Positions 1 to 64,000 of a stretch of DNA of 64,000 nucleotides are shown in pieces. Location: assembly GCF_004798665.1 (NCBI RefSeq), contig NZ_CP039292.1:992001-1056000 (forward strand). The letters are read 5' to 3'. The notes under the pieces are model-generated. The model made no database searches. It was not told the DNA's origin and saw only the letters and a program-made list of their open reading frames with translations. The first letter of the stretch is position 1; the number at the start of each line of letters is the position of its first letter. The translations under genes and the position numbers were made by a program. This DNA is from Actinomyces procaprae. Lineage in GTDB: Bacteria; Actinomycetota; Actinomycetes; Actinomycetales; Actinomycetaceae.

Positions 1-341
1 GTACCCAGCACTACCTGACCGCATCGGTGGCCGGCAGCATTGGCTTCGATGCCATGACCGTGGCGCTGCTGGGCCGTTCCACGCCGCAGGGCACGGTCCT
101 AGCGGGTCTGCTCTTCGGGGCGCTCACCGCGGGCGGCACCACCATGCAGGCCGCCACCGGCACCCCCATCGACATCGTCCTGGTCCTGCAGTCCATGATC
201 GTCCTATTCATTGCGGCCCCACCGCTGGTGCGCGCCATCTACCACCTGCCCGCGCCCGGCTCCTGGCGGCGGCGCCGCGACGGCGTCGCCAAGGCAACGG
301 CCGTCGCCGTCAACGCAGCCGCAGGCAACAAGGAGGCCTGA
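1..341 (+). CDS. nucleoside ABC transporter permease, 3' part
   Basis: The C-terminal end of an inner-membrane permease; its start lies before the window and the reading frame is open from base 3. The visible part holds small-residue-rich membrane helices and a charged, Ala-rich cytoplasmic tail. It is assigned by context: the next gene is a second permease of the BPD_transp_2 (branched-chain amino acid/ribose-like) type, followed by cdd, deoA and deoC. Paired permeases of this kind with a BmpA-type lipoprotein import nucleosides. The stop is 3 nt before the next start, and the Shine-Dalgarno of the next gene lies inside this gene's last codons. Substrate is inferred from the neighbours only. 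Confidence 0.75.
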   Translation, partial: TQHYLTASVAGSIGFDAMTVALLGRSTPQGTVLAGLLFGALTAGGTTMQAATGTPIDIVLVLQSMIVLFIAAPPLVRAIYHLPAPGSWRRRRDGVAKATAVAVNAAAGNKEA

Positions 342-344
342 CCC

Positions 345-1637
345 ATGACTTCCTCCCAGACAGTCGCACCGAGCAGCGACGCTGCCCCGCAGGACATGCC
401 CGTGGTCGTCCGCGAGCCGATCGCGCTCAAGCTCCCGATTACCGGCATGGTCGTCGCCCTGCTGGAAATACTCATGGGGGTGGTCAGCCACGGCGACACC
501 CGCTTCCAGCTGGCGACGAAGGCCGACTTCCTGAAGATCCCCGTGATCACCCTCGGCGCTCGCCCGGTGATCGCCGTCATGGTGCTGGTTGCCGTGGCCG
601 TGACCGCGTACCTGTGGACTCGTGCGGTCACGCGCATGAAGATCGGCACCTGGGCGGGCCTACTGCTCGGCGCCACCTTCATCATCGCCTTCCTCACCTG
701 GGCCGGTGCCGGACGCTCCACCGTCATCCCGCTGGTGACAATCCTGTCCTCCACGCTCGCGCTGTCCGTGCCGCTCGTCTTCGGGGGGCTGGCCGGCGTG
801 GTGGGGGAGCGCTCGGGAACCATCAACATCGCCATCGAGGGGCAGCTGCTCGGCGGCGCCTTCCTCGGTGCGGTGGTCGCCTCGATCACCGGCTCCGCCT
901 GGGCCGGCATGATCGCCGCGCCCTTCGCCGGCATCCTGGTGGCGCTGTTGCTGGCGCTGTTCGGTCTGAAGTACCGGGTCAACCAGATCGTCGTCGGCGT
1001 GGTGCTGAACGTGTTCGTCTCCGGCCTGACCAGCTTCCTGTTCTCCACCGTCCTCAGCGACAACCCGACGCGGCTGAACGCCTCCATGCGCCTGCCCACC
1101 ATTCCCATCCCGGTGCTCTCGCAGATTCCGGTCATCGGCCCGGTGCTGTTCCGGCAGACGATCCTGGTGTACCTGATGTACGCGGCCGTCGCGGTGCTGT
1201 CCTTCATGCTGTTCCGCTCCCGCTGGGGTCTGCGCATGCGCGCCTGTGGTGAGCACCCGCGGGCCGCGGACACCGTCGGCATCAACGTCATGCGTACCCG
1301 CGTGAACAACCTGATGCTGGGCGGTGCGCTGGCGGGCCTGGGTGGCGCCTTCTTCACCATCGGCTCCGGACTGGCCTTCACCAAGGACATGTCATCCGGC
1401 AACGGCTACATCGCCCTGGCGGCCATGATCCTGGGCGCCTGGAACCCCATCGGCACCCTTTACGCCGCGCTCCTGTTCGGCTTCGCCTCTGCGGTGGGGC
1501 AGACGCTGTCCGTCATCGGCTCCCCGATTCCGGCGAACATCATCTTGATGATCCCCTACATCGTGACCGTCTTCGCCGTGGCCGGCTTCGTCGGTCGCGT
1601 GCGCGCCCCCGCCGCCGAGGGGGTCCCGTACCCGTGA
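345..1637 (+). CDS. nucleoside ABC transporter permease (YufQ-like)
   Basis: 430-residue integral membrane permease of the BPD_transp_2 family. After a 30-residue polar N-terminus there are about ten hydrophobic segments. A family-typical central stretch contains GERSGTINIAIEGQLL (about residues 153-168), which in this family (for example YufQ/NupQ) lies at the cytoplasmic coupling region. It should form the membrane channel together with the upstream permease and be powered by an ATPase encoded before the window. The start is ATG with AAGGAGG 8 nt upstream, inside the end of the previous gene. The stop overlaps the GTG start of cdd by 4 nt, indicating one operon with the salvage genes. Confidence 0.85.
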   Translation: MTSSQTVAPSSDAAPQDMPVVVREPIALKLPITGMVVALLEILMGVVSHGDTRFQLATKADFLKIPVITLGARPVIAVMVLVAVAVTAYLWTRAVTRMKIGTWAGLLLGATFIIAFLTWAGAGRSTVIPLVTILSSTLALSVPLVFGGLAGVVGERSGTINIAIEGQLLGGAFLGAVVASITGSAWAGMIAAPFAGILVALLLALFGLKYRVNQIVVGVVLNVFVSGLTSFLFSTVLSDNPTRLNASMRLPTIPIPVLSQIPVIGPVLFRQTILVYLMYAAVAVLSFMLFRSRWGLRMRACGEHPRAADTVGINVMRTRVNNLMLGGALAGLGGAFFTIGSGLAFTKDMSSGNGYIALAAMILGAWNPIGTLYAALLFGFASAVGQTLSVIGSPIPANIILMIPYIVTVFAVAGFVGRVRAPAAEGVPYP

Positions 1638-2131
1638 TCGGCACCGACAACTACGCGGCCGGGCCGGCCCGGGCCGTCTCCGGCGCCGCGCCCGCCGTCG
1701 ACGCGCACATGTGGGCGCGGCTGCGGGAGCTGGCCACTGAGGCCATGCGGCGCGCCTACGCGCCCTACTCCCACTTCCGGGTGGGGGCGGCCGCCCTGGT
1801 CGACGACGGCCGCCTCGTGTCCGGCTGCAACGTGGAGAACGCCGGCTACGGCGTCGCGCTGTGCGCCGAGTGCGGGCTGGTGTCCGAACTCGTGCGCACC
1901 GGCGGCGGACGCCTGGTCGCCTTCGCGTGCGTCGACGGCGACGGGCAGCCCTGCTCCCCGTGCGGGCGTTGCCGGCAGGTGCTGTCCGAGCACGCCCACC
2001 CGGACATGCTGCTGGCCATGCCGTCGGGCGTCATGACCATCGACCAGGTGCTGCCTGACCGCTTCACACAAGCCGATATCGCCCGGGTCACCGGTGGACC
2101 CGCACCAGCTCCTGAAGGAGGCCGCCCGTGA
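1634..2131 (+). CDS. cdd: cytidine deaminase
   Basis: 165-residue zinc enzyme that converts cytidine and deoxycytidine to uridine and deoxyuridine in the cytoplasm. The substrate-binding segment CNVENAGYG is followed by the active-site CAEC motif (catalytic Glu and zinc Cys) and by PCGRCRQVL, which supplies the other two zinc cysteines. The all-Cys zinc site and short length fit the homotetrameric class. The GTG start overlaps the stop of the permease (GTGA), and the stop overlaps the GTG start of deoA the same way, so the three genes are translationally coupled. The N-terminal 25 residues before the conserved domain are Ala/Gly rich and longer than usual. Confidence 0.95.
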   Translation: MIGTDNYAAGPARAVSGAAPAVDAHMWARLRELATEAMRRAYAPYSHFRVGAAALVDDGRLVSGCNVENAGYGVALCAECGLVSELVRTGGGRLVAFACVDGDGQPCSPCGRCRQVLSEHAHPDMLLAMPSGVMTIDQVLPDRFTQADIARVTGGPAPAPEGGRP

Positions 2132-3495
2132 CCGCATCCGCTGAACTGCCCCCCAACCCTGCAGCGGCTTCTGGGGTGGAGCCCTTCGACGCCGTCGACG
2201 TGATCGCCGCCAAGCGGGACGGGAGCCGGCTGACCGACGCCCAGATCGACTGGGTGGTGGACGCCTACACCCGTGGGGCGGTCGCCGACGAGCAGATGAG
2301 CGCACTGGCGATGGCGATCTACCTCAACGGCATGGACCGGGGTGAGATCGCCCGCTGGACCGACGCCATGATCCGCTCCGGGGAGCGCATGGACTTCTCC
2401 TCCCTGGACCGGCCCACCGCGGACAAGCACTCAACCGGCGGGGTGGGTGACAAGATCACCCTGCCCCTGGCACCGCTCGTGGCCGTCTTCGGCGTCAGTG
2501 TCCCGCAACTGTCCGGCCGCGGCCTGGGCCACACCGGCGGCACCCTGGACAAGCTCGAGTCGATTCCCGGCTGGCGGGCCGCGCTGACCAACGCAGAGAT
2601 CCTGGACATGCTGTCCGTCGACGGCCCCGGCGCCGTCATCTGTGCCGCCGGCAGTGGACTGGCCCCGGCCGACAAGAAGCTGTACGCACTGCGCGACACC
2701 ACCGCCACCGTCTCCTGTGTGCCCCTGATCGCCTCCTCCATCATGAGCAAGAAGATCGCCGAGGGCACCGGCGCACTGGTGCTGGACGTCAAGGTCGGCT
2801 CCGGAGCCTTCATGAAGGAGGCGGCTCAGGCGCGCGAGCTCGCCCAGACGATGGTGGCGCTCGGCACCGACGCCGGCGTGACCACTCGCGCCCTGCTCAC
2901 CGACATGTCGACCCCGCTGGGGTGCACTGCGGGCAATGCCCTGGAGGTGCGTGAGGCCGTAGAGGTGCTTGCGGGCGGTGGCCCCGCCGACGTCGTCGAC
3001 CTGACCGTGGCGCTTGCCCGGGAGATGCTCGACGCCGCCGGGCGGCCGGTGGATGAGTCGGAGCTGCGCGCCGCGCTCGGGGACGGGCGCGCCATGGACG
3101 TGTGGCGCGAGATGATTCGCCGCCAGGACGGCGACCCCGATGCGTGCCTGCCGCGGGCGCCGGAGACGGAGGTGGTGACGGCCGGCGAGGACGGCGTCTT
3201 GACCCGCCTGGACGCGCTCGGTGTGGGCGTGGCCGCCTGGCGCCTGGGGGCCGGCCGCGCCCGCAAGGAAGACCCCGTGCAGGCAGTCGCAGGAGTGGAG
3301 ATGCACGCCAAGCCGGGCGACAGCGTGCGCGCCGGGCAGCCGCTGCTCACCCTGCACACCGCCACCCCGGAGCGCTTCGGCCGCGCCCGCGCCGCCCTGG
3401 ACGGCGCGATCACGATCTGCCCCGCCGACGCCCCGGAGTCGCGGGACGCCATCGCACGACGCCGCAGCGGCGTCGTGCTGGACCGGATCGTCTGA
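2128..3495 (+). CDS. deoA: thymidine / pyrimidine-nucleoside phosphorylase
   Basis: 455-residue cytoplasmic phosphorylase that cleaves thymidine or deoxyuridine with phosphate to the free base and 2-deoxyribose-1-phosphate. It starts with the helical glycosyltransferase family 3 N-terminal domain (DVIAAKRDGSRLTDAQID) and carries the phosphate-binding signature KHSTGGVGDKITL, then SGRGLGHTGGTLDKLES and KVGSGAFMK, which are typical of family members. The C-terminal domain (PYNP type) contains KEDPVQAVAGVEMHAKPGD. Its length matches the bacterial enzyme. The GTG start has GAAGGAGG 6 nt upstream and overlaps the cdd stop. It feeds deoC downstream once the sugar phosphate has been isomerised. Confidence 0.95.
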   Translation: MTASAELPPNPAAASGVEPFDAVDVIAAKRDGSRLTDAQIDWVVDAYTRGAVADEQMSALAMAIYLNGMDRGEIARWTDAMIRSGERMDFSSLDRPTADKHSTGGVGDKITLPLAPLVAVFGVSVPQLSGRGLGHTGGTLDKLESIPGWRAALTNAEILDMLSVDGPGAVICAAGSGLAPADKKLYALRDTTATVSCVPLIASSIMSKKIAEGTGALVLDVKVGSGAFMKEAAQARELAQTMVALGTDAGVTTRALLTDMSTPLGCTAGNALEVREAVEVLAGGGPADVVDLTVALAREMLDAAGRPVDESELRAALGDGRAMDVWREMIRRQDGDPDACLPRAPETEVVTAGEDGVLTRLDALGVGVAAWRLGAGRARKEDPVQAVAGVEMHAKPGDSVRAGQPLLTLHTATPERFGRARAALDGAITICPADAPESRDAIARRRSGVVLDRIV

Positions 3496-3502
3496 GCCCG
3501 TC

Positions 3503-4306
3503 GTGGCTGCTGCTCTCCCACCGACAGTCCCGGTTCCCGGGGTACGGGTGGCGAACGGCCGTCTGCGCGTCGGCGGCTTCACCCAGGCGGGCGACGCCGT
3601 CACGCTCACTCAGTGCGACGGCACCACCTGTGGGGCAACCGCGCTCCTGGCCGCTCGACTCCTGCTGACCGAGCCCGGCACCGCCGCGGCGCTGCCAGGG
3701 CAGGCCTCCTCCGCCCGTGCCGGCCGAATGCTTCAGGACTCACTCGCAGCGGCTCAGAGGGGCTTGCAGCGCGCCATGAACCGGCATGCACGCGGGCCAC
3801 TCGGCCCGCTGCCCTGGACCCGGCGCCTGGGATCCACGCCCTGGGCCGTGTCCGCCGAGCTGACCCGCCTGCTCCGGCAGCTGGGGTGCGGCGTCGGCGC
3901 CTGTACCGTGAACTGGGTGGATGACCACGCAGGGGACTGGCCGGCCGTCGTCGGGGAGCTGCGAGCGCGGTTGGAGGACGGGGTACCAGCGGTCCTGCTC
4001 ACCGGCGGCCCACTGGTGATACCGCGTAATGACGTCGGGCGCGCATGGCGTGCGCTGAGCCGCGTGGCAGCTGCCGCCCCCGCGATCCCGCGGCATTACG
4101 TGCTGGCCCTGCCCTGGCGGGGTGCCGGGTTGAAGGATCCCGGCCCCGGGCACGCCCACATCTATGACCCCTCCAGCGGCGCCGTGCGCGCCCTGGATCT
4201 GCTCGCCGCCCGTGTGAAGAGCGGGCCGGGACCCCGCGAGCTGGGCTACTGGCCCCGCGTGCTCGCCGTCATCGCTCCGCCGCTCACGGCGGGCAGCACC
4301 CGTTGA
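3503..4306 (+). CDS. putative C39-like cysteine peptidase
   Basis: 267-residue protein of unknown function lying between deoA and deoC. I chose the GTG 7 nt after the deoA stop, because in-frame codons farther upstream lie inside deoA. A Q-x5-C-G motif (Gln37, Cys43; TQCDGTTCGATAL) matches the oxyanion Gln and nucleophilic Cys of papain-like C39-type peptidases. His198 (RHYVLALPW) and Asp222 (IYDPSSG) follow in the order and context expected for the rest of the triad. No signal peptide or membrane segment is apparent, so it should be cytoplasmic. Function is inferred from these motifs only; it could be a non-peptidase member of the fold. Its role in a nucleoside operon is unclear. Confidence 0.6.
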   Translation: MAAALPPTVPVPGVRVANGRLRVGGFTQAGDAVTLTQCDGTTCGATALLAARLLLTEPGTAAALPGQASSARAGRMLQDSLAAAQRGLQRAMNRHARGPLGPLPWTRRLGSTPWAVSAELTRLLRQLGCGVGACTVNWVDDHAGDWPAVVGELRARLEDGVPAVLLTGGPLVIPRNDVGRAWRALSRVAAAAPAIPRHYVLALPWRGAGLKDPGPGHAHIYDPSSGAVRALDLLAARVKSGPGPRELGYWPRVLAVIAPPLTAGSTR

Positions 4307-4349
4307 ATAGACCTACAGCGAATTCAGATCAACTAGTGAGAGGAATGCC

Positions 4350-5003
4350 ATGCCCGCTCGTGCGGAAGTAGCCGCCGTTATCGACCACACTCTGCTCAAG
4401 CCCGAGGCCACCGGGGAGCAGGTGGCCGCGCTGATCGCTCAGGGGGCTGAGCTGGGCACCTACTCGGTGTGCGTGTCCCCCAACCAGCTGCCGGTCCAGG
4501 CGCCCGCCGGGCTGCGCGTGGCCACGGTGTGCGGATTCCCCTCCGGGGCGCACGCCAGCTCTGTCAAGGCCGCCGAGGCCGCCGACTCCGTGGCCAAGGG
4601 CGCGGATGAGGTCGACATGGTCGTGAACCTCAAGCTCGTTAAGGAGCACGACTATGAGGGCGTCGAGGCGGACATTCGCGCCGTCAAGGAGGCCGTGGGG
4701 GACAGGCTGCTGAAGGTCATCATCGAGTCCGCGGCCCTGACCGACGACGAGATCGTCGCCGTCTGCCGGGCCGCCGAGGCCGCCGGAGCCGACTATGTGA
4801 AGACCTCCACCGGGTTTCACCCCGCCGGCGGCGCCTCGGTGCACGCCGTGGAGCTCATGCGTGCCACCGTGGGGGATCGCCTGGGCGTGAAGGCCTCCGG
4901 GGGTATCCGTGACGCCGCCACCGCGCTGGCCATGATCGAAGCCGGCGCCTCCCGGCTGGGCGTGTCCGCCACCGTCGCCATCCTCGAGGGTCTGCCCGCC
5001 TGA
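4350..5003 (+). CDS. deoC: deoxyribose-phosphate aldolase
   Basis: 217-residue class I aldolase that splits 2-deoxyribose-5-phosphate into glyceraldehyde-3-phosphate and acetaldehyde, the last step of deoxynucleoside catabolism. The TIM-barrel landmarks are present: [11 protein letters not shown] at the N-terminus, [10 protein letters not shown] in the middle, and YVKTSTGF with the Schiff-base lysine near residue 150, followed by [10 protein letters not shown] carrying the second conserved lysine. The ATG start is preceded by GAGAGGA at a normal distance. It lies 43 bp after the C39-like gene on the same strand and probably ends the operon; a very stable inverted repeat lies about 40 bp downstream. 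Confidence 0.95.
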
Positions 5004-5042
5004 CGCACGCTCCCCATCCCCATCGAGGGCGGTCGTTGTTAC

Positions 5043-5097
5043 CGTCGAGGTCGGTCGAAGTAACCGATCTCGATGGTTACTTCGACCGACCTCGACG
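5043..5097. repeat. perfect 23-bp inverted repeat (long hairpin)
   Basis: Arms 5043-5065 and 5075-5097 are exact reverse complements, separated by a 9-nt loop. The arm contains the word CGAGGTCGGT, which recurs as ACCGACCTCGG in the tandem repeat at 30418-30476. It sits after deoC and could end that operon's transcript, but there is no U-tract and the stem is unusually long for an intrinsic terminator. A dispersed palindromic repeat is an alternative reading. Confidence 0.9.
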
Positions 5098-5204
5098 AAG
5101 AGGGGTGGCGGGTGGGGCGGCGCTCAGATGCCCGGGATCCCGCGCCTTTGGTTTTTGGCGTCTCCCGGGAGGCCGGGATCATCCCGTTCGGAGCGCAGCG
5201 CGAC

Positions 5205-5234
5205 TTGAAGATTTCGGGTACCCGAAATTATGAT
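5205..5234 (+). promoter_or_regulatory. promoter with palindromic operator for the metal ABC operon
   Basis: A -35 box TTGAAG (5205-5210) and a -10 box TATGAT (5229-5234) are separated by 18 nt. Those 18 nt (5211-5228) are exactly the perfect palindrome ATTTCGGGTACCCGAAAT. The -10 ends 7 nt before the ATG at 5242, so the transcript would begin at the start codon. A dimeric regulator bound here would lie between the two promoter boxes, as with MerR-type activators or a steric repressor. The regulator is not encoded nearby and its identity is unknown. Confidence 0.8.
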
Positions 5235-5241
5235 CCGGCCT

Positions 5242-6444
5242 ATGAGAACTGTTTTCACTTCGCGACGTCCCGCTGCTTTTGCGGTCGCCGCCGCGATGGT
5301 CGCAGCCCCTTTGGTCGCCTGCTCAGCGCAGAAGGCCACGAGCGCGAACGACGACGCTCTCAAGGTCGTCGCCTCCACCACTCAGATCTGTGACTATGTC
5401 ACCCAGTTGGCCTCGGGCGGACAGGACCTGGCATTCACGCGCACAGGTGCTGATGGCGTCACCACAGAGCTCGGCGCGGAGGCGGCCGACGCCAAGGCGC
5501 ATCTCGCCCTCACTTGCCTGCTGGCACCGAACGCATCCGCACACGATCACGAGATGACCGCCAGCCAGTCGCGCGCTCTGAGCGAGGCCGACCTGTTCTT
5601 GGTCAACGGCGTAGACCTCGAGCACTTCCTCGACGACGCGGTGACCGCCAGCGGGTTCAAGGGCACGATGGTGGTGACCTCCGGCGTACTCACCGCGCAA
5701 GAGGTGGACGGTGACGCAGATGCAGCAGCTGTCAGGCAGGAGCAGGAGGCTGAACTCCCCTACAAGATCGATCGGGGCGTGGAGGCTGTCGACGTGCTGC
5801 CCTGGCCCTTCGCGCCCGAAGACGGGGAGGAGGTCGAGTTCCGCTACGACCCGCACGTGTGGACCGCGCCCGCCAACGCCGTCGTCCAGGTGACGAATAT
5901 AGGCAATGCCCTGACCTCCGCGGATCCGGACTCGGCGCAGACCCTGGGCGCACACGTGCGGGCCTACACCGACCGACTCCGCGAGCTCGACGAATGGGCG
6001 GCGAACTCGCTGGAGTCGGTGCCCCAGGACAAGCGTGTGCTGTTCACCAGCCATGACGCCTTCGGATACCTCTCCGGTGCCTATGGCATCCGTTTTGAAG
6101 GCGCGGCGCTGAGCGACTTCAATGCCCAACAGGACGCTACGGCCCAGAAGATCCAGGATACTGCCGACGCGGTGAAGGCCTCCGGCGCCGTCGCGATCTT
6201 CGCGGAGAACTCCAACAATCCCCGGTCCGTGGAGAAGGTCGCCCAGCTGGCCGGTGTCACCGCGGTGATCGGTGACGAAGCCCTGTACGGTGACTCCCTG
6301 GGAGAGCCCGGCTCGGACGGTGAGACCTACATCGGATCGCTGCTGCACAATGTCACCAACCTGACCACCGTGTGGGGAGGCGAGGTTGCTCCAATCCCCG
6401 AGCAGTTAAGTGCCTGGACCCCTACCCAAACAGTGCAGCCGTGA
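5242..6444 (+). CDS. metal ABC transporter substrate-binding lipoprotein (ZnuA/TroA type)
   Basis: 400-residue extracytoplasmic solute-binding protein. The start at 5242 is chosen because it is 7 nt after a clear -10 box; the in-frame ATG at 5230 lies inside that box. A lipoprotein signal ends in the lipobox LVAC (Cys27), which would anchor the protein to the outer face of the membrane. Likely metal ligands of the cluster A-I fold are visible: His101 or His103 (AHDHEM), His205 (DPHVWTAP), His271 (FTSHDAFGYL) and an acidic residue near Asp345/Asp351. An acidic insert follows the first ligand region. Zn or Mn is the likely cargo. It also resembles the anchored-repeat-associated SBP family, so the substrate is not certain. 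Confidence 0.88.
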   Translation: MRTVFTSRRPAAFAVAAAMVAAPLVACSAQKATSANDDALKVVASTTQICDYVTQLASGGQDLAFTRTGADGVTTELGAEAADAKAHLALTCLLAPNASAHDHEMTASQSRALSEADLFLVNGVDLEHFLDDAVTASGFKGTMVVTSGVLTAQEVDGDADAAAVRQEQEAELPYKIDRGVEAVDVLPWPFAPEDGEEVEFRYDPHVWTAPANAVVQVTNIGNALTSADPDSAQTLGAHVRAYTDRLRELDEWAANSLESVPQDKRVLFTSHDAFGYLSGAYGIRFEGAALSDFNAQQDATAQKIQDTADAVKASGAVAIFAENSNNPRSVEKVAQLAGVTAVIGDEALYGDSLGEPGSDGETYIGSLLHNVTNLTTVWGGEVAPIPEQLSAWTPTQTVQP

Positions 6445-7295
6445 GTACCAGCGTCATCGGTAGAGGGCGAAGCTCCCAAGAATCGGCCGCGGGGGCGGCG
6501 ATCGAGTTCGCGGACGCGGCCTTCGCATACGGAGGTGTTCCTGTAGTCACCGGAGTGACCGGCTCGGTTGAACTCGGTAGGGGACTGGCTCTGGTGGGCC
6601 CCAATGGCTCGGGCAAGACGACGCTGCTGCGCTCCCTGGTCGGCATGGTTGACATCGTCGCCGGCAGCGTAAGGGTGCTGGGCGCAGCACCCGGTCGTGC
6701 ACGCCCCGGTGCGATCGCCTACGTCCCTCAGAGCAGCGATCTGGATCCGACATTTCCGGTAACCGCACTCTCGGTGGTGCTCATGGGAACCTATCCCGAG
6801 CTGGGGCTGCTGCGTCGCCCGGGGAGGGAACAACGCTCACGCTGCCGGCAGGCATTAGACGCCGTCGGCCTGGCCGCGGCGGCCGACCGGCGCTTCGGCA
6901 CCCTATCTGGAGGACAGCAGCAGCGCGTACTGCTGGCGCGGGCCATTGCCTCGCGTCCTGAGATCGTGCTGCTGGATGAGCCCTTCAATGGCCTGGACCA
7001 GCCCAACCGTGATGCGCTGCTGCGGATCCTGGCCGATCTGAAGGCCGCCGGCGTCGCGGTCATCGTCTCCACGCATGATCTGGTGCTTGCACGTGAGGTC
7101 TGTGAACAGGTGGTGCTGCTGGCCGGCCGCCAGATCGCCTTCGGCCCCCGTGAAGAGGTGCTTGTACCCGGCTATATTGACGAGGCCTATGGTGCGGCGG
7201 CTGCAAACACGGTGCTCACATCCGGGGCGGCCGCGGGCGGGCGGGGGTGCGGCATCGCCGCTGCCCAGCGGGTCCCGTCGGGAGTCGAACAGTGA
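6441..7295 (+). CDS. metal ABC transporter ATP-binding protein
   Basis: 284-residue cytoplasmic ATPase that powers the transporter. All nucleotide-binding motifs are present in order: Walker A GPNGSGKTT, Q-loop (YVPQSSDLD), signature LSGGQQQR, Walker B IVLLDEPFNG and the switch His in STHD. Length and the short Q-loop region fit the ZnuC/TroB group. The GTG start overlaps the stop of the binding protein gene by 4 nt (GTGA). The last 30 residues, after the ATPase fold, are Ala/Gly rich and not conserved in the family as I know it. The stop overlaps the next start in the same way. Confidence 0.92.
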   Translation: MSTSVIGRGRSSQESAAGAAIEFADAAFAYGGVPVVTGVTGSVELGRGLALVGPNGSGKTTLLRSLVGMVDIVAGSVRVLGAAPGRARPGAIAYVPQSSDLDPTFPVTALSVVLMGTYPELGLLRRPGREQRSRCRQALDAVGLAAAADRRFGTLSGGQQQRVLLARAIASRPEIVLLDEPFNGLDQPNRDALLRILADLKAAGVAVIVSTHDLVLAREVCEQVVLLAGRQIAFGPREEVLVPGYIDEAYGAAAANTVLTSGAAAGGRGCGIAAAQRVPSGVEQ

Positions 7296-8182
7296 ACGTC
7301 TTCTCCCAGGGATTGGAATCGCTGCGCTTGCTTCTGATCGGTGTTCCGGGCCTCAGTTCACTGGCGAGCGCACCATACCTGTTCAGGCCGCTGGTAATGC
7401 TGGTGGCGCTTGCAATTGTAGGTGCGGCCGTGGGGGTACTGGTGAACCTGCGTTCGGCCGAGTTCCACGCCGAGGCGCTAGTCCACGCCGTATTTCCCGG
7501 GATCGTGATCGGCGCGATAAGTGGGGGAATCGATGCGGTCATCCCGGCGGCGTGCGCCGCCGGGGCTGTGGCCGCGGGAATACTGACCCTGATCAGTCAC
7601 CGCAGCAGGCGGGACGCGTCCGAGGCGGGCACCGCTGTAGTGCTCACCGGATTCTTCTCGGTGGGTCTGATCCTGTTGCTGCGCACCGGTGACAGATCTG
7701 GTCAACTGGAGGCGCTCACCTTCGGTAGGCTCTTGGAGGTCACGGATTTGCGCCTGGCGCAGGCGCTGGTGGTATGCGGAGTCGCCCTGCTGCTAGTGGG
7801 TGGCACTTGGAAGGAACAGGTGTACCGGGCCTTCGACGCGGTGGGCGCGCGCACGGGAGGACAACGTGTGTTGGCGCTCGATCTGGTGCTGAACATGGCG
7901 ATTGCAGCCGTGGTCGTCTCAGCCGCTACGGCGGTGGGAACGCTGCTGGTTATCGGCTTTCTCACGATTCCCGGGACCACCGCCAGGCTACTGGCGAAAG
8001 ACATGTCTGCAATGCTGGGGATTTCCGTCGGTATCGGTCTGGGAGGAGGCTATTTGGGAATGCTGTTGTCCGCCATGCCGCTGCCGCGTCCGGTGTCCCC
8101 TCAGGCCTGTGTGGTGATGGTGATGGCGGCTGCGCTACTGACGGCGGTGTTCATCAGTGTGTGGCGGAGGAGGCGGGGATGA
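7292..8182 (+). CDS. metal ABC transporter permease, ABC-3 family (first)
   Basis: 296-residue integral membrane protein with about eight hydrophobic helices, of the ABC-3 (ZnuB/TroC) family. The conserved segment FHAEALVHAVFPGIVIG near residue 60 corresponds to the family's early helix with the small-residue His-Ala-x-x-PG motif, and the C-terminal VGTLLVIGFLTIPGTTARLL matches the other signature. The GTG start overlaps the ATPase stop (GTGA). A second permease overlaps its 3' end, so the channel is probably a heterodimer. Codon use is less GC-rich than in neighbouring housekeeping genes. Confidence 0.88.
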   Translation: MNVFSQGLESLRLLLIGVPGLSSLASAPYLFRPLVMLVALAIVGAAVGVLVNLRSAEFHAEALVHAVFPGIVIGAISGGIDAVIPAACAAGAVAAGILTLISHRSRRDASEAGTAVVLTGFFSVGLILLLRTGDRSGQLEALTFGRLLEVTDLRLAQALVVCGVALLLVGGTWKEQVYRAFDAVGARTGGQRVLALDLVLNMAIAAVVVSAATAVGTLLVIGFLTIPGTTARLLAKDMSAMLGISVGIGLGGGYLGMLLSAMPLPRPVSPQACVVMVMAAALLTAVFISVWRRRRG

Positions 8183-9054
8183 ACGTCTCCATGGAACTGC
8201 TGGCTCTGCCCCTGGCGGAGACCGTCCTGATGGGGGTCTTGTCCGGCTTGGTGGGAGCCCTGGCGGTGATCAGTCGGCGCGTGTTCTTCGCCGAGTCTAT
8301 AACTCACGCCACGTTCCCTGGTGCGGTGACCGGAGTGGTAGCGGCGACAGCGGTCGGAACAGCATTGACGGGGGCGCGGGTCGGGTACGAGATGCTGTCT
8401 ATCGCGGTACTGCTTGGGGCATTGCTCATGTGCGCGCCGATGACGTGGCTGATGCGGCGGCTCAGCGACCTTCCCGGCATCTCCTCACAGGCCGCAGCCG
8501 GCATTGTCTTGGCCGTGGGCTTTGCCTTGGGGTACCTGCTTAGCACCTGGTTCGCCCCGTTGCCGCTGAAGGTGGACGGCTTCCTGACCGGCTCGGTGCT
8601 CAACGTCAATCGCGCCGATGTTGCGCTGACGGTAGCGGTGCTGACCGTAACGGTGATCATAGTCGTCGTGGCTGGACGTCATCTGGAGCTGTACTGCTTC
8701 GATTCCGTCGCCTACCGGGCTGCAGGATTGAATCCGCGCCTTCCGGAGTGGACGGTGCTGGTCCTCATCTGTCTCAATATCTGCGTACTCATACCGGCAG
8801 TGGGCACAATCCTTCCGATTGCATTGATCGCTGCGCCAGCGGCAACGGTCCGTTCCCGAGCGCGATCAACATCGGGCCTATTGATCGGCTCAGCGGCCCT
8901 GGGCGCGATTTGCTGCCTGGCGGGACTGTGGCTGGCGGTAGGTTTTGAATGGTCGGTCGGGGGAACGATCGCCGTGGCCTGTGGCCTGGTATACGCGGCG
9001 TCGGAGCTCGGCTCCTACGTCAGATCCCCAGGACGCCGCGTAGGTCCGTCTTGA
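8179..9054 (+). CDS. metal ABC transporter permease, ABC-3 family (second)
   Basis: 291-residue ABC-3 family membrane protein. It repeats the family layout: VFFAESITHATFPGAVTG near the N-terminus and VGTILPIALIAAPAATVRS near the C-terminus, with about eight membrane helices in total. The ATG overlaps the stop of the first permease (ATGA). It pairs with that permease to form the membrane part of the transporter. Its 3' end overlaps the end of the convergent phosphohexomutase gene by 35 bp, which leaves no room for a separate terminator between them. Confidence 0.88.
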   Translation: MNVSMELLALPLAETVLMGVLSGLVGALAVISRRVFFAESITHATFPGAVTGVVAATAVGTALTGARVGYEMLSIAVLLGALLMCAPMTWLMRRLSDLPGISSQAAAGIVLAVGFALGYLLSTWFAPLPLKVDGFLTGSVLNVNRADVALTVAVLTVTVIIVVVAGRHLELYCFDSVAYRAAGLNPRLPEWTVLVLICLNICVLIPAVGTILPIALIAAPAATVRSRARSTSGLLIGSAALGAICCLAGLWLAVGFEWSVGGTIAVACGLVYAASELGSYVRSPGRRVGPS

Positions 9055-10756
9055 TGGCCTCCAGCCGCTTGGCGGCGGCGCGGCGCGCCACCTCCACAGG
9101 CTCGTCGACCGGCACCGGCATGACCACCTCGCAGTAGCACTTGAGCTTCGGCTCGGTGCCCGAGGGGCGCACGACCACCCGGTCGTCGGCCGCGGTCTTG
9201 AAGATCAGGCCGTCCGTGGCGGGCAGGCGCTCCCCATTGCCGTCATCGGCGCCGTCCATCAGGTCGAAGACGTCCACCACCGGCGAGCCCGCCAGCGCCG
9301 CCGGCGCGCCGCCGGCGCGCAGCCGCTCCATGGCGTCGGTGATGAAGCTGATGTCCTCCACCCGCACACTCAGCGGGCTGGTGGCGTACAGGCCGTGCTC
9401 GCGGGCCAGTCGGTCCAGCAGATCGTCGAGGGTGCGCCCCTGCTGCTTGAGCGTGGAGGCCAGCACCGCCAGGCGCACGGAGGCGGATATGCCGTCCTTG
9501 TCCCGCACGGCGGCCGGATCCACGCAGTAGCCCAGCGCCTCCTCGTAGCCGAAGACCAGATTGGGCACGCGGCTGATCCACTTGAAGCCGGTGAGCGTAT
9601 TGCGGTGCGCGAGCCCGTGGGCCTGGGCGATCCTGCGCAGCAGGCGGGAGGAGACGATCGAGTTCGCCAGTACGCCGGTGCCGGTGAAGGCGGCCAGCTC
9701 GGCGGCCTGCTCGCCCAGCAGCGCGCCGACCTCATCGCCGGTCAGCTGCCGCCAGCCGCCGCGGGCGTGCTCGTCCGGCACGGCGGCGGAGCAGCGGTCG
9801 GCGTCGGGGTCATTGGCGATGATCAGGTCCGCACCCGCCTCCCGGGCCCGTGCGATGGCCAGATCCAGGGCGCCGGGCTCCTCCGGATTGGGGAAGGTGA
9901 CGGTGGGGAAGTCCGGATCCGGGTCGAACTGCTCGGGCACCACCACGACGTCGTTGAAGCCCGCCCGGGTCAGCGCCTCCCGGCAGATCTGGCCACCCAC
10001 CCCGTGCATGGCGGTCAGCACGATCCGCAGCGGGGCGACGGCCCGGGTGCGGGCCGCCTTGACCGCCCGCTGCACGTACTCCTCAACCATGTCCGCCCCG
10101 AGCGTCTCCCAGCCGTCCTGGGGCATGGGCACGGAGGCGAGCGGGCCGACGGCGGCGATCTTCGCCGCGATGCCGGCGTCGTGCGGCGGGACGATCTGGG
10201 CTCCCTGCCCGGAACCGGTCACGGCGCGGCCGCCGAGGTAGACCTTGTAGCCATTGTCCTGCGGCGGGTTGTGTGAGGCTGTCACCATGACGCCGGCGTC
10301 GGCGCCCAGGCGGCGCAGGGCGAAGGCGAGAACCGGCGTCGGGCAGTGGGATTCGAAGAGGATGGCATGCCCGCCGGCGCCGGTGACGACGGCGGCGGTG
10401 TCGCGGGCGAAGCGGGCGGAGCCGTGGCGGGCGTCATAGCCGATGACCACGCGGAAGCCGTCTCCCAGCTTCTCATGCAGGTAGGCGGACAGGCCCGCGG
10501 CGGCGCGGATGACGACGACGCGATTCATGCGGTTGGGACCCCCGCCCAGGCGCCCGCGCAGCCCGGCAGTACCGAACTGGAGGGTGCCGGAGAAGGCGTC
10601 GGCGAGGGCGGCCGTGGCGGCGTCGTCGCCATCACGGTGCGCGGAGAGCAGATCGCTCAGTTCCCTACGGGTTTCGGGGTCCGGATCCTCGGTGATCCAG
10701 GCGGTCACGGCGGCGTCCAGATCCTGGGTGACCGCGTGCTGGTGCGGATATGTCAT
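9020..10756 (-). CDS. phospho-sugar mutase (phosphoglucomutase/phosphomannomutase)
   Basis: 578-residue cytoplasmic alpha-D-phosphohexomutase that interconverts hexose 1- and 6-phosphates. The active-site phosphoserine loop TASHNPPQDNGYKV, the metal-binding loop NDPDADRCS, the sugar-binding GYEEALGY and the C-terminal phosphate-binding RPSGTEPKLK are all present. Length fits the long PMM/PGM group common in Gram-positives and actinobacteria. The ATG is 6 nt after a TACGGT -10 hexamer, so a leaderless transcript is likely. It stands alone on this strand, divergent from the LOG gene and convergent with the metal transporter. Whether Glc or Man phosphate is preferred cannot be read from the sequence. 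Confidence 0.93.
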   Translation of the reverse strand: MTYPHQHAVTQDLDAAVTAWITEDPDPETRRELSDLLSAHRDGDDAATAALADAFSGTLQFGTAGLRGRLGGGPNRMNRVVVIRAAAGLSAYLHEKLGDGFRVVIGYDARHGSARFARDTAAVVTGAGGHAILFESHCPTPVLAFALRRLGADAGVMVTASHNPPQDNGYKVYLGGRAVTGSGQGAQIVPPHDAGIAAKIAAVGPLASVPMPQDGWETLGADMVEEYVQRAVKAARTRAVAPLRIVLTAMHGVGGQICREALTRAGFNDVVVVPEQFDPDPDFPTVTFPNPEEPGALDLAIARAREAGADLIIANDPDADRCSAAVPDEHARGGWRQLTGDEVGALLGEQAAELAAFTGTGVLANSIVSSRLLRRIAQAHGLAHRNTLTGFKWISRVPNLVFGYEEALGYCVDPAAVRDKDGISASVRLAVLASTLKQQGRTLDDLLDRLAREHGLYATSPLSVRVEDISFITDAMERLRAGGAPAALAGSPVVDVFDLMDGADDGNGERLPATDGLIFKTAADDRVVVRPSGTEPKLKCYCEVVMPVPVDEPVEVARRAAAKRLEAIKTDLRGVLGI

Positions 10757-10762
10757 GGGGTG

Positions 10763-10768
10763 ACCGTA
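10763..10768 (-). promoter_or_regulatory. -10 box, leaderless start of the phospho-sugar mutase
   Basis: TACGGT on the minus strand ends 6 nt before the ATG at 10756, and no Shine-Dalgarno lies between them. No convincing -35 box is visible. Confidence 0.55.
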
Positions 10769-10892
10769 CCGTGCAGAAGTCCGCGGTCGACCTGGCCGTG
10801 ACCGCTGTCATGGGTGGTGGTGAGCACATCCGGCACACAGGAACCGGACTCGCCCAGCACGCCGCCGCCACGTGCGCGTGCGGTAGGGGATC

Positions 10893-11729
10893 ATGCTCAT
10901 TATGGCTAAGGACACCAATCGTGGCGACAAGCCGCGTGTGAAGAACGGCTCGCGCGAGACCTACCGGAAGGGTCCGGTGATGCTCCGCGGCGCCCAGATC
11001 CCCGCTCGTACCACCGATGCCCGCCTGCTGGACCGCCGCGGCGACGCCGACTGGCTGCACGCCGATCCGTGGCGGGTCCTGCGCATCCAGTCCGAGTTCG
11101 TGGAGGGCTTCGGCGCGCTCGCGGAGGTCGGGCCGGCGATCAGCCTGTTCGGATCGGCGCGGACCCCCGCCAACGACCCCGCCTACGCCCTGGCCGAGCA
11201 GATCGGGGCGGGACTGGCCGACTCCGGCTACGCCGTCATCACCGGTGGTGGCCCCGGCATCATGGAGGCGGCCAACAAGGGCGCCCGTGAGGCCGGCGGC
11301 ATCTCCGTGGGGCTGGGAATCGAGTTGCCGCATGAGCAGGGCATGAACGACTACGTGGACCTGGGAGTGAACTTCCGGTACTTCTTCGCCCGCAAGACCA
11401 TGTTCCTGAAGTACTCCGATGGATTCGTCATCATGCCCGGGGGAATGGGCACGCTCGACGAGCTGTTCGAGGCGGTCACTCTGGTTCAGACCCAGAAGGT
11501 GCCCTCGTTCCCGATTGCCCTGGTGGGCTCGGCGTTCTGGGGCGGCCTGGTGGACTGGATGCGTGAGACGCTGGTGGAGGCGGCGACGATCGACGCCGAT
11601 GACATCGCCCTGATGCGGGTGGTGGACACGGCCGAGGATGCGGTGGAATTCGTGGTCGACGCCGCCCGGATCATGCGCGCCAACGGGCTCACACGCACTC
11701 CAGACCGCTCCGACTGGGTGGCCCAGTAA
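10893..11729 (+). CDS. LOG family (TIGR00730) Rossmann-fold protein
   Basis: 278-residue protein of the LONELY GUY / lysine-decarboxylase-like family. Members with the PGGxGTxxE motif hydrolyse cytokinin riboside 5'-monophosphates or related nucleotides. The nucleotide loop GGGPGIMEAANKGA and the motif PGGMGTLDELFE are intact, so it is probably an active nucleotide phosphoribohydrolase; the physiological substrate in actinobacteria is unclear. The N-terminal 50 residues are an extra polar extension common in actinobacterial homologues. The ATG at 10893 has AGGGG only 3 nt upstream; ATG 10902 is an alternative start. Confidence 0.88.
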   Translation: MLIMAKDTNRGDKPRVKNGSRETYRKGPVMLRGAQIPARTTDARLLDRRGDADWLHADPWRVLRIQSEFVEGFGALAEVGPAISLFGSARTPANDPAYALAEQIGAGLADSGYAVITGGGPGIMEAANKGAREAGGISVGLGIELPHEQGMNDYVDLGVNFRYFFARKTMFLKYSDGFVIMPGGMGTLDELFEAVTLVQTQKVPSFPIALVGSAFWGGLVDWMRETLVEAATIDADDIALMRVVDTAEDAVEFVVDAARIMRANGLTRTPDRSDWVAQ

Positions 11730-11879
11730 GGGGCCGAAGCAACGGCCCGGGGGTGGCCCGAGCGCCGGGGCGTAGGCGTGGAGTCAGCCACGTTTGCGCC
11801 CGAACTGGCGTAATGATGCCGTAGAATGCAACTGGGAGAAGCGGTAAAAGTCCGCGAATCATCAGTGAAAGGGGAGCAC

Positions 11880-12047
11880 ATGGCTGCCATGAAGCCCAGG
11901 ACCGGCGACGGGCCGCTCGAGGTCGTCAAGGAGGGCCGCTCCATCATCATGCGGATGCCGCTGGAGGGCGGTGGACGTCTGGTTGTTGAGATTACGCCCG
12001 ACGAGATCAAGGAGCTGCAGGAGGCGCTGGCCTCCGTCAAGTACTGA
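11880..12047 (+). CDS. DUF3117 family small protein
   Basis: 55-residue protein almost identical in pattern to a family restricted to actinobacteria (DUF3117): it opens MAAMKPRTGDGPLEVVKEGR and continues with MPLEGGGRLVVEITPDE. The function is unknown. The predicted fold is a short beta-rich domain with a terminal helix, soluble and acidic. The start ATG has AGGGGAG just upstream; an earlier in-frame ATG at 11826 is rejected because the conserved family begins at MAAM. It follows the LOG gene by 150 bp and is followed by two tandem hairpins. Confidence 0.9.
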   Translation: MAAMKPRTGDGPLEVVKEGRSIIMRMPLEGGGRLVVEITPDEIKELQEALASVKY

Positions 12048-12063
12048 GCAATCACCGAGTCTG

Positions 12064-12105
12064 TGCTCGGCCGTGAGCCGAGCAGCAGCGCCGCGTTGGC
12101 GCTGC
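12064..12105. terminator. two tandem hairpins between convergent genes
   Basis: The first stem is TGCTCGGC/GCCGAGCA (12064-12071 and 12077-12084, loop 5 nt). The second is GCAGCGCC/GGCGCTGC (12085-12092 and 12098-12105, loop 5 nt). Both are perfect 8-bp stems placed back to back in the 99 bp between the convergent DUF3117 and O-methyltransferase genes. There is no U-tract, as is usual for actinobacterial terminators. Confidence 0.7.
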
Positions 12106-12146
12106 GCACGGGCTCAGGAGCTGGCGAACCCGCCCGGCCGGGCCGC

Positions 12147-12785
12147 TCAGGCCCGGCGGACGGCGACCAGCAGACCGTCGCCGACCGGCAGCAGCGAGGT
12201 GAGCAGGCTGTCCTCGTCCCGCAGCGTCTTTCCCAGCTCACGCGCAGCCACCGTGGTGGCATCGCGGCGAGCCGGATCGGCGACGTGGTCATTCCATAGC
12301 GCATGCGTCACCGCGAGGACGCCGCCGGGGCGCAGCATACGGATCGCCTGCGGTGTCAGCGCAGCCGCCTCTTCGGGGCCGAGGTCCAGCACCACCATGT
12401 CGTAGGAGTGCGCGGCCATGCGGGGCATGACGTCGGATGCGCGCCCCTGGATGATGCGGGTGCGGGCGCCCGGGTAGCCGGCCTCGTCGAAGGCACGACG
12501 GGCCTCGCGCTGGAACTCTGGTTCGACGTCGATCGTTGTCAGCACGCCGTCGGCGCCCATGCCGTCCAGCAGCCACAGTCCGGACACGCCGGTGCCGGTG
12601 CCCACCTCGGCGACGGACTTCGCCGAGGTGGCCGCCGTCAGCATGCGCAGTGCGGCGCCGGTTGCCGGTGACACCGGGTCGGTGCCCAGCTCGATGCCGC
12701 GCAGGCGCGCCTGCGCGGCGGTCTCGGCCTCGACCGGGAACTCCTCCGTATAGGACCAGCTCAGCGTCTTGTCAGCAGCCACCAT
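12147..12785 (-). CDS. class I SAM-dependent O-methyltransferase
   Basis: 212-residue soluble methyltransferase of the methyltransf_3 (CCoAOMT-like) family. The SAM-binding glycine motif VAEVGTGTGVSGLWLL is followed by the acidic TTIDVEPEFQ (motif II) and MVVLDLGPEE (metal/catalytic region), then LRPGGVLAV. The ATG at 12785 is chosen because GAAGGGGC lies just upstream; longer reading in the same frame runs through non-conserved sequence. It is divergent from tatB with 152 bp between the starts. The methyl acceptor is unknown; the family acts on small phenolic or catechol substrates. Confidence 0.88.
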   Translation of the reverse strand: MVAADKTLSWSYTEEFPVEAETAAQARLRGIELGTDPVSPATGAALRMLTAATSAKSVAEVGTGTGVSGLWLLDGMGADGVLTTIDVEPEFQREARRAFDEAGYPGARTRIIQGRASDVMPRMAAHSYDMVVLDLGPEEAAALTPQAIRMLRPGGVLAVTHALWNDHVADPARRDATTVAARELGKTLRDEDSLLTSLLPVGDGLLVAVRRA

Positions 12786-12925
12786 GTGCCCCTTCTGCGG
12801 CACTGGGCCGCGTAGCCGTGTCACCCCGACGGCGCCGGGGGCCCGGCGCGGGGATCGCGCCCATTGTTTCAGGTCCGGACCGGTTCCCGCGCGCCCCCGC
12901 ATGCCTGTTTGCCCATACTTCTCCC

Positions 12926-12931
12926 TATACT
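12926..12931 (+). promoter_or_regulatory. -10 box, leaderless start of tatB
   Basis: TATACT ends 6 nt before the ATG at 12938, with no Shine-Dalgarno in between. A TTGCCC hexamer upstream is only 11 nt away, too close to act as its -35. Confidence 0.6.
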
Positions 12932-12937
12932 GGCCAC

Positions 12938-13831
12938 ATGCTTCCGGGTATCTCAGGTGCGGAGTTCTTCGTCCTCCTGCTGGTGGTGGTCATTGTGGTG
13001 GGGCCGCAGCGGCTGCCCGAGTACACCCGCAAGCTGACGCAGGGCGTGCGCAGGCTGCGTGTCTTCCTGGACAACACCAAGGCCCAGATCGCAGAGGAGG
13101 TCGGTCCCGAGCTCGGCGACCTTGACCTGTCAGACCTGGACCCGCGCAACTACGACCCGCGCAAGATCGTGCGCGACGCGCTGGGGGAGGACCTGGAGGC
13201 CATCCGCCGGGACCTGACCAACCCCTTCCAGTCGGTCGTCGAGACGGCCAAGGAGGCCTCGAATGAGGCGGCGGCCGCAGTGAGCGGTAAGAGCACGGGC
13301 AAGTCCAAGTCCCTGTCAAAGATGATCGAGGACAAGGCGGAGGAGACCCGCGCCGCACGGGCGGCGTCGGTCGGAGCGGCAACGGCCGCGGCGGCACGTG
13401 TGGATTCCGCGGTTGCCGACGCCGCCGAGCCCGCCCAGCAGCAGGCGGAGCAGGCCGCCGCGACTCCGCAGCGTCAGGACAAGGACCCGGAGCAGGCGGC
13501 GGCCGAGGCTGCCGCGGTCACCGCCGAGCTGCCCCAGGTGAGTGCCGCCGCACCGACCGATTCCGCCAAGCTCGCACTGGAGGCGGGCGAAACCGCCACG
13601 GCGGAGATTCCCGAGGTGCAGCCGGCCGAGCCCGCCGAGGGCGCGCAGGCACCGGAGACCATTGCCGCCGACGGCGTCGAGTCGGCCGCACTCATTCCCT
13701 CAACCCTGGGGGCCGTGGAGCAGGACGGTGACGGGCCGCGTGTGCGTCCCGTCTCACCGCGCGACATTGTGCGGGCCGCCAACGAGGCCGCCCGTACCCG
13801 CGCAGAAGCGGCCCTCGCCGAGGTCGGTTGA
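12938..13831 (+). CDS. tatB: Sec-independent translocase protein TatB
   Basis: 297-residue component of the twin-arginine translocation receptor. The N-terminal membrane helix (about residues 6-24) is followed at once by the family hinge VGPQRLPEYTRKLTQG and an amphipathic helix. The rest is a long, acidic, Ala/Glu-rich tail without obvious fold (residues 110-290), longer than in E. coli TatB but usual in actinobacteria. The start is set by the conserved N-terminus and the -10 box just before it. It stands alone; tatA and tatC are not in the window. Confidence 0.88.
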   Translation: MLPGISGAEFFVLLLVVVIVVGPQRLPEYTRKLTQGVRRLRVFLDNTKAQIAEEVGPELGDLDLSDLDPRNYDPRKIVRDALGEDLEAIRRDLTNPFQSVVETAKEASNEAAAAVSGKSTGKSKSLSKMIEDKAEETRAARAASVGAATAAAARVDSAVADAAEPAQQQAEQAAATPQRQDKDPEQAAAEAAAVTAELPQVSAAAPTDSAKLALEAGETATAEIPEVQPAEPAEGAQAPETIAADGVESAALIPSTLGAVEQDGDGPRVRPVSPRDIVRAANEAARTRAEAALAEVG

Positions 13832-13919
13832 CCTTACGCGCAGGCGCGCGTGCGGCCGACGGGTCGCGCCGATGCGGTGTGGCCCGCCGGCGTCGCGCGG
13901 AGCCGGGGGAAGCCGGGAG

Positions 13920-15071
13920 TCAGCCGGCGGAAACCGGGCTGATGCCCAAAGACATGCCGGACAGCCCGCGCGCGCGGTGCCCGAGCCTTCGGGCTACCGC
14001 AGCCAGCTTCACAGCCGCGGGGGAGTCGGTGGCAGGCGCGCCGCCGCGCGCGATCGTTGCGGGGACGCCGACGTCGGAGCCCTCACGCAGGCGGATGTCC
14101 AGCGGCAGCTGGGCCAGCAGTGGCACCTCGTAGCCGAGCGCGTTGGTCAACGACTCCGAGACCGCCTGCCCGCCGCCGGTGCCGAAGATCTCCAGGTGCG
14201 AGCCGTCAGGCTGCGGCAAGTAGGACATGTTCTCGATTACGCCGGCCACCTTCTGGTGAGTCTGCGATGCGATCAGCCCGGTGCGCTCGGCCACCTCTGC
14301 GGCCGCGGTCTGTGGGGTGGTGACCACCAGGATCTCCGCATCCGGCAGCAGCTGCGCCACCGAGATGGTGACGTCCCCGGTTCCCGGCGGCAGGTCCAGC
14401 AGCAGCACGTCCAGGTCCCCCCAGAACACGTCGGAGAGGAACTGCTGCACCGCCCGGTGCAGCATGGGGCCGCGCCACACGACCGGCTGCTTGTCCTCCA
14501 CGAACATGCCGATGGAGATGACCTTCACCCCGTGGGCGAGGGGCGGGACGATCATGCCGTCCAGCTGCGTGGGCACCTGATCCACACCCAGCATGCGGGG
14601 GATGGAGAAGCCGTAGATGTCGGCGTCGACAACGCCGACGCTCAGGCCCTGGGACGCCATCGCCGCGGCGAGATTGGCGGTGACCGAGGACTTGCCCACC
14701 CCGCCCTTGCCGGAGGTGACCGCGTAGACGCGGGTGAGGTTCCCCGGCTGGGTGAAGGGGATTACCGGCTCGGCGGCCCCGCCGCGCAGGCGGGTGCGCA
14801 GCTCGGCGCGCTGCTCGTCGGTCATGACCCCCAGGTTGACGTTTACGTCGGTGACCCCGTCGAGGGCGCCGACCTCCTTGCGGGCGTCAGCGGTGATCGT
14901 GTCCCGCAGGGGGCAGCCCGCCACTGTCAGCAGCACCCCGACGGTGACGACGCCGTCGGCTCCCACAGCGATGGATTCGACCATGCCGAGGTCGGTGATC
15001 GGGCGGCGCAGCTCGGGGTCGATCACCCGTGCCAGCGCCTCACGGACGGCGTCTTCGGTGGGCAGGCTCAT
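13920..15071 (-). CDS. mrp: Mrp/NBP35 family Fe-S carrier ATPase
   Basis: 383-residue cytoplasmic P-loop ATPase thought to carry Fe-S clusters to apo-proteins. The N-terminal MIP18-like (DUF59) domain, with DPELRRPITDLGMV and a Cys in GCPL, is followed by the deviant Walker A of the family, VTSGKGGVGKSS, then VVDADIYGFSIPRML and LLDLPPGTGD. The CxxC cluster-binding pair of many NBP35 proteins is not evident: NMSYL occupies the usual position of an NMSxF/C segment. The ATG follows a TAGGAT -10 box by 6 nt. It is convergent with tatB. Confidence 0.92.
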   Translation of the reverse strand: MSLPTEDAVREALARVIDPELRRPITDLGMVESIAVGADGVVTVGVLLTVAGCPLRDTITADARKEVGALDGVTDVNVNLGVMTDEQRAELRTRLRGGAAEPVIPFTQPGNLTRVYAVTSGKGGVGKSSVTANLAAAMASQGLSVGVVDADIYGFSIPRMLGVDQVPTQLDGMIVPPLAHGVKVISIGMFVEDKQPVVWRGPMLHRAVQQFLSDVFWGDLDVLLLDLPPGTGDVTISVAQLLPDAEILVVTTPQTAAAEVAERTGLIASQTHQKVAGVIENMSYLPQPDGSHLEIFGTGGGQAVSESLTNALGYEVPLLAQLPLDIRLREGSDVGVPATIARGGAPATDSPAAVKLAAVARRLGHRARGLSGMSLGISPVSAG

Positions 15072-15077
15072 GCCACA

Positions 15078-15083
15078 ATCCTA
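15078..15083 (-). promoter_or_regulatory. -10 box, leaderless start of mrp
   Basis: TAGGAT on the minus strand ends 6 nt before the mrp ATG at 15071. There is no Shine-Dalgarno between the two. Confidence 0.6.
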
Positions 15084-15217
15084 TGGCCCGCAGGAGTGGA
15101 CTCCACCGGCAGCCATGGTGGTGAGGAGCACGCCGCCGACCGGAGGTGGCGGGAATACGGGTACTACCGCGGTGGCGGCGCCGCGGCCGAGCCGACCGTG
15201 TCAGGCCCGTGGGCGTG

Positions 15218-15811
15218 TCAGGCCCGTGGGGAGTGCTCCCCGCGTTCACTGCGGGGCGCATCCGGGGCGTCGGCGTCGCCATCATCCATGAGGTCCTCGT
15301 GCAGCTCCTCGCGGGTGCGGCGCTCCTCCTGGAGCAGCTCCTCCAGGACGCTGCGCAGCTCGGAACGCACGAAGTCGCGGGTGGCCACGTCATTCATGGC
15401 CAGACGCAGGGAGGCGATCTCCCGGGTGAGGAACTCGGTGTCCTCAAGGTTGCGCTCGGCGCGCTGGCGGTCCTGCTCGGCGGTGACCCGGTCGCGGTCG
15501 TCCTGCCGGTTCTGCGCCAGCAGGATCAGCGGCGCCGAGTAGGAGGCCTGGGTGGAGAAGGCGAGGTTGAGCAGAATGAAGGGGTAGGGGTCCCAGGGGG
15601 CGTCCGCATTGATCTTCGCCAGCAGGATGTTGGCGGCGATCCAGGCGACGACGAAGACCGTCATGTACAGCACGAACTTGGGCGAGCCCATGAAGCGTGC
15701 GGTGGCCTCGGCGAAGCGCCCGAAGCCGTCGGAGCGGGAGCGGGAGGGATGCGTCCAGCGCATCCACCGGGAGCGGTTCTTCGACAGGGGCTGGTCGAGC
15801 TGATTAGGCAT
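15218..15811 (-). CDS. DUF1003 membrane protein
   Basis: 197-residue protein of the DUF1003 family. It has two membrane helices (about residues 45-65 and 75-95) joined by the conserved DPYPFILLNLAFSTQASY and followed by APLILLAQNRQ, which are the family hallmarks. A long charged helix with coiled-coil character follows (ERNLEDTEFLTREIASLRL). The function is unknown. The ATG at 15811 has GAGAGGAG upstream and overlaps the stop of the MgtE-like gene by 8 nt; an upstream in-frame TTG was rejected. The same pair of neighbours recurs in actinobacteria, suggesting a role linked to magnesium or membrane stress. Confidence 0.88.
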   Translation of the reverse strand: MPNQLDQPLSKNRSRWMRWTHPSRSRSDGFGRFAEATARFMGSPKFVLYMTVFVVAWIAANILLAKINADAPWDPYPFILLNLAFSTQASYSAPLILLAQNRQDDRDRVTAEQDRQRAERNLEDTEFLTREIASLRLAMNDVATRDFVRSELRSVLEELLQEERRTREELHEDLMDDGDADAPDAPRSERGEHSPRA

Positions 15812-17096
15812 TGGCGCTCCTCTCAATCATCTCGTCGGTGACGGCGTCATCCGCCTCCCGCCAGTCGTCGGGCATGAGGTGGTCCAGGACGTCGTCGACG
15901 GACACGGCACCGAGCAGGCGGCCAGCGTCGTCGAGCACGGGTATGGCCGTGAGATTGTATGTGGCCAGCAGACGGGTGACGGTGCCGATCGAGTCGTCGG
16001 CGTGAACGTCGTCGAGGTCCTTGTCCAGGATGGAGCCGAGCAGCTGCTGGGGGCGCTCCCGCAGGGCGCGCTGCAAGTGGACCATACCCAGGAACCGGCC
16101 CGTGGGGGACTCCAGAGGGGGGCGGCATACGAAGGCGACGGCGGCCAGGGCGGGCGGCACCTCCGCCTTGCGGGCCTGCGCCAGGAAGGAGGCGACCGTC
16201 GACTCCGGCGGCAGGATGATCGGCTCGGTGGTCATCAGCCCGCCGGCGGTGTACTCGTCGTAAGTCATCAGACGGCGCACGTCCTCCGCCTCCTCCGGCT
16301 CCATCAGGTCAAGCAGCCGGGTGGCCATGGAGGCGGGCAGGGCGGAGACCAGGTCGGCGGCGTCGTCGGGCTGCATGGCGTCCAGGACGTCGGCGGCGCG
16401 GGCGGCATCCAGACCGGTGAGGAGGGCCACGGCCTCGTCGTCGGACAGCTCCTCGGTGGCATCCGCCAGGCGCTCATCGGACAGCTCGGCGGCGACCTCC
16501 AGCTGCCGGGGCAGCGGCAGGTCGGAGAGCACGTCGGCCAGGTCGGCGGGCTTAAGCCCCTCCATCGTGGCCAGTAGCGCAGTGGCCCCCTGCTGATCGG
16601 CGGATCCGGCCAGCCCGGTGACCTCGTCGGGGCGGACGGTGAAGGTCTCGCCGCGGCGCAGCCCCAGGGGGCCGGAGGAGCCCCGCTGCACGAACAGGCG
16701 CGTCACCTTCCAGTCCATGCCGCGATCGCGCTCGATGGCGACGTCGCGGATGGTCACGCTCCCCGAGCCGTCCCGCATGGTGACCACGCGGTCCAGCAGC
16801 TCGCCGACGACCAGCGTCTCCACGCGGCGCTGCTCGAAGCGGCGGATGTTCACCAGCCCGGTGGTGATGACGGCGCCCGGTTCGATCGCGGTCACCCGTG
16901 ACAGCGGCAGGAACACGCGGCGGCGGCCCGCGACCTCAATGACCAGGCCGACGGCGCGAGGCTGCCCGCGCAGGCGGATCAGCGTGACGACGTCGTGCAC
17001 CTTGCCGACGGCATCGCCGAGCGGATCGAAGACCGTTGTGCCCACGAGCCGGGCGACGAAGACTCTGAGGGTGCTGCGCGTCTTGGTGCTTTCCAC
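15804..17096 (-). CDS. soluble MgtE-N/CBS domain protein
   Basis: 430-residue protein built from a PRC-barrel-like N-terminal part (about residues 10-160), an MgtE intracellular N-terminal domain of helical repeats (about 165-280, with LPLPRQLEVAAELSDERLA and MQPDDAADLVSALP), and a pair of CBS domains (about 290-410). It lacks the membrane channel domain of MgtE, so it is not itself a magnesium channel; it may sense Mg or nucleotides for another protein. The start is a GTG 6 nt after a TAGGCT -10 box, so the mRNA is probably leaderless. It is the first gene of an operon with the DUF1003 gene. Confidence 0.85.
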   Translation of the reverse strand: MESTKTRSTLRVFVARLVGTTVFDPLGDAVGKVHDVVTLIRLRGQPRAVGLVIEVAGRRRVFLPLSRVTAIEPGAVITTGLVNIRRFEQRRVETLVVGELLDRVVTMRDGSGSVTIRDVAIERDRGMDWKVTRLFVQRGSSGPLGLRRGETFTVRPDEVTGLAGSADQQGATALLATMEGLKPADLADVLSDLPLPRQLEVAAELSDERLADATEELSDDEAVALLTGLDAARAADVLDAMQPDDAADLVSALPASMATRLLDLMEPEEAEDVRRLMTYDEYTAGGLMTTEPIILPPESTVASFLAQARKAEVPPALAAVAFVCRPPLESPTGRFLGMVHLQRALRERPQQLLGSILDKDLDDVHADDSIGTVTRLLATYNLTAIPVLDDAGRLLGAVSVDDVLDHLMPDDWREADDAVTDEMIERSANA

Positions 17097-17102
17097 GACG
17101 GC

Positions 17103-17108
17103 AGCCTA
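17103..17108 (-). promoter_or_regulatory. -10 box, leaderless start of the MgtE-N/CBS gene
   Basis: TAGGCT on the minus strand ends 6 nt before the GTG start at 17096. Confidence 0.55.
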
Positions 17109-17194
17109 TCGACGTGACGGTGTTGCTGCCGCCTTACGTTTTCGCCGCTCGAAGAAGTTACTCGCGCGGCCGGGCGCCGTGGGACGATGTGCCC

Positions 17195-18052
17195 ATGAGC
17201 CAGAGTCAGTTCTCCATGCAGGCCGCGCCGCTCGGCATGGTGCGGGGAGGCATCCCGCGCGGCGATGAGGTCGCCTCATTCACGACCTACGCGGAGGCGC
17301 AGCATGCGGTCGACTCCTTGTCCGACAGCGGCTTCCCGGTCCAGTACCTGGCGATCATCGGCACCGACCTGCGCCAGGTCGAGCGCATCACCGGCCGCAT
17401 GAGCTGGGGCCGCGCGGTTGCCAACGGTGCCATGTCCGGGCTGTGGATCGGACTGTTCTTCGGCGCGATGATGCTGCTGCTCGGCCCCAACTCAGGGACG
17501 GGCACGGTGCTGATCGCCGCGGTCTTCATGGGTGTCATCTGGGGGATGATCTTCCAGGTGATCTCCTATGCCGTCACTCGCGGCAAGCGTGACTTCACCT
17601 CAATCAGCCAGGTGGTGGCTTCGCGCTACTCGATCATCGCCTCACAGATGGCGGCGGAGGCGGCGCATGCGCTCGCTGATATTCCCGGCAACCTGACCCG
17701 TGGCGGCGAGGCGGCGCGCCGGGCCGAGGAGCGCCGTGCGGCCCGGCAGCAGGCCCGGGGCCAGGGACCCAGCACCTTCGGATCCCGGCCGGATGAGCAG
17801 CCCCGCTTCGGCGTGCGCCTGCCCGAGGGCGTCGACCCGCAGGCGTACACGCGGGGGCATTCCGAGGCCGGCGCCACGTCGTCGGGCCCGGGCGCGCCGG
17901 TGCCCGCGGCGGGTGAGGGAACGCAGCCGACGGGGGCGCCGAGCACCGATTCCGGTCAGTCCGAAGCGCAGACAGACGGCCGGGTAACGGGACACAATGA
18001 AACCGATGATGACCCGTACCTCCGGCGCCCGGACGATGCCCCACGCGCGTAG
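17195..18052 (+). CDS. general stress protein (YflT / 17M-like domain)
   Basis: 285-residue protein. The N-terminal 90 residues form a YflT-type general-stress domain (FTTYAEAQHAVDSLSDSGFP and YLAIIGTDLRQVERITGR), followed by two membrane helices around residues 88-135 (GLWIGLFFGAMMLLL and VLIAAVFMGVIWGMI). The remaining half is charged and low in complexity (Arg/Glu, then Pro/Gly/Thr rich) and probably cytoplasmic and disordered. The ATG is set by the conserved domain; the preceding hexamer (GACGAT, 6 nt away) is a poor -10. The function is unknown; homologues respond to stress in Bacillus. Confidence 0.8.
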   Translation: MSQSQFSMQAAPLGMVRGGIPRGDEVASFTTYAEAQHAVDSLSDSGFPVQYLAIIGTDLRQVERITGRMSWGRAVANGAMSGLWIGLFFGAMMLLLGPNSGTGTVLIAAVFMGVIWGMIFQVISYAVTRGKRDFTSISQVVASRYSIIASQMAAEAAHALADIPGNLTRGGEAARRAEERRAARQQARGQGPSTFGSRPDEQPRFGVRLPEGVDPQAYTRGHSEAGATSSGPGAPVPAAGEGTQPTGAPSTDSGQSEAQTDGRVTGHNETDDDPYLRRPDDAPRA

Positions 18053-18085
18053 CGTCCCTCCGCGCGCGCCCGCCCCCTGGCTCCC

Positions 18086-18997
18086 ATGCGCCCCGTCGTG
18101 CACGCACCCGTGAGCCCGGTAGGCGCTGCGGCGGCTTCGATCCAGGTGGGCCTGTCCACCTCCTCGGTGTACCCGGGTGAGGTGGAGGACACCTTCGCCC
18201 TGGCCGCCCAGCTGGGCTATGACGGCGTCGAGGTCATGGTGTGGGCGGAGCGGGCGACGCAGGACGCCGAGGCGCTGTCGGCCCTGGTACGGCGCTACGG
18301 GGTGCCGGTGCTGGCGGTCCACGCGCCGACGCTGCTGCTGACCCGCGCGGTATTCGGCGCCGACCCATGGGGGAAGGTCGACCGCTCCATCGAGCTGGCG
18401 CGTGCACTGGGGGCGTCCAATGTGGTGCTGCACCCGCCGTTCTTCTGGCAGACGCGTTACGCCCGCTCCTTCGTGGCCGGAGTGGCGCAGCGAGAGTCCG
18501 CCGCCGGCGTGCACCTGTGCGTCGAGAACATGTTCACCTGGCGTCCCCGCAATGCCCACTCCACCAGGGACTTCCAGGCGTACTTCCCGACCTGGGACCC
18601 GGTTGGCCAGGGGTATCGGTCGGTGACGCTCGACATCTCCCATGCGGCCACCTCCGGGTCTGATGCGCTGGCCATGGCGCGCGCCCTGGGGCCGACCCTG
18701 CGGCACGTGCACCTGACCGACGGCGTGCCCGGATTCCGCGACGACCACCTCCTGCCCGGGCAGGGCGATCAGGACTGCGCCGGGGTGCTGCGCCATCTGG
18801 TGCACACCGGTTTCGGTGCGGCCGGGGGACAGGTCGTCGTCGAGGTCAATACCCGCACCATGAGCGCCGACCAGAGGCGTGAGGGCCTGGCGAGCGCGCT
18901 CGCATTCGCCCGCGAGCACCTGGAGGGGGAGGGGGATACCGCCGCCGTGCGTGTTCCCGCCCCGACGCGGCGCCGTTACCGCGACGCCCGCGGCTAG
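18086..18997 (+). CDS. TIM-barrel sugar phosphate isomerase/epimerase family protein
   Basis: 303-residue protein of the AP endonuclease 2 / xylose isomerase-like TIM-barrel family. Landmarks are GLSTSSVYPG at strand 1, LGYDGVEVMVW, VLAVHAPTLLL, NVVLHPPFFW, CVENMF, TLDISHAA and RHVHLTDG, which place the metal-binding His, Glu and Asp residues at the barrel mouth. The substrate is unknown; relatives isomerise sugars or inositols, or act on DNA. It starts 33 bp after the stress-protein gene on the same strand, so the two may be co-transcribed. No Shine-Dalgarno is obvious at ATG 18086, and GTG codons shortly after it are possible alternatives. Confidence 0.8.
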   Translation: MRPVVHAPVSPVGAAAASIQVGLSTSSVYPGEVEDTFALAAQLGYDGVEVMVWAERATQDAEALSALVRRYGVPVLAVHAPTLLLTRAVFGADPWGKVDRSIELARALGASNVVLHPPFFWQTRYARSFVAGVAQRESAAGVHLCVENMFTWRPRNAHSTRDFQAYFPTWDPVGQGYRSVTLDISHAATSGSDALAMARALGPTLRHVHLTDGVPGFRDDHLLPGQGDQDCAGVLRHLVHTGFGAAGGQVVVEVNTRTMSADQRREGLASALAFAREHLEGEGDTAAVRVPAPTRRRYRDARG

Positions 18998-19006
18998 AAC
19001 GCGGAG

Positions 19007-19930
19007 TCAGGCGCAGGGGGCGTGCTCGTGGGCGCGGTGTCCGGCCGGTTCGAGCTGGAAGGTCGCATGCTCGATATGCACCGGGAAGTGCTCGGCCACG
19101 CAGGCCTGCAGCGCGTCCAGGACCTCGCCCGTGCGTCCCTGCGCCAGGCAGGCGTCGGAGACGACCACGTGCGCGGTGAGCACCGGCAGTCCTGAGGCGA
19201 CGGTCCAGGCGTGCAGGTCATGCACCTGCTCGACGCCGTCGACCGCCAGCAGGTGGAGGCGCACCTCAGCCAGGTCGAGTGCCTCTGGGGTGCGCTCCAT
19301 GAGCACACCGACGGCTGTGCGCAGCAGCGAGAAGGCCCGCGGCACGATCAGGGCGACAATCACCAGGGAGGCAACTGCATCGGCGCGCGCCCAGCCGGTC
19401 AGTGCCACCACGGCCGCCGCCACGATCACGCCCACGCTGCCCAGGGCGTCGTTGGCGACTTCCAGGAAGGCCGCCCGCATGTTGAGATTGCCGTTGCGGC
19501 CGCCGGAAAGGAGCAGCAGCCCCACCATATTGGCGGCGAGGCCGATCACGCCCATGACCAGCATGCCGTGTGCCTCCACCTCGGCGCCGCCCACGAGCGT
19601 GATCACCGCCCGCACGCCGACGACGACTCCGACGGTCCCCAGCAGCGCCGCCTGGAGCGCGGCGCCCAGGATCTCGGCGCGCCGCAGGCCCCAGGTGGAG
19701 CGGTCGGTGACGGGACGGGTGGACAGGTGTGCGGCCACCAGCGCCATGACCAGGCCGACGACGTCGGTGAGCATGTGCCCGGCGTCGGCGAGCAGGGCCA
19801 GCGAGCCGGTCAGCACTGCGGACACGACTTCGGCCACCAGCACGCCCGCCGTCAGCCCCAGGACGGCGGCGAGCCGACCCCGGGAGGCACCCGGGGCAGG
19901 GGTGTGCGAATGCTGATGAATCGGCGGCAC
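19007..19930 (-). CDS. cation diffusion facilitator (CzcD-type) transporter
   Basis: 307-residue CDF antiporter that exports Zn, Co or similar cations in exchange for protons. Six membrane helices span about residues 20-210. The metal-site helix II carries HxxxD (ALLADAGHMLTDVVGL) and helix V carries VANDALGSVGV, the Asn/Asp variant seen in CzcD-like proteins. A His-rich N-terminus (HQHSH), a cytoplasmic C-terminal domain with VHDLHAWTV and a final HRAHEHAP are typical. I chose the GTG at 19930, which is 7 nt after a TATCAT -10 box; an in-frame start 51 nt earlier is possible but lies upstream of that box. Confidence 0.88.
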   Translation of the reverse strand: MPPIHQHSHTPAPGASRGRLAAVLGLTAGVLVAEVVSAVLTGSLALLADAGHMLTDVVGLVMALVAAHLSTRPVTDRSTWGLRRAEILGAALQAALLGTVGVVVGVRAVITLVGGAEVEAHGMLVMGVIGLAANMVGLLLLSGGRNGNLNMRAAFLEVANDALGSVGVIVAAAVVALTGWARADAVASLVIVALIVPRAFSLLRTAVGVLMERTPEALDLAEVRLHLLAVDGVEQVHDLHAWTVASGLPVLTAHVVVSDACLAQGRTGEVLDALQACVAEHFPVHIEHATFQLEPAGHRAHEHAPCA

Positions 19931-19937
19931 ACCTCGG

Positions 19938-19943
19938 ATGATA
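19938..19943 (-). promoter_or_regulatory. -10 box, leaderless start of the CDF gene
   Basis: TATCAT on the minus strand ends 7 nt before the GTG codon at 19930. This decides the start in favour of the shorter protein. Confidence 0.5.
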
Positions 19944-20027
19944 GTGATCCGTGCCCGCCCGGGCCCAGGGGCCGTCAGCAAACCCGTGGGCGGCGCCGAG
20001 GGACTGCGCCGCCACGTCAGCCGGGGA

Positions 20028-21680
20028 TCAGGCGATCAGCCCGCTCACCCAGGCCTCCACCTCCGCGACGGTGCGGGGGATCGCCTGCGTCAGGCGCCGC
20101 ACGCTCCCGTCGGGGTCGACGACGACGTCGTCCTCGATGCGCACGCCGATGCCGCGCAGCTCCTCGGGGACCAGCAGGTCATCGGCGCGGAAGTACAGGC
20201 CAGGCTCAATGGTGAAGACCATGCCCGGGCGCAGCACCGCATCCATGCTCATCTCGCGGCGCGCCTGGGCGCAGTCATGCACGTCCAGGCCCAGGTGGTG
20301 GCTGGTGCCGTGCACCATCCAGCGGCGGTGGAACTGGCCGTCCGGCCCCAGGGAGTCGGCGGCGGTGACGCCGTCGGGCAGCATGCCCCACGCCTCCAGG
20401 CGGGCGGCGATCACCTCCATGGCGGCGGTGTGCACGTCCCGGAAGCGGCAGCCGGGGGTGCCCGCGCGGGCGAAGGCGGCGTCGGCGGCGTCCAGGACCG
20501 CCTGGTACACGCGCCGCTGCGGGGCGGTGAAGCGGCCGTCCACCGGGATGGTGCGGGTGACGTCGGCGGTGTACAGGGAGTCGACTTCCACGCCGGCGTC
20601 CACCAGCACCAGTTCGCCGGGGCGCACGGCGCCGTCGTTATTGATCCAGTGCAGGGTGTTGGCATGGTTCCCGGCGGCGGCGATGGTCTCGTAGCCGAGC
20701 CCGTTGCCCTCCTCGCGGGCCTTGGCGCCGAAGGCGCCCTCCAGCACCCGTTCTCCACGCCAGTGCCCGGTGGCGCGCGGAATGGAGCGGATCAGGTCGT
20801 CGAAGCCGGCCCGGGTGGCGTCCACTGCGCGCTGTAGTTGCTCGACCTCCCAGGGGTCCTTGGCCAGGCGCAGCTCGCTGGTGGCCTCCGCCAGGGCGTC
20901 ATCCACCTGCTGGGCGTCCTGCCCGGCGGCCAGGCCGGCCGCGGTGCGCACGCGGTCCACGAGGGCGGTCACGGCCGTGTCCGCCGCGGCTATGACCCGC
21001 AACTGTACGCTGCCCGGGCCGGCGTCCTTGGCGAGTGCGTCCGGCAGGGAGTCGATGTGGGCGCAGCGGATCCCGGTGGCCGCCTCAACTTCCTCGATCG
21101 AGGGGCGCCGCCCCACCCACAGCTCGCCGTAACGGGTATCGGCGTAGAACTCCTCGCTGCTGCGGGAGGCGCGGGGACGGAAGTACAGCACCGCCTCGTG
21201 GGTGGGCGGGGTCGTGGTCTCGCCCGGGGTGTCGGCATCCCCGACGACGGCGGAACCGGCGCTCCTGCCCGCGGCGCTGCTGGCCCGGGCGCCGGTGGTG
21301 CCGGCGGCCAGCGGCTCCAGCACGAGCACGGCGTCGGGCTCGAAGTCGGTGCCGGTGCCGGCCAGGTGGGCGAAGGCCGAGTGCGGGCGGAAGCGGTAGT
21401 CGCAGTCGTTGTTGCGGGTCACCAGGCCCCCGGCGGGTATGACCAGCCGGTCGCCGGGGAACAGGGCACCCAGGGTCTCACGCCGGGCGGCCGCCCAGGG
21501 GGCGGCGGCTGAGCGCTCGGGCAGCGTGTCGGGGCGGGGGCCCCAGCCGGAGCCGATGAAGTCGCGGAAGGCCTGGTTGGTGGGCCGGTGTGAGCGGTTG
21601 TTGCCGCGATCTGCGAGCGTCTGGGGTGCCTCGGCGTCAGCTGTGGAAGTTGCGGGGGAGTCGGATACGGAATCGGTCAT
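20028..21680 (-). CDS. pepP: Xaa-Pro aminopeptidase (M24 family)
   Basis: 550-residue cytoplasmic metallopeptidase that removes N-terminal residues preceding proline. The aminopeptidase P N-terminal domain (GDRLVIPAGGLVTRNNDCDYRFRPHSAFAHLAG) is followed by a pita-bread catalytic domain. Its metal ligands are visible: LVLVDAGVE and LYTADVTRTIPV (two Asp), HGTSHHLGLDVHD (His), FTIEPGLYF and VRIEDDVVV (two Glu). Two low-complexity stretches (N-terminal 45 residues and about 160-190) are insertions. The ATG is chosen at the start of the MTDSVSD reading; a CACTAT hexamer 6 nt before it is a weak -10. It is downstream of the oxidoreductase gene by 97 bp on the same strand. Confidence 0.92.
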   Translation of the reverse strand: MTDSVSDSPATSTADAEAPQTLADRGNNRSHRPTNQAFRDFIGSGWGPRPDTLPERSAAAPWAAARRETLGALFPGDRLVIPAGGLVTRNNDCDYRFRPHSAFAHLAGTGTDFEPDAVLVLEPLAAGTTGARASSAAGRSAGSAVVGDADTPGETTTPPTHEAVLYFRPRASRSSEEFYADTRYGELWVGRRPSIEEVEAATGIRCAHIDSLPDALAKDAGPGSVQLRVIAAADTAVTALVDRVRTAAGLAAGQDAQQVDDALAEATSELRLAKDPWEVEQLQRAVDATRAGFDDLIRSIPRATGHWRGERVLEGAFGAKAREEGNGLGYETIAAAGNHANTLHWINNDGAVRPGELVLVDAGVEVDSLYTADVTRTIPVDGRFTAPQRRVYQAVLDAADAAFARAGTPGCRFRDVHTAAMEVIAARLEAWGMLPDGVTAADSLGPDGQFHRRWMVHGTSHHLGLDVHDCAQARREMSMDAVLRPGMVFTIEPGLYFRADDLLVPEELRGIGVRIEDDVVVDPDGSVRRLTQAIPRTVAEVEAWVSGLIA

Positions 21681-21777
21681 GGCCCCATAGTGGCACGCTC
21701 GCCGAGCGGGAGGCGGCCCGGCCGGCGGCCCCCGGCCCGGGGCGCGGGGTGGGGCGGTCGAGGCGACGGTGGTGGCG

Positions 21778-22911
21778 TCAGTCGGGGTCGCCCGGGAACC
21801 GCACTCCCACCTGTCGGCGGGCCTCATAGAGCACCTCGACGGCGGCCACCGAGTTGGCCAGCGGGTGCAGCTCCGACTCGCGTGCCCCGGAGCGCACCAG
21901 GCGGCAGAAGGCCTCCAGCTCGTAGGCGAGTACCGGCCCGCTGCGCTGAACCGACAGGTCCTGGACGGCGTCGGCGCCGGCCGCCGCCTTGACCCGGTCC
22001 GTGCCGGCCGTGCTGCCGGCGCCGGCTGTGCCCACCGCGGGGCCGCGTAGGGCGATTTGCTGGGGCCACTGGCAGTCGTCCAGGGTCAGCACCGCGTGGT
22101 CGCCGGCGATCGCGGAGCCGGTGCCGGCGGGGGAGGTCTTGGAGTGCAGGCACACCACCTCGAAGCCTGCGGGCTGGACCTGGCGGGCGGTGCTGGTGCC
22201 GGCGTAGTCGAGCACGACCGTGCCCAGGGCGTCCGCGCCCGAGTCCAGCAGCACCCCGGCGGCAGTCACCCGCGTGGGCGCCCCGAACAGGTGGATCGCG
22301 AGGCTGACCGGGTACACGCCCAGGTCCATGAGGGAACCGCCCGCCATGGCCGGGTTGAACGCGGGCGGCAAAGACCCGTCACGGTAGGCGTCCATGCGGG
22401 AGGAGTACTGCTCCTTGACCAGCAGCGCGCGCCGGATCGGACCCAGCCGCCGCAGGTTGTCGCGCAGCACCGCCGTGCCCGGCTCGAAGGCGGGCAGCCA
22501 CCCCTCCATGAGCAGCCGATCATTGCGCCGGGCGGCCGCCACCATTGCCCGCGCCTGGTCGGGGGTGGGGGCGAAGGGCTTCTCCACGAGCACGTGCCGG
22601 CCGGCCTCCAGGGCGGCGAGCGTGTGCTCGGGATGCAGCAGGTTGGGGGAGCCGACGTAGACGACGTCCACCAGCGGGGCGCCGTCGGCGTCCTTGGCGG
22701 CGAGCATCTCCTCCACCGACGCGAAGGCGGCGGGGATGGCGTGCTCGGCGGCGAAGGCGGCCGCACGCTCCGGGTGCGCGGAGGTGACGGCGACGATGCG
22801 GGCGTCGGCCACGGCGTCGGCGGCCTCAACGAACCAGCGGGCGATGAAGCCGGCGCCGATGATGCCGAAGCGGATCGGTGTGAGGGGGCCGGACGGCGTG
22901 CGTGCGCTCAT
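21778..22911 (-). CDS. Gfo/Idh/MocA family oxidoreductase
   Basis: 377-residue NAD(P)-dependent dehydrogenase. The Rossmann motif FGIIGAGFIARWF opens the protein. The family signature VLVEKPFAPT, with the catalytic lysine, follows near residue 105-115, and GGSLMDLGVYPVSL in the C-terminal domain carries the conserved Asp/Tyr region. A Gly/Thr/Ala-rich insertion near residues 300-320 looks unstructured. It probably oxidises a sugar or cyclitol; the substrate is not deducible. The ATG is 6 nt after a TAGCCT -10 box. Upstream lies a copy of a dispersed repeat (22942-22970). Confidence 0.87.
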   Translation of the reverse strand: MSARTPSGPLTPIRFGIIGAGFIARWFVEAADAVADARIVAVTSAHPERAAAFAAEHAIPAAFASVEEMLAAKDADGAPLVDVVYVGSPNLLHPEHTLAALEAGRHVLVEKPFAPTPDQARAMVAAARRNDRLLMEGWLPAFEPGTAVLRDNLRRLGPIRRALLVKEQYSSRMDAYRDGSLPPAFNPAMAGGSLMDLGVYPVSLAIHLFGAPTRVTAAGVLLDSGADALGTVVLDYAGTSTARQVQPAGFEVVCLHSKTSPAGTGSAIAGDHAVLTLDDCQWPQQIALRGPAVGTAGAGSTAGTDRVKAAAGADAVQDLSVQRSGPVLAYELEAFCRLVRSGARESELHPLANSVAAVEVLYEARRQVGVRFPGDPD

Positions 22912-22917
22912 ACCACC

Positions 22918-22923
22918 AGGCTA
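22918..22923 (-). promoter_or_regulatory. -10 box, leaderless start of the oxidoreductase gene
   Basis: TAGCCT on the minus strand ends 6 nt before the ATG at 22911. Confidence 0.55.
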
Positions 22924-22941
22924 ACAAGTAAGCGCCGTCAC

Positions 22942-22970
22942 ATTAAGGGGCGCTTCCGGTACGCGGGCGC
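22942..22970 (+). repeat. dispersed TTAAGGGGCGCTTCCGG repeat, copy A
   Basis: The word TTAAGGGGCGCTTCCGG (22943-22959) followed by a G/C-rich tail is shared, with few changes, with 30992-31020, 31147-31175 and (inverted) 31935-31963. It lies between the divergent oxidoreductase and PHP genes. Confidence 0.7.
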
Positions 22971-23046
22971 GCAGGCCGGGTACTTGGTGCCTGCCGAGGG
23001 CTGCCAACCGGGTTCGGCGGCCGCGGGGGTGCGGCCGGCGCATCCG

Positions 23047-23052
23047 TACACT
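23047..23052 (+). promoter_or_regulatory. -10 box, leaderless start of the PHP gene
   Basis: TACACT ends 6 nt before the GTG start at 23059. No Shine-Dalgarno is present. Confidence 0.55.
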
Positions 23053-23058
23053 TGCCGG

Positions 23059-23904
23059 GTGCGCATCGACCCCCACACCCACTCCGCCTACTCGGATGGC
23101 ACGGACAGCCCCGCCGAGCTGATGGCGCAGGCGGCCCGGGCCGGGCTCGACGTCGTCGGCCTGACCGATCACGACACCACTGACGGCTGGGCGGAGGCGG
23201 CCGCCGCGGTGCCGGAGGCGGGAGTGAGCCTGCTGCGCGGTGCAGAGATCTCCTGTTCCGCGGACGGCGTCGCCCTGCACCTGCTGGCCTACCTGTTCGA
23301 CCCGGAATACGCCCCGCTGGCGCAGGCACTGGCCCACGCCCGCCACTCGCGGGCAAACCGCACCCGGCTCATGGTCGAGCGCCTGGCGGCCGACTACCCC
23401 ATCAGCTGGGAGGACGTGCTCACCCAGGCCGCAGATGCCACCACGATCGGCCGCCCGCATATCGCGGACGCGCTCGTGGCAGCGGGGGCCTTTCCCGATC
23501 GCTCCGCCGCCTTCGCCGGTCCGCTGGCCACCTCCAGCCCCTACTACGTCCACTACTGGGCCCTGGACCCGGTGGAGGCCTGCCGACTCGTGCGCGCGGC
23601 CGGGGGGGTGCCGGTGGCCGCTCACCCGCGTGCCGCGAGCCGACAGCGGCGCCTGGTGCCCGATAAGACCTTCGCCCGGATGGCCGAGGCCGGCCTGGCG
23701 GCGCTCGAGGTCGACCATCGTGATCACACCCCCGCTCAGCGGGAGCAGGCCCGCGCCCTGGCTCAGGAACTCGGTCTCGGCGCATCCGGGGCCTCCGACT
23801 ACCACGGCGCCGGCAAGCCCAACCGGCTGGGCGAGAACCTGATGGCGCCGACGCTACTCGAGCGGATCGTCGCCGAGGGCGCGCTCCCGCTGGTCGTGCC
23901 CTGA
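23059..23904 (+). CDS. PHP domain phosphoesterase
   Basis: 281-residue polymerase-and-histidinol-phosphatase (PHP) family metallo-phosphoesterase. Metal ligands are visible in order: DPHTHSAYSDG at the N-terminus, GLTDHDTTDGW, LLRGAEIS, AAHPRAA, and the C-terminal GASDYHG. Homologues include nucleoside 3',5'-bisphosphate phosphatases (TrpH/YciV-like) and RNase AM, so a small-RNA or nucleotide phosphatase role is plausible but not proven. The GTG start follows a -10 box and begins directly with the first metal motif (VRIDPHTH), so no residues are missing. MarC follows 108 bp downstream on the same strand. Confidence 0.9.
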   Translation: MRIDPHTHSAYSDGTDSPAELMAQAARAGLDVVGLTDHDTTDGWAEAAAAVPEAGVSLLRGAEISCSADGVALHLLAYLFDPEYAPLAQALAHARHSRANRTRLMVERLAADYPISWEDVLTQAADATTIGRPHIADALVAAGAFPDRSAAFAGPLATSSPYYVHYWALDPVEACRLVRAAGGVPVAAHPRAASRQRRLVPDKTFARMAEAGLAALEVDHRDHTPAQREQARALAQELGLGASGASDYHGAGKPNRLGENLMAPTLLERIVAEGALPLVVP

Positions 23905-24011
23905 CCGGCCCTCCCGAGCACCGCCCGGTCCATGCAAGCTCAGCAGGAGGGGCCTGCCGCGAACCCGGACGCAACAGAACCGACCACCAAGCCCACAACC
24001 ATCCTCAGTCC

Positions 24012-24647
24012 ATGCTCGCCAACGTCTTCGACCTCACGCTCTTCGCCACCGCGCTCACCACGATCCTGGTGATCCAGGATCCGCTGGGCGCCATCCCCAT
24101 CTTCCTGTCACTGACCAGCCGGCAGACCGACGCCGAACGCACCCGTTCCGCCCGGCAGGCCACCCTGGTGTCCTTCGCGGTGATCCTCGCCTTCGCGATC
24201 TTCGGCCGCTACATCCTCCGCTTCCTGGGCATCACCGTGCCGGCGCTGCAGATCTCCGGCGGGCTGCTGCTCCTGCTGGTGGCGCTTGAACTGCTCACCG
24301 ACAAGGCGGACGAGCATCCGGACCCGGATGCGGTGGCCACCAACGCCGCCCTCGTCCCCCTGGGCACGCCGCTGCTGGCCGGACCGGGGGCGATTGTCGC
24401 CACCATGGTGGCGGTGGACTCGGCGTCGGGACCCGTGATCGGCTGGGTGAGCGTGACCGCCGCGATCGTGGTGACACATCTGGTCATCTGGGTGGCCCTG
24501 CGGTTCTCCGTCGGCCTGCACCGGCTGCTGGGGGAGTCGGCGATTCAGGTGCTGACCCGCATTTTCGGGCTGCTGCTGGCAGCCATCGCGGTGCAGATGA
24601 TCGCCGACGGCGTGCTCGCCTACGTGGACACGGTCATGGGCGCCTGA
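24012..24647 (+). CDS. MarC family integral membrane protein
   Basis: 211-residue inner-membrane protein of the MarC/UPF0056 family with six predicted helices. The family motifs are IQDPLGAIPIFLSLT (first helix), LLLLVALELL, and VPLGTPLLAGPGAI in the middle, whose small-residue PLGTPLLAGPGAI stretch is diagnostic. The function is unresolved; an early link to multiple antibiotic resistance was not upheld for E. coli MarC. It is followed by a strong hairpin shared with the convergent helicase gene. Confidence 0.92.
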   Translation: MLANVFDLTLFATALTTILVIQDPLGAIPIFLSLTSRQTDAERTRSARQATLVSFAVILAFAIFGRYILRFLGITVPALQISGGLLLLLVALELLTDKADEHPDPDAVATNAALVPLGTPLLAGPGAIVATMVAVDSASGPVIGWVSVTAAIVVTHLVIWVALRFSVGLHRLLGESAIQVLTRIFGLLLAAIAVQMIADGVLAYVDTVMGA

Positions 24648-24699
24648 ACACCGCCGTGTCCTGCGCTGGCGCTAAGCGCCCGACGCGGGGAGGAAGGAG

Positions 24700-24732
24700 C
24701 GGCCGCCCGGACGGATGTGGTCCGGGCGGCCG
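24700..24732. terminator. bidirectional hairpin terminator, marC / DEAD helicase
   Basis: A perfect 12-bp stem (24700-24711 and 24721-24732) with a 9-nt loop lies between the two convergent genes. Stem arms read CGGCCGCCCGGA and TCCGGGCGGCCG. No U-tract follows on either side. Confidence 0.8.
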
Positions 24733-24751
24733 TATGCTCAGGAGCCGGGTG

Positions 24752-26410
24752 TCAGGAGTCGGCGCGGCCCCCGTGGGTGCGGCGGCGGTTGCGCTTGCGG
24801 CGCGGCTTGTCGCCCGCAGTGGAATTGGAGCGCCGTGAGCCGGCCGCGTCGGCGCCCGATGCGCGCCCGGAGACGGTGCGCCGTCCCCTTCCGCGGCCGC
24901 GGCCACGCCCGCGGCCGTTCCGGTCGTCGCCCGAGCGCCCGCGGCGGCCGGTTTCACCGAGGTCCTCGATCTGCTCGGCATCGAGGCCCTCCAGCACCCG
25001 CTTGCTGCGGGGCAGCTTGCCGGTGACCTCCCGGGGGATGCTCAGGTCCGTATACAGGTGGTCGGAGGTGTGGTAGGTCTCGACGGGCTCCTCGATCGGC
25101 AGGCCCAGGGCCTTGGAGATCAGGCGCCAGCGGGCGACGTCGTCCCAGTCGACGAACGTGATCGCGGTCCCGGAGCCGCCCGCGCGGCCGGTACGGCCGA
25201 TGCGGTGGACGTAGATCTTCTCGTCCTCCGGACACTGGTAGTTGACTACGTGCGTGACGTCGTCGACGTCGATGCCGCGCGCCGCCACGTCGGTGGCCAC
25301 CAGCACGTCCACCTTGCCCTTGCGGAAGGCGCGCAGCGCCTGCTCGCGGGCACCCTGCCCCAGGTCGCCGTGCAGGGCCGCGGTGGCGAAGCCACGGGAG
25401 GCCAGGTCCTCGGCCACGCGGGCGGCCGTGCGCTTGGTGCGGGCGAAGATGATGGTGCGGCCACGGCCCTCGGCCTGCAGGATGCGGGACAGCACCTCGA
25501 CCTTGTTCAACGCGTGGGTGCGGTAGACGACCTGCTGGACGGACTTGACCGTCATGGAGTCGTCGCCCGGGTCCTGGGCGCGAATGTGGGTCGGCTTGGT
25601 CATGTAGCGGCGGGCCAGGGCGACTACGGCGCCGGGCATGGTGGCGCTGAACAGCATGGTGTGGCGGTCGGAGCGGGTCCGGGAGAGGATCTTCTCAACG
25701 TCCGGCAGGAAGCCCAGGTCGAGCATCTCATCGGCCTCATCCAGCACCACGGTGGTCACGTGGGTCAGGTCCAGGACCCGACGATCCATCAGGTCGATAA
25801 TGCGGCCCGGGGTGCCGACGACGATCTCCGCACCCCGCTCGATCGCCTCGATCTGCGGCTCGTAGGCGCGCCCGCCGTACACCTGGACGATGCGGACCGT
25901 GCGCTTGGCGGCGGCTCCGGCCAGTTCTTCGGCCACCTGCTTGGCCAGCTCGCGGGTGGGCAGGACTACGAGCGCCTGCGGGGAGCCGGAGGCGGGGTCC
26001 TCGTCCCAGCCCTCCTCACCGGGGCCGAGCGTGTCCATGAGCAGCGGGATGCCGAAGCCGAGGGTCTTGCCGGTGCCGGTCTTGGCCTGGCCGATGATGT
26101 CCTGGCCGCGCAGTGCGATGGGCAGGGTCAGTGCCTGGATGGGGAAGGGGTGGGTGATGCCCTTGTCCGCCAGGGCCTGGCAGATCTCCTCCTCGACGCC
26201 GAAGTCGGCGAAGGTGCGCGCGGTCAGGTCGGTGTCGGAGTCGGCGTCGGTGATGTCCGGCTTGGCATCGTCCAGCACCGGGGCGTGCGCCTGCGCGGTG
26301 GAGATGATGCCGGATGCGGAATCGGGCTGCGTAGCGGTCCGGTGCTGCTCCCCGGATGGCTGAGCGGCGGAGGGCACGGATGATTCAGTTGTTTCGATCT
26401 GCTCGGTCAC
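24752..26410 (-). CDS. DEAD-box ATP-dependent RNA helicase
   Basis: 552-residue RNA helicase (RhlE/CsdA-like). All motifs are present: AKTGTGKTLGFGIP (I), PTRELAKQV (Ia), GTPGRIIDL (Ib), VLDEADEMLDLGF (II), SATMP (III), ATDVAARGIDV (V) and HRIGRTGRAG (VI). The N-terminal 70 residues are polar and unstructured, and the C-terminal 80 are Arg/Gly rich (RGRGRGRGR), typical of RNA-binding tails. The start is a GTG at 26410 with no clear Shine-Dalgarno. It is probably involved in ribosome assembly or mRNA turnover. A ferritin-like gene is divergent from it, as I recall for the M. tuberculosis rhlE neighbourhood. Confidence 0.93.
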   Translation of the reverse strand: MTEQIETTESSVPSAAQPSGEQHRTATQPDSASGIISTAQAHAPVLDDAKPDITDADSDTDLTARTFADFGVEEEICQALADKGITHPFPIQALTLPIALRGQDIIGQAKTGTGKTLGFGIPLLMDTLGPGEEGWDEDPASGSPQALVVLPTRELAKQVAEELAGAAAKRTVRIVQVYGGRAYEPQIEAIERGAEIVVGTPGRIIDLMDRRVLDLTHVTTVVLDEADEMLDLGFLPDVEKILSRTRSDRHTMLFSATMPGAVVALARRYMTKPTHIRAQDPGDDSMTVKSVQQVVYRTHALNKVEVLSRILQAEGRGRTIIFARTKRTAARVAEDLASRGFATAALHGDLGQGAREQALRAFRKGKVDVLVATDVAARGIDVDDVTHVVNYQCPEDEKIYVHRIGRTGRAGGSGTAITFVDWDDVARWRLISKALGLPIEEPVETYHTSDHLYTDLSIPREVTGKLPRSKRVLEGLDAEQIEDLGETGRRGRSGDDRNGRGRGRGRGRGRRTVSGRASGADAAGSRRSNSTAGDKPRRKRNRRRTHGGRADS

Positions 26411-26729
26411 GGCTTGGTCTGTGCTTTCGGTTGTATCCGGGCGCGGGGTCCGGGATCAGGCGGTGCGCTGGTGCGCCGACGTACGACGGCGCACCGCACC
26501 TGCGGTCATATGCGGCAGCCGATCGCGAAAAACGCCTCGCACCGTGCCGCAGTGGGCAGGCGGGGCTGCAGGGCATGAGGATGGGCATGGCGACCGGGCA
26601 ACCTGATCCCAGCCTAGTCAACCGGACGTGGATGCGTGAGTGACCGTTAAGAGAGATGGATCGCGTTGGTTGCTGAGCCACCGTGGCGAACGCAGGGGGC
26701 GGTACCGCATCAGGGCCTAACCTGGCCCC
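26411..26729. other. divergent intergenic region, helicase / ferritin-like gene
   Basis: 319 bp without a gene. It holds a perfect 8-bp hairpin (GTGCGCCG at 26471-26478, CGGCGCAC at 26487-26494) about 60-85 nt upstream of the helicase start, which could lie in its 5' leader, and the leaderless -10 box of the ferritin-like gene at its right end. Nothing else was recognised. Confidence 0.6.
26718..26723 (+). promoter_or_regulatory. -10 box, leaderless start of the ferritin-like gene
   Basis: TAACCT ends 6 nt before the ATG at 26730 and no Shine-Dalgarno is present. Confidence 0.6.
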
Positions 26730-27389
26730 ATGAGCTCAGCTTCCCCAGCCGGCCTGAACGGGGCCGCATCGCCCACGCCGCACATGATCGCGGTGATTGG
26801 CCTGGCCGCATACACGCGGACCATCGCCTGCACCCGCTACGCCAAGGATGCGGACAAGGCCCCCGACATGACTACGCGCGTCGAGCTGCTGCGCATGAGC
26901 GCGGAGGCGGTCGCATCCTTTGATCGCCTCCGTGAACCGGCGGACGGCGCGGGTATCGACCTGCTGGTGGCGGCCGCCCCGTTCATCGGTGCGCTGGGCG
27001 ACTTCGATGAACGGTTGCGCCCCCTGGACTGGTACGAGCGTCTGACCAAGACCTACCTGACCTTCGGGCTGATGCGGGACTTCGTCGTCGCCCTCGCACA
27101 GACGCTGGATGCCCCGCTGCGTGACCGGCTGACGGAGGAGATCGGCGCCGACCGCCTGGCTGACTTCGCGTCGGCGCAGCTGGTGCCGGCGATCGGCGAG
27201 GACACGCAGCTGGCGGCTCGCCTGGGTCTGTGGGGACGTCGCGTGGTGGGCGAGGAGATCGGCACTATGAAGCGGCTGCTGGCGTCCTCTCCGGACCTGG
27301 CCGCGTCCGGCGCGGACGCCGAGGCACTGCACGAGGCCCTGTCCCAGGGGGCCACCAGTCGTATGCGGGGGCTGGGTCTGCGGGTTTAG
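26730..27389 (+). CDS. ferritin-like fold protein (MiaE_2-type)
   Basis: 219-residue, mostly helical protein of an actinobacterial ferritin-like family related to tRNA-hydroxylase-like proteins. Acidic/His motifs in helices (AYTRTIACTRYAKDADKAPDM, LREPADGAGIDLL, DFDERLRPLDWYERLTKTYL) suggest the di-iron bundle, but I cannot confirm a full set of four Glu and two His ligands. The catalytic role is therefore open. The ATG follows a TAACCT -10 box by 6 nt. It is divergent from the DEAD-box helicase, a gene pair I recall from mycobacteria (Rv3210c/Rv3211), which supports a shared RNA-related function. Confidence 0.75.
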   Translation: MSSASPAGLNGAASPTPHMIAVIGLAAYTRTIACTRYAKDADKAPDMTTRVELLRMSAEAVASFDRLREPADGAGIDLLVAAAPFIGALGDFDERLRPLDWYERLTKTYLTFGLMRDFVVALAQTLDAPLRDRLTEEIGADRLADFASAQLVPAIGEDTQLAARLGLWGRRVVGEEIGTMKRLLASSPDLAASGADAEALHEALSQGATSRMRGLGLRV

Positions 27390-27470
27390 CCGAGCGACGG
27401 CGTCGGCGAGGGACCGGAGGCGGTCGCGAGGCGGCGAGTCGGGGCGATGGGCGCCGTCGTCGGGCCGGGC

Positions 27471-28220
27471 TCAGAAGCCGAGCAGCAGCCAGACGGTCAG
27501 GACCAGCCCGCCGACCACCACGGCGGCGTGAATGACCCGCTCGGGAATCAACTGCTGAATCAGCGGGGCCACGTAGCCGCCGGCGAAGGAGCCCAGGCCG
27601 ACGGCGATCGCGGCGCCCCAGTCGACCTGCCCCTGCACAATGAACAGCACGGCAGCGGCGAAGTTGGACAGGGTCAGCATGGGTGTCTTCATAACCACAG
27701 CCGCGTGGGTGTTCATGGGCGTGCCCAGGGTGCACAGGGCGAAGAAGAGTACCCCTGCGCCGGCGCCGAAGTAGCCGCTGTAAACCATGATCGCGGCCAT
27801 CAGGGCCAGGAACGCGGGCGCGGGCAGCCGGTAGCCGGTGGCGCCGCGCCGCAGTCGCGGACTGAGGGCGACCAGTACGGTCGCCAACAGCACGAGCCAG
27901 GGCACGACCGCCTCGAATACGCCGGGCGGGGCCACCAGTAGCAGCGCGCCGCCCACGAGCCCGCCGACGACGGCGATGAGTACCTGTGGGAGCAACGGGT
28001 AGTAGCGGATCTGCCTGAGCCGGTCCCAAGAGGTGATCAGTGAGCCGATGCCGCCGGGAATCAGGCTGACTGTGTTGGAGGCGTTGGCGACCACCGGGGG
28101 CACGCCCAGGGCGAGCATCGCCGGGTAGGAGACCAGCGAGGCCATTCCCACCAGGTAGCCGACGATGGCGGCGGCTGCTCCGGCGAGAAACAGGAGGGCG
28201 TAGGTGATCACGGGCGACAT
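27471..28220 (-). CDS. TauE/SafE family sulfite exporter-like permease
   Basis: 249-residue membrane protein with eight predicted helices of the TauE/SafE (DUF81) family, proposed to move sulfite, sulfoacetate or other organosulfur anions. The two internally related halves each carry the family's Gly/Pro motif: VGMASLVSYPAMLALGVPPVVANASN in the first and YFGAGAGVLFFALCTLG in the second, followed by HAAVVMKTPMLTLSNFAAA. The start at ATG 28220 precedes the first helix; a longer reading (from 28295) adds only a basic stretch. A TACTGT hexamer lies 8 nt before the ATG. It stands alone and is convergent with the ferritin-like gene. Confidence 0.82.
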   Translation of the reverse strand: MSPVITYALLFLAGAAAAIVGYLVGMASLVSYPAMLALGVPPVVANASNTVSLIPGGIGSLITSWDRLRQIRYYPLLPQVLIAVVGGLVGGALLLVAPPGVFEAVVPWLVLLATVLVALSPRLRRGATGYRLPAPAFLALMAAIMVYSGYFGAGAGVLFFALCTLGTPMNTHAAVVMKTPMLTLSNFAAAVLFIVQGQVDWGAAIAVGLGSFAGGYVAPLIQQLIPERVIHAAVVVGGLVLTVWLLLGF

Positions 28221-28427
28221 CGCCGCTAACAGTAGCCGTAACGCGTTGCGCCCCGGCGGGGCGGCGCGTGCGTGCGGCGAGGTCCACGTGCGCACAAGTG
28301 TGAGGCATGATACGTGCGTGGCTCACATCGGGGCACCGATGCTCCGCGGTGGGCGCGCGGGCGAAGCAGATTCGCTCAGGCAAAACAGATTCGACCGTCA
28401 GCAGTTCTGACGCTGAAAGGGGACCAC

Positions 28428-28652
28428 ATGTTCGTTCGTCGCGAGGCAATCGCCGTCCGTTGTGACCACGAGGGGTGTGACCGTATGGTCGCGCATCGGG
28501 TGGTCGACACGGTCCACGACCCGGATGGCACGGCGATTGAGCGTGTGCTCGCCTTGAGCTACACCGAGCACGACGCGTTGCGCGCGGCCGAACGCGACGG
28601 CTTCAAGATCCTGGGCGACCACGTCTTCTGCGAGAAGCACGACCGGTTGTAG
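28428..28652 (+). CDS. small hypothetical protein, putative zinc-binding
   Basis: 74-residue protein not assigned to a named family. Cys12, His14, Cys17 near the N-terminus (RCDHEGCDRM) and Cys68, His71 near the C-terminus (VFCEKH) could form one treble-clef or zinc-ribbon site; the middle reads as a short beta-alpha unit. The ATG has GAAAGGGG upstream at good spacing, and earlier in-frame codons lack such a site. It stands alone, divergent from the TauE gene, and its 3' end overlaps the disputed C-terminus of the PKD-type pseudogene on the other strand. The function is unknown. Confidence 0.65.
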   Translation: MFVRREAIAVRCDHEGCDRMVAHRVVDTVHDPDGTAIERVLALSYTEHDALRAAERDGFKILGDHVFCEKHDRL

Positions 28653-29556
28653 TGCCTGTGCGTTAGGCGGTGGCGGTCTGGGGAGGGTTCGGTTCCGGCG
28701 TGGTGTGTGGGTGGTGGTGTCAGTGTCCTTGTTGGGTTTCGGGCTTGGTCGGTGAGGTAGGTGAGGGTGCGTACGAGGTCGTAGGGGGTGGTGGTGTTGG
28801 TGGTGGTGATGGTTCCGGTGATGGGGGTGGTGGTGCCTCCGGCGGGGGTGTAGGTGGCTTTCCAGGTGGTGGTCAGGGTGGTGGTTGCGCCCTGGGCGGT
28901 GTGGGTGTAGCGGTGGGTGACGGTCTGGTTGGGCCACGGGGCTCCGGGGGTGGTGGTTGTGGTGGTTGTGCCGTCGCCCCAGTCCCAGGTGTAGCTGGTG
29001 GGGGGGTGGCGTGGATGGTTACCGGGGTGCCGGCGACGGTGGTGGTCAGTACCTGGGTGTCGGGGCTGGTGTAGACGATGAAGTCCTTGCTGATCAGGAC
29101 CTGGTCGCCCGGGGGCTGGCGGGTGATGCCCGAGCCCTGGGCCAGGAGGGTGGCGGCGTCGGTGGCGGTGACGGTGACTACTACTGTGCCTCCGGCGGTG
29201 CTGGCGGGGGCGTCCAGGCACTTTAGCCAGATGGGGCGTACGCCGCTGGGGGAGGAGATGGTGCCGTAGGGGCACTGGTGGGTGGGTGGCCCGTACTTGT
29301 AGCGCACGCCCTCGGCGCTTGGCTGCTGCGCGCCTCCGGGGTAGCCGCCCCCGGGGACCGGCGCGCCCGGAACCGACTCCACCACCTCTTGCGACCGCCC
29401 ACCAGAAACAGTCACAGAATTACCAGAACCGTCCGCTTGTATGTCTATGTTAGATTGATTGTTCGCGAAAGACGTTGGGCATGTTAGTGTTGCCGCTGCC
29501 GTGATAGCGGCGATGAGTGCAGCGCGAACGAGGCTTGAGTTAGAGGTGGGCGACAT
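28559..29556 (-). pseudogene. PKD-type secreted protein, frameshifted at a G7 tract
   Basis: The N-terminal frame starts at 29556 and begins with a signal peptide ending near TSFANN, then runs about 183 residues including two Cys-containing segments (HQCPYG, WLKCLDA). It leaves the frame at a G7 run (29000-29006, C7 on the coding strand) and stops at 28873 after Pro-rich nonsense. Adding one C continues the protein in the next frame as PTSYTWDWGDG and a Thr-rich PKD-like repeat (VTHRYTHTAQG). The start overlaps the DUF6318 stop (TAATG). The true C-terminus is unclear: the second frame runs to 28559, into the opposite gene, while another frame stops at 28720. It is either phase-variable, decayed or a sequencing error. 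Confidence 0.7.
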
Positions 29557-30215
29557 TATGCGTCCTCTTCTTCTAGGGCTACTTCTTCTACCAGCCAGTC
29601 GCTGTCGTTCCAGCGGATCTGGACTAGGAAAACGGACTCAGAGGCGTCAACGGTTGTAAGCTCACCATCTATCGAGTGCCCGGTGTGGGCTTCGGATGCC
29701 ACTTGGGTGCGTACGACGTAGCGGTTGGGGTCCTCCTGGTCGGTCCACCACTCCAGCGGCACGATCTCCTGCTCCCAGGGATCGGCCCACCCGCCAGAAT
29801 CGTGCCGTGCCGTGGCGTTGGCGATTACCCTGTTGCAGAATTCGCAGTCGTCCTCGCTCATGTTCTTCCAGGCGTCCAGGTCCCCTGTCGCGTGAACATA
29901 CGGGTAGAGGTTTAGGAAGTATGTGGCTGCGTCGGCTGCGCCGGTGGGGGTGAACTCCGGGGTGTAGGGGTCCGGGGGCTCCATGGCCAGGGCGGTGGCC
30001 CTGGCCTCGGCCTGCTCGGGCGGGAGCGTGGGTGTGGCGCTGGCGGTGGGCGAGGGGGTCCAGGTAGGGGTGGGCAGGCCGCTCGTTCCGCTGTCTTGTG
30101 AGCAGCCGGCCCCGAGGAGAACCAGGCCGAGCGCGGCGGCGAGCCGGGCCAGGGAAATAGTGGCCGGTGGTCTGCGGCGCCGGCGGGATGAGCGGGTTGC
30201 GGGAGTAGTGGACAT
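29556..30215 (-). CDS. DUF6318 family lipoprotein
   Basis: 219-residue secreted lipoprotein. A basic N-terminus (SSRRRRRPP) and a hydrophobic helix end in the lipobox LGAGC (Cys38), followed by a Pro/Ser/Thr linker. The domain then reads AATYFLNLYPYVHATGDL and DDCEFCNRV, a two-Cys pattern that I associate with DUF6318. The function is unknown. The start has GAGGAGG upstream, and its stop is coupled to the next gene (TAATG). A lipoprotein plus a PKD-type secreted partner suggests a cell-surface role, perhaps adhesion or wall binding, but this is inference. Confidence 0.78.
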   Translation of the reverse strand: MSTTPATRSSRRRRRPPATISLARLAAALGLVLLGAGCSQDSGTSGLPTPTWTPSPTASATPTLPPEQAEARATALAMEPPDPYTPEFTPTGAADAATYFLNLYPYVHATGDLDAWKNMSEDDCEFCNRVIANATARHDSGGWADPWEQEIVPLEWWTDQEDPNRYVVRTQVASEAHTGHSIDGELTTVDASESVFLVQIRWNDSDWLVEEVALEEEDA

Positions 30216-30529
30216 GAGAGGGCGGCCTCCTCGTCGAGGACCCGGATGGGACTAGCTGGGATGCCGGCTTGTCACCGACGCCCGCAACCGTACCGAGACC
30301 AGCGGGGTGGCGCCACCCCGGAGTCGGCGCCTGTGGAAAACCTGGTTGTGGTGGTGGAACGTGTCCCCGGTGTCGTAGGCCGCTGGATGTTGTCCTGCGA
30401 GCCATGGCCTGCCACAACTACCGACCTCGGCACGTAATAACTACCGACCTCGGTACGTAAGATCTACCGACCTCGGGGAGGGGGAGCGTGGTGGAGGGGA
30501 GTGCAGGGGAGGGGAGAGGCGGGCTGGGG
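30216..30529. other. intergenic region upstream of the DUF6318 gene
   Basis: 314 bp without a gene. Besides the ribosome site for the DUF6318 gene it holds one DnaA-box-like word (TTTTCCACA, minus strand, 30332-30340) and the tandem 23-bp repeat at 30418-30476. Nothing else was recognised. Confidence 0.55.
30418..30476. repeat. tandem 23-bp repeat with CTACCGACCTCGG core
   Basis: The 13-bp word CTACCGACCTCGG occurs at 30418-30430, 30441-30453 and 30464-30476, exactly 23 bp apart. The first two spacers are alike (ACGTAA in both). The core shares ACCGACCTCG with the long hairpin at 5043-5097. No coding frame through it is credible. Confidence 0.9.
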
Positions 30530-30745
30530 TCAGATGCCGAAGCCGACGCGGCGGGGGGAGGCCTCGCCGATCTCGATGTAGGCGAGCGATCCCGCCGGGA
30601 TGAACACCTTGCGGCCCTTGTCGTCGGTCAGGGTGACTGCGGAGGTGGCGGCGTCGGCCACGGCCGCGAGGACCTCCTCCTGGGAGGCGGAGGTCTCCAG
30701 CTGGAGCTCGCGAGCCGAGTGCTTGATTCCGATGGTGACCTGCAT
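30530..30745 (-). CDS. DUF3107 family protein (TB9.4-like)
   Basis: 71-residue soluble protein of the actinobacterial DUF3107 family. It opens MQVTIGIKHSARELQLET and ends YIEIGEASPRRVGFGI; both ends match the family pattern, and the length is right. The function is unknown. The ATG has AAGGAG at good spacing, and the longer reading upstream is not conserved. The same family sits near rhlE and adnAB in mycobacteria (Rv3208A), and here it lies between the helicase block and adnA, which supports conserved local order. Confidence 0.88.
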   Translation of the reverse strand: MQVTIGIKHSARELQLETSASQEEVLAAVADAATSAVTLTDDKGRKVFIPAGSLAYIEIGEASPRRVGFGI

Positions 30746-30991
30746 GGGTACTCCTTGCGTCCAGGACTTGGGTCGCAAAACCCGTAAGGGCAGCGGCCCG
30801 CGATGGGGTGTCTGCCCAGATCCTATGGGCCCTGCCGTCGCAAGGGCTTGCCCGGTCCACCGCAATCCGGGCCGTTTCGCGCCGCGCGGACAGCACGCCG
30901 CCGTCGCGAGTAAGCCCGCGACCGGGACGGGGTCATGGGATCACCGCGGCACGTCCAAGACCGCCGTACCGAAGACCGATATCCAGGCGAC

Positions 30992-31020
30992 GTTAAGGGG
31001 CTCTTCCGGTTTGTGGGTGT
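30992..31020 (+). repeat. dispersed TTAAGGGG repeat, copy B
   Basis: TTAAGGGGCTCTTCCGG (30993-31009) differs from copy A by one base in 17 and continues with a TTTGTGGGTGTG tail similar to the inverted copy. Confidence 0.65.
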
Positions 31021-31146
31021 GGTGTCCACGGGCCGGTCGGGAGCCTGGGCCGGCGAGCGAGTGGACTGGGGGCTCCAATACGCCGGTTGGGCGTTAACAA
31101 CGTCACTTAACGGTTTGCTGTACACCTCGGAGCCTTGCAGCAGACG

Positions 31147-31175
31147 GTTAACCGGCTCTTCGCGTTCGAGGGTGT
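31147..31175 (+). repeat. dispersed TTAAGGGG repeat, degenerate copy D
   Basis: GTTAACCGGCTCTTCGCG and the GAGGGTGTGGG tail align with copy B with several changes. It is the least conserved copy. Confidence 0.4.
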
Positions 31176-31566
31176 GGGTGGAGCCGGGAGCCAGCTCGTC
31201 GGCGTGGTTTGCGCTGGCGTGGTCTGCTGCGCCGGTTCGGGGTTTACTACTCGGGTTTGGTGTCTGCTGGAGGGTTCTGGGCCTTTCAGGGAGGGTCTAA
31301 CTGGCGTAGCAGAGGCCGAAGGGGCGCACCCGGCGGCCGCGCGCTGGTCTTGACCGCACTCGCTCGACGCCCGTGACGCCGCCCCGGGGACACCCCCTCG
31401 CCGGCCACATGTCCTCGTCAGCCCCAGAACGTCGGCGCAGACTCCACGCCGACCTCGCCCGGACGCCCGAGCGCGACCCCGCGCGCCCGAGCGCGACTAC
31501 CCGCGGGCCCGTACCGCCACGCCCGCAAACGCGTAGCGCCGGTGAGCATCCGGTGGTGTTCCCTGC

Positions 31567-31688
31567 TGTCACAGATTGCACCACTTTGCTGGGACGCGCC
31601 GGGAACCCGGTCAACAGAACCGCGTGATTTCAACGATTTGTGTTAGGTGGCTCGTGTCCGGGCGGGTAAAGTGGTGCAATCAGTGACA
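31567..31688 (-). repeat. 122-bp palindromic miniature element, copy 3 (inverted)
   Basis: Terminal arms 31565-31587 and 31668-31690 are inverted repeats with one mismatch in 23. The element runs from TGTCA to TGACA and is 122 bp long, nearly the size of the copies at 45378 and 49639. On the minus strand an internal word ATCGTTGAAATCA (from about 31637) matches ATCGTTGGAATCA of copy 1 at the same distance (47-48 nt) from the element end. No transposase is present. Confidence 0.65.
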
Positions 31689-31934
31689 GCTGGGCGGCGG
31701 TCGCCGTGGTGAACCGGCTGGCCCACCGGTTTCCTCACCCGGCGACGCGTCGGCGGCCACATCCACGAGCACGACGAGCCGGTCCAGATGACCTGGCGGG
31801 GCTGCTAGAGGACACGCCCCGGCCCTCAAGGACGCCTCCCGGGAGAGCGTCTTCGGCGGTCCGACGATGTCCCACCGACCCGAGCACGCCCGCATCACCC
31901 CAACCACCCCCGCACCACAGCCCCGGCCAGACCT

Positions 31935-31963
31935 CGCACCCGCAAACCGGAAGCGCCCGTTAA
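31935..31963 (-). repeat. dispersed TTAAGGGG repeat, copy C (inverted)
   Basis: On the minus strand TTAACGGGCGCTTCCGG (31963-31947) and the TTTGCGGGTGCG tail match copies A and B. It lies 43 bp before adnA. Confidence 0.65.
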
Positions 31964-32005
31964 GGGCGTCCGATTCGTGTCGGACCTCCGTGGTGAGATG
32001 TATGC

Positions 32006-35000
32006 ATGACCAGCCCCACCGGCGCCCCTCGCCTCCTGCCCCCGCTCGTGCAGCCCCCACTGCCCGAGCCGGACCCCTCCGCCGCCCGGGTGCTCGCCCG
32101 TGCCGCAGACGGCGCGAACCTCGTCGTCCTGGGTGCCGCGGGGACCGGCAAGACCACCACCGCGCTGCGCCTGCTGGTCCAGGCGGTGACCGACCGCCGC
32201 AAGGAAGCCGTCCTGCTCGCTCCCACGCGTGTCCGTGCGGACCGTCTGCGCGAGCGCGCCTCCCACCTGCTGGGCCGCGCCGGTGCATCCTCCGGGACGA
32301 TCCGGGTACGTACCCCCGCGGCCCTCGCCCTGACCATCCTGACCACCTCTCTCACGCAAAGACCCGACCCGCTGCCGGCCCCCGTGCTACTCGCCGGTGC
32401 GGAGGAGGACGCCGCGCTGGCGGGGTTGCTCCGCGGCACCTCCTGGGGGGATCTGCCCGCCCAGGCCATCTCCTCACACGCCTTCCGCACGGAGCTGCGC
32501 AACCTGCTGGCCCGTGCAGGAGAACTCGGCATCGGTGCGGACCGGCTCGCCGAGCTCGGAGCAGAGCTCGGTGTCCCCATTTGGCAGCGCGCCGCCGAGC
32601 TGCTGCGCACCTGGGATGCGCAGGGACGTCCCAGCGCCGCCAACCGCTCCGCCGTACGCAAGATGGATACTGCCCGCCTGCAGGATCGCGCCCGCGAGGT
32701 TCTGGCCACCTGGGATGCCGACGGCGTGCGAGTGCCCCGCCCGATTCCCGACGTTGTCATCGTCGACGACTACCAGGACTGCACCGCCGCTACCGCCCGC
32801 CTGCTAGCTGCACTCTCCGAGCCCGACGCCGACGGCCACCGCACCCAGATCGTCGCCCTGGGCGATCCCGACGCCGCTGTCGAGGTATTCCGCGGCGGCA
32901 ACCCCAGTCTGCTCAACGCCGCCGAGGACCGCTCCGGGCTGGCTGCCGAGCGACTCGCACTGGGGGTGGTCCACCGCGGCACACCCGAGCTGGCCGGGGT
33001 GTGGGCAGCGCAGGCCGACCGAATTCCGGTCACCGGAACCGCCACCCACCGGCACCCGGAGTATGCCAACGGGGCGGCCGCCGCCCGCTCCGCGGTCTCC
33101 CCGCAAGCACCCCGCGCGGGAGTCGAAATCGACGATGCCGGCTCCGGAGGCGCACCGCATGAGGGGAATGCGATAGGCGGTGAACTCCAGACGGATCCTC
33201 CCAGTGGCGTCGAGACCCTGATCGCCTCCGGCCCGCTCCAGCAGACTGCCCAGATCGCCCGCATCCTGCGCAGCGAGCACGTCCACCACAACACCGCCTG
33301 GGACCAGATGGCCGTGATCGTCCGCTCCGCGGGCACCGCCCGCGCAGTCAGCCGCGAACTGCGTCATCACGGCGTGCCCCTCGCCTCCAGTACGCCCGCA
33401 GTGCTACTGCGCTCCGAGCCGGCAGCAGCCGGCATCATCAACGCCTGCCGGGCAGCGCTGGACGGCGAACTCGGCGACGCCGAAACCCCACCACAATGGG
33501 CCACCGCCTTCGACCTGCTCACCAGCCCCCTGATCGGGCTTACCAACCTGGACCTGCGCCGACTGCGCCGTCGCCTGTGCGCCGACCGGCCCGCCGAGGC
33601 CACGCGTGATGAGAACCTGCTCGGTGTCCTGGCCTCTCCAGAGGCCGCTACCGCCCTGGCCCGCGAGCTTGCCGACGAGCCGTTGGCGGAACAGGCCCAG
33701 AAGCTGGAACGCGCGGCCCGCGTCGTCGCCGCCCTGCGGGGCGTGGTCGAGGCCGCCCGGGAAGAGGAACGCCTGATCGACGCCGAGGCGCTCATGTGGG
33801 CGGCCTGGCAGGCCTCGGCCTGCGCGGAGGCCTGGCGCGCCGCGGCGCTGGTGCCGCATTCCTCCCGCAGCGCTGCCCTCATGGCGGAGGCGGCCGAGCA
33901 CGACCTGGACGTGGTCACCGTGCTGTTCAAACGCGCCGAGGTGTGGGCCGAGCGTCACCCAGGGGCCGCGGCGGGCGACTTCTTGAACGAACTCGCAGCG
34001 GAGGTGCTCCCCTCGGACACGGTCGCCCCGCAGGGCGTCCGCCCCGCCGGCGTCGCCGTCCTCACCCCCGCAGCTGCGGCCGGGGAGCAGTGGGAAGTGG
34101 TGGTAGTTGCCGGGGTGGAGAGGAACGCTTGGCCCGACCTGCGGCTGCGTGACGGCCTGACCCGCTCCGGCCTGCTGGTCGACGCCGTCACCGGCCGCCT
34201 GCCTGAGGCTGATGGCAGACAGATGGCCGACCAGGACCCCGCCGAGGCCCGCAGCCAGGTCCGCGGCGACGAGCGGCGCATGTTCCTGTCCGCCATCTCC
34301 CGCGCCGACCGCCGCCTGATCGTCACCGCGACGCTGGACGACGACTGTGTGCCCTCCTCCTTCCTGCTTGAGGTTGCCGCCGCGGCCGGGCAGAAGATCA
34401 CCAACCAGGAGGGCGAGCTCAAGGTTGCTGAAGACGTCAACGACCTGACTCTGCCCGGGCTCGTGGGCGAGTTACGCGCCGCCGCCGTCACCGGCCGCTT
34501 GGAGGGGGCCGATGCCCCTGCTCGCGCCCGCGGCCGACAGGCCGAACAGCTGCTGGCCGTGCTCGCCCGTGAAGGCGTGAACGCCGCCGATCCCGCCAAC
34601 TGGACGGGCCTGGGGCAGCCAACCTCCACCGCCCCCCTGGTTAGTGCGGGCCAAGAGGTCCGCATCAGCCCCTCCGATGTCGAGTCGATCAGCAAATGCC
34701 CGCTGAAATGGTTCTTCCAGCGCAACGGTGGCGGCACTGGCACCAGCGATGCCCAGAGGATCGGCATACTCGTGCACGGCCTGGCCGAGCGCGCCGAGAA
34801 GGAGGGACTGCGCGGCGAGGTGCTGCGCCAGGCCCTGGAGGACGCGCTGCCGGATCTGGGCTACCCGGACACCTGGCTGGGCAACCTCAACCGGCAGCGC
34901 GTGCGCGACATGATCGACCGGCTCGACGCCTACCTCGGCTTGGGGACGGCCCCCGCCCTGGTGGAGCAGACGGTGGACGTCCACCTGGATCTACCCGTGC

Positions 35001-35605
35001 CCGAGTCCGACGTGGCGGACAGCACCCGCGAGGGGAGCGAGCAGCCGGTAGAGAGCGGCGCGGGCGGGAGCGCGACCGCCGCCGGGACCGCTACCAGGAG
35101 CGGAGCGCCCACGAACGCCGACGAGCGGATACCGGTGCGCATACGCGGGCGCATCGACCGTCTGGAGTTCCTCGACGGTGCCCCGCCGACCCCATCCGCA
35201 GACGGTGTGCTGCCCGTCGGGCAGGGGCAGCGCGTGCGCGTAATCGACTTCAAGACCGGCAAAACGGCGCCAAACGCGACGGAGGCGAAGCGCAATGCGC
35301 AGCTCGCCACCTACCGTATGGCCCTTACTGCCCTCGGCTATGAGGTAGACGGCACGGGGCTGGCCATGCTGGGAACGCAGCCGCCCACAACCGGCCCCGG
35401 TGTGAAGGTCGTACCGGACGGAATGGTCCTCGCGCCCAGACCCGATCCGGACACCGGAGCGGATTGGGACGTGGAGCTGCTCGCCCGCGCCGCACGGGAC
35501 GTTTCCGGCGCCAACCTCATTGCCCGCAGCGGGGGCCACTGTCGCGGGTGCTCCTTCAAGTCCAGCTGCCCCGTCAACCCCGAAGGAAGGAGGACCGTGG
35601 TATGA
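32006..35605 (+). CDS. adnA: AdnA-type helicase-nuclease subunit
   Basis: 1199-residue subunit of a double-strand-break resection machine. The N-terminal UvrD-like motor has Walker A GAAGTGKTT, but motif II reads VDDYQD (Asp for the usual Glu), motif III reads GDPDAAVEVFRG (the usual Gln lost) and motif VI is divergent (SAISRADRR), suggesting a weak motor. The C-terminal RecB-type nuclease has IDFKTGK (Asp1081, Lys1083) and QLATYRMAL. Four cysteines, 898, 1179, 1182 and 1188, are spaced as in AddB-type Fe-S nuclease domains. The ATG start is supported only by a weak TGAGAT hexamer 6 nt upstream. The stop overlaps the adnB start (ATGA). Confidence 0.88.
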   Translation: MTSPTGAPRLLPPLVQPPLPEPDPSAARVLARAADGANLVVLGAAGTGKTTTALRLLVQAVTDRRKEAVLLAPTRVRADRLRERASHLLGRAGASSGTIRVRTPAALALTILTTSLTQRPDPLPAPVLLAGAEEDAALAGLLRGTSWGDLPAQAISSHAFRTELRNLLARAGELGIGADRLAELGAELGVPIWQRAAELLRTWDAQGRPSAANRSAVRKMDTARLQDRAREVLATWDADGVRVPRPIPDVVIVDDYQDCTAATARLLAALSEPDADGHRTQIVALGDPDAAVEVFRGGNPSLLNAAEDRSGLAAERLALGVVHRGTPELAGVWAAQADRIPVTGTATHRHPEYANGAAAARSAVSPQAPRAGVEIDDAGSGGAPHEGNAIGGELQTDPPSGVETLIASGPLQQTAQIARILRSEHVHHNTAWDQMAVIVRSAGTARAVSRELRHHGVPLASSTPAVLLRSEPAAAGIINACRAALDGELGDAETPPQWATAFDLLTSPLIGLTNLDLRRLRRRLCADRPAEATRDENLLGVLASPEAATALARELADEPLAEQAQKLERAARVVAALRGVVEAAREEERLIDAEALMWAAWQASACAEAWRAAALVPHSSRSAALMAEAAEHDLDVVTVLFKRAEVWAERHPGAAAGDFLNELAAEVLPSDTVAPQGVRPAGVAVLTPAAAAGEQWEVVVVAGVERNAWPDLRLRDGLTRSGLLVDAVTGRLPEADGRQMADQDPAEARSQVRGDERRMFLSAISRADRRLIVTATLDDDCVPSSFLLEVAAAAGQKITNQEGELKVAEDVNDLTLPGLVGELRAAAVTGRLEGADAPARARGRQAEQLLAVLAREGVNAADPANWTGLGQPTSTAPLVSAGQEVRISPSDVESISKCPLKWFFQRNGGGTGTSDAQRIGILVHGLAERAEKEGLRGEVLRQALEDALPDLGYPDTWLGNLNRQRVRDMIDRLDAYLGLGTAPALVEQTVDVHLDLPVPESDVADSTREGSEQPVESGAGGSATAAGTATRSGAPTNADERIPVRIRGRIDRLEFLDGAPPTPSADGVLPVGQGQRVRVIDFKTGKTAPNATEAKRNAQLATYRMALTALGYEVDGTGLAMLGTQPPTTGPGVKVVPDGMVLAPRPDPDTGADWDVELLARAARDVSGANLIARSGGHCRGCSFKSSCPVNPEGRRTVV

Positions 35606-38600
35606 GCACCGCCGACCTCACGCCCGAAGCCCTCGCCAAGAAGCTCAATCTGCACTCGCCCACCGAGGAGCAGTCGAAGATCATCGCCTACCCGTTGCGG
35701 CCCCTGCTGGTGGTCGCCGGCGCCGGCAGCGGCAAGACCGCCACCATGAGCCAGCGTGTCGTGCACCTGGTGGCCACCGGCGCCGTTCGCCCCGACCAGG
35801 TCCTGGGGCTGACCTTCACGCGCAAGGCCACCGCCGAGCTGGCCGAGCGCGTCTCCCTCCGCCTGGCCCAACTTGCGGGCAGCGGTGTCATCACCGGCGG
35901 CGACGACGCATCCGAGCCGACCGTGGCCACGTACGACTCCTTCGCCGGCTCACTCGTGCGCGAATACGGCCTGTACGCCGGCGCCGACCCGGATGCCACT
36001 CTCATCACCGAGGCACGCAAGTGGCAGATCGCCACCGACATCCTTGAGCGGCGCACGGACCCGCTTCCTTTTGATTCCAAGTCCAGTGCGATTGCCGCCG
36101 TCCTGGGCGCGGACAATGCGCTGTCCACGAACTTGCTCAGCATTGATGATGCCCGCGAGGAACTGACCGATCTTTACGACCTGTTCTCCGGGCTGCAGGC
36201 CATTCAGAAGAACCTGGCAGAGGAGAAATCGCCCACTGTCATGACTACCTGGCTGAGCGTGCTCGACGCTGTGCAGGACTTCCGCGACTACAAGCGCCGG
36301 CACGCACTGGTCGACTTCGGCGACCGCCTTGCGCTGGCCTGCCGTATAGCCGAAGAGGTCCCCGAGGCCGCGGCAACCATGCGCGCACAGTACCCGGCGG
36401 TGCTGCTGGACGAGTTCCAGGACACCTCTGTCGCCCAGGTGCGGCTGCTGTCCGCGCTGTTCGCCGATCAGGGCGTCACTGCCGTCGGCGACCCCAACCA
36501 GGCCATCTACGGCTGGCGCGGTGCCAGCGCCGGCGCGCTGGACACCTTCCATGACCGGTTCAACCCCTCCGGTGTGCGGGCCGTCGCCGACGGCGGCAGC
36601 CCCGAGCGTGAGACCCCGGTGCTGCAACTATCCACCGCCTGGCGCAACGACTCCGCGGTCCTGGCCGCCGCCAATGTCATATCGAGCCCACTGCGCAACG
36701 CCGAGTACCGGCCCGGCGATGCGGAGGTCACCCACGTCCCGGTTCGCGAATTGCAGGAGCGCTCGGCCGCCGACGGACTGGGTACGGGGCAGGTGCTTGC
36801 AGCCTTCCTCACCGACCCGGTGCAGGAGGCGGAAGCCGTGGCCGACTTCATGCAGGAGCGCTGGCACTCCCAGGCGGAGCTCGCCGTACTGTGCCGAACC
36901 CGCGACCAGATGACGCCGGTGGTTGAGGCGCTCGAGGCACGTGGCGTGCCCTACGAAGTGGCGGTGTCGGGAGGCATGCTCTCCCTGCCTGAAGTGGCGG
37001 ACGTGCGGGCCCTGCTGACCGTCGCCGCGGACCCGGACCGCGGCGACCGGCTCATGCGGCTGCTCACCGGAGCCGACATCGGTGCCGCCGACCTGTGGGC
37101 CTTGCAGGGCCTCGCCCGAGAACTCGTACGCCGGCGCGAACGGGCCGACGGCGGGGCGGACGCTGCCGATGGCGCCGAGCCCGGAAGCCGTGGCGGCAGC
37201 GCCACCGAGCCGCCGGAGAATGCGGCCCTGTCCGAGGCACTCGATGAGCTCGCCCGCCGTGATGACGCCGCCCGCGCCCCCGGCACCCGGCATGCAGCGG
37301 GAACGGGCGGGCGGCCGGTGAGCCCGGTGACCCAGGGGCTCAGCGAGGCCGGACGGCGAGCGGTCGTGCGGATCGCCCGGGCGCTGCGTCGCGTACGCGG
37401 CGCGCTTGCGCTGCCACTGCCGGACCTGGTGGCCGTGGCCGAGCAGGCGCTCGGGCTGGACATTGAACTAGCAGCCCGCGTCGGCAACCACATGGGCAGG
37501 CGGGCCCTGGATGCCTTCCGGGCCGCCGCCGAGCAGTACGCCGCCGATGTCGATGTTCCCACCGTCTCCGGGTTCCTGGAACTGCTCGAGCTTGCGGAAC
37601 AACAGGAGCGCGGGCTGGCGGCCCCCGATATCGAGCCCGAACCGGGCGCTGTGCAGATCATGACCGTCCACGGCGCCAAGGGCCTGGAGTGGGACTGTGT
37701 TGCCGTCACCGGCCTGTCTGAGGGGTCTTTCCCCAGTTATGTCACCAAGCCTCGCGCGGACGGGGCAGTGGCCGACAAGTCTTGGATGAACTCCATTGGT
37801 ACATTTCCCTATCCCTTGCGTGCTGACGCAGACCAGCTGCCGCCCTTCGAACTCGGCAGCCTGGAGATACCGCTGGGCCCGGGCATTAAACTGAGCCGGG
37901 ATGAGAAGGCCGAGGTTAAGACCCTCAAGGAGCAGTACAAGCTCGCGCTCGGACGCCACCTGATTTCCGAGGAGCGCCGCCTCGCCTACGTGGCCGTAAC
38001 GCGGGCACGCCATGAAGTGCTGCTGACCGGCTCTCACCTGGTCAAGACCGGTAAGACCGTCCTGCCAATGTCCCGGTTCCTGGCCGAGCTGCAGCGGCGA
38101 GAGCTGCTGACCCCATTCGGCCCCGGCTTCACCGAACTGCCCGAGGACGCGACTAACCCCGTCGGGATCGCGGAGGCCTCCTGGCCGGTGACGCACACTG
38201 CCGCCCCGGGCTCGGAGCGGGGCGCGCGCATCGCCGTCGCCGAGGCCGTCAGTCGCGCCATGGCGGCTCTCGCCGCCACGGGTGATGCGAATGACGCCCT
38301 CCGCGGCGGGCAGCCCGCGGGTGACGGCACCGCTGATGAGAACGTTGCCCGCTGGTGGGAGGACGCCCGCCTGCTGCTCGCCGAGCGCGACGCCGCCGCG
38401 GCCGAAGCGCCCACGGTCCGTCGGCCCGCACACCTGGCCGCCACCAGGCTGGCCGCGCTGCGCGACGACAGGGACGGCTTCGCGCTCGACCTGCGCCGCC
38501 CCCTGCCGCCCCAGCCTCAGTCCGCCGGCCGCCTGGGCACCGTCTTCCACGAGGCCATCGCCCAACGCCTGAACAGCCATGGCGCCCTGTTCAACCTGGA

Positions 38601-39030
38601 GGACGCCGGCGTCCCGGACACCCTCGCCGGCCCCGACCGCAAGCGTGTGGAGCGCTGGCTCGACGTCGCCGCCACCCACCCGCTGCTGGACGGCTACGAG
38701 CTGGTCTCCACCGAGGAGCCACTTGAGCTCGCCGTCGGCAACACGACGCTGCGCTGCCGCATCGACGCCGTCTTCCGGCACCCCGGCAGCAGGCATTACC
38801 TGGTGGTGGACTGGAAGACCGGCCGCCAGCGGGTGCCGGTGGACCAGCTCAGCGTGTACGTGCACGCCTGGGCCGCGAAGGCGCAGATTCCCACCGACCA
38901 GGTCCGCGCCGCCTACCTGTACGTGGATGAGCCCGGCGGGTACGTGGACGAGCTCGACGCCGCCGCGCTGGAGTCCTTGGAGGATATCCGCCGTCCCCTG
39001 GACCAGCAGGCCCAGCGGTCAAGCATCTGA
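35602..39030 (+). CDS. adnB: AdnB-type helicase-nuclease subunit
   Basis: 1142-residue UvrD/Rep-family helicase with a C-terminal RecB-type nuclease, partner of the preceding gene. The motor is complete: AGAGSGKTATM (I), LTFTRKATAEL (Ia), LLDEFQDTS (II), GDPNQAIYGWRGAS (III), VHGAKGLEWD (V) and AYVAVTRARHE (VI), so it should be the driving motor. The nuclease has VVDWKTGRQ (Asp1070, Lys1072) followed by QLSVYVHAW. A low-complexity insert lies near residues 510-580. The ATG has AAGGAGG upstream and overlaps the adnA stop by 4 nt, which favours equal synthesis of the two subunits. Its 3' end overlaps the convergent phosphotransferase gene by 12 bp. Confidence 0.9.
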   Translation: MSTADLTPEALAKKLNLHSPTEEQSKIIAYPLRPLLVVAGAGSGKTATMSQRVVHLVATGAVRPDQVLGLTFTRKATAELAERVSLRLAQLAGSGVITGGDDASEPTVATYDSFAGSLVREYGLYAGADPDATLITEARKWQIATDILERRTDPLPFDSKSSAIAAVLGADNALSTNLLSIDDAREELTDLYDLFSGLQAIQKNLAEEKSPTVMTTWLSVLDAVQDFRDYKRRHALVDFGDRLALACRIAEEVPEAAATMRAQYPAVLLDEFQDTSVAQVRLLSALFADQGVTAVGDPNQAIYGWRGASAGALDTFHDRFNPSGVRAVADGGSPERETPVLQLSTAWRNDSAVLAAANVISSPLRNAEYRPGDAEVTHVPVRELQERSAADGLGTGQVLAAFLTDPVQEAEAVADFMQERWHSQAELAVLCRTRDQMTPVVEALEARGVPYEVAVSGGMLSLPEVADVRALLTVAADPDRGDRLMRLLTGADIGAADLWALQGLARELVRRRERADGGADAADGAEPGSRGGSATEPPENAALSEALDELARRDDAARAPGTRHAAGTGGRPVSPVTQGLSEAGRRAVVRIARALRRVRGALALPLPDLVAVAEQALGLDIELAARVGNHMGRRALDAFRAAAEQYAADVDVPTVSGFLELLELAEQQERGLAAPDIEPEPGAVQIMTVHGAKGLEWDCVAVTGLSEGSFPSYVTKPRADGAVADKSWMNSIGTFPYPLRADADQLPPFELGSLEIPLGPGIKLSRDEKAEVKTLKEQYKLALGRHLISEERRLAYVAVTRARHEVLLTGSHLVKTGKTVLPMSRFLAELQRRELLTPFGPGFTELPEDATNPVGIAEASWPVTHTAAPGSERGARIAVAEAVSRAMAALAATGDANDALRGGQPAGDGTADENVARWWEDARLLLAERDAAAAEAPTVRRPAHLAATRLAALRDDRDGFALDLRRPLPPQPQSAGRLGTVFHEAIAQRLNSHGALFNLEDAGVPDTLAGPDRKRVERWLDVAATHPLLDGYELVSTEEPLELAVGNTTLRCRIDAVFRHPGSRHYLVVDWKTGRQRVPVDQLSVYVHAWAAKAQIPTDQVRAAYLYVDEPGGYVDELDAAALESLEDIRRPLDQQAQRSSI

Positions 39031-40209
39031 GTCGCTGTCGTCTCCCTGCGCGTCATCCGCTGAAGCGTCTTCAGCTGCGCGTCCATCGGGCTCATCCACC
39101 AGCACCATCTTGACTTCGCTGGTGGTCGCCTCCGGCTCGGCCGTCTCCTTCTCCCCGGGCACGGGGGCCATCCGCGGCCCGCGCGGCTCCACCAGCGGCT
39201 CGTCACCGACCTGGTCGGCCAGGTCCGCCAGCATCGCCACCGCATCATCAATGATGGAGCCGCTGCCGGAACGCACCCCGTGCATGAGCCAGCGGGCCAG
39301 GCTCAGCTCACTGACCAGCTCCGCACGGTCCCGGAGGTGCCGGTCCACGCCCTCGGTGCGCGCCAGGTCGTAGGCGGACTCGACTGAGTCCAGGCAGTCC
39401 ACAGGAACGGAGGCGTACACCCAGGCCATGTCCTCCGCCGGGTCGCCCACATGCGCCTGCCCCAGGCCGCGCACGGCCACCACCGCGCCGCCCGCCGTGA
39501 GCACGTTCTCCGGCGCCAGGTCACCGTGCACCACCACCGGCCGGAAGCGCCACAGCGCCGAGTCCTCCAGCGCAACCTCCCACCGGGCCAGCAGCGAGGG
39601 CGGCACCTTGCCGGTGCCGGCGGCATCATCGAGCAGGCCCAGCCAGCGGGTACGCACATCCTCGGCGTCGTATACCGGCAGTCCCGCCTCCGAGACCACC
39701 GTGGTGGGCAGATCGTGCAGCTCTCCCAGCGCCTTGCCCAGCCCCGCAGACAGGCCCGGGCCCGGGCGCAAGGCCTCCACGTCGATCGGGCGGCCCTCCA
39801 GGTGGGAGCGCACCTGAATATGGCTGTCCTGCAAGCGCAGCGTGCCGGCGGGGCGGGGAACATCAAAGGACAGCCGGCCGTCGTCGACGATCCTGCCGAT
39901 ACGCCGCAGTACCTCCGCCTCCGCCTCCAGGGTTGCGCCGGTGGAGTCGTCATGCGTCTCCAGCACCTCCCAGTGGCGCCCCTGGGTGTCGACGACGCCG
40001 ACCACCCGCAGGTCGGCGGAGCGCTCCTGCGGCAGCGCCAGCCGTGCCGGGTCCAGCCCGGGGACCGCCACCCCCGCCAGGGCCGCAAGGGCCAGCGGCG
40101 AGTGCTCCCGTGCGGGCCTGGCCGAGGCCGACTGCCCCGACGTGGAGGTTCTCGAATCCGAATCTGAAGTGCTGGTGGGCTCGGACGGTCCGGCTGGCGG
40201 CTGCGACAT
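39019..40209 (-). CDS. APH-like phosphotransferase, probable pseudokinase
   Basis: 396-residue protein of the aminoglycoside/macrolide phosphotransferase fold. The catalytic loop HGDLAPENVL is intact (Asp230, Asn235). The next motif, normally an Asp followed by Trp or Phe that binds metal, reads VVAVRGLGQAHVGDP: Arg247 stands where the Asp is expected. The family's GDP-x-x-D (GDPAEDMAWV) follows. This argues for an inactive or unusual kinase. The first 50 residues and the last 75 are acidic and unstructured. The ATG follows a TACGGT -10 box by 6 nt. No antibiotic resistance function should be assumed. Confidence 0.8.
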   Translation of the reverse strand: MSQPPAGPSEPTSTSDSDSRTSTSGQSASARPAREHSPLALAALAGVAVPGLDPARLALPQERSADLRVVGVVDTQGRHWEVLETHDDSTGATLEAEAEVLRRIGRIVDDGRLSFDVPRPAGTLRLQDSHIQVRSHLEGRPIDVEALRPGPGLSAGLGKALGELHDLPTTVVSEAGLPVYDAEDVRTRWLGLLDDAAGTGKVPPSLLARWEVALEDSALWRFRPVVVHGDLAPENVLTAGGAVVAVRGLGQAHVGDPAEDMAWVYASVPVDCLDSVESAYDLARTEGVDRHLRDRAELVSELSLARWLMHGVRSGSGSIIDDAVAMLADLADQVGDEPLVEPRGPRMAPVPGEKETAEPEATTSEVKMVLVDEPDGRAAEDASADDAQGDDSDSDA

Positions 40210-40215
40210 GGCTCC

Positions 40216-40221
40216 ACCGTA
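40216..40221 (-). promoter_or_regulatory. -10 box, leaderless start of the APH-like gene
   Basis: TACGGT on the minus strand ends 6 nt before the ATG at 40209, the same hexamer and distance as for the phospho-sugar mutase. Confidence 0.55.
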
Positions 40222-40483
40222 GGCGAGGAACCCGCCGGACGGGGCGGCGCCGCGCCCCAGCGGCCGCACACCTTCCCGTGGACTCGCGCAAGACTCACGC
40301 ACCGCCAGTCCCGGATGTGAAGAGGTTTTCCACAGGCCGACGGAAAGGAGTGGCGCTGATGCCCAGTCGTGACCTATGGTCGCGCTGTGGCGCTCCTCAG
40401 TGTTGAGTCAGCACTGCGTACACCACCCGCAATTCAGATTTCCCTTCGATCGCCCAGTCCAACCAACCCCAGTGAGGCCCGCC

Positions 40484-41767
40484 ATGGATGCCGCAGCGCT
40501 GCTGCACACCGAGATTCGCGAGCTGGTCCGCCGTCGCGGTGTTGACCCGCTGACGGACACCTCCGCCCTGGAGGCGCTCGTCGCCGAGGCGAGTGCCGAC
40601 TACGTCTCCCGTGCTGACGCCGGGCTCGTACCGCCGCTACCAGATCCTGAGGAGGCCGGGGCGCGCGCCGTCGACGCGCTCGCCGGCCTGGGGCCGCTGC
40701 AGCGCTACCTCGACGACGACACCGTGGAGGAGGTGTGGTGCAACGCCCCGGGGCGCGTCTTCGTTGCCCGTTCCGGCCGCCCCGAGCTGACCACTACGCT
40801 GCTGGAGGATGAGGAGCTGCGTGTCCTGGTGGAGCGCATGCTGCGCACCTCCGGGCGCCGCCTGGACCTGGCCAGCCCTTTCGTGGATGCGCAGCTGCCC
40901 AGCGGTGAACGCCTGCATGTGGTGATCCCGCCCATCACCTCGCAGCACTGGGCGGTGAACATCCGCAAGCACACCTCCCGGGCCGCCCGCACCAGTGACC
41001 TGGTGCGCATGGGCTCGCTGACCGCACAGGCTGCGGCCTTCCTGGACGCCTCCGTGCAAGCGGGCCTGAACATCCTCGTCTCCGGTGCCACTCAGGCCGG
41101 CAAGACCACGATGGTGCGGGCGCTGGCCGGCGCCATACCCGCCGGACAGCGCGTGATCACCTGCGAAGAGGTATTCGAGCTGGCGCTACGCAACCGAGAC
41201 TGCGTGGCCATGCAGACCCGCGCCCCCAATCTGGAGGGGATGGGGGAGATCAGCCTGCGCCGCCTCGTCAAGGAGGCGCTGCGCATGCGCCCCGACCGCC
41301 TGCTGATCGGTGAGGTGCGGGAGGCCGAGGCCCTCGACCTGCTGATAGCCATGAACTCCGGGCTGCCCTCAATGTCAACATTGCACGCGAACTCAGCCCG
41401 GGAGGCGGTGGTGAAGATCTGCACCCTGCCGCTGCTGGCGGGTGAGAACGTCAGCGCAGGCTTCGTCGTGCCGACCGTCGCCAGTGCAGTCGACCTGGTG
41501 GTCCACCTGGACCTAGGCGCCGACGGGCACCGCCAGGTGCGGGAGATCGCCGCCATTTCCGGGAGAGTGGAGAACGGAACCATCGAGATGGCCGACGTCT
41601 TCATCCGCGACGGTGCGGATCGGCTGGTGCGCGGGCCGGGCATGCCACCCGCAACTGAACGCTATGCCCGCGCCGGCCACGACCTGGCCGCGCTACTGAC
41701 CGGCGAGGGCCAGTACACCCGCACCGCCACTCAGGCGGCTACCCCCGTATCCGGGGAGTGGTCCTGA
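40484..41767 (+). CDS. tadA: Tad pilus secretion ATPase (TadA/CpaF)
   Basis: 427-residue hexameric traffic ATPase that drives assembly of Flp-type pili. Walker A GATQAGKTTMVRAL, the Asp-box/Walker B region RRLVKEALRMRPDRLLIGEVREAEALDLL and the His-box STLHANSAREAV are all present. The N-terminal domain holds the usual VEEVWCNAPGRVFV. ATG 40484 is chosen by similarity to the family N-terminus and GTGAGG upstream; a longer frame from 40376 is possible. It is the first gene of a compact operon in which every following gene overlaps or nearly touches the next. No TadZ/ssd-like gene precedes it here. Confidence 0.92.
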   Translation: MDAAALLHTEIRELVRRRGVDPLTDTSALEALVAEASADYVSRADAGLVPPLPDPEEAGARAVDALAGLGPLQRYLDDDTVEEVWCNAPGRVFVARSGRPELTTTLLEDEELRVLVERMLRTSGRRLDLASPFVDAQLPSGERLHVVIPPITSQHWAVNIRKHTSRAARTSDLVRMGSLTAQAAAFLDASVQAGLNILVSGATQAGKTTMVRALAGAIPAGQRVITCEEVFELALRNRDCVAMQTRAPNLEGMGEISLRRLVKEALRMRPDRLLIGEVREAEALDLLIAMNSGLPSMSTLHANSAREAVVKICTLPLLAGENVSAGFVVPTVASAVDLVVHLDLGADGHRQVREIAAISGRVENGTIEMADVFIRDGADRLVRGPGMPPATERYARAGHDLAALLTGEGQYTRTATQAATPVSGEWS

Positions 41768-42618
41768 TGGGCGCCGTCGCCGGCCTGCTGGGAGGCAGCG
41801 GCATCATCCTGGTCTGGCTCGCCCTGACCAGCGAACCGCCGCGGTGGCGCTCTGAGCGGCAGCGGCACCTGGCCGACCTGCTGGTCCAGGCGGGGGTCGG
41901 CCGCACCAGCCCCGCCCTGTTGGTCGTCGGCAGCGTCATTCTCGGCGCGGTCACCATGCTGGTCTTCCTGGGGGTGTCGCGGGCGTGGACGATCGCGGTC
42001 GCGTTCGGCACCATCGCCGCGGCCATGCCCCTGCTGATCGTCTCCTCCAGGGCTCGCGCGCGGCGCACGAACCTGCGGGAGGTGTGGCCGGAGGCAGTCG
42101 ACACCCTCGTGTCCGGCGTGCGCGCCGGCATGAGCCTGCCCGAGGCGCTGACCAACTTGGGTGAGCGCGGTCCCGAGGCGATCCGGGAGGAGTTCCGCGC
42201 TTTCGGTGTCGACTACGCGACCACTGCCCGCTTCGACCAGTCACTGGACCGGCTCAAGGCGCGCTTCGCCGACCCGGTGGCCGACCGCATCGTGGAGGCC
42301 CTGCGGCTGGCCCACGAGGTCGGCGGCACCGACCTGACCGCACTGCTGCGCGCCCTGTCACGCATGCTGCGGGAGGACATGCGCACCCGCGGCGAGCTCG
42401 AGGCCCGCCAGTCCTGGACCGTCAACGGGGCGCGGGTGGCCGTGGCCGCACCGTGGATCGTGCTGGCGCTGCTGTCCACTCGCCCCCAGGCCGCGGCCGC
42501 GTACGCCTCCGCCACCGGTGCCCTGGTGCTGGCCGTAGGCGGGGCCGCGACCCTGGTCGCCTACCGGCTCATGCTGTGGCTCGGGCGCCTGCCCGAGGAA
42601 GACCGGGTGCTGCGATGA
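41767..42618 (+). CDS. tadB: Tad pilus platform protein TadB
   Basis: 283-residue inner-membrane protein with the type II secretion F domain. Two helices near the N-terminus (LLVVGSVILGAVTMLVF and IAVAFGTIAAAMPLL) are followed by a cytoplasmic helical domain with WPEAVDTLVSGVRAGMSLPEAL, the T2SSF signature, and by two C-terminal helices. The ATG overlaps the tadA stop by one base (TGATG); an in-frame GTG at 41758 is an alternative. It should form the assembly platform with TadC. Confidence 0.88.
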   Translation: MGAVAGLLGGSGIILVWLALTSEPPRWRSERQRHLADLLVQAGVGRTSPALLVVGSVILGAVTMLVFLGVSRAWTIAVAFGTIAAAMPLLIVSSRARARRTNLREVWPEAVDTLVSGVRAGMSLPEALTNLGERGPEAIREEFRAFGVDYATTARFDQSLDRLKARFADPVADRIVEALRLAHEVGGTDLTALLRALSRMLREDMRTRGELEARQSWTVNGARVAVAAPWIVLALLSTRPQAAAAYASATGALVLAVGGAATLVAYRLMLWLGRLPEEDRVLR

Positions 42619-43547
42619 GCCCCGCCCTCGCCGGAGCGCTGACCGGCCTGCTCGCCGCCTGCGGCATCCTCATGGTCGCAGACGGAGTACGGCGCCGCCG
42701 TCCCAGCCTCACCTCCCGGCTCGAGCCCTACGTCCACGCCCGCCCCAGCACGTCCCGCCTGCTGGCCACCGCCTCACCCACCGCCGACGGCCGGACCATC
42801 TCCGGCCTACTGCTGGACACGGTGACACGGCTGGGTGGGGTGCTGGAGGCGATCGGTTCCTCCGCCGAATCGGTGCGGCGACGGCTGGCCCGTTCCGGAA
42901 CGGGCCTCAGCTACGAGGAGTTGCGCATTCAGCAGCTGCTGTGGGCGGTCGCCGGGCTCGCCATCGCGACCGCCTCCGGACTGATGCTGTCGCTGGCGTG
43001 GCGGGTCAACGTGCCCCTGCTGCTCGTCCTCGCCCTGGTCGCTGCCATCGGCGGTGCGGCGGCACGTGACTGGTGGCTGACCCGCGCCGTCGAACGGCGT
43101 CGCAGCCACATCGAGTCTCAGCTCCCCGACGTCATCGAGCTGCTGGCGCTCGTGGTCGGTGCCGGCCAGGGGCCTGTTGCCGCCATCGAACGTGTCGTGC
43201 ACATAGGCCGAGGAGAGCTCGTCGAGGAGCTCGAGCTGACGCTCGCCGACGTCAACTCGGGAACTGTGCTCACCACCGCCCTGACCCACCTGGAGGAGCG
43301 AGTCGACTCGCTGCATGTCACCCGCCTGTCCGAGGCGATCGCCGTCGCCCTGGAGCGCGGCACCCCGCTGGCCGACGTGCTGCGCGCCCAGGCCGCCGAC
43401 GCCCGCGAGGCCTCCCGGCGCGCCCTGATGGAGGAGGGCGGGCGGCGCGAGATCGCCCAGATGGTGCCCGTCGTGTTCCTGATCCTGCCCATCACCGTCA
43501 TCTTCGCCCTCTTCCCGGGCCTGTTCGTGCTGCGGATCGGCCTATGA
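42615..43547 (+). CDS. tadC: Tad pilus platform protein TadC
   Basis: 310-residue membrane protein, second T2SS-F subunit. It has an N-terminal helix, two central helices (VAGLAIATASGLMLSLAW and LLLVLALVAAIGGAA), the F-domain motif LPDVIELLALVVGAGQGPVAAIERV and a final helix (PVVFLILPITVIFALFPGLFVL). The ATG overlaps the tadB stop by 4 nt. Together with TadB it forms the inner-membrane base for pilin extraction. Confidence 0.88.
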   Translation: MSPALAGALTGLLAACGILMVADGVRRRRPSLTSRLEPYVHARPSTSRLLATASPTADGRTISGLLLDTVTRLGGVLEAIGSSAESVRRRLARSGTGLSYEELRIQQLLWAVAGLAIATASGLMLSLAWRVNVPLLLVLALVAAIGGAAARDWWLTRAVERRRSHIESQLPDVIELLALVVGAGQGPVAAIERVVHIGRGELVEELELTLADVNSGTVLTTALTHLEERVDSLHVTRLSEAIAVALERGTPLADVLRAQAADAREASRRALMEEGGRREIAQMVPVVFLILPITVIFALFPGLFVLRIGL

Positions 43548-43645
43548 GCAGATCTCCGCGAAGCGGCCCGCACCGCACCGACCCATGCCGCCCGGCATAC
43601 CCCGGAACACATCCACAACAACCCGCAACCGGAACGGAGAATCCC

Positions 43646-43843
43646 ATGCACACCCTCAAGCGCATCAGCATCTGCCTGCGCACTCGGCTCGGCCGCCTTG
43701 CCGAAGAACGCGGCGACGTTCCCGGCTGGGTGCTGGTCACCCTCATGACGGCGGGTCTGGTAGTCGCCCTGTGGGCGGTGGCCGGCCCGGCGCTCACTCA
43801 GGTCTTCACCGATGCGATTGCCAAGGTCACCGGTGCCATCTGA
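43646..43843 (+). CDS. small Flp-type pilin candidate
   Basis: 65-residue protein with a basic cytoplasmic leader (MHTLKRISICLRTRLGRLAEER), then GDVPGW and one hydrophobic helix, as expected for a Flp/TadE-class prepilin cleaved after Gly. The conserved Glu (and Tyr) just after the cleavage Gly in typical Flp pilins is not seen; Asp follows instead. Position between tadC and the tadE-like genes, as in actinobacterial Tad loci, supports the pilin role. The ATG has ACGGAGA upstream. A 98-bp gap before it suggests separate control of its high expression. Confidence 0.68.
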   Translation: MHTLKRISICLRTRLGRLAEERGDVPGWVLVTLMTAGLVVALWAVAGPALTQVFTDAIAKVTGAI

Positions 43844-44315
43844 GCGCACCATTCGGCCCAGCTGCTGCGGGCGGCGCGGGCGCGGACCGCTTCGTGATCT
43901 GATTGCCCGCCGGGAGGGCGGCGAGCACGGGGCGGCAGTCGTCGACTTCGTGCTCGTCGGCATCCTGGTCATTGGCGTATCGGTGGCGCTGCTCCAGCTC
44001 GCCCTCGGCCTGCACGTGCGCAATGTGCTAACCGACGCCGCTGGGGAGGGGGCGCGCCGCGCCGCCCTCGTAGGGGGCACCACCGCGGAGGCGGACGCGC
44101 GCGTGCGTGCCCTGGCCGACGCGTCGCTCGCAGACGGCTACGTGGAGGCGGTCACTGTCACCCGCACCGCCGTCGGCGGGCTGTCCATCGTGCAGGTGGA
44201 CGTCACCGCGCCGCTGCCGGTGCTGGGCCTACTGGGTCCCGGCGGAATGCTGCACGTGACCGGGCACGCCGTTGACGAGGCCGCCCTGGTCGATGTGGAT
44301 GGAGGTGAGCCGTGA
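43833..44315 (+). CDS. TadE-like minor pilin
   Basis: 160-residue TadE family pseudopilin. A basic N-terminus is followed by GEHGAAVVDFVLVGILVIGVS, the TadE helix with its small-Ala-Val-Glu/Asp-Phe signature, then an extracellular part beginning HVRNVLTDAAGEGARRAAL. The start is uncertain: GTG 43833 lies 11 nt inside the end of the pilin gene and ATG 43812 is also in frame. The stop overlaps the next GTG start (GTGA). Confidence 0.78.
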   Translation: MPSERTIRPSCCGRRGRGPLRDLIARREGGEHGAAVVDFVLVGILVIGVSVALLQLALGLHVRNVLTDAAGEGARRAALVGGTTAEADARVRALADASLADGYVEAVTVTRTAVGGLSIVQVDVTAPLPVLGLLGPGGMLHVTGHAVDEAALVDVDGGEP

Positions 44316-44836
44316 GCAGCCGGGCCAGGCGCGGGCACGGTGCGTGGGCCCGCGGGCGGCGCGTAGGGCAGTGCCCGCCGCAGTGGCGCCTGTCGGGGCG
44401 CGCGCGCGAATCGGCGCTGCGCGGCCGCGACCCGGAGGCGGGAAACGCCCCGGTGGAGTTCATCGGCTGGACCGTTGTGCTGGTGGTGCCGGTGCTGTAC
44501 CTGATCGTTGCCCTCGCCCAGGTCCAGGCCGCGTCCTTCGCCGTCGCCTCGGCCGCGGACGCCGCCAGCCGCATCCTGGAGATCGAGGAGGGGGACACGG
44601 CCCTCGCCCATGCCCGCACCGCCGTGGGCCTCGCCCTGTCCGACCAGGGGGTCGACGCCGACCCCGCCACCGCCTTGACCGTCGCCTGCACAGACGCGGC
44701 GTGCGGCACGGCCGTGGTGCGGGTCCAGGCGGGGGTGGACCTGCCGCTGCTGGGATCGGCGGGGGTGGGGCGCGGCCTTGTCATCATGGATGCGGCCCGC
44801 TCCGTCACGCTCGCCCGAGCAGGGGACCAGACATGA
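44312..44836 (+). CDS. TadE/TadF-like minor pilin
   Basis: 174-residue protein with one membrane helix near residues 48-70 (FIGWTVVLVVPVLYLIVALAQ), preceded by GNAPVEF, the TadE-type processing region, and followed by an extracellular domain with one Cys pair (CTDAAC). The basic 45-residue leader is unusually long. The GTG start is coupled to the previous gene by GTGA, and the stop to the next by ATGA. It probably forms a minor pilus subunit or tip complex. Confidence 0.75.
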   Translation: MSSRARRGHGAWARGRRVGQCPPQWRLSGRARESALRGRDPEAGNAPVEFIGWTVVLVVPVLYLIVALAQVQAASFAVASAADAASRILEIEEGDTALAHARTAVGLALSDQGVDADPATALTVACTDAACGTAVVRVQAGVDLPLLGSAGVGRGLVIMDAARSVTLARAGDQT

Positions 44837-45369
44837 CCCGGGTCGTGCGCAGGCGGGGGCATGGAGTAAGCGCCCGGGCATTGCGGCCTGGAGGGCGGCT
44901 TCGGCGGTTGCTCGTTCGGGCGGCCCGGGCGGCGGGCCCGGAGGACGGGCAGACACTGCTGCTGGGAATCGGGCTGGTGACCGTCGTCCTGGCACTGGTC
45001 CTGGCTTTGGCCTCCGCCAGCGCCATCTACCTGGACTTGAAGACTCTCACCTCGCTGGCAGACTCTGCTGCCGCTGCGGCGGCCGATGCCGTAGAGGAGG
45101 ACTCCTACTTCGGCGGCTCCGTCACAGACTCCGGGCCCGGTGCGCTGTCTGCCGCGAGCGTGCGTGCGGCCGCCGCAGCTGACCTGGCGATGCAGCCAGT
45201 GGACTTGACAGGAGTGCAGATCAGGGAGGCCAGCAGCCCGGACGGTGTTACCGCCGTGGTTACGCTGACGGCCTACTCGCAGCCTCCCTTCCTGCCCTGG
45301 GGGGTGATTCCCGCATCGGGGTTCACCATCACCGCCACCGGTAGTGCCCGCGCCACCACCGGGTTGTGA
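44833..45369 (+). CDS. Tad-domain (TadG-like) pilus assembly protein
   Basis: 178-residue membrane-anchored protein of the Tad/TadG-like (PF13400) type. The signature GQTLLLGIGLVTVVLALVLA forms the only helix and is followed by SAIYLDLKTLTSLADSAAAAAADAV, the usual start of the external domain. The length is short compared with Caulobacter TadG. The ATG overlaps the previous stop. It is the last gene of the Tad operon, and the palindromic element at 45378 begins 9 bp after its stop. Confidence 0.75.
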   Translation: MTRVVRRRGHGVSARALRPGGRLRRLLVRAARAAGPEDGQTLLLGIGLVTVVLALVLALASASAIYLDLKTLTSLADSAAAAAADAVEEDSYFGGSVTDSGPGALSAASVRAAAAADLAMQPVDLTGVQIREASSPDGVTAVVTLTAYSQPPFLPWGVIPASGFTITATGSARATTGL

Positions 45370-45377
45370 GGGTGAAC

Positions 45378-45497
45378 TGTCCGAATCCGGCACAAACGCG
45401 CTCGAAGCAGCCAACTGACCTTTGCTAATCGTTGGAATCAAGCCGTTTTACGGGCGACCCACGGGTACGGGTGCGGCGTTTGTGCCGAATCTGGACA
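45378..45497 (+). repeat. 120-bp palindromic miniature element, copy 1
   Basis: Arms 45378-45399 and 45476-45497 (22 bp, 3 mismatches) begin TGTCC and end GGACA. The arm's inner end ACAAACGC is identical to that of copy 2 at 49639, and the two elements have exactly the same length. The internal word ATCGTTGGAATCA begins at 45428. It fills most of the gap between the Tad operon and prfB. Confidence 0.8.
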
Positions 45498-45549
45498 CTT
45501 TTCCGGCGGACACCGGTGGCCGCCGTCGGCTCGGTCCACGGGTCTGTTC

Positions 45550-45555
45550 TAGACT
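45550..45555 (+). promoter_or_regulatory. -10 box, leaderless start of prfB
   Basis: TAGACT ends 7 nt before the GTG start at 45563; no Shine-Dalgarno is present. Confidence 0.6.
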
Positions 45556-45562
45556 CGGGCCC

Positions 45563-46684
45563 GTGGCCACAGACTTCCCCGCCGAGATCGAGCAGCTCCG
45601 ACACACCTACGCCTCCGTCGTCGCCGTGACGGACCCCGAGGCGCTGCGCGGGCGCATCGCCGAGTTGTCCGAGCAGGCCGCCGCCCCCAACCTGTGGGAC
45701 GACCCCGACGCCGCCCAGGCCGTCACCTCCGCCCTCTCGCACGCACAGGCGGACCTCAAGCGCGTTCAGGCGCTGGGCGGGCGCATCGACGACCTGGAAA
45801 CCATGGTGGAGATGGCGGGGGAGGAGTCCGGCGCGGATGCCGAAGAACTGCTCGCCGAGGCCGAGCGCGATCTCGCCGCCGTGCGCAAGGATCTGTCCGA
45901 CCTGGAGATCCGCACCCTGCTGTCAGGCGAGTACGACCAGCGCGACGCCGTGGTCACCATCCGCTCCGGTGCGGGTGGCGTGGACGCCGCCGACTTCGCC
46001 GAGATGCTGCTGCGCATGTACACCCGCTGGGCCGAGCGGCACGACTACCCGGTCAAGATCCTCAACACCTCTTACGCCGAGGAGGCCGGGCTGAAGTCCG
46101 TCACCTTCGAGGTGCACGCACCGTACGCCTACGGCACGCTCAGCGTGGAGGGTGGCACCCACCGCCTGGTGCGCATCAGCCCCTTCGACAACCAGGGCCG
46201 CCGCCAGACCTCCTTCGCGGCCGTCGAGGTCATCCCGCTGATCGAGTCCACCGACCACATCGACATTCCCGAGACGGACATCCGAGTCGACGTCTTCCGC
46301 TCCTCCGGCCCCGGCGGCCAGAGCGTCAACACCACCGACTCGGCCGTGCGCATCACCCACCTGCCCACCGGGTTGGTGGTGTCCATGCAGGATGAGAAGT
46401 CCCAGATCCAGAACCGCGCCGCCGCCATGCGCGTGCTCCAGTCCCGCCTGCTGCTGCTCAAGCAGCAGGAGGAGGACGCCAAGAAGAAGGAGCTCGCCGG
46501 CGACGTCAAGGCCTCCTGGGGTGACCAGATGCGCTCCTACGTGCTCAACCCCTACCAGATGGTCAAGGACCTGCGCACCAATTACGAGGTCGGCAACCCC
46601 GACTCCGTGTTCGACGGCGACATCGACGCCTTCATCGACGCCGGCATCCGCTGGCGCAAGCAGCAGGAGCAGGCGGCCGACTGA
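45563..46684 (+). CDS. prfB: peptide chain release factor 2
   Basis: 373-residue class I release factor that reads UGA and UAA and triggers peptide release. The stop-codon-reading tripeptide is SPF ([14 protein letters not shown]), which is diagnostic for RF2, and the catalytic GGQ lies in [18 protein letters not shown]. The N-terminal helical domain and the C-terminal basic region are complete and the length is normal. There is no in-frame UGA or frameshift site near codon 25, so the autoregulatory frameshift of E. coli prfB is absent, as usual in actinobacteria. The GTG start is set by the -10 box 7 nt before it. Confidence 0.96.
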
Positions 46685-46731
46685 GCCTGCGAGAGTGTCC
46701 TTCCGGCTGGCGTCGGTCCGGGCGGCCCCGG

Positions 46732-46986
46732 TCAGCGGTACACGTCGCGGCGGTGTTCGGGCGTGACCACAACGACGACGAGTCGGCCGTCGTCGATCGT
46801 GTAGATGATGCGGTAGTCGCCCACGCGTGCCCGCCAGGCGGGGCGGCCTTTGAGGGGGCGGCATCCGGGAGGATACGGGTCGGTGGCGAGCAAAGCTATC
46901 GCCCCCTGGATCCGGCGCTGGTCCCGCTTGTCGATGCGCCGCAGAGCTTTGAGCGCCGCGGGGCGCACCTCAATCTCGTATCGCAC
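46732..46986 (-). CDS. RelE/ParE family toxin
   Basis: 84-residue toxin of the RelE superfamily, probably an mRNA interferase acting at the ribosome. The start KALRRIDKRDQRRIQGAI, the Pro-rich loop DPYPPGCRPLKGRPAWRARVGDYRIIYTI and the C-terminal HRRDVYR match the family, with basic and Tyr residues placed as in active RelE toxins. The GTG start is 14 nt after the stop of the antitoxin frame on the same strand. The toxin reading frame is intact although the antitoxin is frameshifted. Confidence 0.85.
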   Translation of the reverse strand: MRYEIEVRPAALKALRRIDKRDQRRIQGAIALLATDPYPPGCRPLKGRPAWRARVGDYRIIYTIDDGRLVVVVVTPEHRRDVYR

Positions 46987-47000
46987 GGGTGGCCGCTTGC

Positions 47001-47250
47001 TCAGTCGAGCCCGAGGTCGGCCTTGACCTCATCCCAGGGGATGTTGGGTCCCTCCTCGTTCATTGCCGCGTCGTATGCGGCGATGTCCTCCCGGTCCTCC
47101 AGTGCCTCGAGCATGTGCTCATAGGCCGCCGGACTTATGAGTACGGCTGCGGTCCGGCCCCGGTTGGTTAAGGAAGACGGCGTCCTCGTGCGCCTTGTCC
47201 ACCAGAGCGGGGAGCTCGGCGCGGGCACGGGACATGGTTACGGTGGTCAT
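47001..47250 (-). pseudogene. Phd/YefM-type antitoxin, frameshifted
   Basis: The N-terminal part reads MTTVTMSRARAELPALVDKA and HEDAVFL from ATG 47250, and the C-terminal part reads TNRGRTAAVLISPAAYEHML through to the stop at 47001, but in the next frame. One extra base near 47168-47171 (TTAA on the plus strand) breaks the gene; without it the product would be an 82-residue Phd/YefM antitoxin. Codon 1 follows a TACATT -10 box by 6 nt. The downstream frame has a start of its own (47228), but that product would lack the DNA-binding N-terminus. Sequencing error or a real mutation are both possible. Confidence 0.8.
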
Positions 47251-47256
47251 GACTGA

Positions 47257-47269
47257 AATGTACGTTTCG
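47257..47269 (-). promoter_or_regulatory. -10 box and imperfect palindrome before the antitoxin gene
   Basis: TACATT (47257-47262, minus strand) ends 6 nt before the antitoxin ATG at 47250. It lies in the near-palindrome GAAATGTACGTTTC (47255-47268, plus strand), a plausible autoregulatory operator for the toxin-antitoxin pair. Confidence 0.45.
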
Positions 47270-47337
47270 GTAAGCGAGTTGTACAGAATTCGGCTCGGGT
47301 GCCCGCGCCTGCCGACTCTGCCCGGTGAGACAGGACT

Positions 47338-48384
47338 TCAGACGTATGAGGCGGTAATCCGCCGGGAGGCGGCATCGACGGTGAGCGTGCCTCCGTGGGG
47401 GAGGATCCACTGGGGGCGAGTATGACCGAAGGGGACTCCTGCGCATACCGGTGCCGCCGTGTTGTAGTGCCGGATGACCTCAAGCGCACTCTGGGCCTGC
47501 TCCTGCCGGTATTGCGCACGCGCCTGGGCGTCACGCGAGACCTGGAAACTGGTTGCGGGCGCCCGGGCCAGCAGTACTGCGGCCGCGGCCGTGAGTACCC
47601 CGCGTTCTCCCAGAGAGCGCAGCATGCCCGCCACCAGTTCCCGGCCGGGAAGCAACTCGGAGGTTTCCAGTATCAGAACGCAGCCATCGAGGTCTCTGGC
47701 GTCGGCATGGATGCGCCCTGCGGCGAGGCCGAGTACCAGCACCTCCAAGCATCCGCCCCAGCCGGGCCCGCTGGCTGCGGTGGAAGGCCCGTCCCACAGC
47801 CAAGGTTCCGTCTGCTCGCGGGTCCCGTATTCGCTCAGCGCTTGCGGATCGGCCCAGTCCTTGCCGAAGTCCTCCGAGTATCCCGGCTCGGTGACTTCCA
47901 GAGTCTCACCCGTCAGCAGTGCCGCACGCAGCGAGGCCCGATGAACGGCGTCGACCTCGGGCCCGGGTCCTAGGTGAACCTGGGTGGCGCCGCCGTGGAA
48001 GCTGCACACGCCGTGCTCCCACAGCCATTGGTGCAGGTTGGTGTTGTCCGAGTAGCCGAGCACCGGCTTGGGGTCTGTCAGGACGGGCTCGACATCAAGG
48101 AGTGGCAGGACCGTCATCTCATCGTCACCGCCCGCGGTGGCGATGATCGCGCGAATGCTCGGATCGGCGAAGGCGGCGTTCAGGTCGTCGGCGCGCTCGC
48201 GCGCGCCGGCTCCGAGACGGCGGGTCGTGGGGAACTCCACCGGCACCAGACCGGTTATGGCGTGGAGTCGCTCCAGCGCCTGTTGGTGAACAGCGGGACC
48301 GATGGCGGGCACTGCCAACGACGGCGACAGCACCGCAATCTTGTCGCCCTCCTTGGCCTTACCAGGGCTGACCAATTGGCTCAT
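47338..48384 (-). CDS. S66 family LD-carboxypeptidase / MccF-like serine peptidase
   Basis: 348-residue peptidase of family S66. The N-terminal Ser-containing elbow GYSDNTNLHQWLW (nucleophile Ser) and the preceding AIIATAGGDDEMTVLPLL match the family, as do the later WGGCLEVL and LILETSE (catalytic Glu region) and FGHTRPQWILPHG (catalytic His region). Relatives either trim peptidoglycan tetrapeptides (LdcA) or cleave microcin C-type toxins (MccF); the closer match in pattern is MccF, and no signal peptide is seen, which fits a cytoplasmic enzyme. ATG 48384 has AAGGGC just upstream. It is divergent from the CPBP protease gene. Confidence 0.87.
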   Translation of the reverse strand: MSQLVSPGKAKEGDKIAVLSPSLAVPAIGPAVHQQALERLHAITGLVPVEFPTTRRLGAGARERADDLNAAFADPSIRAIIATAGGDDEMTVLPLLDVEPVLTDPKPVLGYSDNTNLHQWLWEHGVCSFHGGATQVHLGPGPEVDAVHRASLRAALLTGETLEVTEPGYSEDFGKDWADPQALSEYGTREQTEPWLWDGPSTAASGPGWGGCLEVLVLGLAAGRIHADARDLDGCVLILETSELLPGRELVAGMLRSLGERGVLTAAAAVLLARAPATSFQVSRDAQARAQYRQEQAQSALEVIRHYNTAAPVCAGVPFGHTRPQWILPHGGTLTVDAASRRITASYV

Positions 48385-48633
48385 GCCCTTGAAGTGTAGC
48401 CGGGGCTCCGCGCGGGCGCAGGATGAGCGACGACGCGGGCTCGTCGTCGAGCATGCGCCGTGGCCGTCGAGCATGCTGTCCAGAGTGCCGTTCTCGTGGG
48501 CCGTTCCACGTCCGCGAGAGTTGACCCGCGTGCTCCGGGGCAGGCTCGGGGAGCACCCGGGCACGCCCCTGATTCTTCGGCGTGTCTTCCCTGGTTTTGA
48601 CTGTGATTCCTGGAGTGGGCGCATGGGCCCGCT

Positions 48634-48639
48634 TAGCGT
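48634..48639 (+). promoter_or_regulatory. -10 box, leaderless start of the CPBP gene
   Basis: TAGCGT ends 7 nt before the ATG at 48647. Confidence 0.55.
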
Positions 48640-48646
48640 GGTGGGC

Positions 48647-49594
48647 ATGAGCGCTCACGAGATCACCGGGGCAGGGGTCAAAACCGAGGCGGGGCCGGAG
48701 GCGCGAGCGAGTCGGCCGGGCCCGGGCGGCGCCACGGCGCGGGTGGCGATCGCCATCGCGGTCATGCTGCTGAGTGCCACGGTGCCGACGCTCGTCATGG
48801 CCATACCGGGAGTGCAGGCACTGCTTGACGGAAAGGTCTTCGGCCGGAGCAGCGCAGGGTTGCTGGTGGTTTGTCTGGCGGTGCTCGTGATCATGTCCTT
48901 GGCGACGGCGTGCGCCTACCAGTGCACCCGGCTGCTGATCACTCGCCTGGACCACGCGCGTCTCTCCGATCTGGCAGTGCGCCCGAGTCCGCGCGCACTG
49001 GCCTGGTGCCTGGGCATGATCGCCGTCGCCTTCGCGGTCATGCCGATGGCCGGAGCCGTGAGTGAAGCGCTCGGCATCCCCCGAGCGGAGCCCGCCATGC
49101 CGGGTGACACGTGGTGGTCCGCGATCCTGTTTCAGGTCGCCCTGGGGTTCTTCCTGCAGGGGATCCCCGAAGAATTGGTGTGGCGTGGTTGGTTGTTCCG
49201 CTCACTCGGCTCCACCCGGACGGCGGCGGCTGTATCGGTCCTCGCCTTCACCGCCGTGCACTTGATCTCCCAGGGCGGTCAGGAGGGCTGGGGCGAGCGC
49301 TTCATCTACCTGGCCATGCCCTTCGGCTTTGGTGCGGCGGCGATGGCGGCCCGCTGGGTGTCGGGCTCAACCTGGGCGGCCGTAGGCGCGCACGGCGGAT
49401 TTCACCTGTCTGGTCTTTTGGCGGTGAGCACCGGCGTCCCCGTTGACGAGCCAACCACGTGGGTGGTGGTCGGCAGCATGTGGCTGGTGGCAGGGGCGAT
49501 CGTGCTGCTACTTCACAAGGCTCGCGCCGGTCGCATGTACGGTGCGGTTGAGGCCCGAGGGGCGCAGGCGAGCAGCGGGCCGGACGATCTGTGA
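48647..49594 (+). CDS. CPBP family intramembrane metalloprotease
   Basis: 315-residue membrane protein of the CAAX protease / bacteriocin-processing (CPBP, ABI) family, with about eight helices. The family motifs are intact: PEELVWRGWLF (Glu-Glu-x3-Arg), FTAVHLIS (His) and HGGFHLSG near the C-terminus, so it is likely an active intramembrane protease. Substrates are unknown; relatives give bacteriocin self-immunity. The 30-residue N-terminus before the first helix is polar. The start is supported by a -10 box 7 nt upstream. A palindromic miniature element begins 44 bp after its stop. Confidence 0.88.
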   Translation: MSAHEITGAGVKTEAGPEARASRPGPGGATARVAIAIAVMLLSATVPTLVMAIPGVQALLDGKVFGRSSAGLLVVCLAVLVIMSLATACAYQCTRLLITRLDHARLSDLAVRPSPRALAWCLGMIAVAFAVMPMAGAVSEALGIPRAEPAMPGDTWWSAILFQVALGFFLQGIPEELVWRGWLFRSLGSTRTAAAVSVLAFTAVHLISQGGQEGWGERFIYLAMPFGFGAAAMAARWVSGSTWAAVGAHGGFHLSGLLAVSTGVPVDEPTTWVVVGSMWLVAGAIVLLLHKARAGRMYGAVEARGAQASSGPDDL

Positions 49595-50086
49595 ACGGTA
49601 GTCACTCGCCTGGTCCCTGGTCGCGGGTGTACGGGAAGTGTCCAAATCGATGACAAACGCCGCTCACTCGCTGCCCGTGCGGCGCAAAACGTTGATTTTC
49701 CAACGGTCTGCGAACCGGTTCCGGGAGGCCGCCGGGGCGTTTGTCATCGATTTGGACACCCTGTGCCGATGTGAGCGGCCAGAACCCCGGGATGCGCTCC
49801 AGCGGGATGTCCAGGTACTTCCGGAATGTGCTTAGGGCAGGGCTCCAGGAGGCGACAGTGATGTCGAATTACGACCCCGGGGTCGTGACCCTTCAACCGA
49901 CACGCGGCGGCGGCCGCGCACGTGCACGGCGTCACTGGCCCGCGCCGTCGCCCCGGGTCCGCGGCTCCCGTAGGCTGGGCGGCAGTGCGTGCCGACGACG
50001 AGGGCCGCACTCCGGCGCAGTCGGGGAGCATCGTCGTCGGGGCGCGAGTGAATCCGAGCAACCCCTTTGAAAGGCGTATCAGACCT
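49595..50086. other. intergenic region upstream of ettA
   Basis: 492 bp without a convincing gene. It contains the 120-bp palindromic element (49639-49758) and a perfect 16-bp palindrome ACGACCCCGGGGTCGT (49871-49886) that could be an operator or short hairpin. The rest is G/C-rich and unremarkable. Confidence 0.55.
49639..49758 (+). repeat. 120-bp palindromic miniature element, copy 2
   Basis: Arms 49638-49661 and 49736-49759 are perfect 24-bp inverted repeats. From TGTCC to GGACA the element is exactly 120 bp, as is copy 1 at 45378. An internal CGTTG lies at offset 51 (52 in copy 1). It has no open frame and no obvious target-site duplication. The arms would fold into a 24-bp stem in RNA or single-stranded DNA. 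Confidence 0.85.
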
Positions 50087-51756
<1,670 letters not shown>

Positions 51757-51769
<13 letters not shown>

Positions 51770-51855
51770 GCCGAGCCAGGCCGAGCTTGCTCGAGCTTGC
51801 GAGGCGATGGAGTCGCGTTGGTGCCGGAGGCTGAACACGCGCGACTGAGCCGAGC
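51757..51855 (+). repeat. 20-bp direct repeats at the 3' end of ettA
   Basis: CACGCGCGACTGAGCCGAGC occurs at 51757-51776, covering the ettA stop codon, and again at 51836-51855, 79 bp later. The intervening DNA contains a short CGAGCTTGC repetition. The layout could reflect a local duplication or a small insertion flanked by direct repeats. Confidence 0.75.
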
Positions 51856-51871
51856 AGGCGGGCGCAAATAT

Positions 51872-51914
51872 GCGGGTGGGGTCACGGATCATTCCGATCC
51901 GTGACCCCACCCGC
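51872..51914. terminator. strong hairpin terminator, ettA / surface protein
   Basis: Perfect 19-bp stem: 51872-51890 pairs with 51896-51914 around the loop ATTCC. CTGCTTTCC follows on the plus strand. It lies between the convergent ettA and LAXTG surface-protein genes and can serve both. Confidence 0.88.
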
Positions 51915-51962
51915 CTGCTTTCCGTGCCGAGAATGCCTCAGCCCGGAAGCCGGGGACAATGA

Positions 51963-53355
51963 TCAGTCACGTGCGCGTGCGCGCTGGAGAGCAACCGCGC
52001 CTGCGATCAGCGCAGTGCCGGCACCGAGCACCAGCACCAGGGTGTCGGCACCGGTGCGTGCCAGCGAGGGCCGGGCAGGCGTCGTGGCGGCAGCGGTCTT
52101 AGCGGGCGCGCTGGTGGTGCCTGAGGCACTCGCAGGCGTCGTGGCCGAGGCGCTGGGCGTGGGCGCCGTGGACTCCGGGGCGCTGGGCGACTCGCTCGGG
52201 GCCGCGGATTCCGTGGGTGTAGCCGACTCGCTCGGGCTCGGAGACTGGCTCGGCGTTGCAGACGGGGACTCGCTCGGCGTCGCGGAGGGCGACTCGCTCG
52301 GCGACGGGGACTCAGACGGAGCCGGCGTCACCGGAACGTTGCCGTTGGCGGAGCCGCCTCCATCGCGACGGACCACGGTGGTCTCGGCGTTGTGAGGTAC
52401 GCCCGCGATGGTCAACGAGGCGTCGTCGGTCCAGGGGCCCTCGCCGGTGAAGGTCATCGGCAGGATGATCCGAGCGAACTGCCCGGTGGGGATGACAACC
52501 GTTCCGGAGATGGTGGTGTCGGTGCAGCTGGTGACGGTCACCTGTGCGCTGGTGCCGCCGGTGGGGTCGCCCCACACATTACGGCCGGTGTAGGAGTAGG
52601 CGGAGGCGTCGCAGGTGAAGGCCTGGCCCGCGGAGGTCAGGGTGTCGGTCCAATCCACCGTGAGGGAGGCGGCGCCCGGCGGCCATCTCCTCGGTGATGG
52701 TCGGCGTCTGGATGGTGACGCTGCCCGAGCGGGTGCCGTTGTCGTCCGCGGCGGAGGCGGAACCGTACTTGCCGGCCGCGCGCGGCATCTCGGTGCAGTT
52801 TCCGACGCACTCACCCACGGGCACCTCCACGGTGGTGACCTTGCCGTTGGTGTTGAAGGTGAGGGTCTCGGTGGTGGACGGCGTGACCTCGCTGGTCAGA
52901 CGGGTGTCGACCCAGCCGGTGAGCGTGACGTCCTGGTGGGACTCGACGTAGTCGGTCAGCGTGATCACCAGGCGACCGCTCTCGGCGCCCTCGTCAATCA
53001 CGTAGGTCATCGTCGCCGCAGTGGCGCCGTCCTCGGTGTCGAGGTTCCAGGTGGTGCCGGTGTCGAAGCGAAGCTCGGCCGGGGTGCTGATCTCGTAAGT
53101 CTGGCCGGCGCAGTGGCCGTCTTCGAGGGCGAGGTCGAACTCTAGTTTCAGCATTTCCCAGGCGACGGCGGTGTTGTCGGCAGACACCGGCTCGTCGTCC
53201 TTGAGCAGTGAGATGTTCGGGGTCTCAGTAGTGGCTGTGCAATTGCCTTCGGCAGCACTTGCCGTGGTGTGGAACGCCGTGGGGGCGATCATCGCCAGGG
53301 CCAGTGCTCCCAGGGCAAGCACAGCAAGAAGTCGTGAAGCTGCGCGGGAGCGCAT
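51963..53355 (-). pseudogene. LAXTG-anchored surface protein, frameshifted
   Basis: A secreted, wall-anchored protein in two frames. The first starts at 53355 (AGGAAGGAG upstream) with a signal peptide ending ASAAEG and an extracellular region with paired Cys (GNCTATTET, DGHCAGQTY, GECVGNCTEM). It leaves the frame near 52676-52678, where one extra G (CCC on the plus strand) follows EEMAAG. The second frame continues ASLTVDWTDTLTSAGQAFTC, an Ig-like region, a Ser/Pro repeat stretch (SPSATPSE type) and the sorting signal LARTG with a hydrophobic helix and RARARD. LAXTG suggests a class E-type sortase. Without the extra base the product would be about 463 residues. Confidence 0.8.
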
Positions 53356-53420
53356 GATGCTCCTTCCTAAGGCGGGTTAGGGGTTGACCAATAGATGGGA
53401 CCGGCGATCACGGGAACGCC

Positions 53421-53455
53421 GCTCTGCCCCGGCACTTGCAAGCGCGGGGCAGAGC
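53421..53455 (-). terminator. 11-bp hairpin upstream of the surface-protein gene
   Basis: GCTCTGCCCCG (53421-53431) pairs with CGGGGCAGAGC (53445-53455) around a 13-nt loop. On the minus strand it lies 66-100 nt before the surface-protein start, so it may be in the 5' leader or end transcription from upstream. Confidence 0.5.
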
Positions 53456-53669
53456 AGGGTGGAACTCCGTGGCGGCACGGTTTCAGTTGCGCATCATACT
53501 CGCGGACTAAGGGGCGTACCGGCGTTTCGAGGGTTCTCTCCGATGTAACCTGTTGCGTTTGTCACCGAATTGCTTGCATGCGAATTGCCAACAAAACAGT
53601 TAACAGCAGGAAGCGTGCATTTCGCTTTTCGTGGGTGTTTCAAGGAATCAAGCGTGAACAGGGATGGCG

Positions 53670-53731
53670 ACCGCCCGGGCCGCCGGCCGCATGGTGGCCC
53701 ACGTCGGCCAGCACGCGGCGGCCCGGGCGGT
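53670..53731 (-). terminator. 15-bp hairpin after the thioesterase gene
   Basis: ACCGCCCGGGCCGCC (53670-53684) pairs perfectly with 53717-53731; the 32-nt loop can pair further. It lies about 100 nt after the thioesterase stop on the minus strand. A CTTTT run follows on the plus side. Confidence 0.6.
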
Positions 53732-53826
53732 GCTTTTGAGAGGGGCTTGAGCCGATGTCGGCGGTGTCGCGTTACGGCACGCGTACGGCAACGGCGCGCA
53801 AAGCCGAAGTGAATTCGGGGTGACCG

Positions 53827-54822
53827 TCAGGAGGCGGGCGCCGGAATCGGTCCGCCGTCGTCTCCCTCGGCGACGCGTATCGCCCAGTCGCCGCTGCCGT
53901 GCGCGCTGGCGGTGGGAGTCCGGATCATGCCCTCCTGGGCGATTGTTGAGACCAGCCGGCCCTGGGAGTCGAACACCTCCGCGCGGGCCATGGAGCGCCC
54001 GCCCTGGGAAGTGGGGGAGTCCTGGACGAACAGCGTCCAGTCGCTCGCGTCCACGTCCCGATGGAACCACTGGGCGTGGTCCAGGGTCGCCAGGCTCATG
54101 CCCTCGCTGCGCCACGACAGCCCCTGGCTGCGAAGCGCCGGCTCGAGCATGACCTGGTCGCACATGTAGGTCAGCAGGGCGCGGTGCACCGTCTGCGTTG
54201 CGGTTGGCGGGATGGCGCCCCGTGAGCGCACCCACAGGTGCTGCCTGCCCTCTATCCGCCTGCCCGGACGCAGGTAGATGTTGCCCTCCACATGCCGGAT
54301 ATCGAATGCGGTCGTGCGCCCTAGGAACTTAGCCACCGGATGGTCGATGGAGCGGAAGATCTCCAGGGCGCTGACCAGCTCCTCGGGGCGCGGTACGTCA
54401 GGGGCGTCCAGCTGGACGTCGATGCCCTCCTGCTGCTCCTGGAATGAGGAGACCATGGTCAGGATCGGCACTCCGCCCTGAGATGCGGTGGTGCGTCGCT
54501 GGGAGAAGGAGCGTCCGTCGTGCATCCGCTCGACGTCGAAGCGCAAAGGCTGCCCCGGCCTGCCGCCGCGCATGAAGTAGGCGTGCACGGAGTGTGGTTG
54601 GCGGGGCCCGTCGCCGTCGTCGACCATGGTTGCGGCCGCGGCCAGCAGGCCCTGGGCGACGACTTGCCCGCCGTAGATCCTTCCGGAGATCTGCGGCAGC
54701 GAGGAGCCGGTGAATGAGTCACCCCCGTTCCCCTCGCCGGACACCTCCTCCAGGGCGAGGATCCGTGTGACGGATCCAAGTGGCTCGGTGCTGGCGGGGG
54801 GAACGGGGTATGGCTGTGTCAA
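53827..54822 (-). CDS. tesB: acyl-CoA thioesterase II
   Basis: 331-residue double-hotdog thioesterase that hydrolyses acyl-CoA to free fatty acid and CoA. GRIYGGQVVAQGLLAA, HSVHAYFMRGG, GRSFSQRRTTASQ and, in the second hotdog, LATLDHAQWFHRDVDASDWTLF contain the conserved catalytic Asp/Gln/Thr positions and the family's DW pair. The start is a TTG whose bases overlap the ptsI stop (TTGA), so translation is coupled to ptsI. This pairing of a lipid and a sugar-PTS gene is probably a shared transcript only. Confidence 0.9.
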   Translation of the reverse strand: MTQPYPVPPASTEPLGSVTRILALEEVSGEGNGGDSFTGSSLPQISGRIYGGQVVAQGLLAAAATMVDDGDGPRQPHSVHAYFMRGGRPGQPLRFDVERMHDGRSFSQRRTTASQGGVPILTMVSSFQEQQEGIDVQLDAPDVPRPEELVSALEIFRSIDHPVAKFLGRTTAFDIRHVEGNIYLRPGRRIEGRQHLWVRSRGAIPPTATQTVHRALLTYMCDQVMLEPALRSQGLSWRSEGMSLATLDHAQWFHRDVDASDWTLFVQDSPTSQGGRSMARAEVFDSQGRLVSTIAQEGMIRTPTASAHGSGDWAIRVAEGDDGGPIPAPAS

Positions 54823-56516
54823 AGACCGAGCTCCTCCAGGATCGGCAGCTCGGCGCGTACTGCCTGCCGGGCTTCGTCAGCGGTGGCCGACGCCGTGGCG
54901 ATGGCCGCCAGTCGCTGGCAGTCCGCCAGGTCTACCGACTTCAGGACGGCGTCGACGTCGGGCAGGGCGCGGGCGGTCATGGACAGGCTGGCCACGCCCA
55001 GGCCCACCAGCACCGTCGCCAGTGCCGGGTCGGCGGCGGCCTCACCGCACACGCCCACCGGGCGCCCGTGCGGCGCCGCGCCGTCGCAGGCCTGCTTGAT
55101 CAAGCGCAGGACGGCCGGCTGCCACGCCGTCGACAGGTCGGCCAGCGAGGACAGCAGACGGTCGGCGGCCATGACGTACTGGGTCAGGTCGTTGGTGCCG
55201 ATGGAGGCGAAGTCGGCGTACTCGAACATCTTGTCCGCCATGATGGCGGCCGAGGGCACCTCGATCATCATGCCCGCGGTCTGCAGGCCGTAGGAGCGGG
55301 CCTTCTCAGTGAAGGCCTGGGCCTCCTCCGCCGTGGAGATCATGGGGGCCATGACCCACACCTTGGCCTCGGTCTCGGCCTCCGCCTTGGCCAGTGCCTC
55401 CAGCTGGTGGTCGAGCACCTCCGGGTCCCGGCGCGTGGTGCGGTAGGCGCGCACGCCCAGGGCGGGGTTCGCCTCGGTGGCGTCGGTCAGGAACGGCAGG
55501 GGCTTGTCCGCGCCGGCGTCGAGGGTGCGCACAACCACCTTCTTGCCGGGGAATGCGGCGAGCACGGCCTTGTACGCCTCGACCTGCTCGTCGATGCTGG
55601 GCTCCTCGGGCTGGTCCAGGAAGCAGAACTCGGTGCGGAACAGGCCCACGCCCATGGCGTTGGCCTCGGCCGCCGAGCGGGCGGCGGCGCCGTCACCGAC
55701 GTTGGCGAGCAGCTGTACCTCGTGGCCGTCCTTGGTGGCGCCGTCGCCGTTGAATACGCGCACGCGGTTGGCGAGCTCGCGGGCGCGGCGCAGCTGGTCC
55801 TCGCTGGGGTCGAGCACGACCGTGCCCTTGGTGCCATCCACCAGGACGATGTCACCGTCCGCGAGCTGGTCGGTGACGGCGGCCCCAGTACCGACGATCG
55901 CCGGCATGCCCAGAGCGCGGGCGAGAATCGCGGTGTGGGAGGTCGGCCCGCCCTCGGAGGTGATGAAGGCCACGACCTTCTCGGGGTCCAGCAGTGCGGT
56001 GTCGGCGGGGGCGAGGTCCTCGGCCACGAGCACGAAGGGCTCGGGCAGGCGGGGGATGCCGGGCATGGGGGAGTCGGTCAGCACTGCGACGATCCGGTCG
56101 CGCACGTCCTGGACGTCGCGGGTGCGCTCGGCCATGTAGCCGCCGAGGGACTCCAGCATGGAGGCCAGCGTGCCCGCGGCCTCCCAGACGGCGCGCTCCG
56201 GCACCAGGCGGCGCTCGCGGACCATCGCCTGCGCGGAGGAGGTGAGCGTGGGGTCGGCCGCCATCTGGGCGGTGGTCTCCAGCAGGGTGCGGCCGTCGCC
56301 CTTGGCCTCGGCCGCGGACAGCTCGAGGCCCTTCTTCACGGTTTGCGCGGCCGCTGCAATGCGGTCGCACTCCTTGTCGATGTCGCGGCTCGGTTCCAGG
56401 GTGGCGATCTCGGGCTCGACGATGCCCGGCGCCATGCGGGCGACGGGACCGGCGACGAGTCCAGGGCTCACGCCGATGCCGGTCAGAGGGGTGGGGTTTG
56501 CGGCGGACGGGGCCAT
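54819..56516 (-). CDS. ptsI: PTS enzyme I (phosphoenolpyruvate-protein phosphotransferase)
   Basis: 565-residue cytoplasmic enzyme that takes phosphate from PEP and passes it to HPr, starting sugar uptake by the PTS. The phospho-His motif is GGPTSHTAILARALG, the PEP-binding domain has GLFRTEFCFLD and SIGTNDLTQYVMAADR, and VGVCGEAAADP near the C-terminus carries the catalytic Cys. Start and length are normal: ATG 56516 with GAGGAG upstream. tesB is translationally coupled behind it, and an EIIB gene is divergent from it. HPr is not in this window. Confidence 0.95.
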   Translation of the reverse strand: MAPSAANPTPLTGIGVSPGLVAGPVARMAPGIVEPEIATLEPSRDIDKECDRIAAAAQTVKKGLELSAAEAKGDGRTLLETTAQMAADPTLTSSAQAMVRERRLVPERAVWEAAGTLASMLESLGGYMAERTRDVQDVRDRIVAVLTDSPMPGIPRLPEPFVLVAEDLAPADTALLDPEKVVAFITSEGGPTSHTAILARALGMPAIVGTGAAVTDQLADGDIVLVDGTKGTVVLDPSEDQLRRARELANRVRVFNGDGATKDGHEVQLLANVGDGAAARSAAEANAMGVGLFRTEFCFLDQPEEPSIDEQVEAYKAVLAAFPGKKVVVRTLDAGADKPLPFLTDATEANPALGVRAYRTTRRDPEVLDHQLEALAKAEAETEAKVWVMAPMISTAEEAQAFTEKARSYGLQTAGMMIEVPSAAIMADKMFEYADFASIGTNDLTQYVMAADRLLSSLADLSTAWQPAVLRLIKQACDGAAPHGRPVGVCGEAAADPALATVLVGLGVASLSMTARALPDVDAVLKSVDLADCQRLAAIATASATADEARQAVRAELPILEELGL

Positions 56517-56827
56517 ACGGTGCTCCTCAACAGCGATGGAGGCGGGTGTCACGGCTCATTGTGCACCGACTCGGTGCTTCGGTGGGCGATTCTGCCATCG
56601 GATGAATGACGATTGACAGCTTGTGGCTGGTTGAGTGCCGCGCGAAAGTGCTCGCCCGGGCCGGTGCTCTTCGCTCGGCCGGCGGTGTGTTGCCGGGCGG
56701 TGCGCGGGCGAAACCGGGGTGGCTCGCGAGCGGGAGGATTCCTCCCGCTCGCAGGCCCGGTGATGCGCACGCGCTCCGCGAACTGCGATAAAGTGATGTC
56801 GAGCACGAAGTACTACGAGGAGCACAC
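56517..56827. other. divergent intergenic region, ptsI / EIIB
   Basis: 311 bp without a gene. A TTGACA hexamer (56613-56618) lacks a matching -10 box; TAAAGT (56789-56794) is a possible -10 for the EIIB gene, whose transcript would then carry a leader with a ribosome site. Confidence 0.45.
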
Positions 56828-57058
56828 ATGAGCACTGCAGCTGAGATCGTCGCCGGCCTGGGCGGACGCGAGAACATTTCCGACTTGGAGCCCTGCATCA
56901 CCCGTCTGCGGGTGGAGGTAGTTGATCAGGAGAAGGTCGACGAGGACGCCCTGCGCGCCACCGGCGCGTTCGGCGTGGTCCGCTCCGGCCGAGTGGTACA
57001 GGTGGTCGTCGGCCCCACCGCGGACGAGATCGCCCAGGAGATCGCTGAACTCGACTGA
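56828..57058 (+). CDS. free-standing PTS EIIB domain, glucose family
   Basis: 76-residue EIIB protein of the glucose/sucrose/GlcNAc PTS family. The phospho-accepting Cys lies in DLEPCITRLRVEV (Cys24), surrounded by the usual IVAGLGGRENI and GAFGVVRSGRVVQVVVGP. As in several actinobacteria it is a separate protein; it should take phosphate from the EIIA encoded at 59583-60041 and give it to sugar bound to an EIIC encoded elsewhere. The ATG has ACGAGGAG upstream. A 13-bp hairpin follows 7 bp after the stop. Confidence 0.92.
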   Translation: MSTAAEIVAGLGGRENISDLEPCITRLRVEVVDQEKVDEDALRATGAFGVVRSGRVVQVVVGPTADEIAQEIAELD

Positions 57059-57064
57059 GTCTCG

Positions 57065-57095
57065 GGGAGGCCGGGGCACTGCGCCCCGGCCTCCC
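57065..57095 (+). terminator. hairpin terminator after the EIIB gene
   Basis: GGGAGGCCGGGGC (57065-57077) pairs perfectly with 57083-57095 around a 5-nt loop, starting 7 nt after the EIIB stop. Confidence 0.85.
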
Positions 57096-57337
57096 GCGTA
57101 AACTCCCCGCCGCGCCCGATCCGGCGCGAGTGGGGCGGCCGACAGGCGGCGTGGGCGACTGGCGTCGGCACGGATCGTGTGAAACGCTTGCTGCAATAGG
57201 TGTTCCCGTCGGTCGCGCCGACCGCGCAGTCGCCGAGGCAGGCAGACGGGCCGCCGCTTGAAACCACCTTCCCGCGCCCCAATGCAACCGGGGACGCCCT
57301 CGCGCGCACGCGCGACCGAGCATGAGGCTGAGCCGCA

Positions 57338-59494
57338 ATGACCGAATCCACCGCCGCATCCGACCTCCCCGACGAGCGCCTGAAGCAGCTAGCTGAGGCT
57401 CACGGGGTTTCTACCGAGTACTGGGACTACCACGGCAATCTCGCCGCGCCCTCCCGCACAACCCTGGTTGCCGTGCTGGCGGCTCTCGGTGTGAAGGCCG
57501 GCGATGCGCAGGAGGTGGAGGAGTCCCTGCGTGAGGTGGAGATCGCCCCCTGGCGGCGCACCCTGCCGCCCACCGCGGTGGTGCGGGTCGGGACCCAGAA
57601 GACCGTGCCCGTGCACCTGCCGGACGGTGCCCGAGTCCAGGTGCACATCCGTCTGGAGGCGGGTGACAGCCTGCAGCTGCTGCAGGCCGACGACTGGACC
57701 AATGCGCGGGAGGTGGACGGGGTCCTCACGGCGCAGGTCTCCTTCGCCATCCCCGAGGACCTGCCGCTGGGATGGCACACGATCGTCGCCAACATCGACG
57801 CCCCCGGTGAGGGCGCCTATACCGCCACCGCCGCCCTTGCGGTCGTCCCCGATCACCTGGACCTGCCCGCGTCCCTGGGCGGGCGCGGCTGGGGCGTGAT
57901 GGCCCAGCTCTACTCGGTCCGTTCCCGCGGCTCCTGGGGCATCGGCGACGTAGACGACCTTACTGAGCTGGTCGGGTTCCTGGGCGACGAGGGGGCCGAC
58001 TTCCTGCTGATCAACCCGATGCACGCCGCCGAGCCGGTGGGGCAGATGACTCCCTCGCCCTACCTGCCGGTGACTCGCCGCTTCGTCAACCCCATCTACA
58101 TCCGCCCCGAGAACATCCTGGAGGTGTCCCGCCTGTCCGGGCCGCGCCGTTCGCTGGTGCAGTGGGCCTATGAGGAGGTCGCCGACGCGAACCTCACCGC
58201 CGAAGCCATTGATCGTGACGCCGCCTGGAAGGCCAAGCGCGAGGCGCTTGAGGTCATCTTCGCCGCTGGCCGCTCCCGCTCCCGGCAGCGCGACTTCGAG
58301 CGCTTCCGCCAGGCGCAGGGGCAGGGCCTGGAGCGATTCGCCCTGTGGTGCGCGCTCGTTGAGAAGTACGGGAGCTTCGACGGCTGGCCCGACACCCTCA
58401 AGGACGCCTCCAGCGCCTTCGTCGCCAATGAGGCCCGCACGCTGGCCGACCGCATCGACTTCTACGCCTGGCTGCAGTGGATCGTGGATGAGCAGCTCGG
58501 CCGCGCCCAGGAGGAGGCCAAGGCCGCAGGCATGAGCCTTGGGCTCATGGACGACCTGGCCGTGGGCGTGCACCCCAGGGGCGCGGATGCCTGGGCGGAG
58601 CCCGATGTCTTCGCCTCCGGCGTCGGCGTGGGCGCCCCGCCGGACATGTACAACCAGCTGGGCCAGAACTGGTCCCAGCCCCCGTGGAACCCGAACCGGC
58701 TGGCGGAGACCGCCTATGCTCCGCTGCGCGACATGGTCGGTACCGTGCTGCGTCACGCCGGTGCGCTGCGTATCGACCACGTCATCGGCTTGTTCCGCCT
58801 GTGGTGGATCCCCGACGGCCTACGGGCCGACCAGGGTGCCTACGTGCGCTACGACCACGAGGCGATGATCGGCGTCCTCCTGCTGGAGGCACACCGGGCC
58901 GGAGCCGTCATCATCGGTGAGGACCTGGGCACCGTGGAGCCCTGGGCGCGCGAGTACCTGGCCAGCCGCGGCGTGCTGGGAACCTCCGTGCTCTGGTTCG
59001 AGAAGCAGGAGGAGGACGGCTGGCCGCTGGAGCCGGGCGCCTACCGGCACCTGGCCCTGTCCACGGTTAATACTCACGACCTACCGCCCACCGCCGGCTA
59101 CCTCGCGGACGAGCACGTCACGCTGCGCGAGCGCCTCGGGCTGCTCACCGAGCCCATTGAGCAGGTGCGTACAGAGGCCCGCATTGAGCGTGAGCGCATG
59201 CTCACGCGCCTGCGCGAATACGAGCTGCTGAGCGACAACCCCTCCGAGCGCGAGACCGTTGAGGCGCTGTACCGGTATGTGGTGCGCACTCCCTCGGCGC
59301 TGGTCGGGGTGGCGCTGGTGGACGGCGTCGGCGAGCGGCGCGCGCAGAACCAGCCCGGCACCGACCAGGAGTACCCGAACTGGAAGATACCGCTGGCGGA
59401 CGGGTCGGGCGAGGTGGTCCTCGTGGAGGACCTGCCGGGCAATGTGCGTCTTGCCAGCCTGCTGACCGCGGTGCGCGAGGAGTTCAGCCGCTGA
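57338..59494 (+). CDS. malQ: 4-alpha-glucanotransferase (amylomaltase, GH77)
   Basis: 718-residue cytoplasmic enzyme that transfers maltooligosaccharide segments between glucans. An N-terminal beta domain (about residues 60-185) typical of actinobacterial MalQ precedes the GH77 barrel. Conserved segments are SPYLPVTRRFVNPIYI, RIDHVIGLFRLWWIP (nucleophile Asp), IIGEDLGTVEPWARE (acid/base Glu) and NTHDLPPTAGYL (third carboxylate). The ATG at 57338 is set by the family's N-terminal start; only a weak GAGG lies upstream. It sits between the free EIIB and the EIIA gene, linking maltodextrin use and PTS uptake. Confidence 0.93.
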   Translation: MTESTAASDLPDERLKQLAEAHGVSTEYWDYHGNLAAPSRTTLVAVLAALGVKAGDAQEVEESLREVEIAPWRRTLPPTAVVRVGTQKTVPVHLPDGARVQVHIRLEAGDSLQLLQADDWTNAREVDGVLTAQVSFAIPEDLPLGWHTIVANIDAPGEGAYTATAALAVVPDHLDLPASLGGRGWGVMAQLYSVRSRGSWGIGDVDDLTELVGFLGDEGADFLLINPMHAAEPVGQMTPSPYLPVTRRFVNPIYIRPENILEVSRLSGPRRSLVQWAYEEVADANLTAEAIDRDAAWKAKREALEVIFAAGRSRSRQRDFERFRQAQGQGLERFALWCALVEKYGSFDGWPDTLKDASSAFVANEARTLADRIDFYAWLQWIVDEQLGRAQEEAKAAGMSLGLMDDLAVGVHPRGADAWAEPDVFASGVGVGAPPDMYNQLGQNWSQPPWNPNRLAETAYAPLRDMVGTVLRHAGALRIDHVIGLFRLWWIPDGLRADQGAYVRYDHEAMIGVLLLEAHRAGAVIIGEDLGTVEPWAREYLASRGVLGTSVLWFEKQEEDGWPLEPGAYRHLALSTVNTHDLPPTAGYLADEHVTLRERLGLLTEPIEQVRTEARIERERMLTRLREYELLSDNPSERETVEALYRYVVRTPSALVGVALVDGVGERRAQNQPGTDQEYPNWKIPLADGSGEVVLVEDLPGNVRLASLLTAVREEFSR

Positions 59495-59582
59495 GTCGTT
59501 GCGGTCACCCGCCGCGCCCGGTGCCGGCGCCCCGCAGGTGCGGGAGCCGGACGCGGCGGCACCCGCGGCCTTGTGAGGCCCG

Positions 59583-60041
59583 TCAGGCGAGGCTGAACAG
59601 GAGCTCGCCTGCTGCCACCTGTGCCTTGGAGGCGGAGGTGATCGGTGAGCCCTCGGCCTGCAGCGCGATGACGGGCACGAGCGGGCTGCGCCCGCCGGCC
59701 TCGACGGCGGCCGGGCACCACGTGACCACCGGGGCGCCCGCGGCGACGGCGTCTCCCTGCGCGACGTGCAGGGTGAAGCCGGCACCCTCGAGCTCCACGG
59801 TGTCCAGCCCCAGGTGCACCAGGATGCTGCGTCCGCCGGCATCGGTCACCACGAAGGCATGGGGGTGAAGCTTCGTCACCGTGCCGGACACGGGGGCCAG
59901 CGCGGTGACATCCCCGCCGCCTGCACGGTCCGGGTCCACGGCGAGCCCCGGCCCGAGCATGCCGGAGGAGAAGACCGGGTCGGGCACAGCGGCGACGGCG
60001 ATCACGCGTCCGGCGAGGGGTGAGTGGATCGAGGTGCTCAT
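59583..60041 (-). CDS. crr: free-standing PTS EIIA, glucose family (Crr-like)
   Basis: 152-residue EIIA of the glucose family. The phosphorylated His lies in RSILVHLGLDTVEL, and the second active-site His in LHPHAFVVTDAGG; SPLAGRVIAVAAVPDPVFSSGMLGPGLAV is the usual N-terminal hairpin. It passes phosphate from HPr to EIIB and may regulate other carbon uptake. The ATG has AGGGAG upstream. It is convergent with malQ; an imperfect stem (CGCCGCG, 59509-59515, with 59552-59558) may end both transcripts. Confidence 0.93.
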   Translation of the reverse strand: MSTSIHSPLAGRVIAVAAVPDPVFSSGMLGPGLAVDPDRAGGGDVTALAPVSGTVTKLHPHAFVVTDAGGRSILVHLGLDTVELEGAGFTLHVAQGDAVAAGAPVVTWCPAAVEAGGRSPLVPVIALQAEGSPITSASKAQVAAGELLFSLA

Positions 60042-60149
60042 GGTGGCTCCCTTGTACCTGTGAGTGTGCCGGTGACGGAGCGAGTCAGCCCGCGCCCCGC
60101 CCCATGTTAGCGAGCCGCGCGGCCCGCCCCGGATGACCTGACGCGGCGC

Positions 60150-60184
60150 CGGCTCCGCACTCGTGCTGACGGAGTGCGGAGCCG
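60150..60184 (-). terminator. hairpin terminator after pepN
   Basis: CGGCTCCGCACTC (60150-60162) pairs perfectly with 60172-60184 around a 9-nt loop; outer GCGCC/GGCGC pairs can extend the stem past a bulge. It lies 22 bp after the pepN stop on the minus strand. Confidence 0.85.
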
Positions 60185-60205
60185 ACGGCGCGCAACGGGG
60201 GCTAC

Positions 60206-62794
60206 TCAGTCGCGCGACTGCCCCTGGGCCTGGACCGCCATCACCCGCCGGGTGTCGTCCAGGTTCTCGCTGACGATGCGGCGGAAGGCCGCGGGGGCGT
60301 CGGAGTGAGTCGCCAGCCAGTCCTCCAGCGCGGACGCCGGGTCGGTTCCGGGGAGCCCGACCGTGGCGGTGGACCACAGCCTGGCCAGCAGGTTCTCCGC
60401 CATGTGGAAGGTGCGCGAGCTCCAGATGCCGTCGGCCTCCTTGACGTACTCGGAGACGTAGGGGGCCAGCAGCTCGGGGTTGCGCTCCACCATGTTGAAG
60501 CCGGCAAGCATCTTCACCTGCGTCTCATTGGGCAGGCCGGCGTTATCCACCAGCTCGCGCCAGGCGGCCGCCTTCGCCTCCGGGGTGGGGACGGCCGCGC
60601 GTGCCTGGGCGGCGCGCTCGCGGCCCGTGGTGGTGCGGTCGCGCTCCTGCTCGACGGCGATCTCCGCCTCGCCACGCCGACCGGCCGCGACCAGCCCCAC
60701 CAGCAGCTCCCAGCGCAGGTCCTGGTCCACGACCAGGCCCGGCAGGGTGGCGGATCCGTCCAGCCAGGCGGCGACGGCGTCGAGCTGGGGATCGGTGACG
60801 GCGTGGGCGGCGACGGCGCGCACCAGCTGCAGCTGCTTGTCGCTGCCCGCCTCGGACGCACGTGCCAGTTCCAGCAGGGTGTCGGTGGTTGATGCGGCCG
60901 CGTCGCGCCGCTCGGCCGGGGACAGGTACGTGGACAGGCAGGTCGCCACTCGCGCCAGCAGTCCCTGCACCACGCTGGAGTGCGTCTCGGTGCGCAGTGC
61001 GCGCAGTGCGGCGGCCAGGAAGTCGGTGGTCGGCAGCTCGCCGTCGCGCACCATGTCCCAGGCGCTGGCCACCAGCACCGAACGCGGCAGTGAGGCGGTG
61101 AAGGCGTCCACATGTGCCAGGCCGGAGGCAAGCGAGGCGGCGTCCAGGCGCACCTTGGCATAGGTGAGATCGTCGTCGTTCAGCAGCAGGACGTCGGGGC
61201 GGACGGTGCCGACCAGCTCGGGCACCTCGGTGCGCGCGCCGGCCACGTCGAGCTCAATGCGGCCGGTGCGCTCAAGAGCGGCCGGGGGCTGAGCGCCGAG
61301 CGTGTAGGCGCCCAGCACCACCCGGTGGGGGCGCAGCGACGCCGGGGAGCCCGCCGGGATCTCCTGAGCGATGGCCGCAGAGGTGATCACGCCGTCGGCG
61401 TTGGTGTCCAGCTCCAGGCGCAGCGTGGTCACTCCCGCCTCCTGCAGCCACACACGGGTCCAGGCGGACAGGTCGCGGCCGGAGACCTGCTCCAGCTCAC
61501 CGAGCAGGTCGGCCAGGGTGGCGTTGGCGTAGGCGTGGGCCGCCAGGTAGTTCTTGATGCCGGCGAAGAAGGGCCCGCGCCCCACGTAGGCCACCAGCGC
61601 GGACAGCACGGAGGCGCCCTTGGCGTAGGTGATGCCGTCGAAGTTGACCTCCACATCGTGCAGGTCGTTGATGTCCGCGGCGATCGGGTGGGTGGAGGAG
61701 AGCTGGTCCTGGTTGTAGGCCCAGTTCTTCTCCAGCACCTGGAAGGTGGTCCAGGCGTCGGTCCAGCGGGTCGCCTCCGCCACGGCGAGTGTGGAGCAGT
61801 ACTCGGCGAAGGACTCGTTCAGCCAGAGGTCGTCCCACCACTTCATGGTGACCAGGTCGCCGAACCACATGTGCGCCAGCTCGTGGAGGATGGTCTCGGC
61901 GCGGCGCTCGACGCGTGCCTGCACCGGGCGGGAGCGGAAGATGTAGTCGTCGCGGTGGGTGACGATGCCGGCGTTCTCCATGGCGCCCGCGTTGAACTCG
62001 GGCACGAAGGCCTGGTCGTACTTGGTGAAGGCGTAGGGGGTGCCGAACAGCTCCTCGTAGTAGGCGAAGCCGGCCTTGGTGATCGACAGGATCTCCTCGG
62101 CGTCCATGAACTCCGCCAGGCTCCTGCGGCAGTAGACGCCCAGGGGGACGGTGCGGCCGTCGGCGGCCGTGTAGACGTCGGTGACACCGGTGTAGGGGCC
62201 GGCCACGATGGCGGTGATGTAGGAGCTGATGCGTTCGCACGGCTCAAAGGCGAAGGTGTGTGCGCCGGCCGCGGCCGGCGTGGGTGCGGGGGTGGGGGAG
62301 TTGGACAGCACCGTCCAGCCCTCGGGCACGGTGACGGTGAAGCGGAAGGTGGCCTTCAGGTCGGGCTGCTCGAACACGGTGTACATGCGACGGGCGTCGG
62401 GAACCTCGAACTGGGTGTACAGGTAGGTCTCGCCGTCGGCCGGATCGGTGAAGCGGTGCAGTCCCTCGCCCGTGTGCATATAGGCGCAGTCGGCGATGAC
62501 CGTCAGCTCGTTGTCCTCCTGCAGGTCCGCCAGTGCGATTCGGGAGTCGGCGAACACCTGCTCCGGGTCCAGGGCGTTGCCGTTGAGCGTCACCGCGTGG
62601 ACGGCCGGGGCGATCAGGTCGATGAAGGTGGAGGCTCCCGGGGTGGCGGTGAAGCGGACCGTCGTGGTGGAGCGGAAGGTGGCGTTGGCGGGATCCGCGG
62701 CGCCGGACAGATCCAGGACGACGTCGTAGCTGTCGGTGGAGACGACGGCGGCGCGCGCCACCGCCTCCTCGCGGGTGAGGTTCTGACCGGGCAC
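60206..62794 (-). CDS. pepN: aminopeptidase N (M1 family)
   Basis: 862-residue cytoplasmic zinc aminopeptidase. The exopeptidase motif GAMEN (EFNAGAMENAG) and the zinc site HELAH with the third ligand Glu in WLNESFAEY are intact. An N-terminal beta domain precedes the catalytic domain and a helical ERAP1-like C-terminal domain follows, as in the actinobacterial M1 enzymes. The start chosen is GTG 62794 (PGQNLTREEA) with GAAGGAG 8 nt upstream; a longer frame from 62860 exists without a ribosome site. The length fits the family. It is a single-gene unit ended by a hairpin. Confidence 0.94.
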   Translation of the reverse strand: MPGQNLTREEAVARAAVVSTDSYDVVLDLSGAADPANATFRSTTTVRFTATPGASTFIDLIAPAVHAVTLNGNALDPEQVFADSRIALADLQEDNELTVIADCAYMHTGEGLHRFTDPADGETYLYTQFEVPDARRMYTVFEQPDLKATFRFTVTVPEGWTVLSNSPTPAPTPAAAGAHTFAFEPCERISSYITAIVAGPYTGVTDVYTAADGRTVPLGVYCRRSLAEFMDAEEILSITKAGFAYYEELFGTPYAFTKYDQAFVPEFNAGAMENAGIVTHRDDYIFRSRPVQARVERRAETILHELAHMWFGDLVTMKWWDDLWLNESFAEYCSTLAVAEATRWTDAWTTFQVLEKNWAYNQDQLSSTHPIAADINDLHDVEVNFDGITYAKGASVLSALVAYVGRGPFFAGIKNYLAAHAYANATLADLLGELEQVSGRDLSAWTRVWLQEAGVTTLRLELDTNADGVITSAAIAQEIPAGSPASLRPHRVVLGAYTLGAQPPAALERTGRIELDVAGARTEVPELVGTVRPDVLLLNDDDLTYAKVRLDAASLASGLAHVDAFTASLPRSVLVASAWDMVRDGELPTTDFLAAALRALRTETHSSVVQGLLARVATCLSTYLSPAERRDAAASTTDTLLELARASEAGSDKQLQLVRAVAAHAVTDPQLDAVAAWLDGSATLPGLVVDQDLRWELLVGLVAAGRRGEAEIAVEQERDRTTTGRERAAQARAAVPTPEAKAAAWRELVDNAGLPNETQVKMLAGFNMVERNPELLAPYVSEYVKEADGIWSSRTFHMAENLLARLWSTATVGLPGTDPASALEDWLATHSDAPAAFRRIVSENLDDTRRVMAVQAQGQSRD

Positions 62795-63148
62795 GAATGC
62801 TCCTTCGGTGGTAGTTGCGAACGTTCTGGGAACCACGGTGCGAGCCGCGGGCTCCAGCACGATTCTTCCACCGCGGGCCGGGGGGCCAGAAATCGGGGAG
62901 GTGCCGCGGTGCCGCGATGCGGTGCCCGGAGCGGGCCGTGCCCCGCGGAGTCCCGACGGCGTAGTACCTAGGACCCAGGTAAACCTCCGGCGATGATCGG
63001 TGTGTTCACTCTGGTGAGCGATGCGATCGCTACCTCTTGACTGAACCGCTCAACTGATGCAGTATTGCCGTGTCGGAATGATCGCAACGATCGTTCGCGG
63101 TCCCCTGTGTGAGTGGACCGTTCAGTTTCGAGATACAAGGAGGTATCC
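62795..63148. other. divergent intergenic region, pepN / MFS transporter
   Basis: 354 bp without a gene. It carries the palindrome AACGATCGTT (63086-63095) inside a longer imperfect repeat with GATCG and TCGCG words, about 55 nt before the MFS start, which could be an operator for a GntR- or LacI-type regulator. The right end is A/T richer than the surroundings. Confidence 0.5.
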
Positions 63149-64000
63149 ATGACGGCACCAGCAGACATCCGGGTACGCAGGGCGGGCAGGACCAACTGGC
63201 GTTGGGTCGTCGCCGTCGTCTGCGCCATCGGACTGGCCATCAACTACATCGATCGCTCCGCGATCTCGGTGTCATTGCCCTACATGACCAAGGACTTCGA
63301 CATCACCCCCGGTGAGCAGGGGCTCATCCTGTCCGCCTTCTCCTGGTCCTACGCAGTCATGCAGATCCCCGCGGGCTCACTGATCGACAAGTTCGGCGAG
63401 CGCGTCATGTTCGGCGCCTCCGTGTTCGTGTGGTCGGTGTGCACCGGGGCCACCTTCCTGGTCAGCAGCTTCGCCATGCTGTTCGGGCTCCGGCTCGGAC
63501 TCGGAATCGGTGAGTCGGGCGCATACCCGGCCTCCGCCAAGACCGTCTCACGCTGGTTCCCCCAGCGGGAACGCGCCCGCGCCACCTCCGTCTACGACTC
63601 CGGCGCGCGCATCGGCTCCGCCATAGCAACACCGGTGATCGCCGGAATCATCGGCCTGTGGGGCTGGCGCTGGGTCTTCCTGATCGCCGGCGTGCTCGGG
63701 ATCCTGTGGGCCCTGGGCTGGTGGGGGCTGTACCGGCGGCCGGAACTCGTCGACTCGATCGGCGAGGAGGAGATGGCCATCATCAACGAGGGACGTGCCG
63801 AGGAGGAGCGCGCAGCGGCCGCGGCAGGCACGGAGAAGGCCATCCCAGTGATCGTGCTGCTGCGCAAGCGCGCCGTGTGGGCCATGATGATCGGCTTCTT
63901 CTGCGTGAACTTCGCAGTGACATTCTTCCTCACCTGGTTCCCCACCTACCTCGTGGACGAGCGGGGCTTCGACCTGCTCAAGCTCGGCGCCTTCGGGGCC
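63149..64000 (+). CDS. MFS transporter, ACS family (5' part)
   Basis: The first 284 residues of a major facilitator superfamily permease; the gene runs past the window. Six membrane helices of the N-terminal half and part of the second half are visible. Signature segments are NYIDRSAISVSLPYM after helix 1, the loop motif GSLIDKFGERVM (motif A) and GESGAYPASAKTVSRWFP (helix 4-5), the pattern of the anion:cation symporter group that includes GudP/ExuT-like hexuronate and glucarate transporters. The ATG has AAGGAGG at good spacing. The substrate, likely a sugar acid, is inferred from the family only. Confidence 0.88.
   Translation, partial: MTAPADIRVRRAGRTNWRWVVAVVCAIGLAINYIDRSAISVSLPYMTKDFDITPGEQGLILSAFSWSYAVMQIPAGSLIDKFGERVMFGASVFVWSVCTGATFLVSSFAMLFGLRLGLGIGESGAYPASAKTVSRWFPQRERARATSVYDSGARIGSAIATPVIAGIIGLWGWRWVFLIAGVLGILWALGWWGLYRRPELVDSIGEEEMAIINEGRAEEERAAAAAGTEKAIPVIVLLRKRAVWAMMIGFFCVNFAVTFFLTWFPTYLVDERGFDLLKLGAFGA

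Follow-up and report, generated by a model that had tools for sequence, protein, structure and literature searches.

An intergenic palindrome family of Actinomyces procaprae and its relatives whose arms follow the lineage of an adjoining nuclease gene

ERIC and other intergenic palindromes or MITEs of bacteria are imperfect palindromes of ~120-130 bp that lie between genes in many copies, and we know of no link of ERIC to a nuclease gene. A link between palindromes and a gene has been described for REP/REPIN elements and RAYT genes. According to Nunvar 2010 (PMC2817692) and Bertels and Rainey 2011 (PMC3116915), these palindromes are intergenic, the gene is bracketed by palindromes of its cognate type, gene and palindrome coevolve and several classes may share one genome. 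REPs measure 20-40 bp (PMC3733652), and PMC3116915 calls the persistence of REPIN-RAYT an intriguing question for future research. EDxHD homing endonucleases, including I-Bth0305I, are covered in a review (PMC3943268).

The Actinomyces elements described below resemble REP/RAYT by their tens or more of intergenic palindromes, the bracketing of a gene by its cognate type, the coevolution of palindrome and gene, and the existence of classes each tied to its own gene. However, RAYT is a Y1 tyrosine transposase of the IS200/IS605 type, whereas the protein here joins an AbiEi-like region to an EDxHD/Vsr-like nuclease domain. The element is also larger (~120 bp, compared with 20-40 bp for REPs), with TGTC/GACA ends and a conserved asymmetric centre. 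Unlike EDxHD homing endonuclease genes, this gene is bracketed by two palindromes and accompanied by tens of solo copies. Unlike the AbiEi of type IV toxin-antitoxin systems, its product is fused to a nuclease domain, and no toxin partner was recognised in the cassettes L100 and L101. The elements share length, imperfect palindromy, intergenic placement and copy number with ERIC, but their arms diverge whilst staying complementary and are tied to a gene lineage. Because a REP/RAYT-like pattern is here combined with an unrelated enzyme, we propose a convergent system in which the nuclease would recognise the arms and drive dispersal. We lean towards reading the three sequences listed below as solo copies of the palindromic element of such a nuclease-based repeat system, an analogue of REP/REPIN-RAYT.

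The window, a stretch of 64,000 nucleotides from the genome of Actinomyces procaprae, contains the following features (window coordinates unless marked as genome coordinates).

31151..31780, no strand assigned: larger dispersed repeat around copy 3, delimited by the BLAST match to genome locus L011
31567..31688, minus strand: copy 3, palindromic element of 122 bp, arm class TGCACCACTTT
31620..31637, minus strand: conserved centre of copy 3, ATCGTTGAAATCACGCGG (genome 1023620-1023637)
45378..45497, plus strand: copy 1, solo palindromic element of 120 bp, centre on the plus strand, arm class GGCACAAACG
45378..45398, plus strand: left arm of copy 1, 21 bp
45428..45445, plus strand: conserved centre of copy 1, ATCGTTGGAATCAAGCCG (genome 1037428-1037445)
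45477..45497, plus strand: right arm of copy 1, 21 bp, 18/21 complementary to the left arm
49639..49758, minus strand (uncertain): copy 2, solo palindromic element of 120 bp, arm class CGATGACAAACG, centre degenerate

All three copies lie where the sequence-only reading had placed them. As it had claimed, copies 1 and 2 are exactly 120 bp long, run from TGTCC to GGACA and share the inner ACAAACGC; copy 2 does have perfect 24-bp arms (49638-49661 and 49736-49759), and copy 3 does measure 122 bp and bears ATCGTTGAAATCA on its minus strand. The shared arm end is a property of copies 1 and 2, whereas copy 3 belongs to a different arm class, with TGCACCACTTT instead of ACAAACG. Over the 21-bp arms, pairing amounts to 18/21, 21/21 and 20/21 positions in copies 1, 2 and 3, respectively. 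The centre of copy 2 is degenerate (10/18 matches), which leaves its orientation uncertain (67.5 versus 64.7 bits). From 25 copies, with copy 1 included and copies 2 and 3 left out, we built a covariance model; it recovered copy 2 (E = 3.9e-16) and copy 3 (E = 4.5e-12) and gave no match in the window besides the three copies up to E = 1. A generic palindrome scan of the window returned the same three copies and one unrelated 82-bp hairpin. Since each of 20 Markov-resampled windows gave 0 to 4 generic palindromes, a hairpin by itself is within chance expectation, and what goes beyond it is the sequence and length that the copies have in common.

The expectation that further copies would turn up in this genome and in other Actinomyces was clearly borne out. 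In the 3.60-Mb genome, the centre motif ATCGTTGRAATCANRCGG (up to 3 mismatches) had 53 matches, compared with 3 for the reversed control, and the end patterns were mostly paired, ~100 bp apart. A genome scan gave 59 candidates, of which 11 were dropped by eye as unrelated hairpins; the resulting 48 curated copies leave out weaker ones below the scan threshold. Covariance model matches (E <= 0.01) occurred in 40/49 Actinomyces genomes, with at least 74 matches in each of four genomes, counts that take in matches on both strands at one place. Hosts of the element included Actinomyces succiniciruminis, A. glycerinitolerans, A. ruminis and A. ruminicola. Across the family Actinomycetaceae, 38/200 genomes and 3/36 genera had matches (E <= 1e-4). 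Nearly all A. procaprae copies (47/48) overlapped no called gene, and called genes cover ~79% of the window; the calls came from a simple codon-usage finder, and 11/48 copies had no called neighbour on one side. Among the 36 copies with both neighbours called, 18 lay between tandem, 11 between convergent and 7 between divergent genes, proportions that roughly match those of intergenic bases in the window and thus indicate no promoter preference.

The layout of the element is as follows. The left half opens with TGTC and a variable stretch, continues with ACAAACG or a different end specific to the lineage, and then has ~29 unconserved bases; it is followed by a conserved 18-bp centre from position 51, ~31 unconserved bases and a complementary right arm closing in GACA. 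Length was 120 bp in 139/195 distinct copies, a set whose length spread is bounded because the scan was restricted to 119-123 bp. The 21-bp arms vary between copies whilst left/right complementarity is kept: in 70 non-redundant copies, arm positions 11-14 were variable in sequence but paired in 60-68/70. Watson-Crick pairs filled 1296/1470 arm cells, compared with 1034 +- 11 in column shuffles, and a formal pair count on 25 A. procaprae copies agreed, with both sides changed in 68 cells versus 33 in shuffles. Pairing was not uniform along the arm, as position 10 was paired in 45/70 copies and mispaired in 25/70, whereas positions 12-15 were mispaired in 0-6/70. Consensus folding of the 70 copies predicted the arms as the sole pairs. 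Arm mismatches in this set comprised G-T (52) and A-C (46) about equally, and this lack of a G-U bias points to pairing at the level of DNA rather than RNA.

The reference unit of the system is one gene bracketed by two palindromes, ~1.2 kb long in A. procaprae. The N-terminal part of the gene product has the fold of the AbiEi antitoxin, and this AbiEi-like region, with a winged helix, is joined to an EDxHD (Vsr/I-Bth0305I-like) nuclease domain of the Pfam family DUF559/MTES_1575. The EDxHD fold is present, with matches to I-Bth0305I and Vsr at fold level, the acidic and histidine nuclease residues are conserved (E191, D218 and E228 are predicted to be catalytic) and the protein is under purifying selection. 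NCBIfam gave no match, and PADLOC and PHROGs weak matches only. In the open-licence PMC literature searched, we found neither a described role for DUF559-type proteins whose front part resembles AbiEi nor a description of a nuclease-palindrome system of this kind.

A protein search of the 49 genomes found a match (E <= 1e-5) in 43. At the best 30 nuclease loci, the element adjoined the gene in 29 and did so on both sides in 20. Twenty further paralogs (35-48% identical), picked by hand from the match list rather than randomly, before their flanks were viewed, had, in 16/20 cases, a palindrome (119-154 bp) no more than 250 bp from the gene, compared with a background of 0.02 per 250-bp flank for the same scan over 738 kb. 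Most arms of these 16 palindromes were new relative to the first set. The TGCACCACTTT lineage, also met among these paralogs, was already known from A. procaprae. Of four other A. procaprae paralogs, two had a palindrome. Over all 54 nuclease loci, at least one palindrome was present at 47 and both sides were occupied at 31 (L399 under a looser filter only), and seven loci had none nearby (L331, L355, L356, L393-L395 and L405); this included the lineage of A. procaprae gene 3069655 and locus L331 of G005, which is cut by a contig end. Where present, the upstream palindrome ended 70-216 bp before the gene match, and in most cassettes another lay directly downstream of the gene. Flanking palindromes are inverted in REP/RAYT, whereas here, among the 19 first-set loci that had palindromes on both sides and a centre clear enough to assign, the two had the same orientation at 14 and opposite orientations at 5. 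A phylum-wide search (E <= 1e-10) found a homolog in 2/197 genomes besides A. procaprae, at three loci; a 90-92 bp hairpin without TGTC ends lay within 250 bp at two of these and none at the third.

Arm sequence followed the nuclease. The two palindromes of one locus shared on average 19.9/21 arm bases (31 loci), with one outlier at 6 (L406, which has unlike arms), whereas arms at loci of different genomes shared 12.0/21. Protein identity correlated with arm identity (Mantel r = 0.84, p = 0.0005, 2000 permutations, n = 47), a result that a vertically inherited locus with coevolution would also give. In A. procaprae, the closest arm class of 41/48 copies was that of one of three resident nuclease genes. 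Copy 1 has the class of nuclease gene 3307986 (cassette at genome 3307855-3309052), copy 2 that of gene 3228646 (cassette at genome 3228572-3229819) and copy 3 that of the palindrome upstream of nuclease gene 117593-118369. The other seven copies fell into the classes GGG and GGTG, and a GGG-type cassette is present in G024. G007, which had no model match, encodes a divergent nuclease whose gene is flanked on either side by a palindrome of 128-129 bp, and copies with the arm type of G007 occur at three further places. Across genomes, at least 10 element matches were found in 25/27 genomes with a close gene and in 3/22 without one, a correlation confounded by distance because both queries came from A. 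procaprae. Exceptions ran both ways: G009, G047 and G023 had 18-23 element matches but no close gene, and G048 and G015, in which a close gene is present, had only 3 and 7.

The cassettes also differed between relatives at a fixed place. In the neighbourhood of the PEPCK gene, a cassette was present at 11/22 tested loci, in the A. procaprae orientation at 5 and inverted at 6. At this locus, the sister species G010 and G041 have outer flanks that are alike (95.6% and 93.4%) around cassettes that differ in nuclease (77% DNA identity) and in arm class. Homology ends inside a palindrome arm on one side and, on the other, resumes ~12 bp past the palindrome in G010 and 69 bp past the nearest one in G041. 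G010 additionally retains, next to its own nuclease gene, a damaged element of the G041 arm class. We read this difference as cassette turnover with palindromes as borders, one cassette having presumably replaced the other, and as indirect support for the idea that the gene may spread itself by site-specific cleavage. Over ~160 kb of G041 aligned with G010, 6/7 G041 elements were at the same places and the seventh lay in DNA that G010 lacks; for three G010 elements, the G041 stretches compared contained no orthologous sequence. These shared positions indicate that current activity is low.

Empty sites in related strains had been put forward as a check, and no clean one was found for a solo copy. 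Copy 1 was missing from the region before prfB in G024 and G034, where the same upstream gene is present, but the intergenic DNA there is too diverged to place the event; the intergenic region of copy 2 holds, in G010 and G041, a larger repeat with another copy. Among 91 flank-distinct copies, no exact 3-11 bp target-site duplication was detected. Matches of 2 bp at the flanks were in excess (16 versus 4.6 expected; 9 were AT/AT) and were read as an extended palindrome instead of a duplication, and one shifted 4-bp flank test (up to 1 mismatch) gave 13 versus 5.5. Old copies could have lost such a duplication.

The sequence-only reading had left the choice between a MITE or REP-type family and a hairpin RNA or DNA signal; what held was REP-like intergenic palindromes, whilst the case for MITEs proved weak and that for RNA was not supported. 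We consider it unlikely that an ordinary transposase moves the palindromes as MITEs, with the nuclease gene as cargo caught by chance between two copies. Terminal inverted repeats (the 21-bp arms), intergenic dispersal (47/48) and near-fixed length would suit such an origin, and some copies are carried within a larger repeat that resembles a transposon and shows an 8-9 bp duplication. However, the arms coevolve with the nuclease across lineages, no transposase was found between the two palindromes of the A. procaprae cassettes L100 and L101, and no convincing duplication was seen among the 91 flank-distinct copies, where a MITE of a DDE transposon would show one of fixed length. Nor did end patterns (for some arm classes) reveal the insertion sequence with matching ends that had been suggested, in A. 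procaprae, G032 or G005: A. procaprae matches were mostly in paired elements, with ~12/67 outside them (one of those inspected), and of eight selected ends in G032 and G005 six were paired, one came from a truncated copy and one lacked a partner within the DNA examined. An improbable account is likewise that the palindromes are operators and the AbiEi-like protein a DNA-binding regulator, with solo copies forming a regulon or an autoregulated toxin-antitoxin-like unit. The AbiEi antitoxin binds inverted repeats in its own promoter, and both the AbiEi fold of the N-terminal part and the upstream copies at 70-216 bp would fit; the downstream copy in most cassettes, the lack of promoter preference among the 36 copies with called neighbours and the conserved nuclease residues all speak against it, as does the fact that the scanned frames of L100 and L101 held no second gene with a known toxin domain, including the AbiEii nucleotidyltransferase.

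The strong arm covariation (68 cells versus 33 in shuffles) and the conserved centre at a fixed place could also suggest a structured RNA with a conserved loop, but with G-T and A-C mismatches about equal in the 70 copies, and copies in all gene contexts, we regard this as very improbable. Rfam gave no match in the whole window at gathering scores and, at E <= 1 over 44-51 kb, one weak unrelated match and none to the copies; neither a known family nor G-U biased stem variation links the element to structured RNAs. Template-switch correction during replication is an established mutational process for palindromes, and the flanking copies of several cassettes share even the same arm mismatch (e.g. 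L335, L336 and L340). That this process, rather than recognition, keeps the arms complementary, with the gene association due to recombination hot spots, nevertheless seems highly unlikely: it leaves unexplained why arms follow nuclease lineage, why the arms of most copies are those of nucleases present in the genome and why positions 12-15 mispair in 0-6/70 copies against 25/70 at position 10.

Returning to the nuclease-based system, we infer from the comparative data that arm binding, cutting and the spread of copies by cutting may be linked as follows. The protein would act as a dimer that recognises the inverted 21-bp arms belonging to its own lineage, whether these form a duplex, a cruciform or a single-stranded hairpin, and would cut at or near the TGTC/GACA ends; arm positions 10-14 would be expected to determine specificity. 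Cutting and repair, in a homing- or REPIN-like manner, could then spread copies to other intergenic sites without a target-site duplication, and different nuclease lineages would maintain different arm classes within one genome. The data suggest a hitherto unrecognised kind of DNA that spreads itself without relying on an ordinary transposase. We put at about even the chance that these elements represent a class of selfish DNA whose populations of ~120-bp palindromes, with lineage-specific arm codes, are maintained by homing-type nucleases (AbiEi-like plus EDxHD) instead of a transposase, in a convergent REPIN-RAYT arrangement, and whose cassettes replace one another at fixed loci with palindromes as borders. 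If the dispersal reading is true, the REPIN-RAYT arrangement arose a second time, with an unrelated enzyme. As each bracketing palindrome is a candidate substrate readable from the genome, sequence specificity is testable at once on dozens of natural enzyme-site pairs.

Copy 3 has a further context of its own. Parts of a larger repeat, with matches of 206 to ~740 bp, are common to it and to as many as ten copies like it. The L011 repeat unit has the ends GGCGCTTC/GAAGAGCC and, relative to a clean empty site in another species (G041), shows a duplication of 8-9 bp. The duplication and empty site of this larger repeat indicate that copy 3 was probably brought in as a passenger, and copies of its type were probably multiplied by another transposon.

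Around the third window copy of the ~120-bp palindromic family (31567-31688) lies a larger dispersed repeat of up to ~730 bp, with up to ten similar loci in the A. procaprae genome:

L011, 930-1661: dispersed repeat in the same genome
Window, ~31151-31780: dispersed repeat enclosing the third copy

Repeats of this type have GGCKCTTC-type ends, which we take to be ISL3-like, and comparison of L011 with the Actinomyces genome G041 revealed a clean empty site and an 8-9 bp duplication for the dispersed repeat. The palindromic element is probably a passenger inside this GGCKCTTC-ended repeat. A second type of palindromic repeat, ~115 bp long and carrying the motif GTCTGCTACGCCGG, sits within the same mosaic repeats as the family element:

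L029, ~1922: ~115-bp palindromic repeat
L022, ~1823: ~115-bp palindromic repeat
L014, ~1108: ~115-bp palindromic repeat
Window, 31120-31247: motif resembling GTCTGCTACGCCGG

At L008 (~2250-2420), short head-to-tail CCGACCTCGGTACGTAAGATCTA repeats adjoin a mosaic repeat.

A composite of ~540 bp was amplified in G032 (L272-L279, L281, L285 and L286), its copies being 96-99.6% identical to that at L273. It includes a TGTCC-type element, side by side in several copies with a TGGCGCC-type element. G007 carries variant palindromes with ACGACGTCGT in the middle, replacing the usual family centre:

L347, 1200-1328 and 2349-2476: variant palindromes, 128-129 bp

Flanking palindromes were absent at the DUF559-type nuclease paralogs L355 and L393-L395 (the A. 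procaprae gene 3069655-3070455 and three relatives, assigned by similar score), which are perhaps domesticated. At L100 (~2950-3205), the DNA immediately outside a nuclease cassette's outer palindrome codes for a WXG100 (ESX-type) domain.

At 5043-5097 the window also contains an inverted repeat whose 23-bp arms match perfectly and are separated by 9 bases; it is unrelated to the ~120-bp palindromes.
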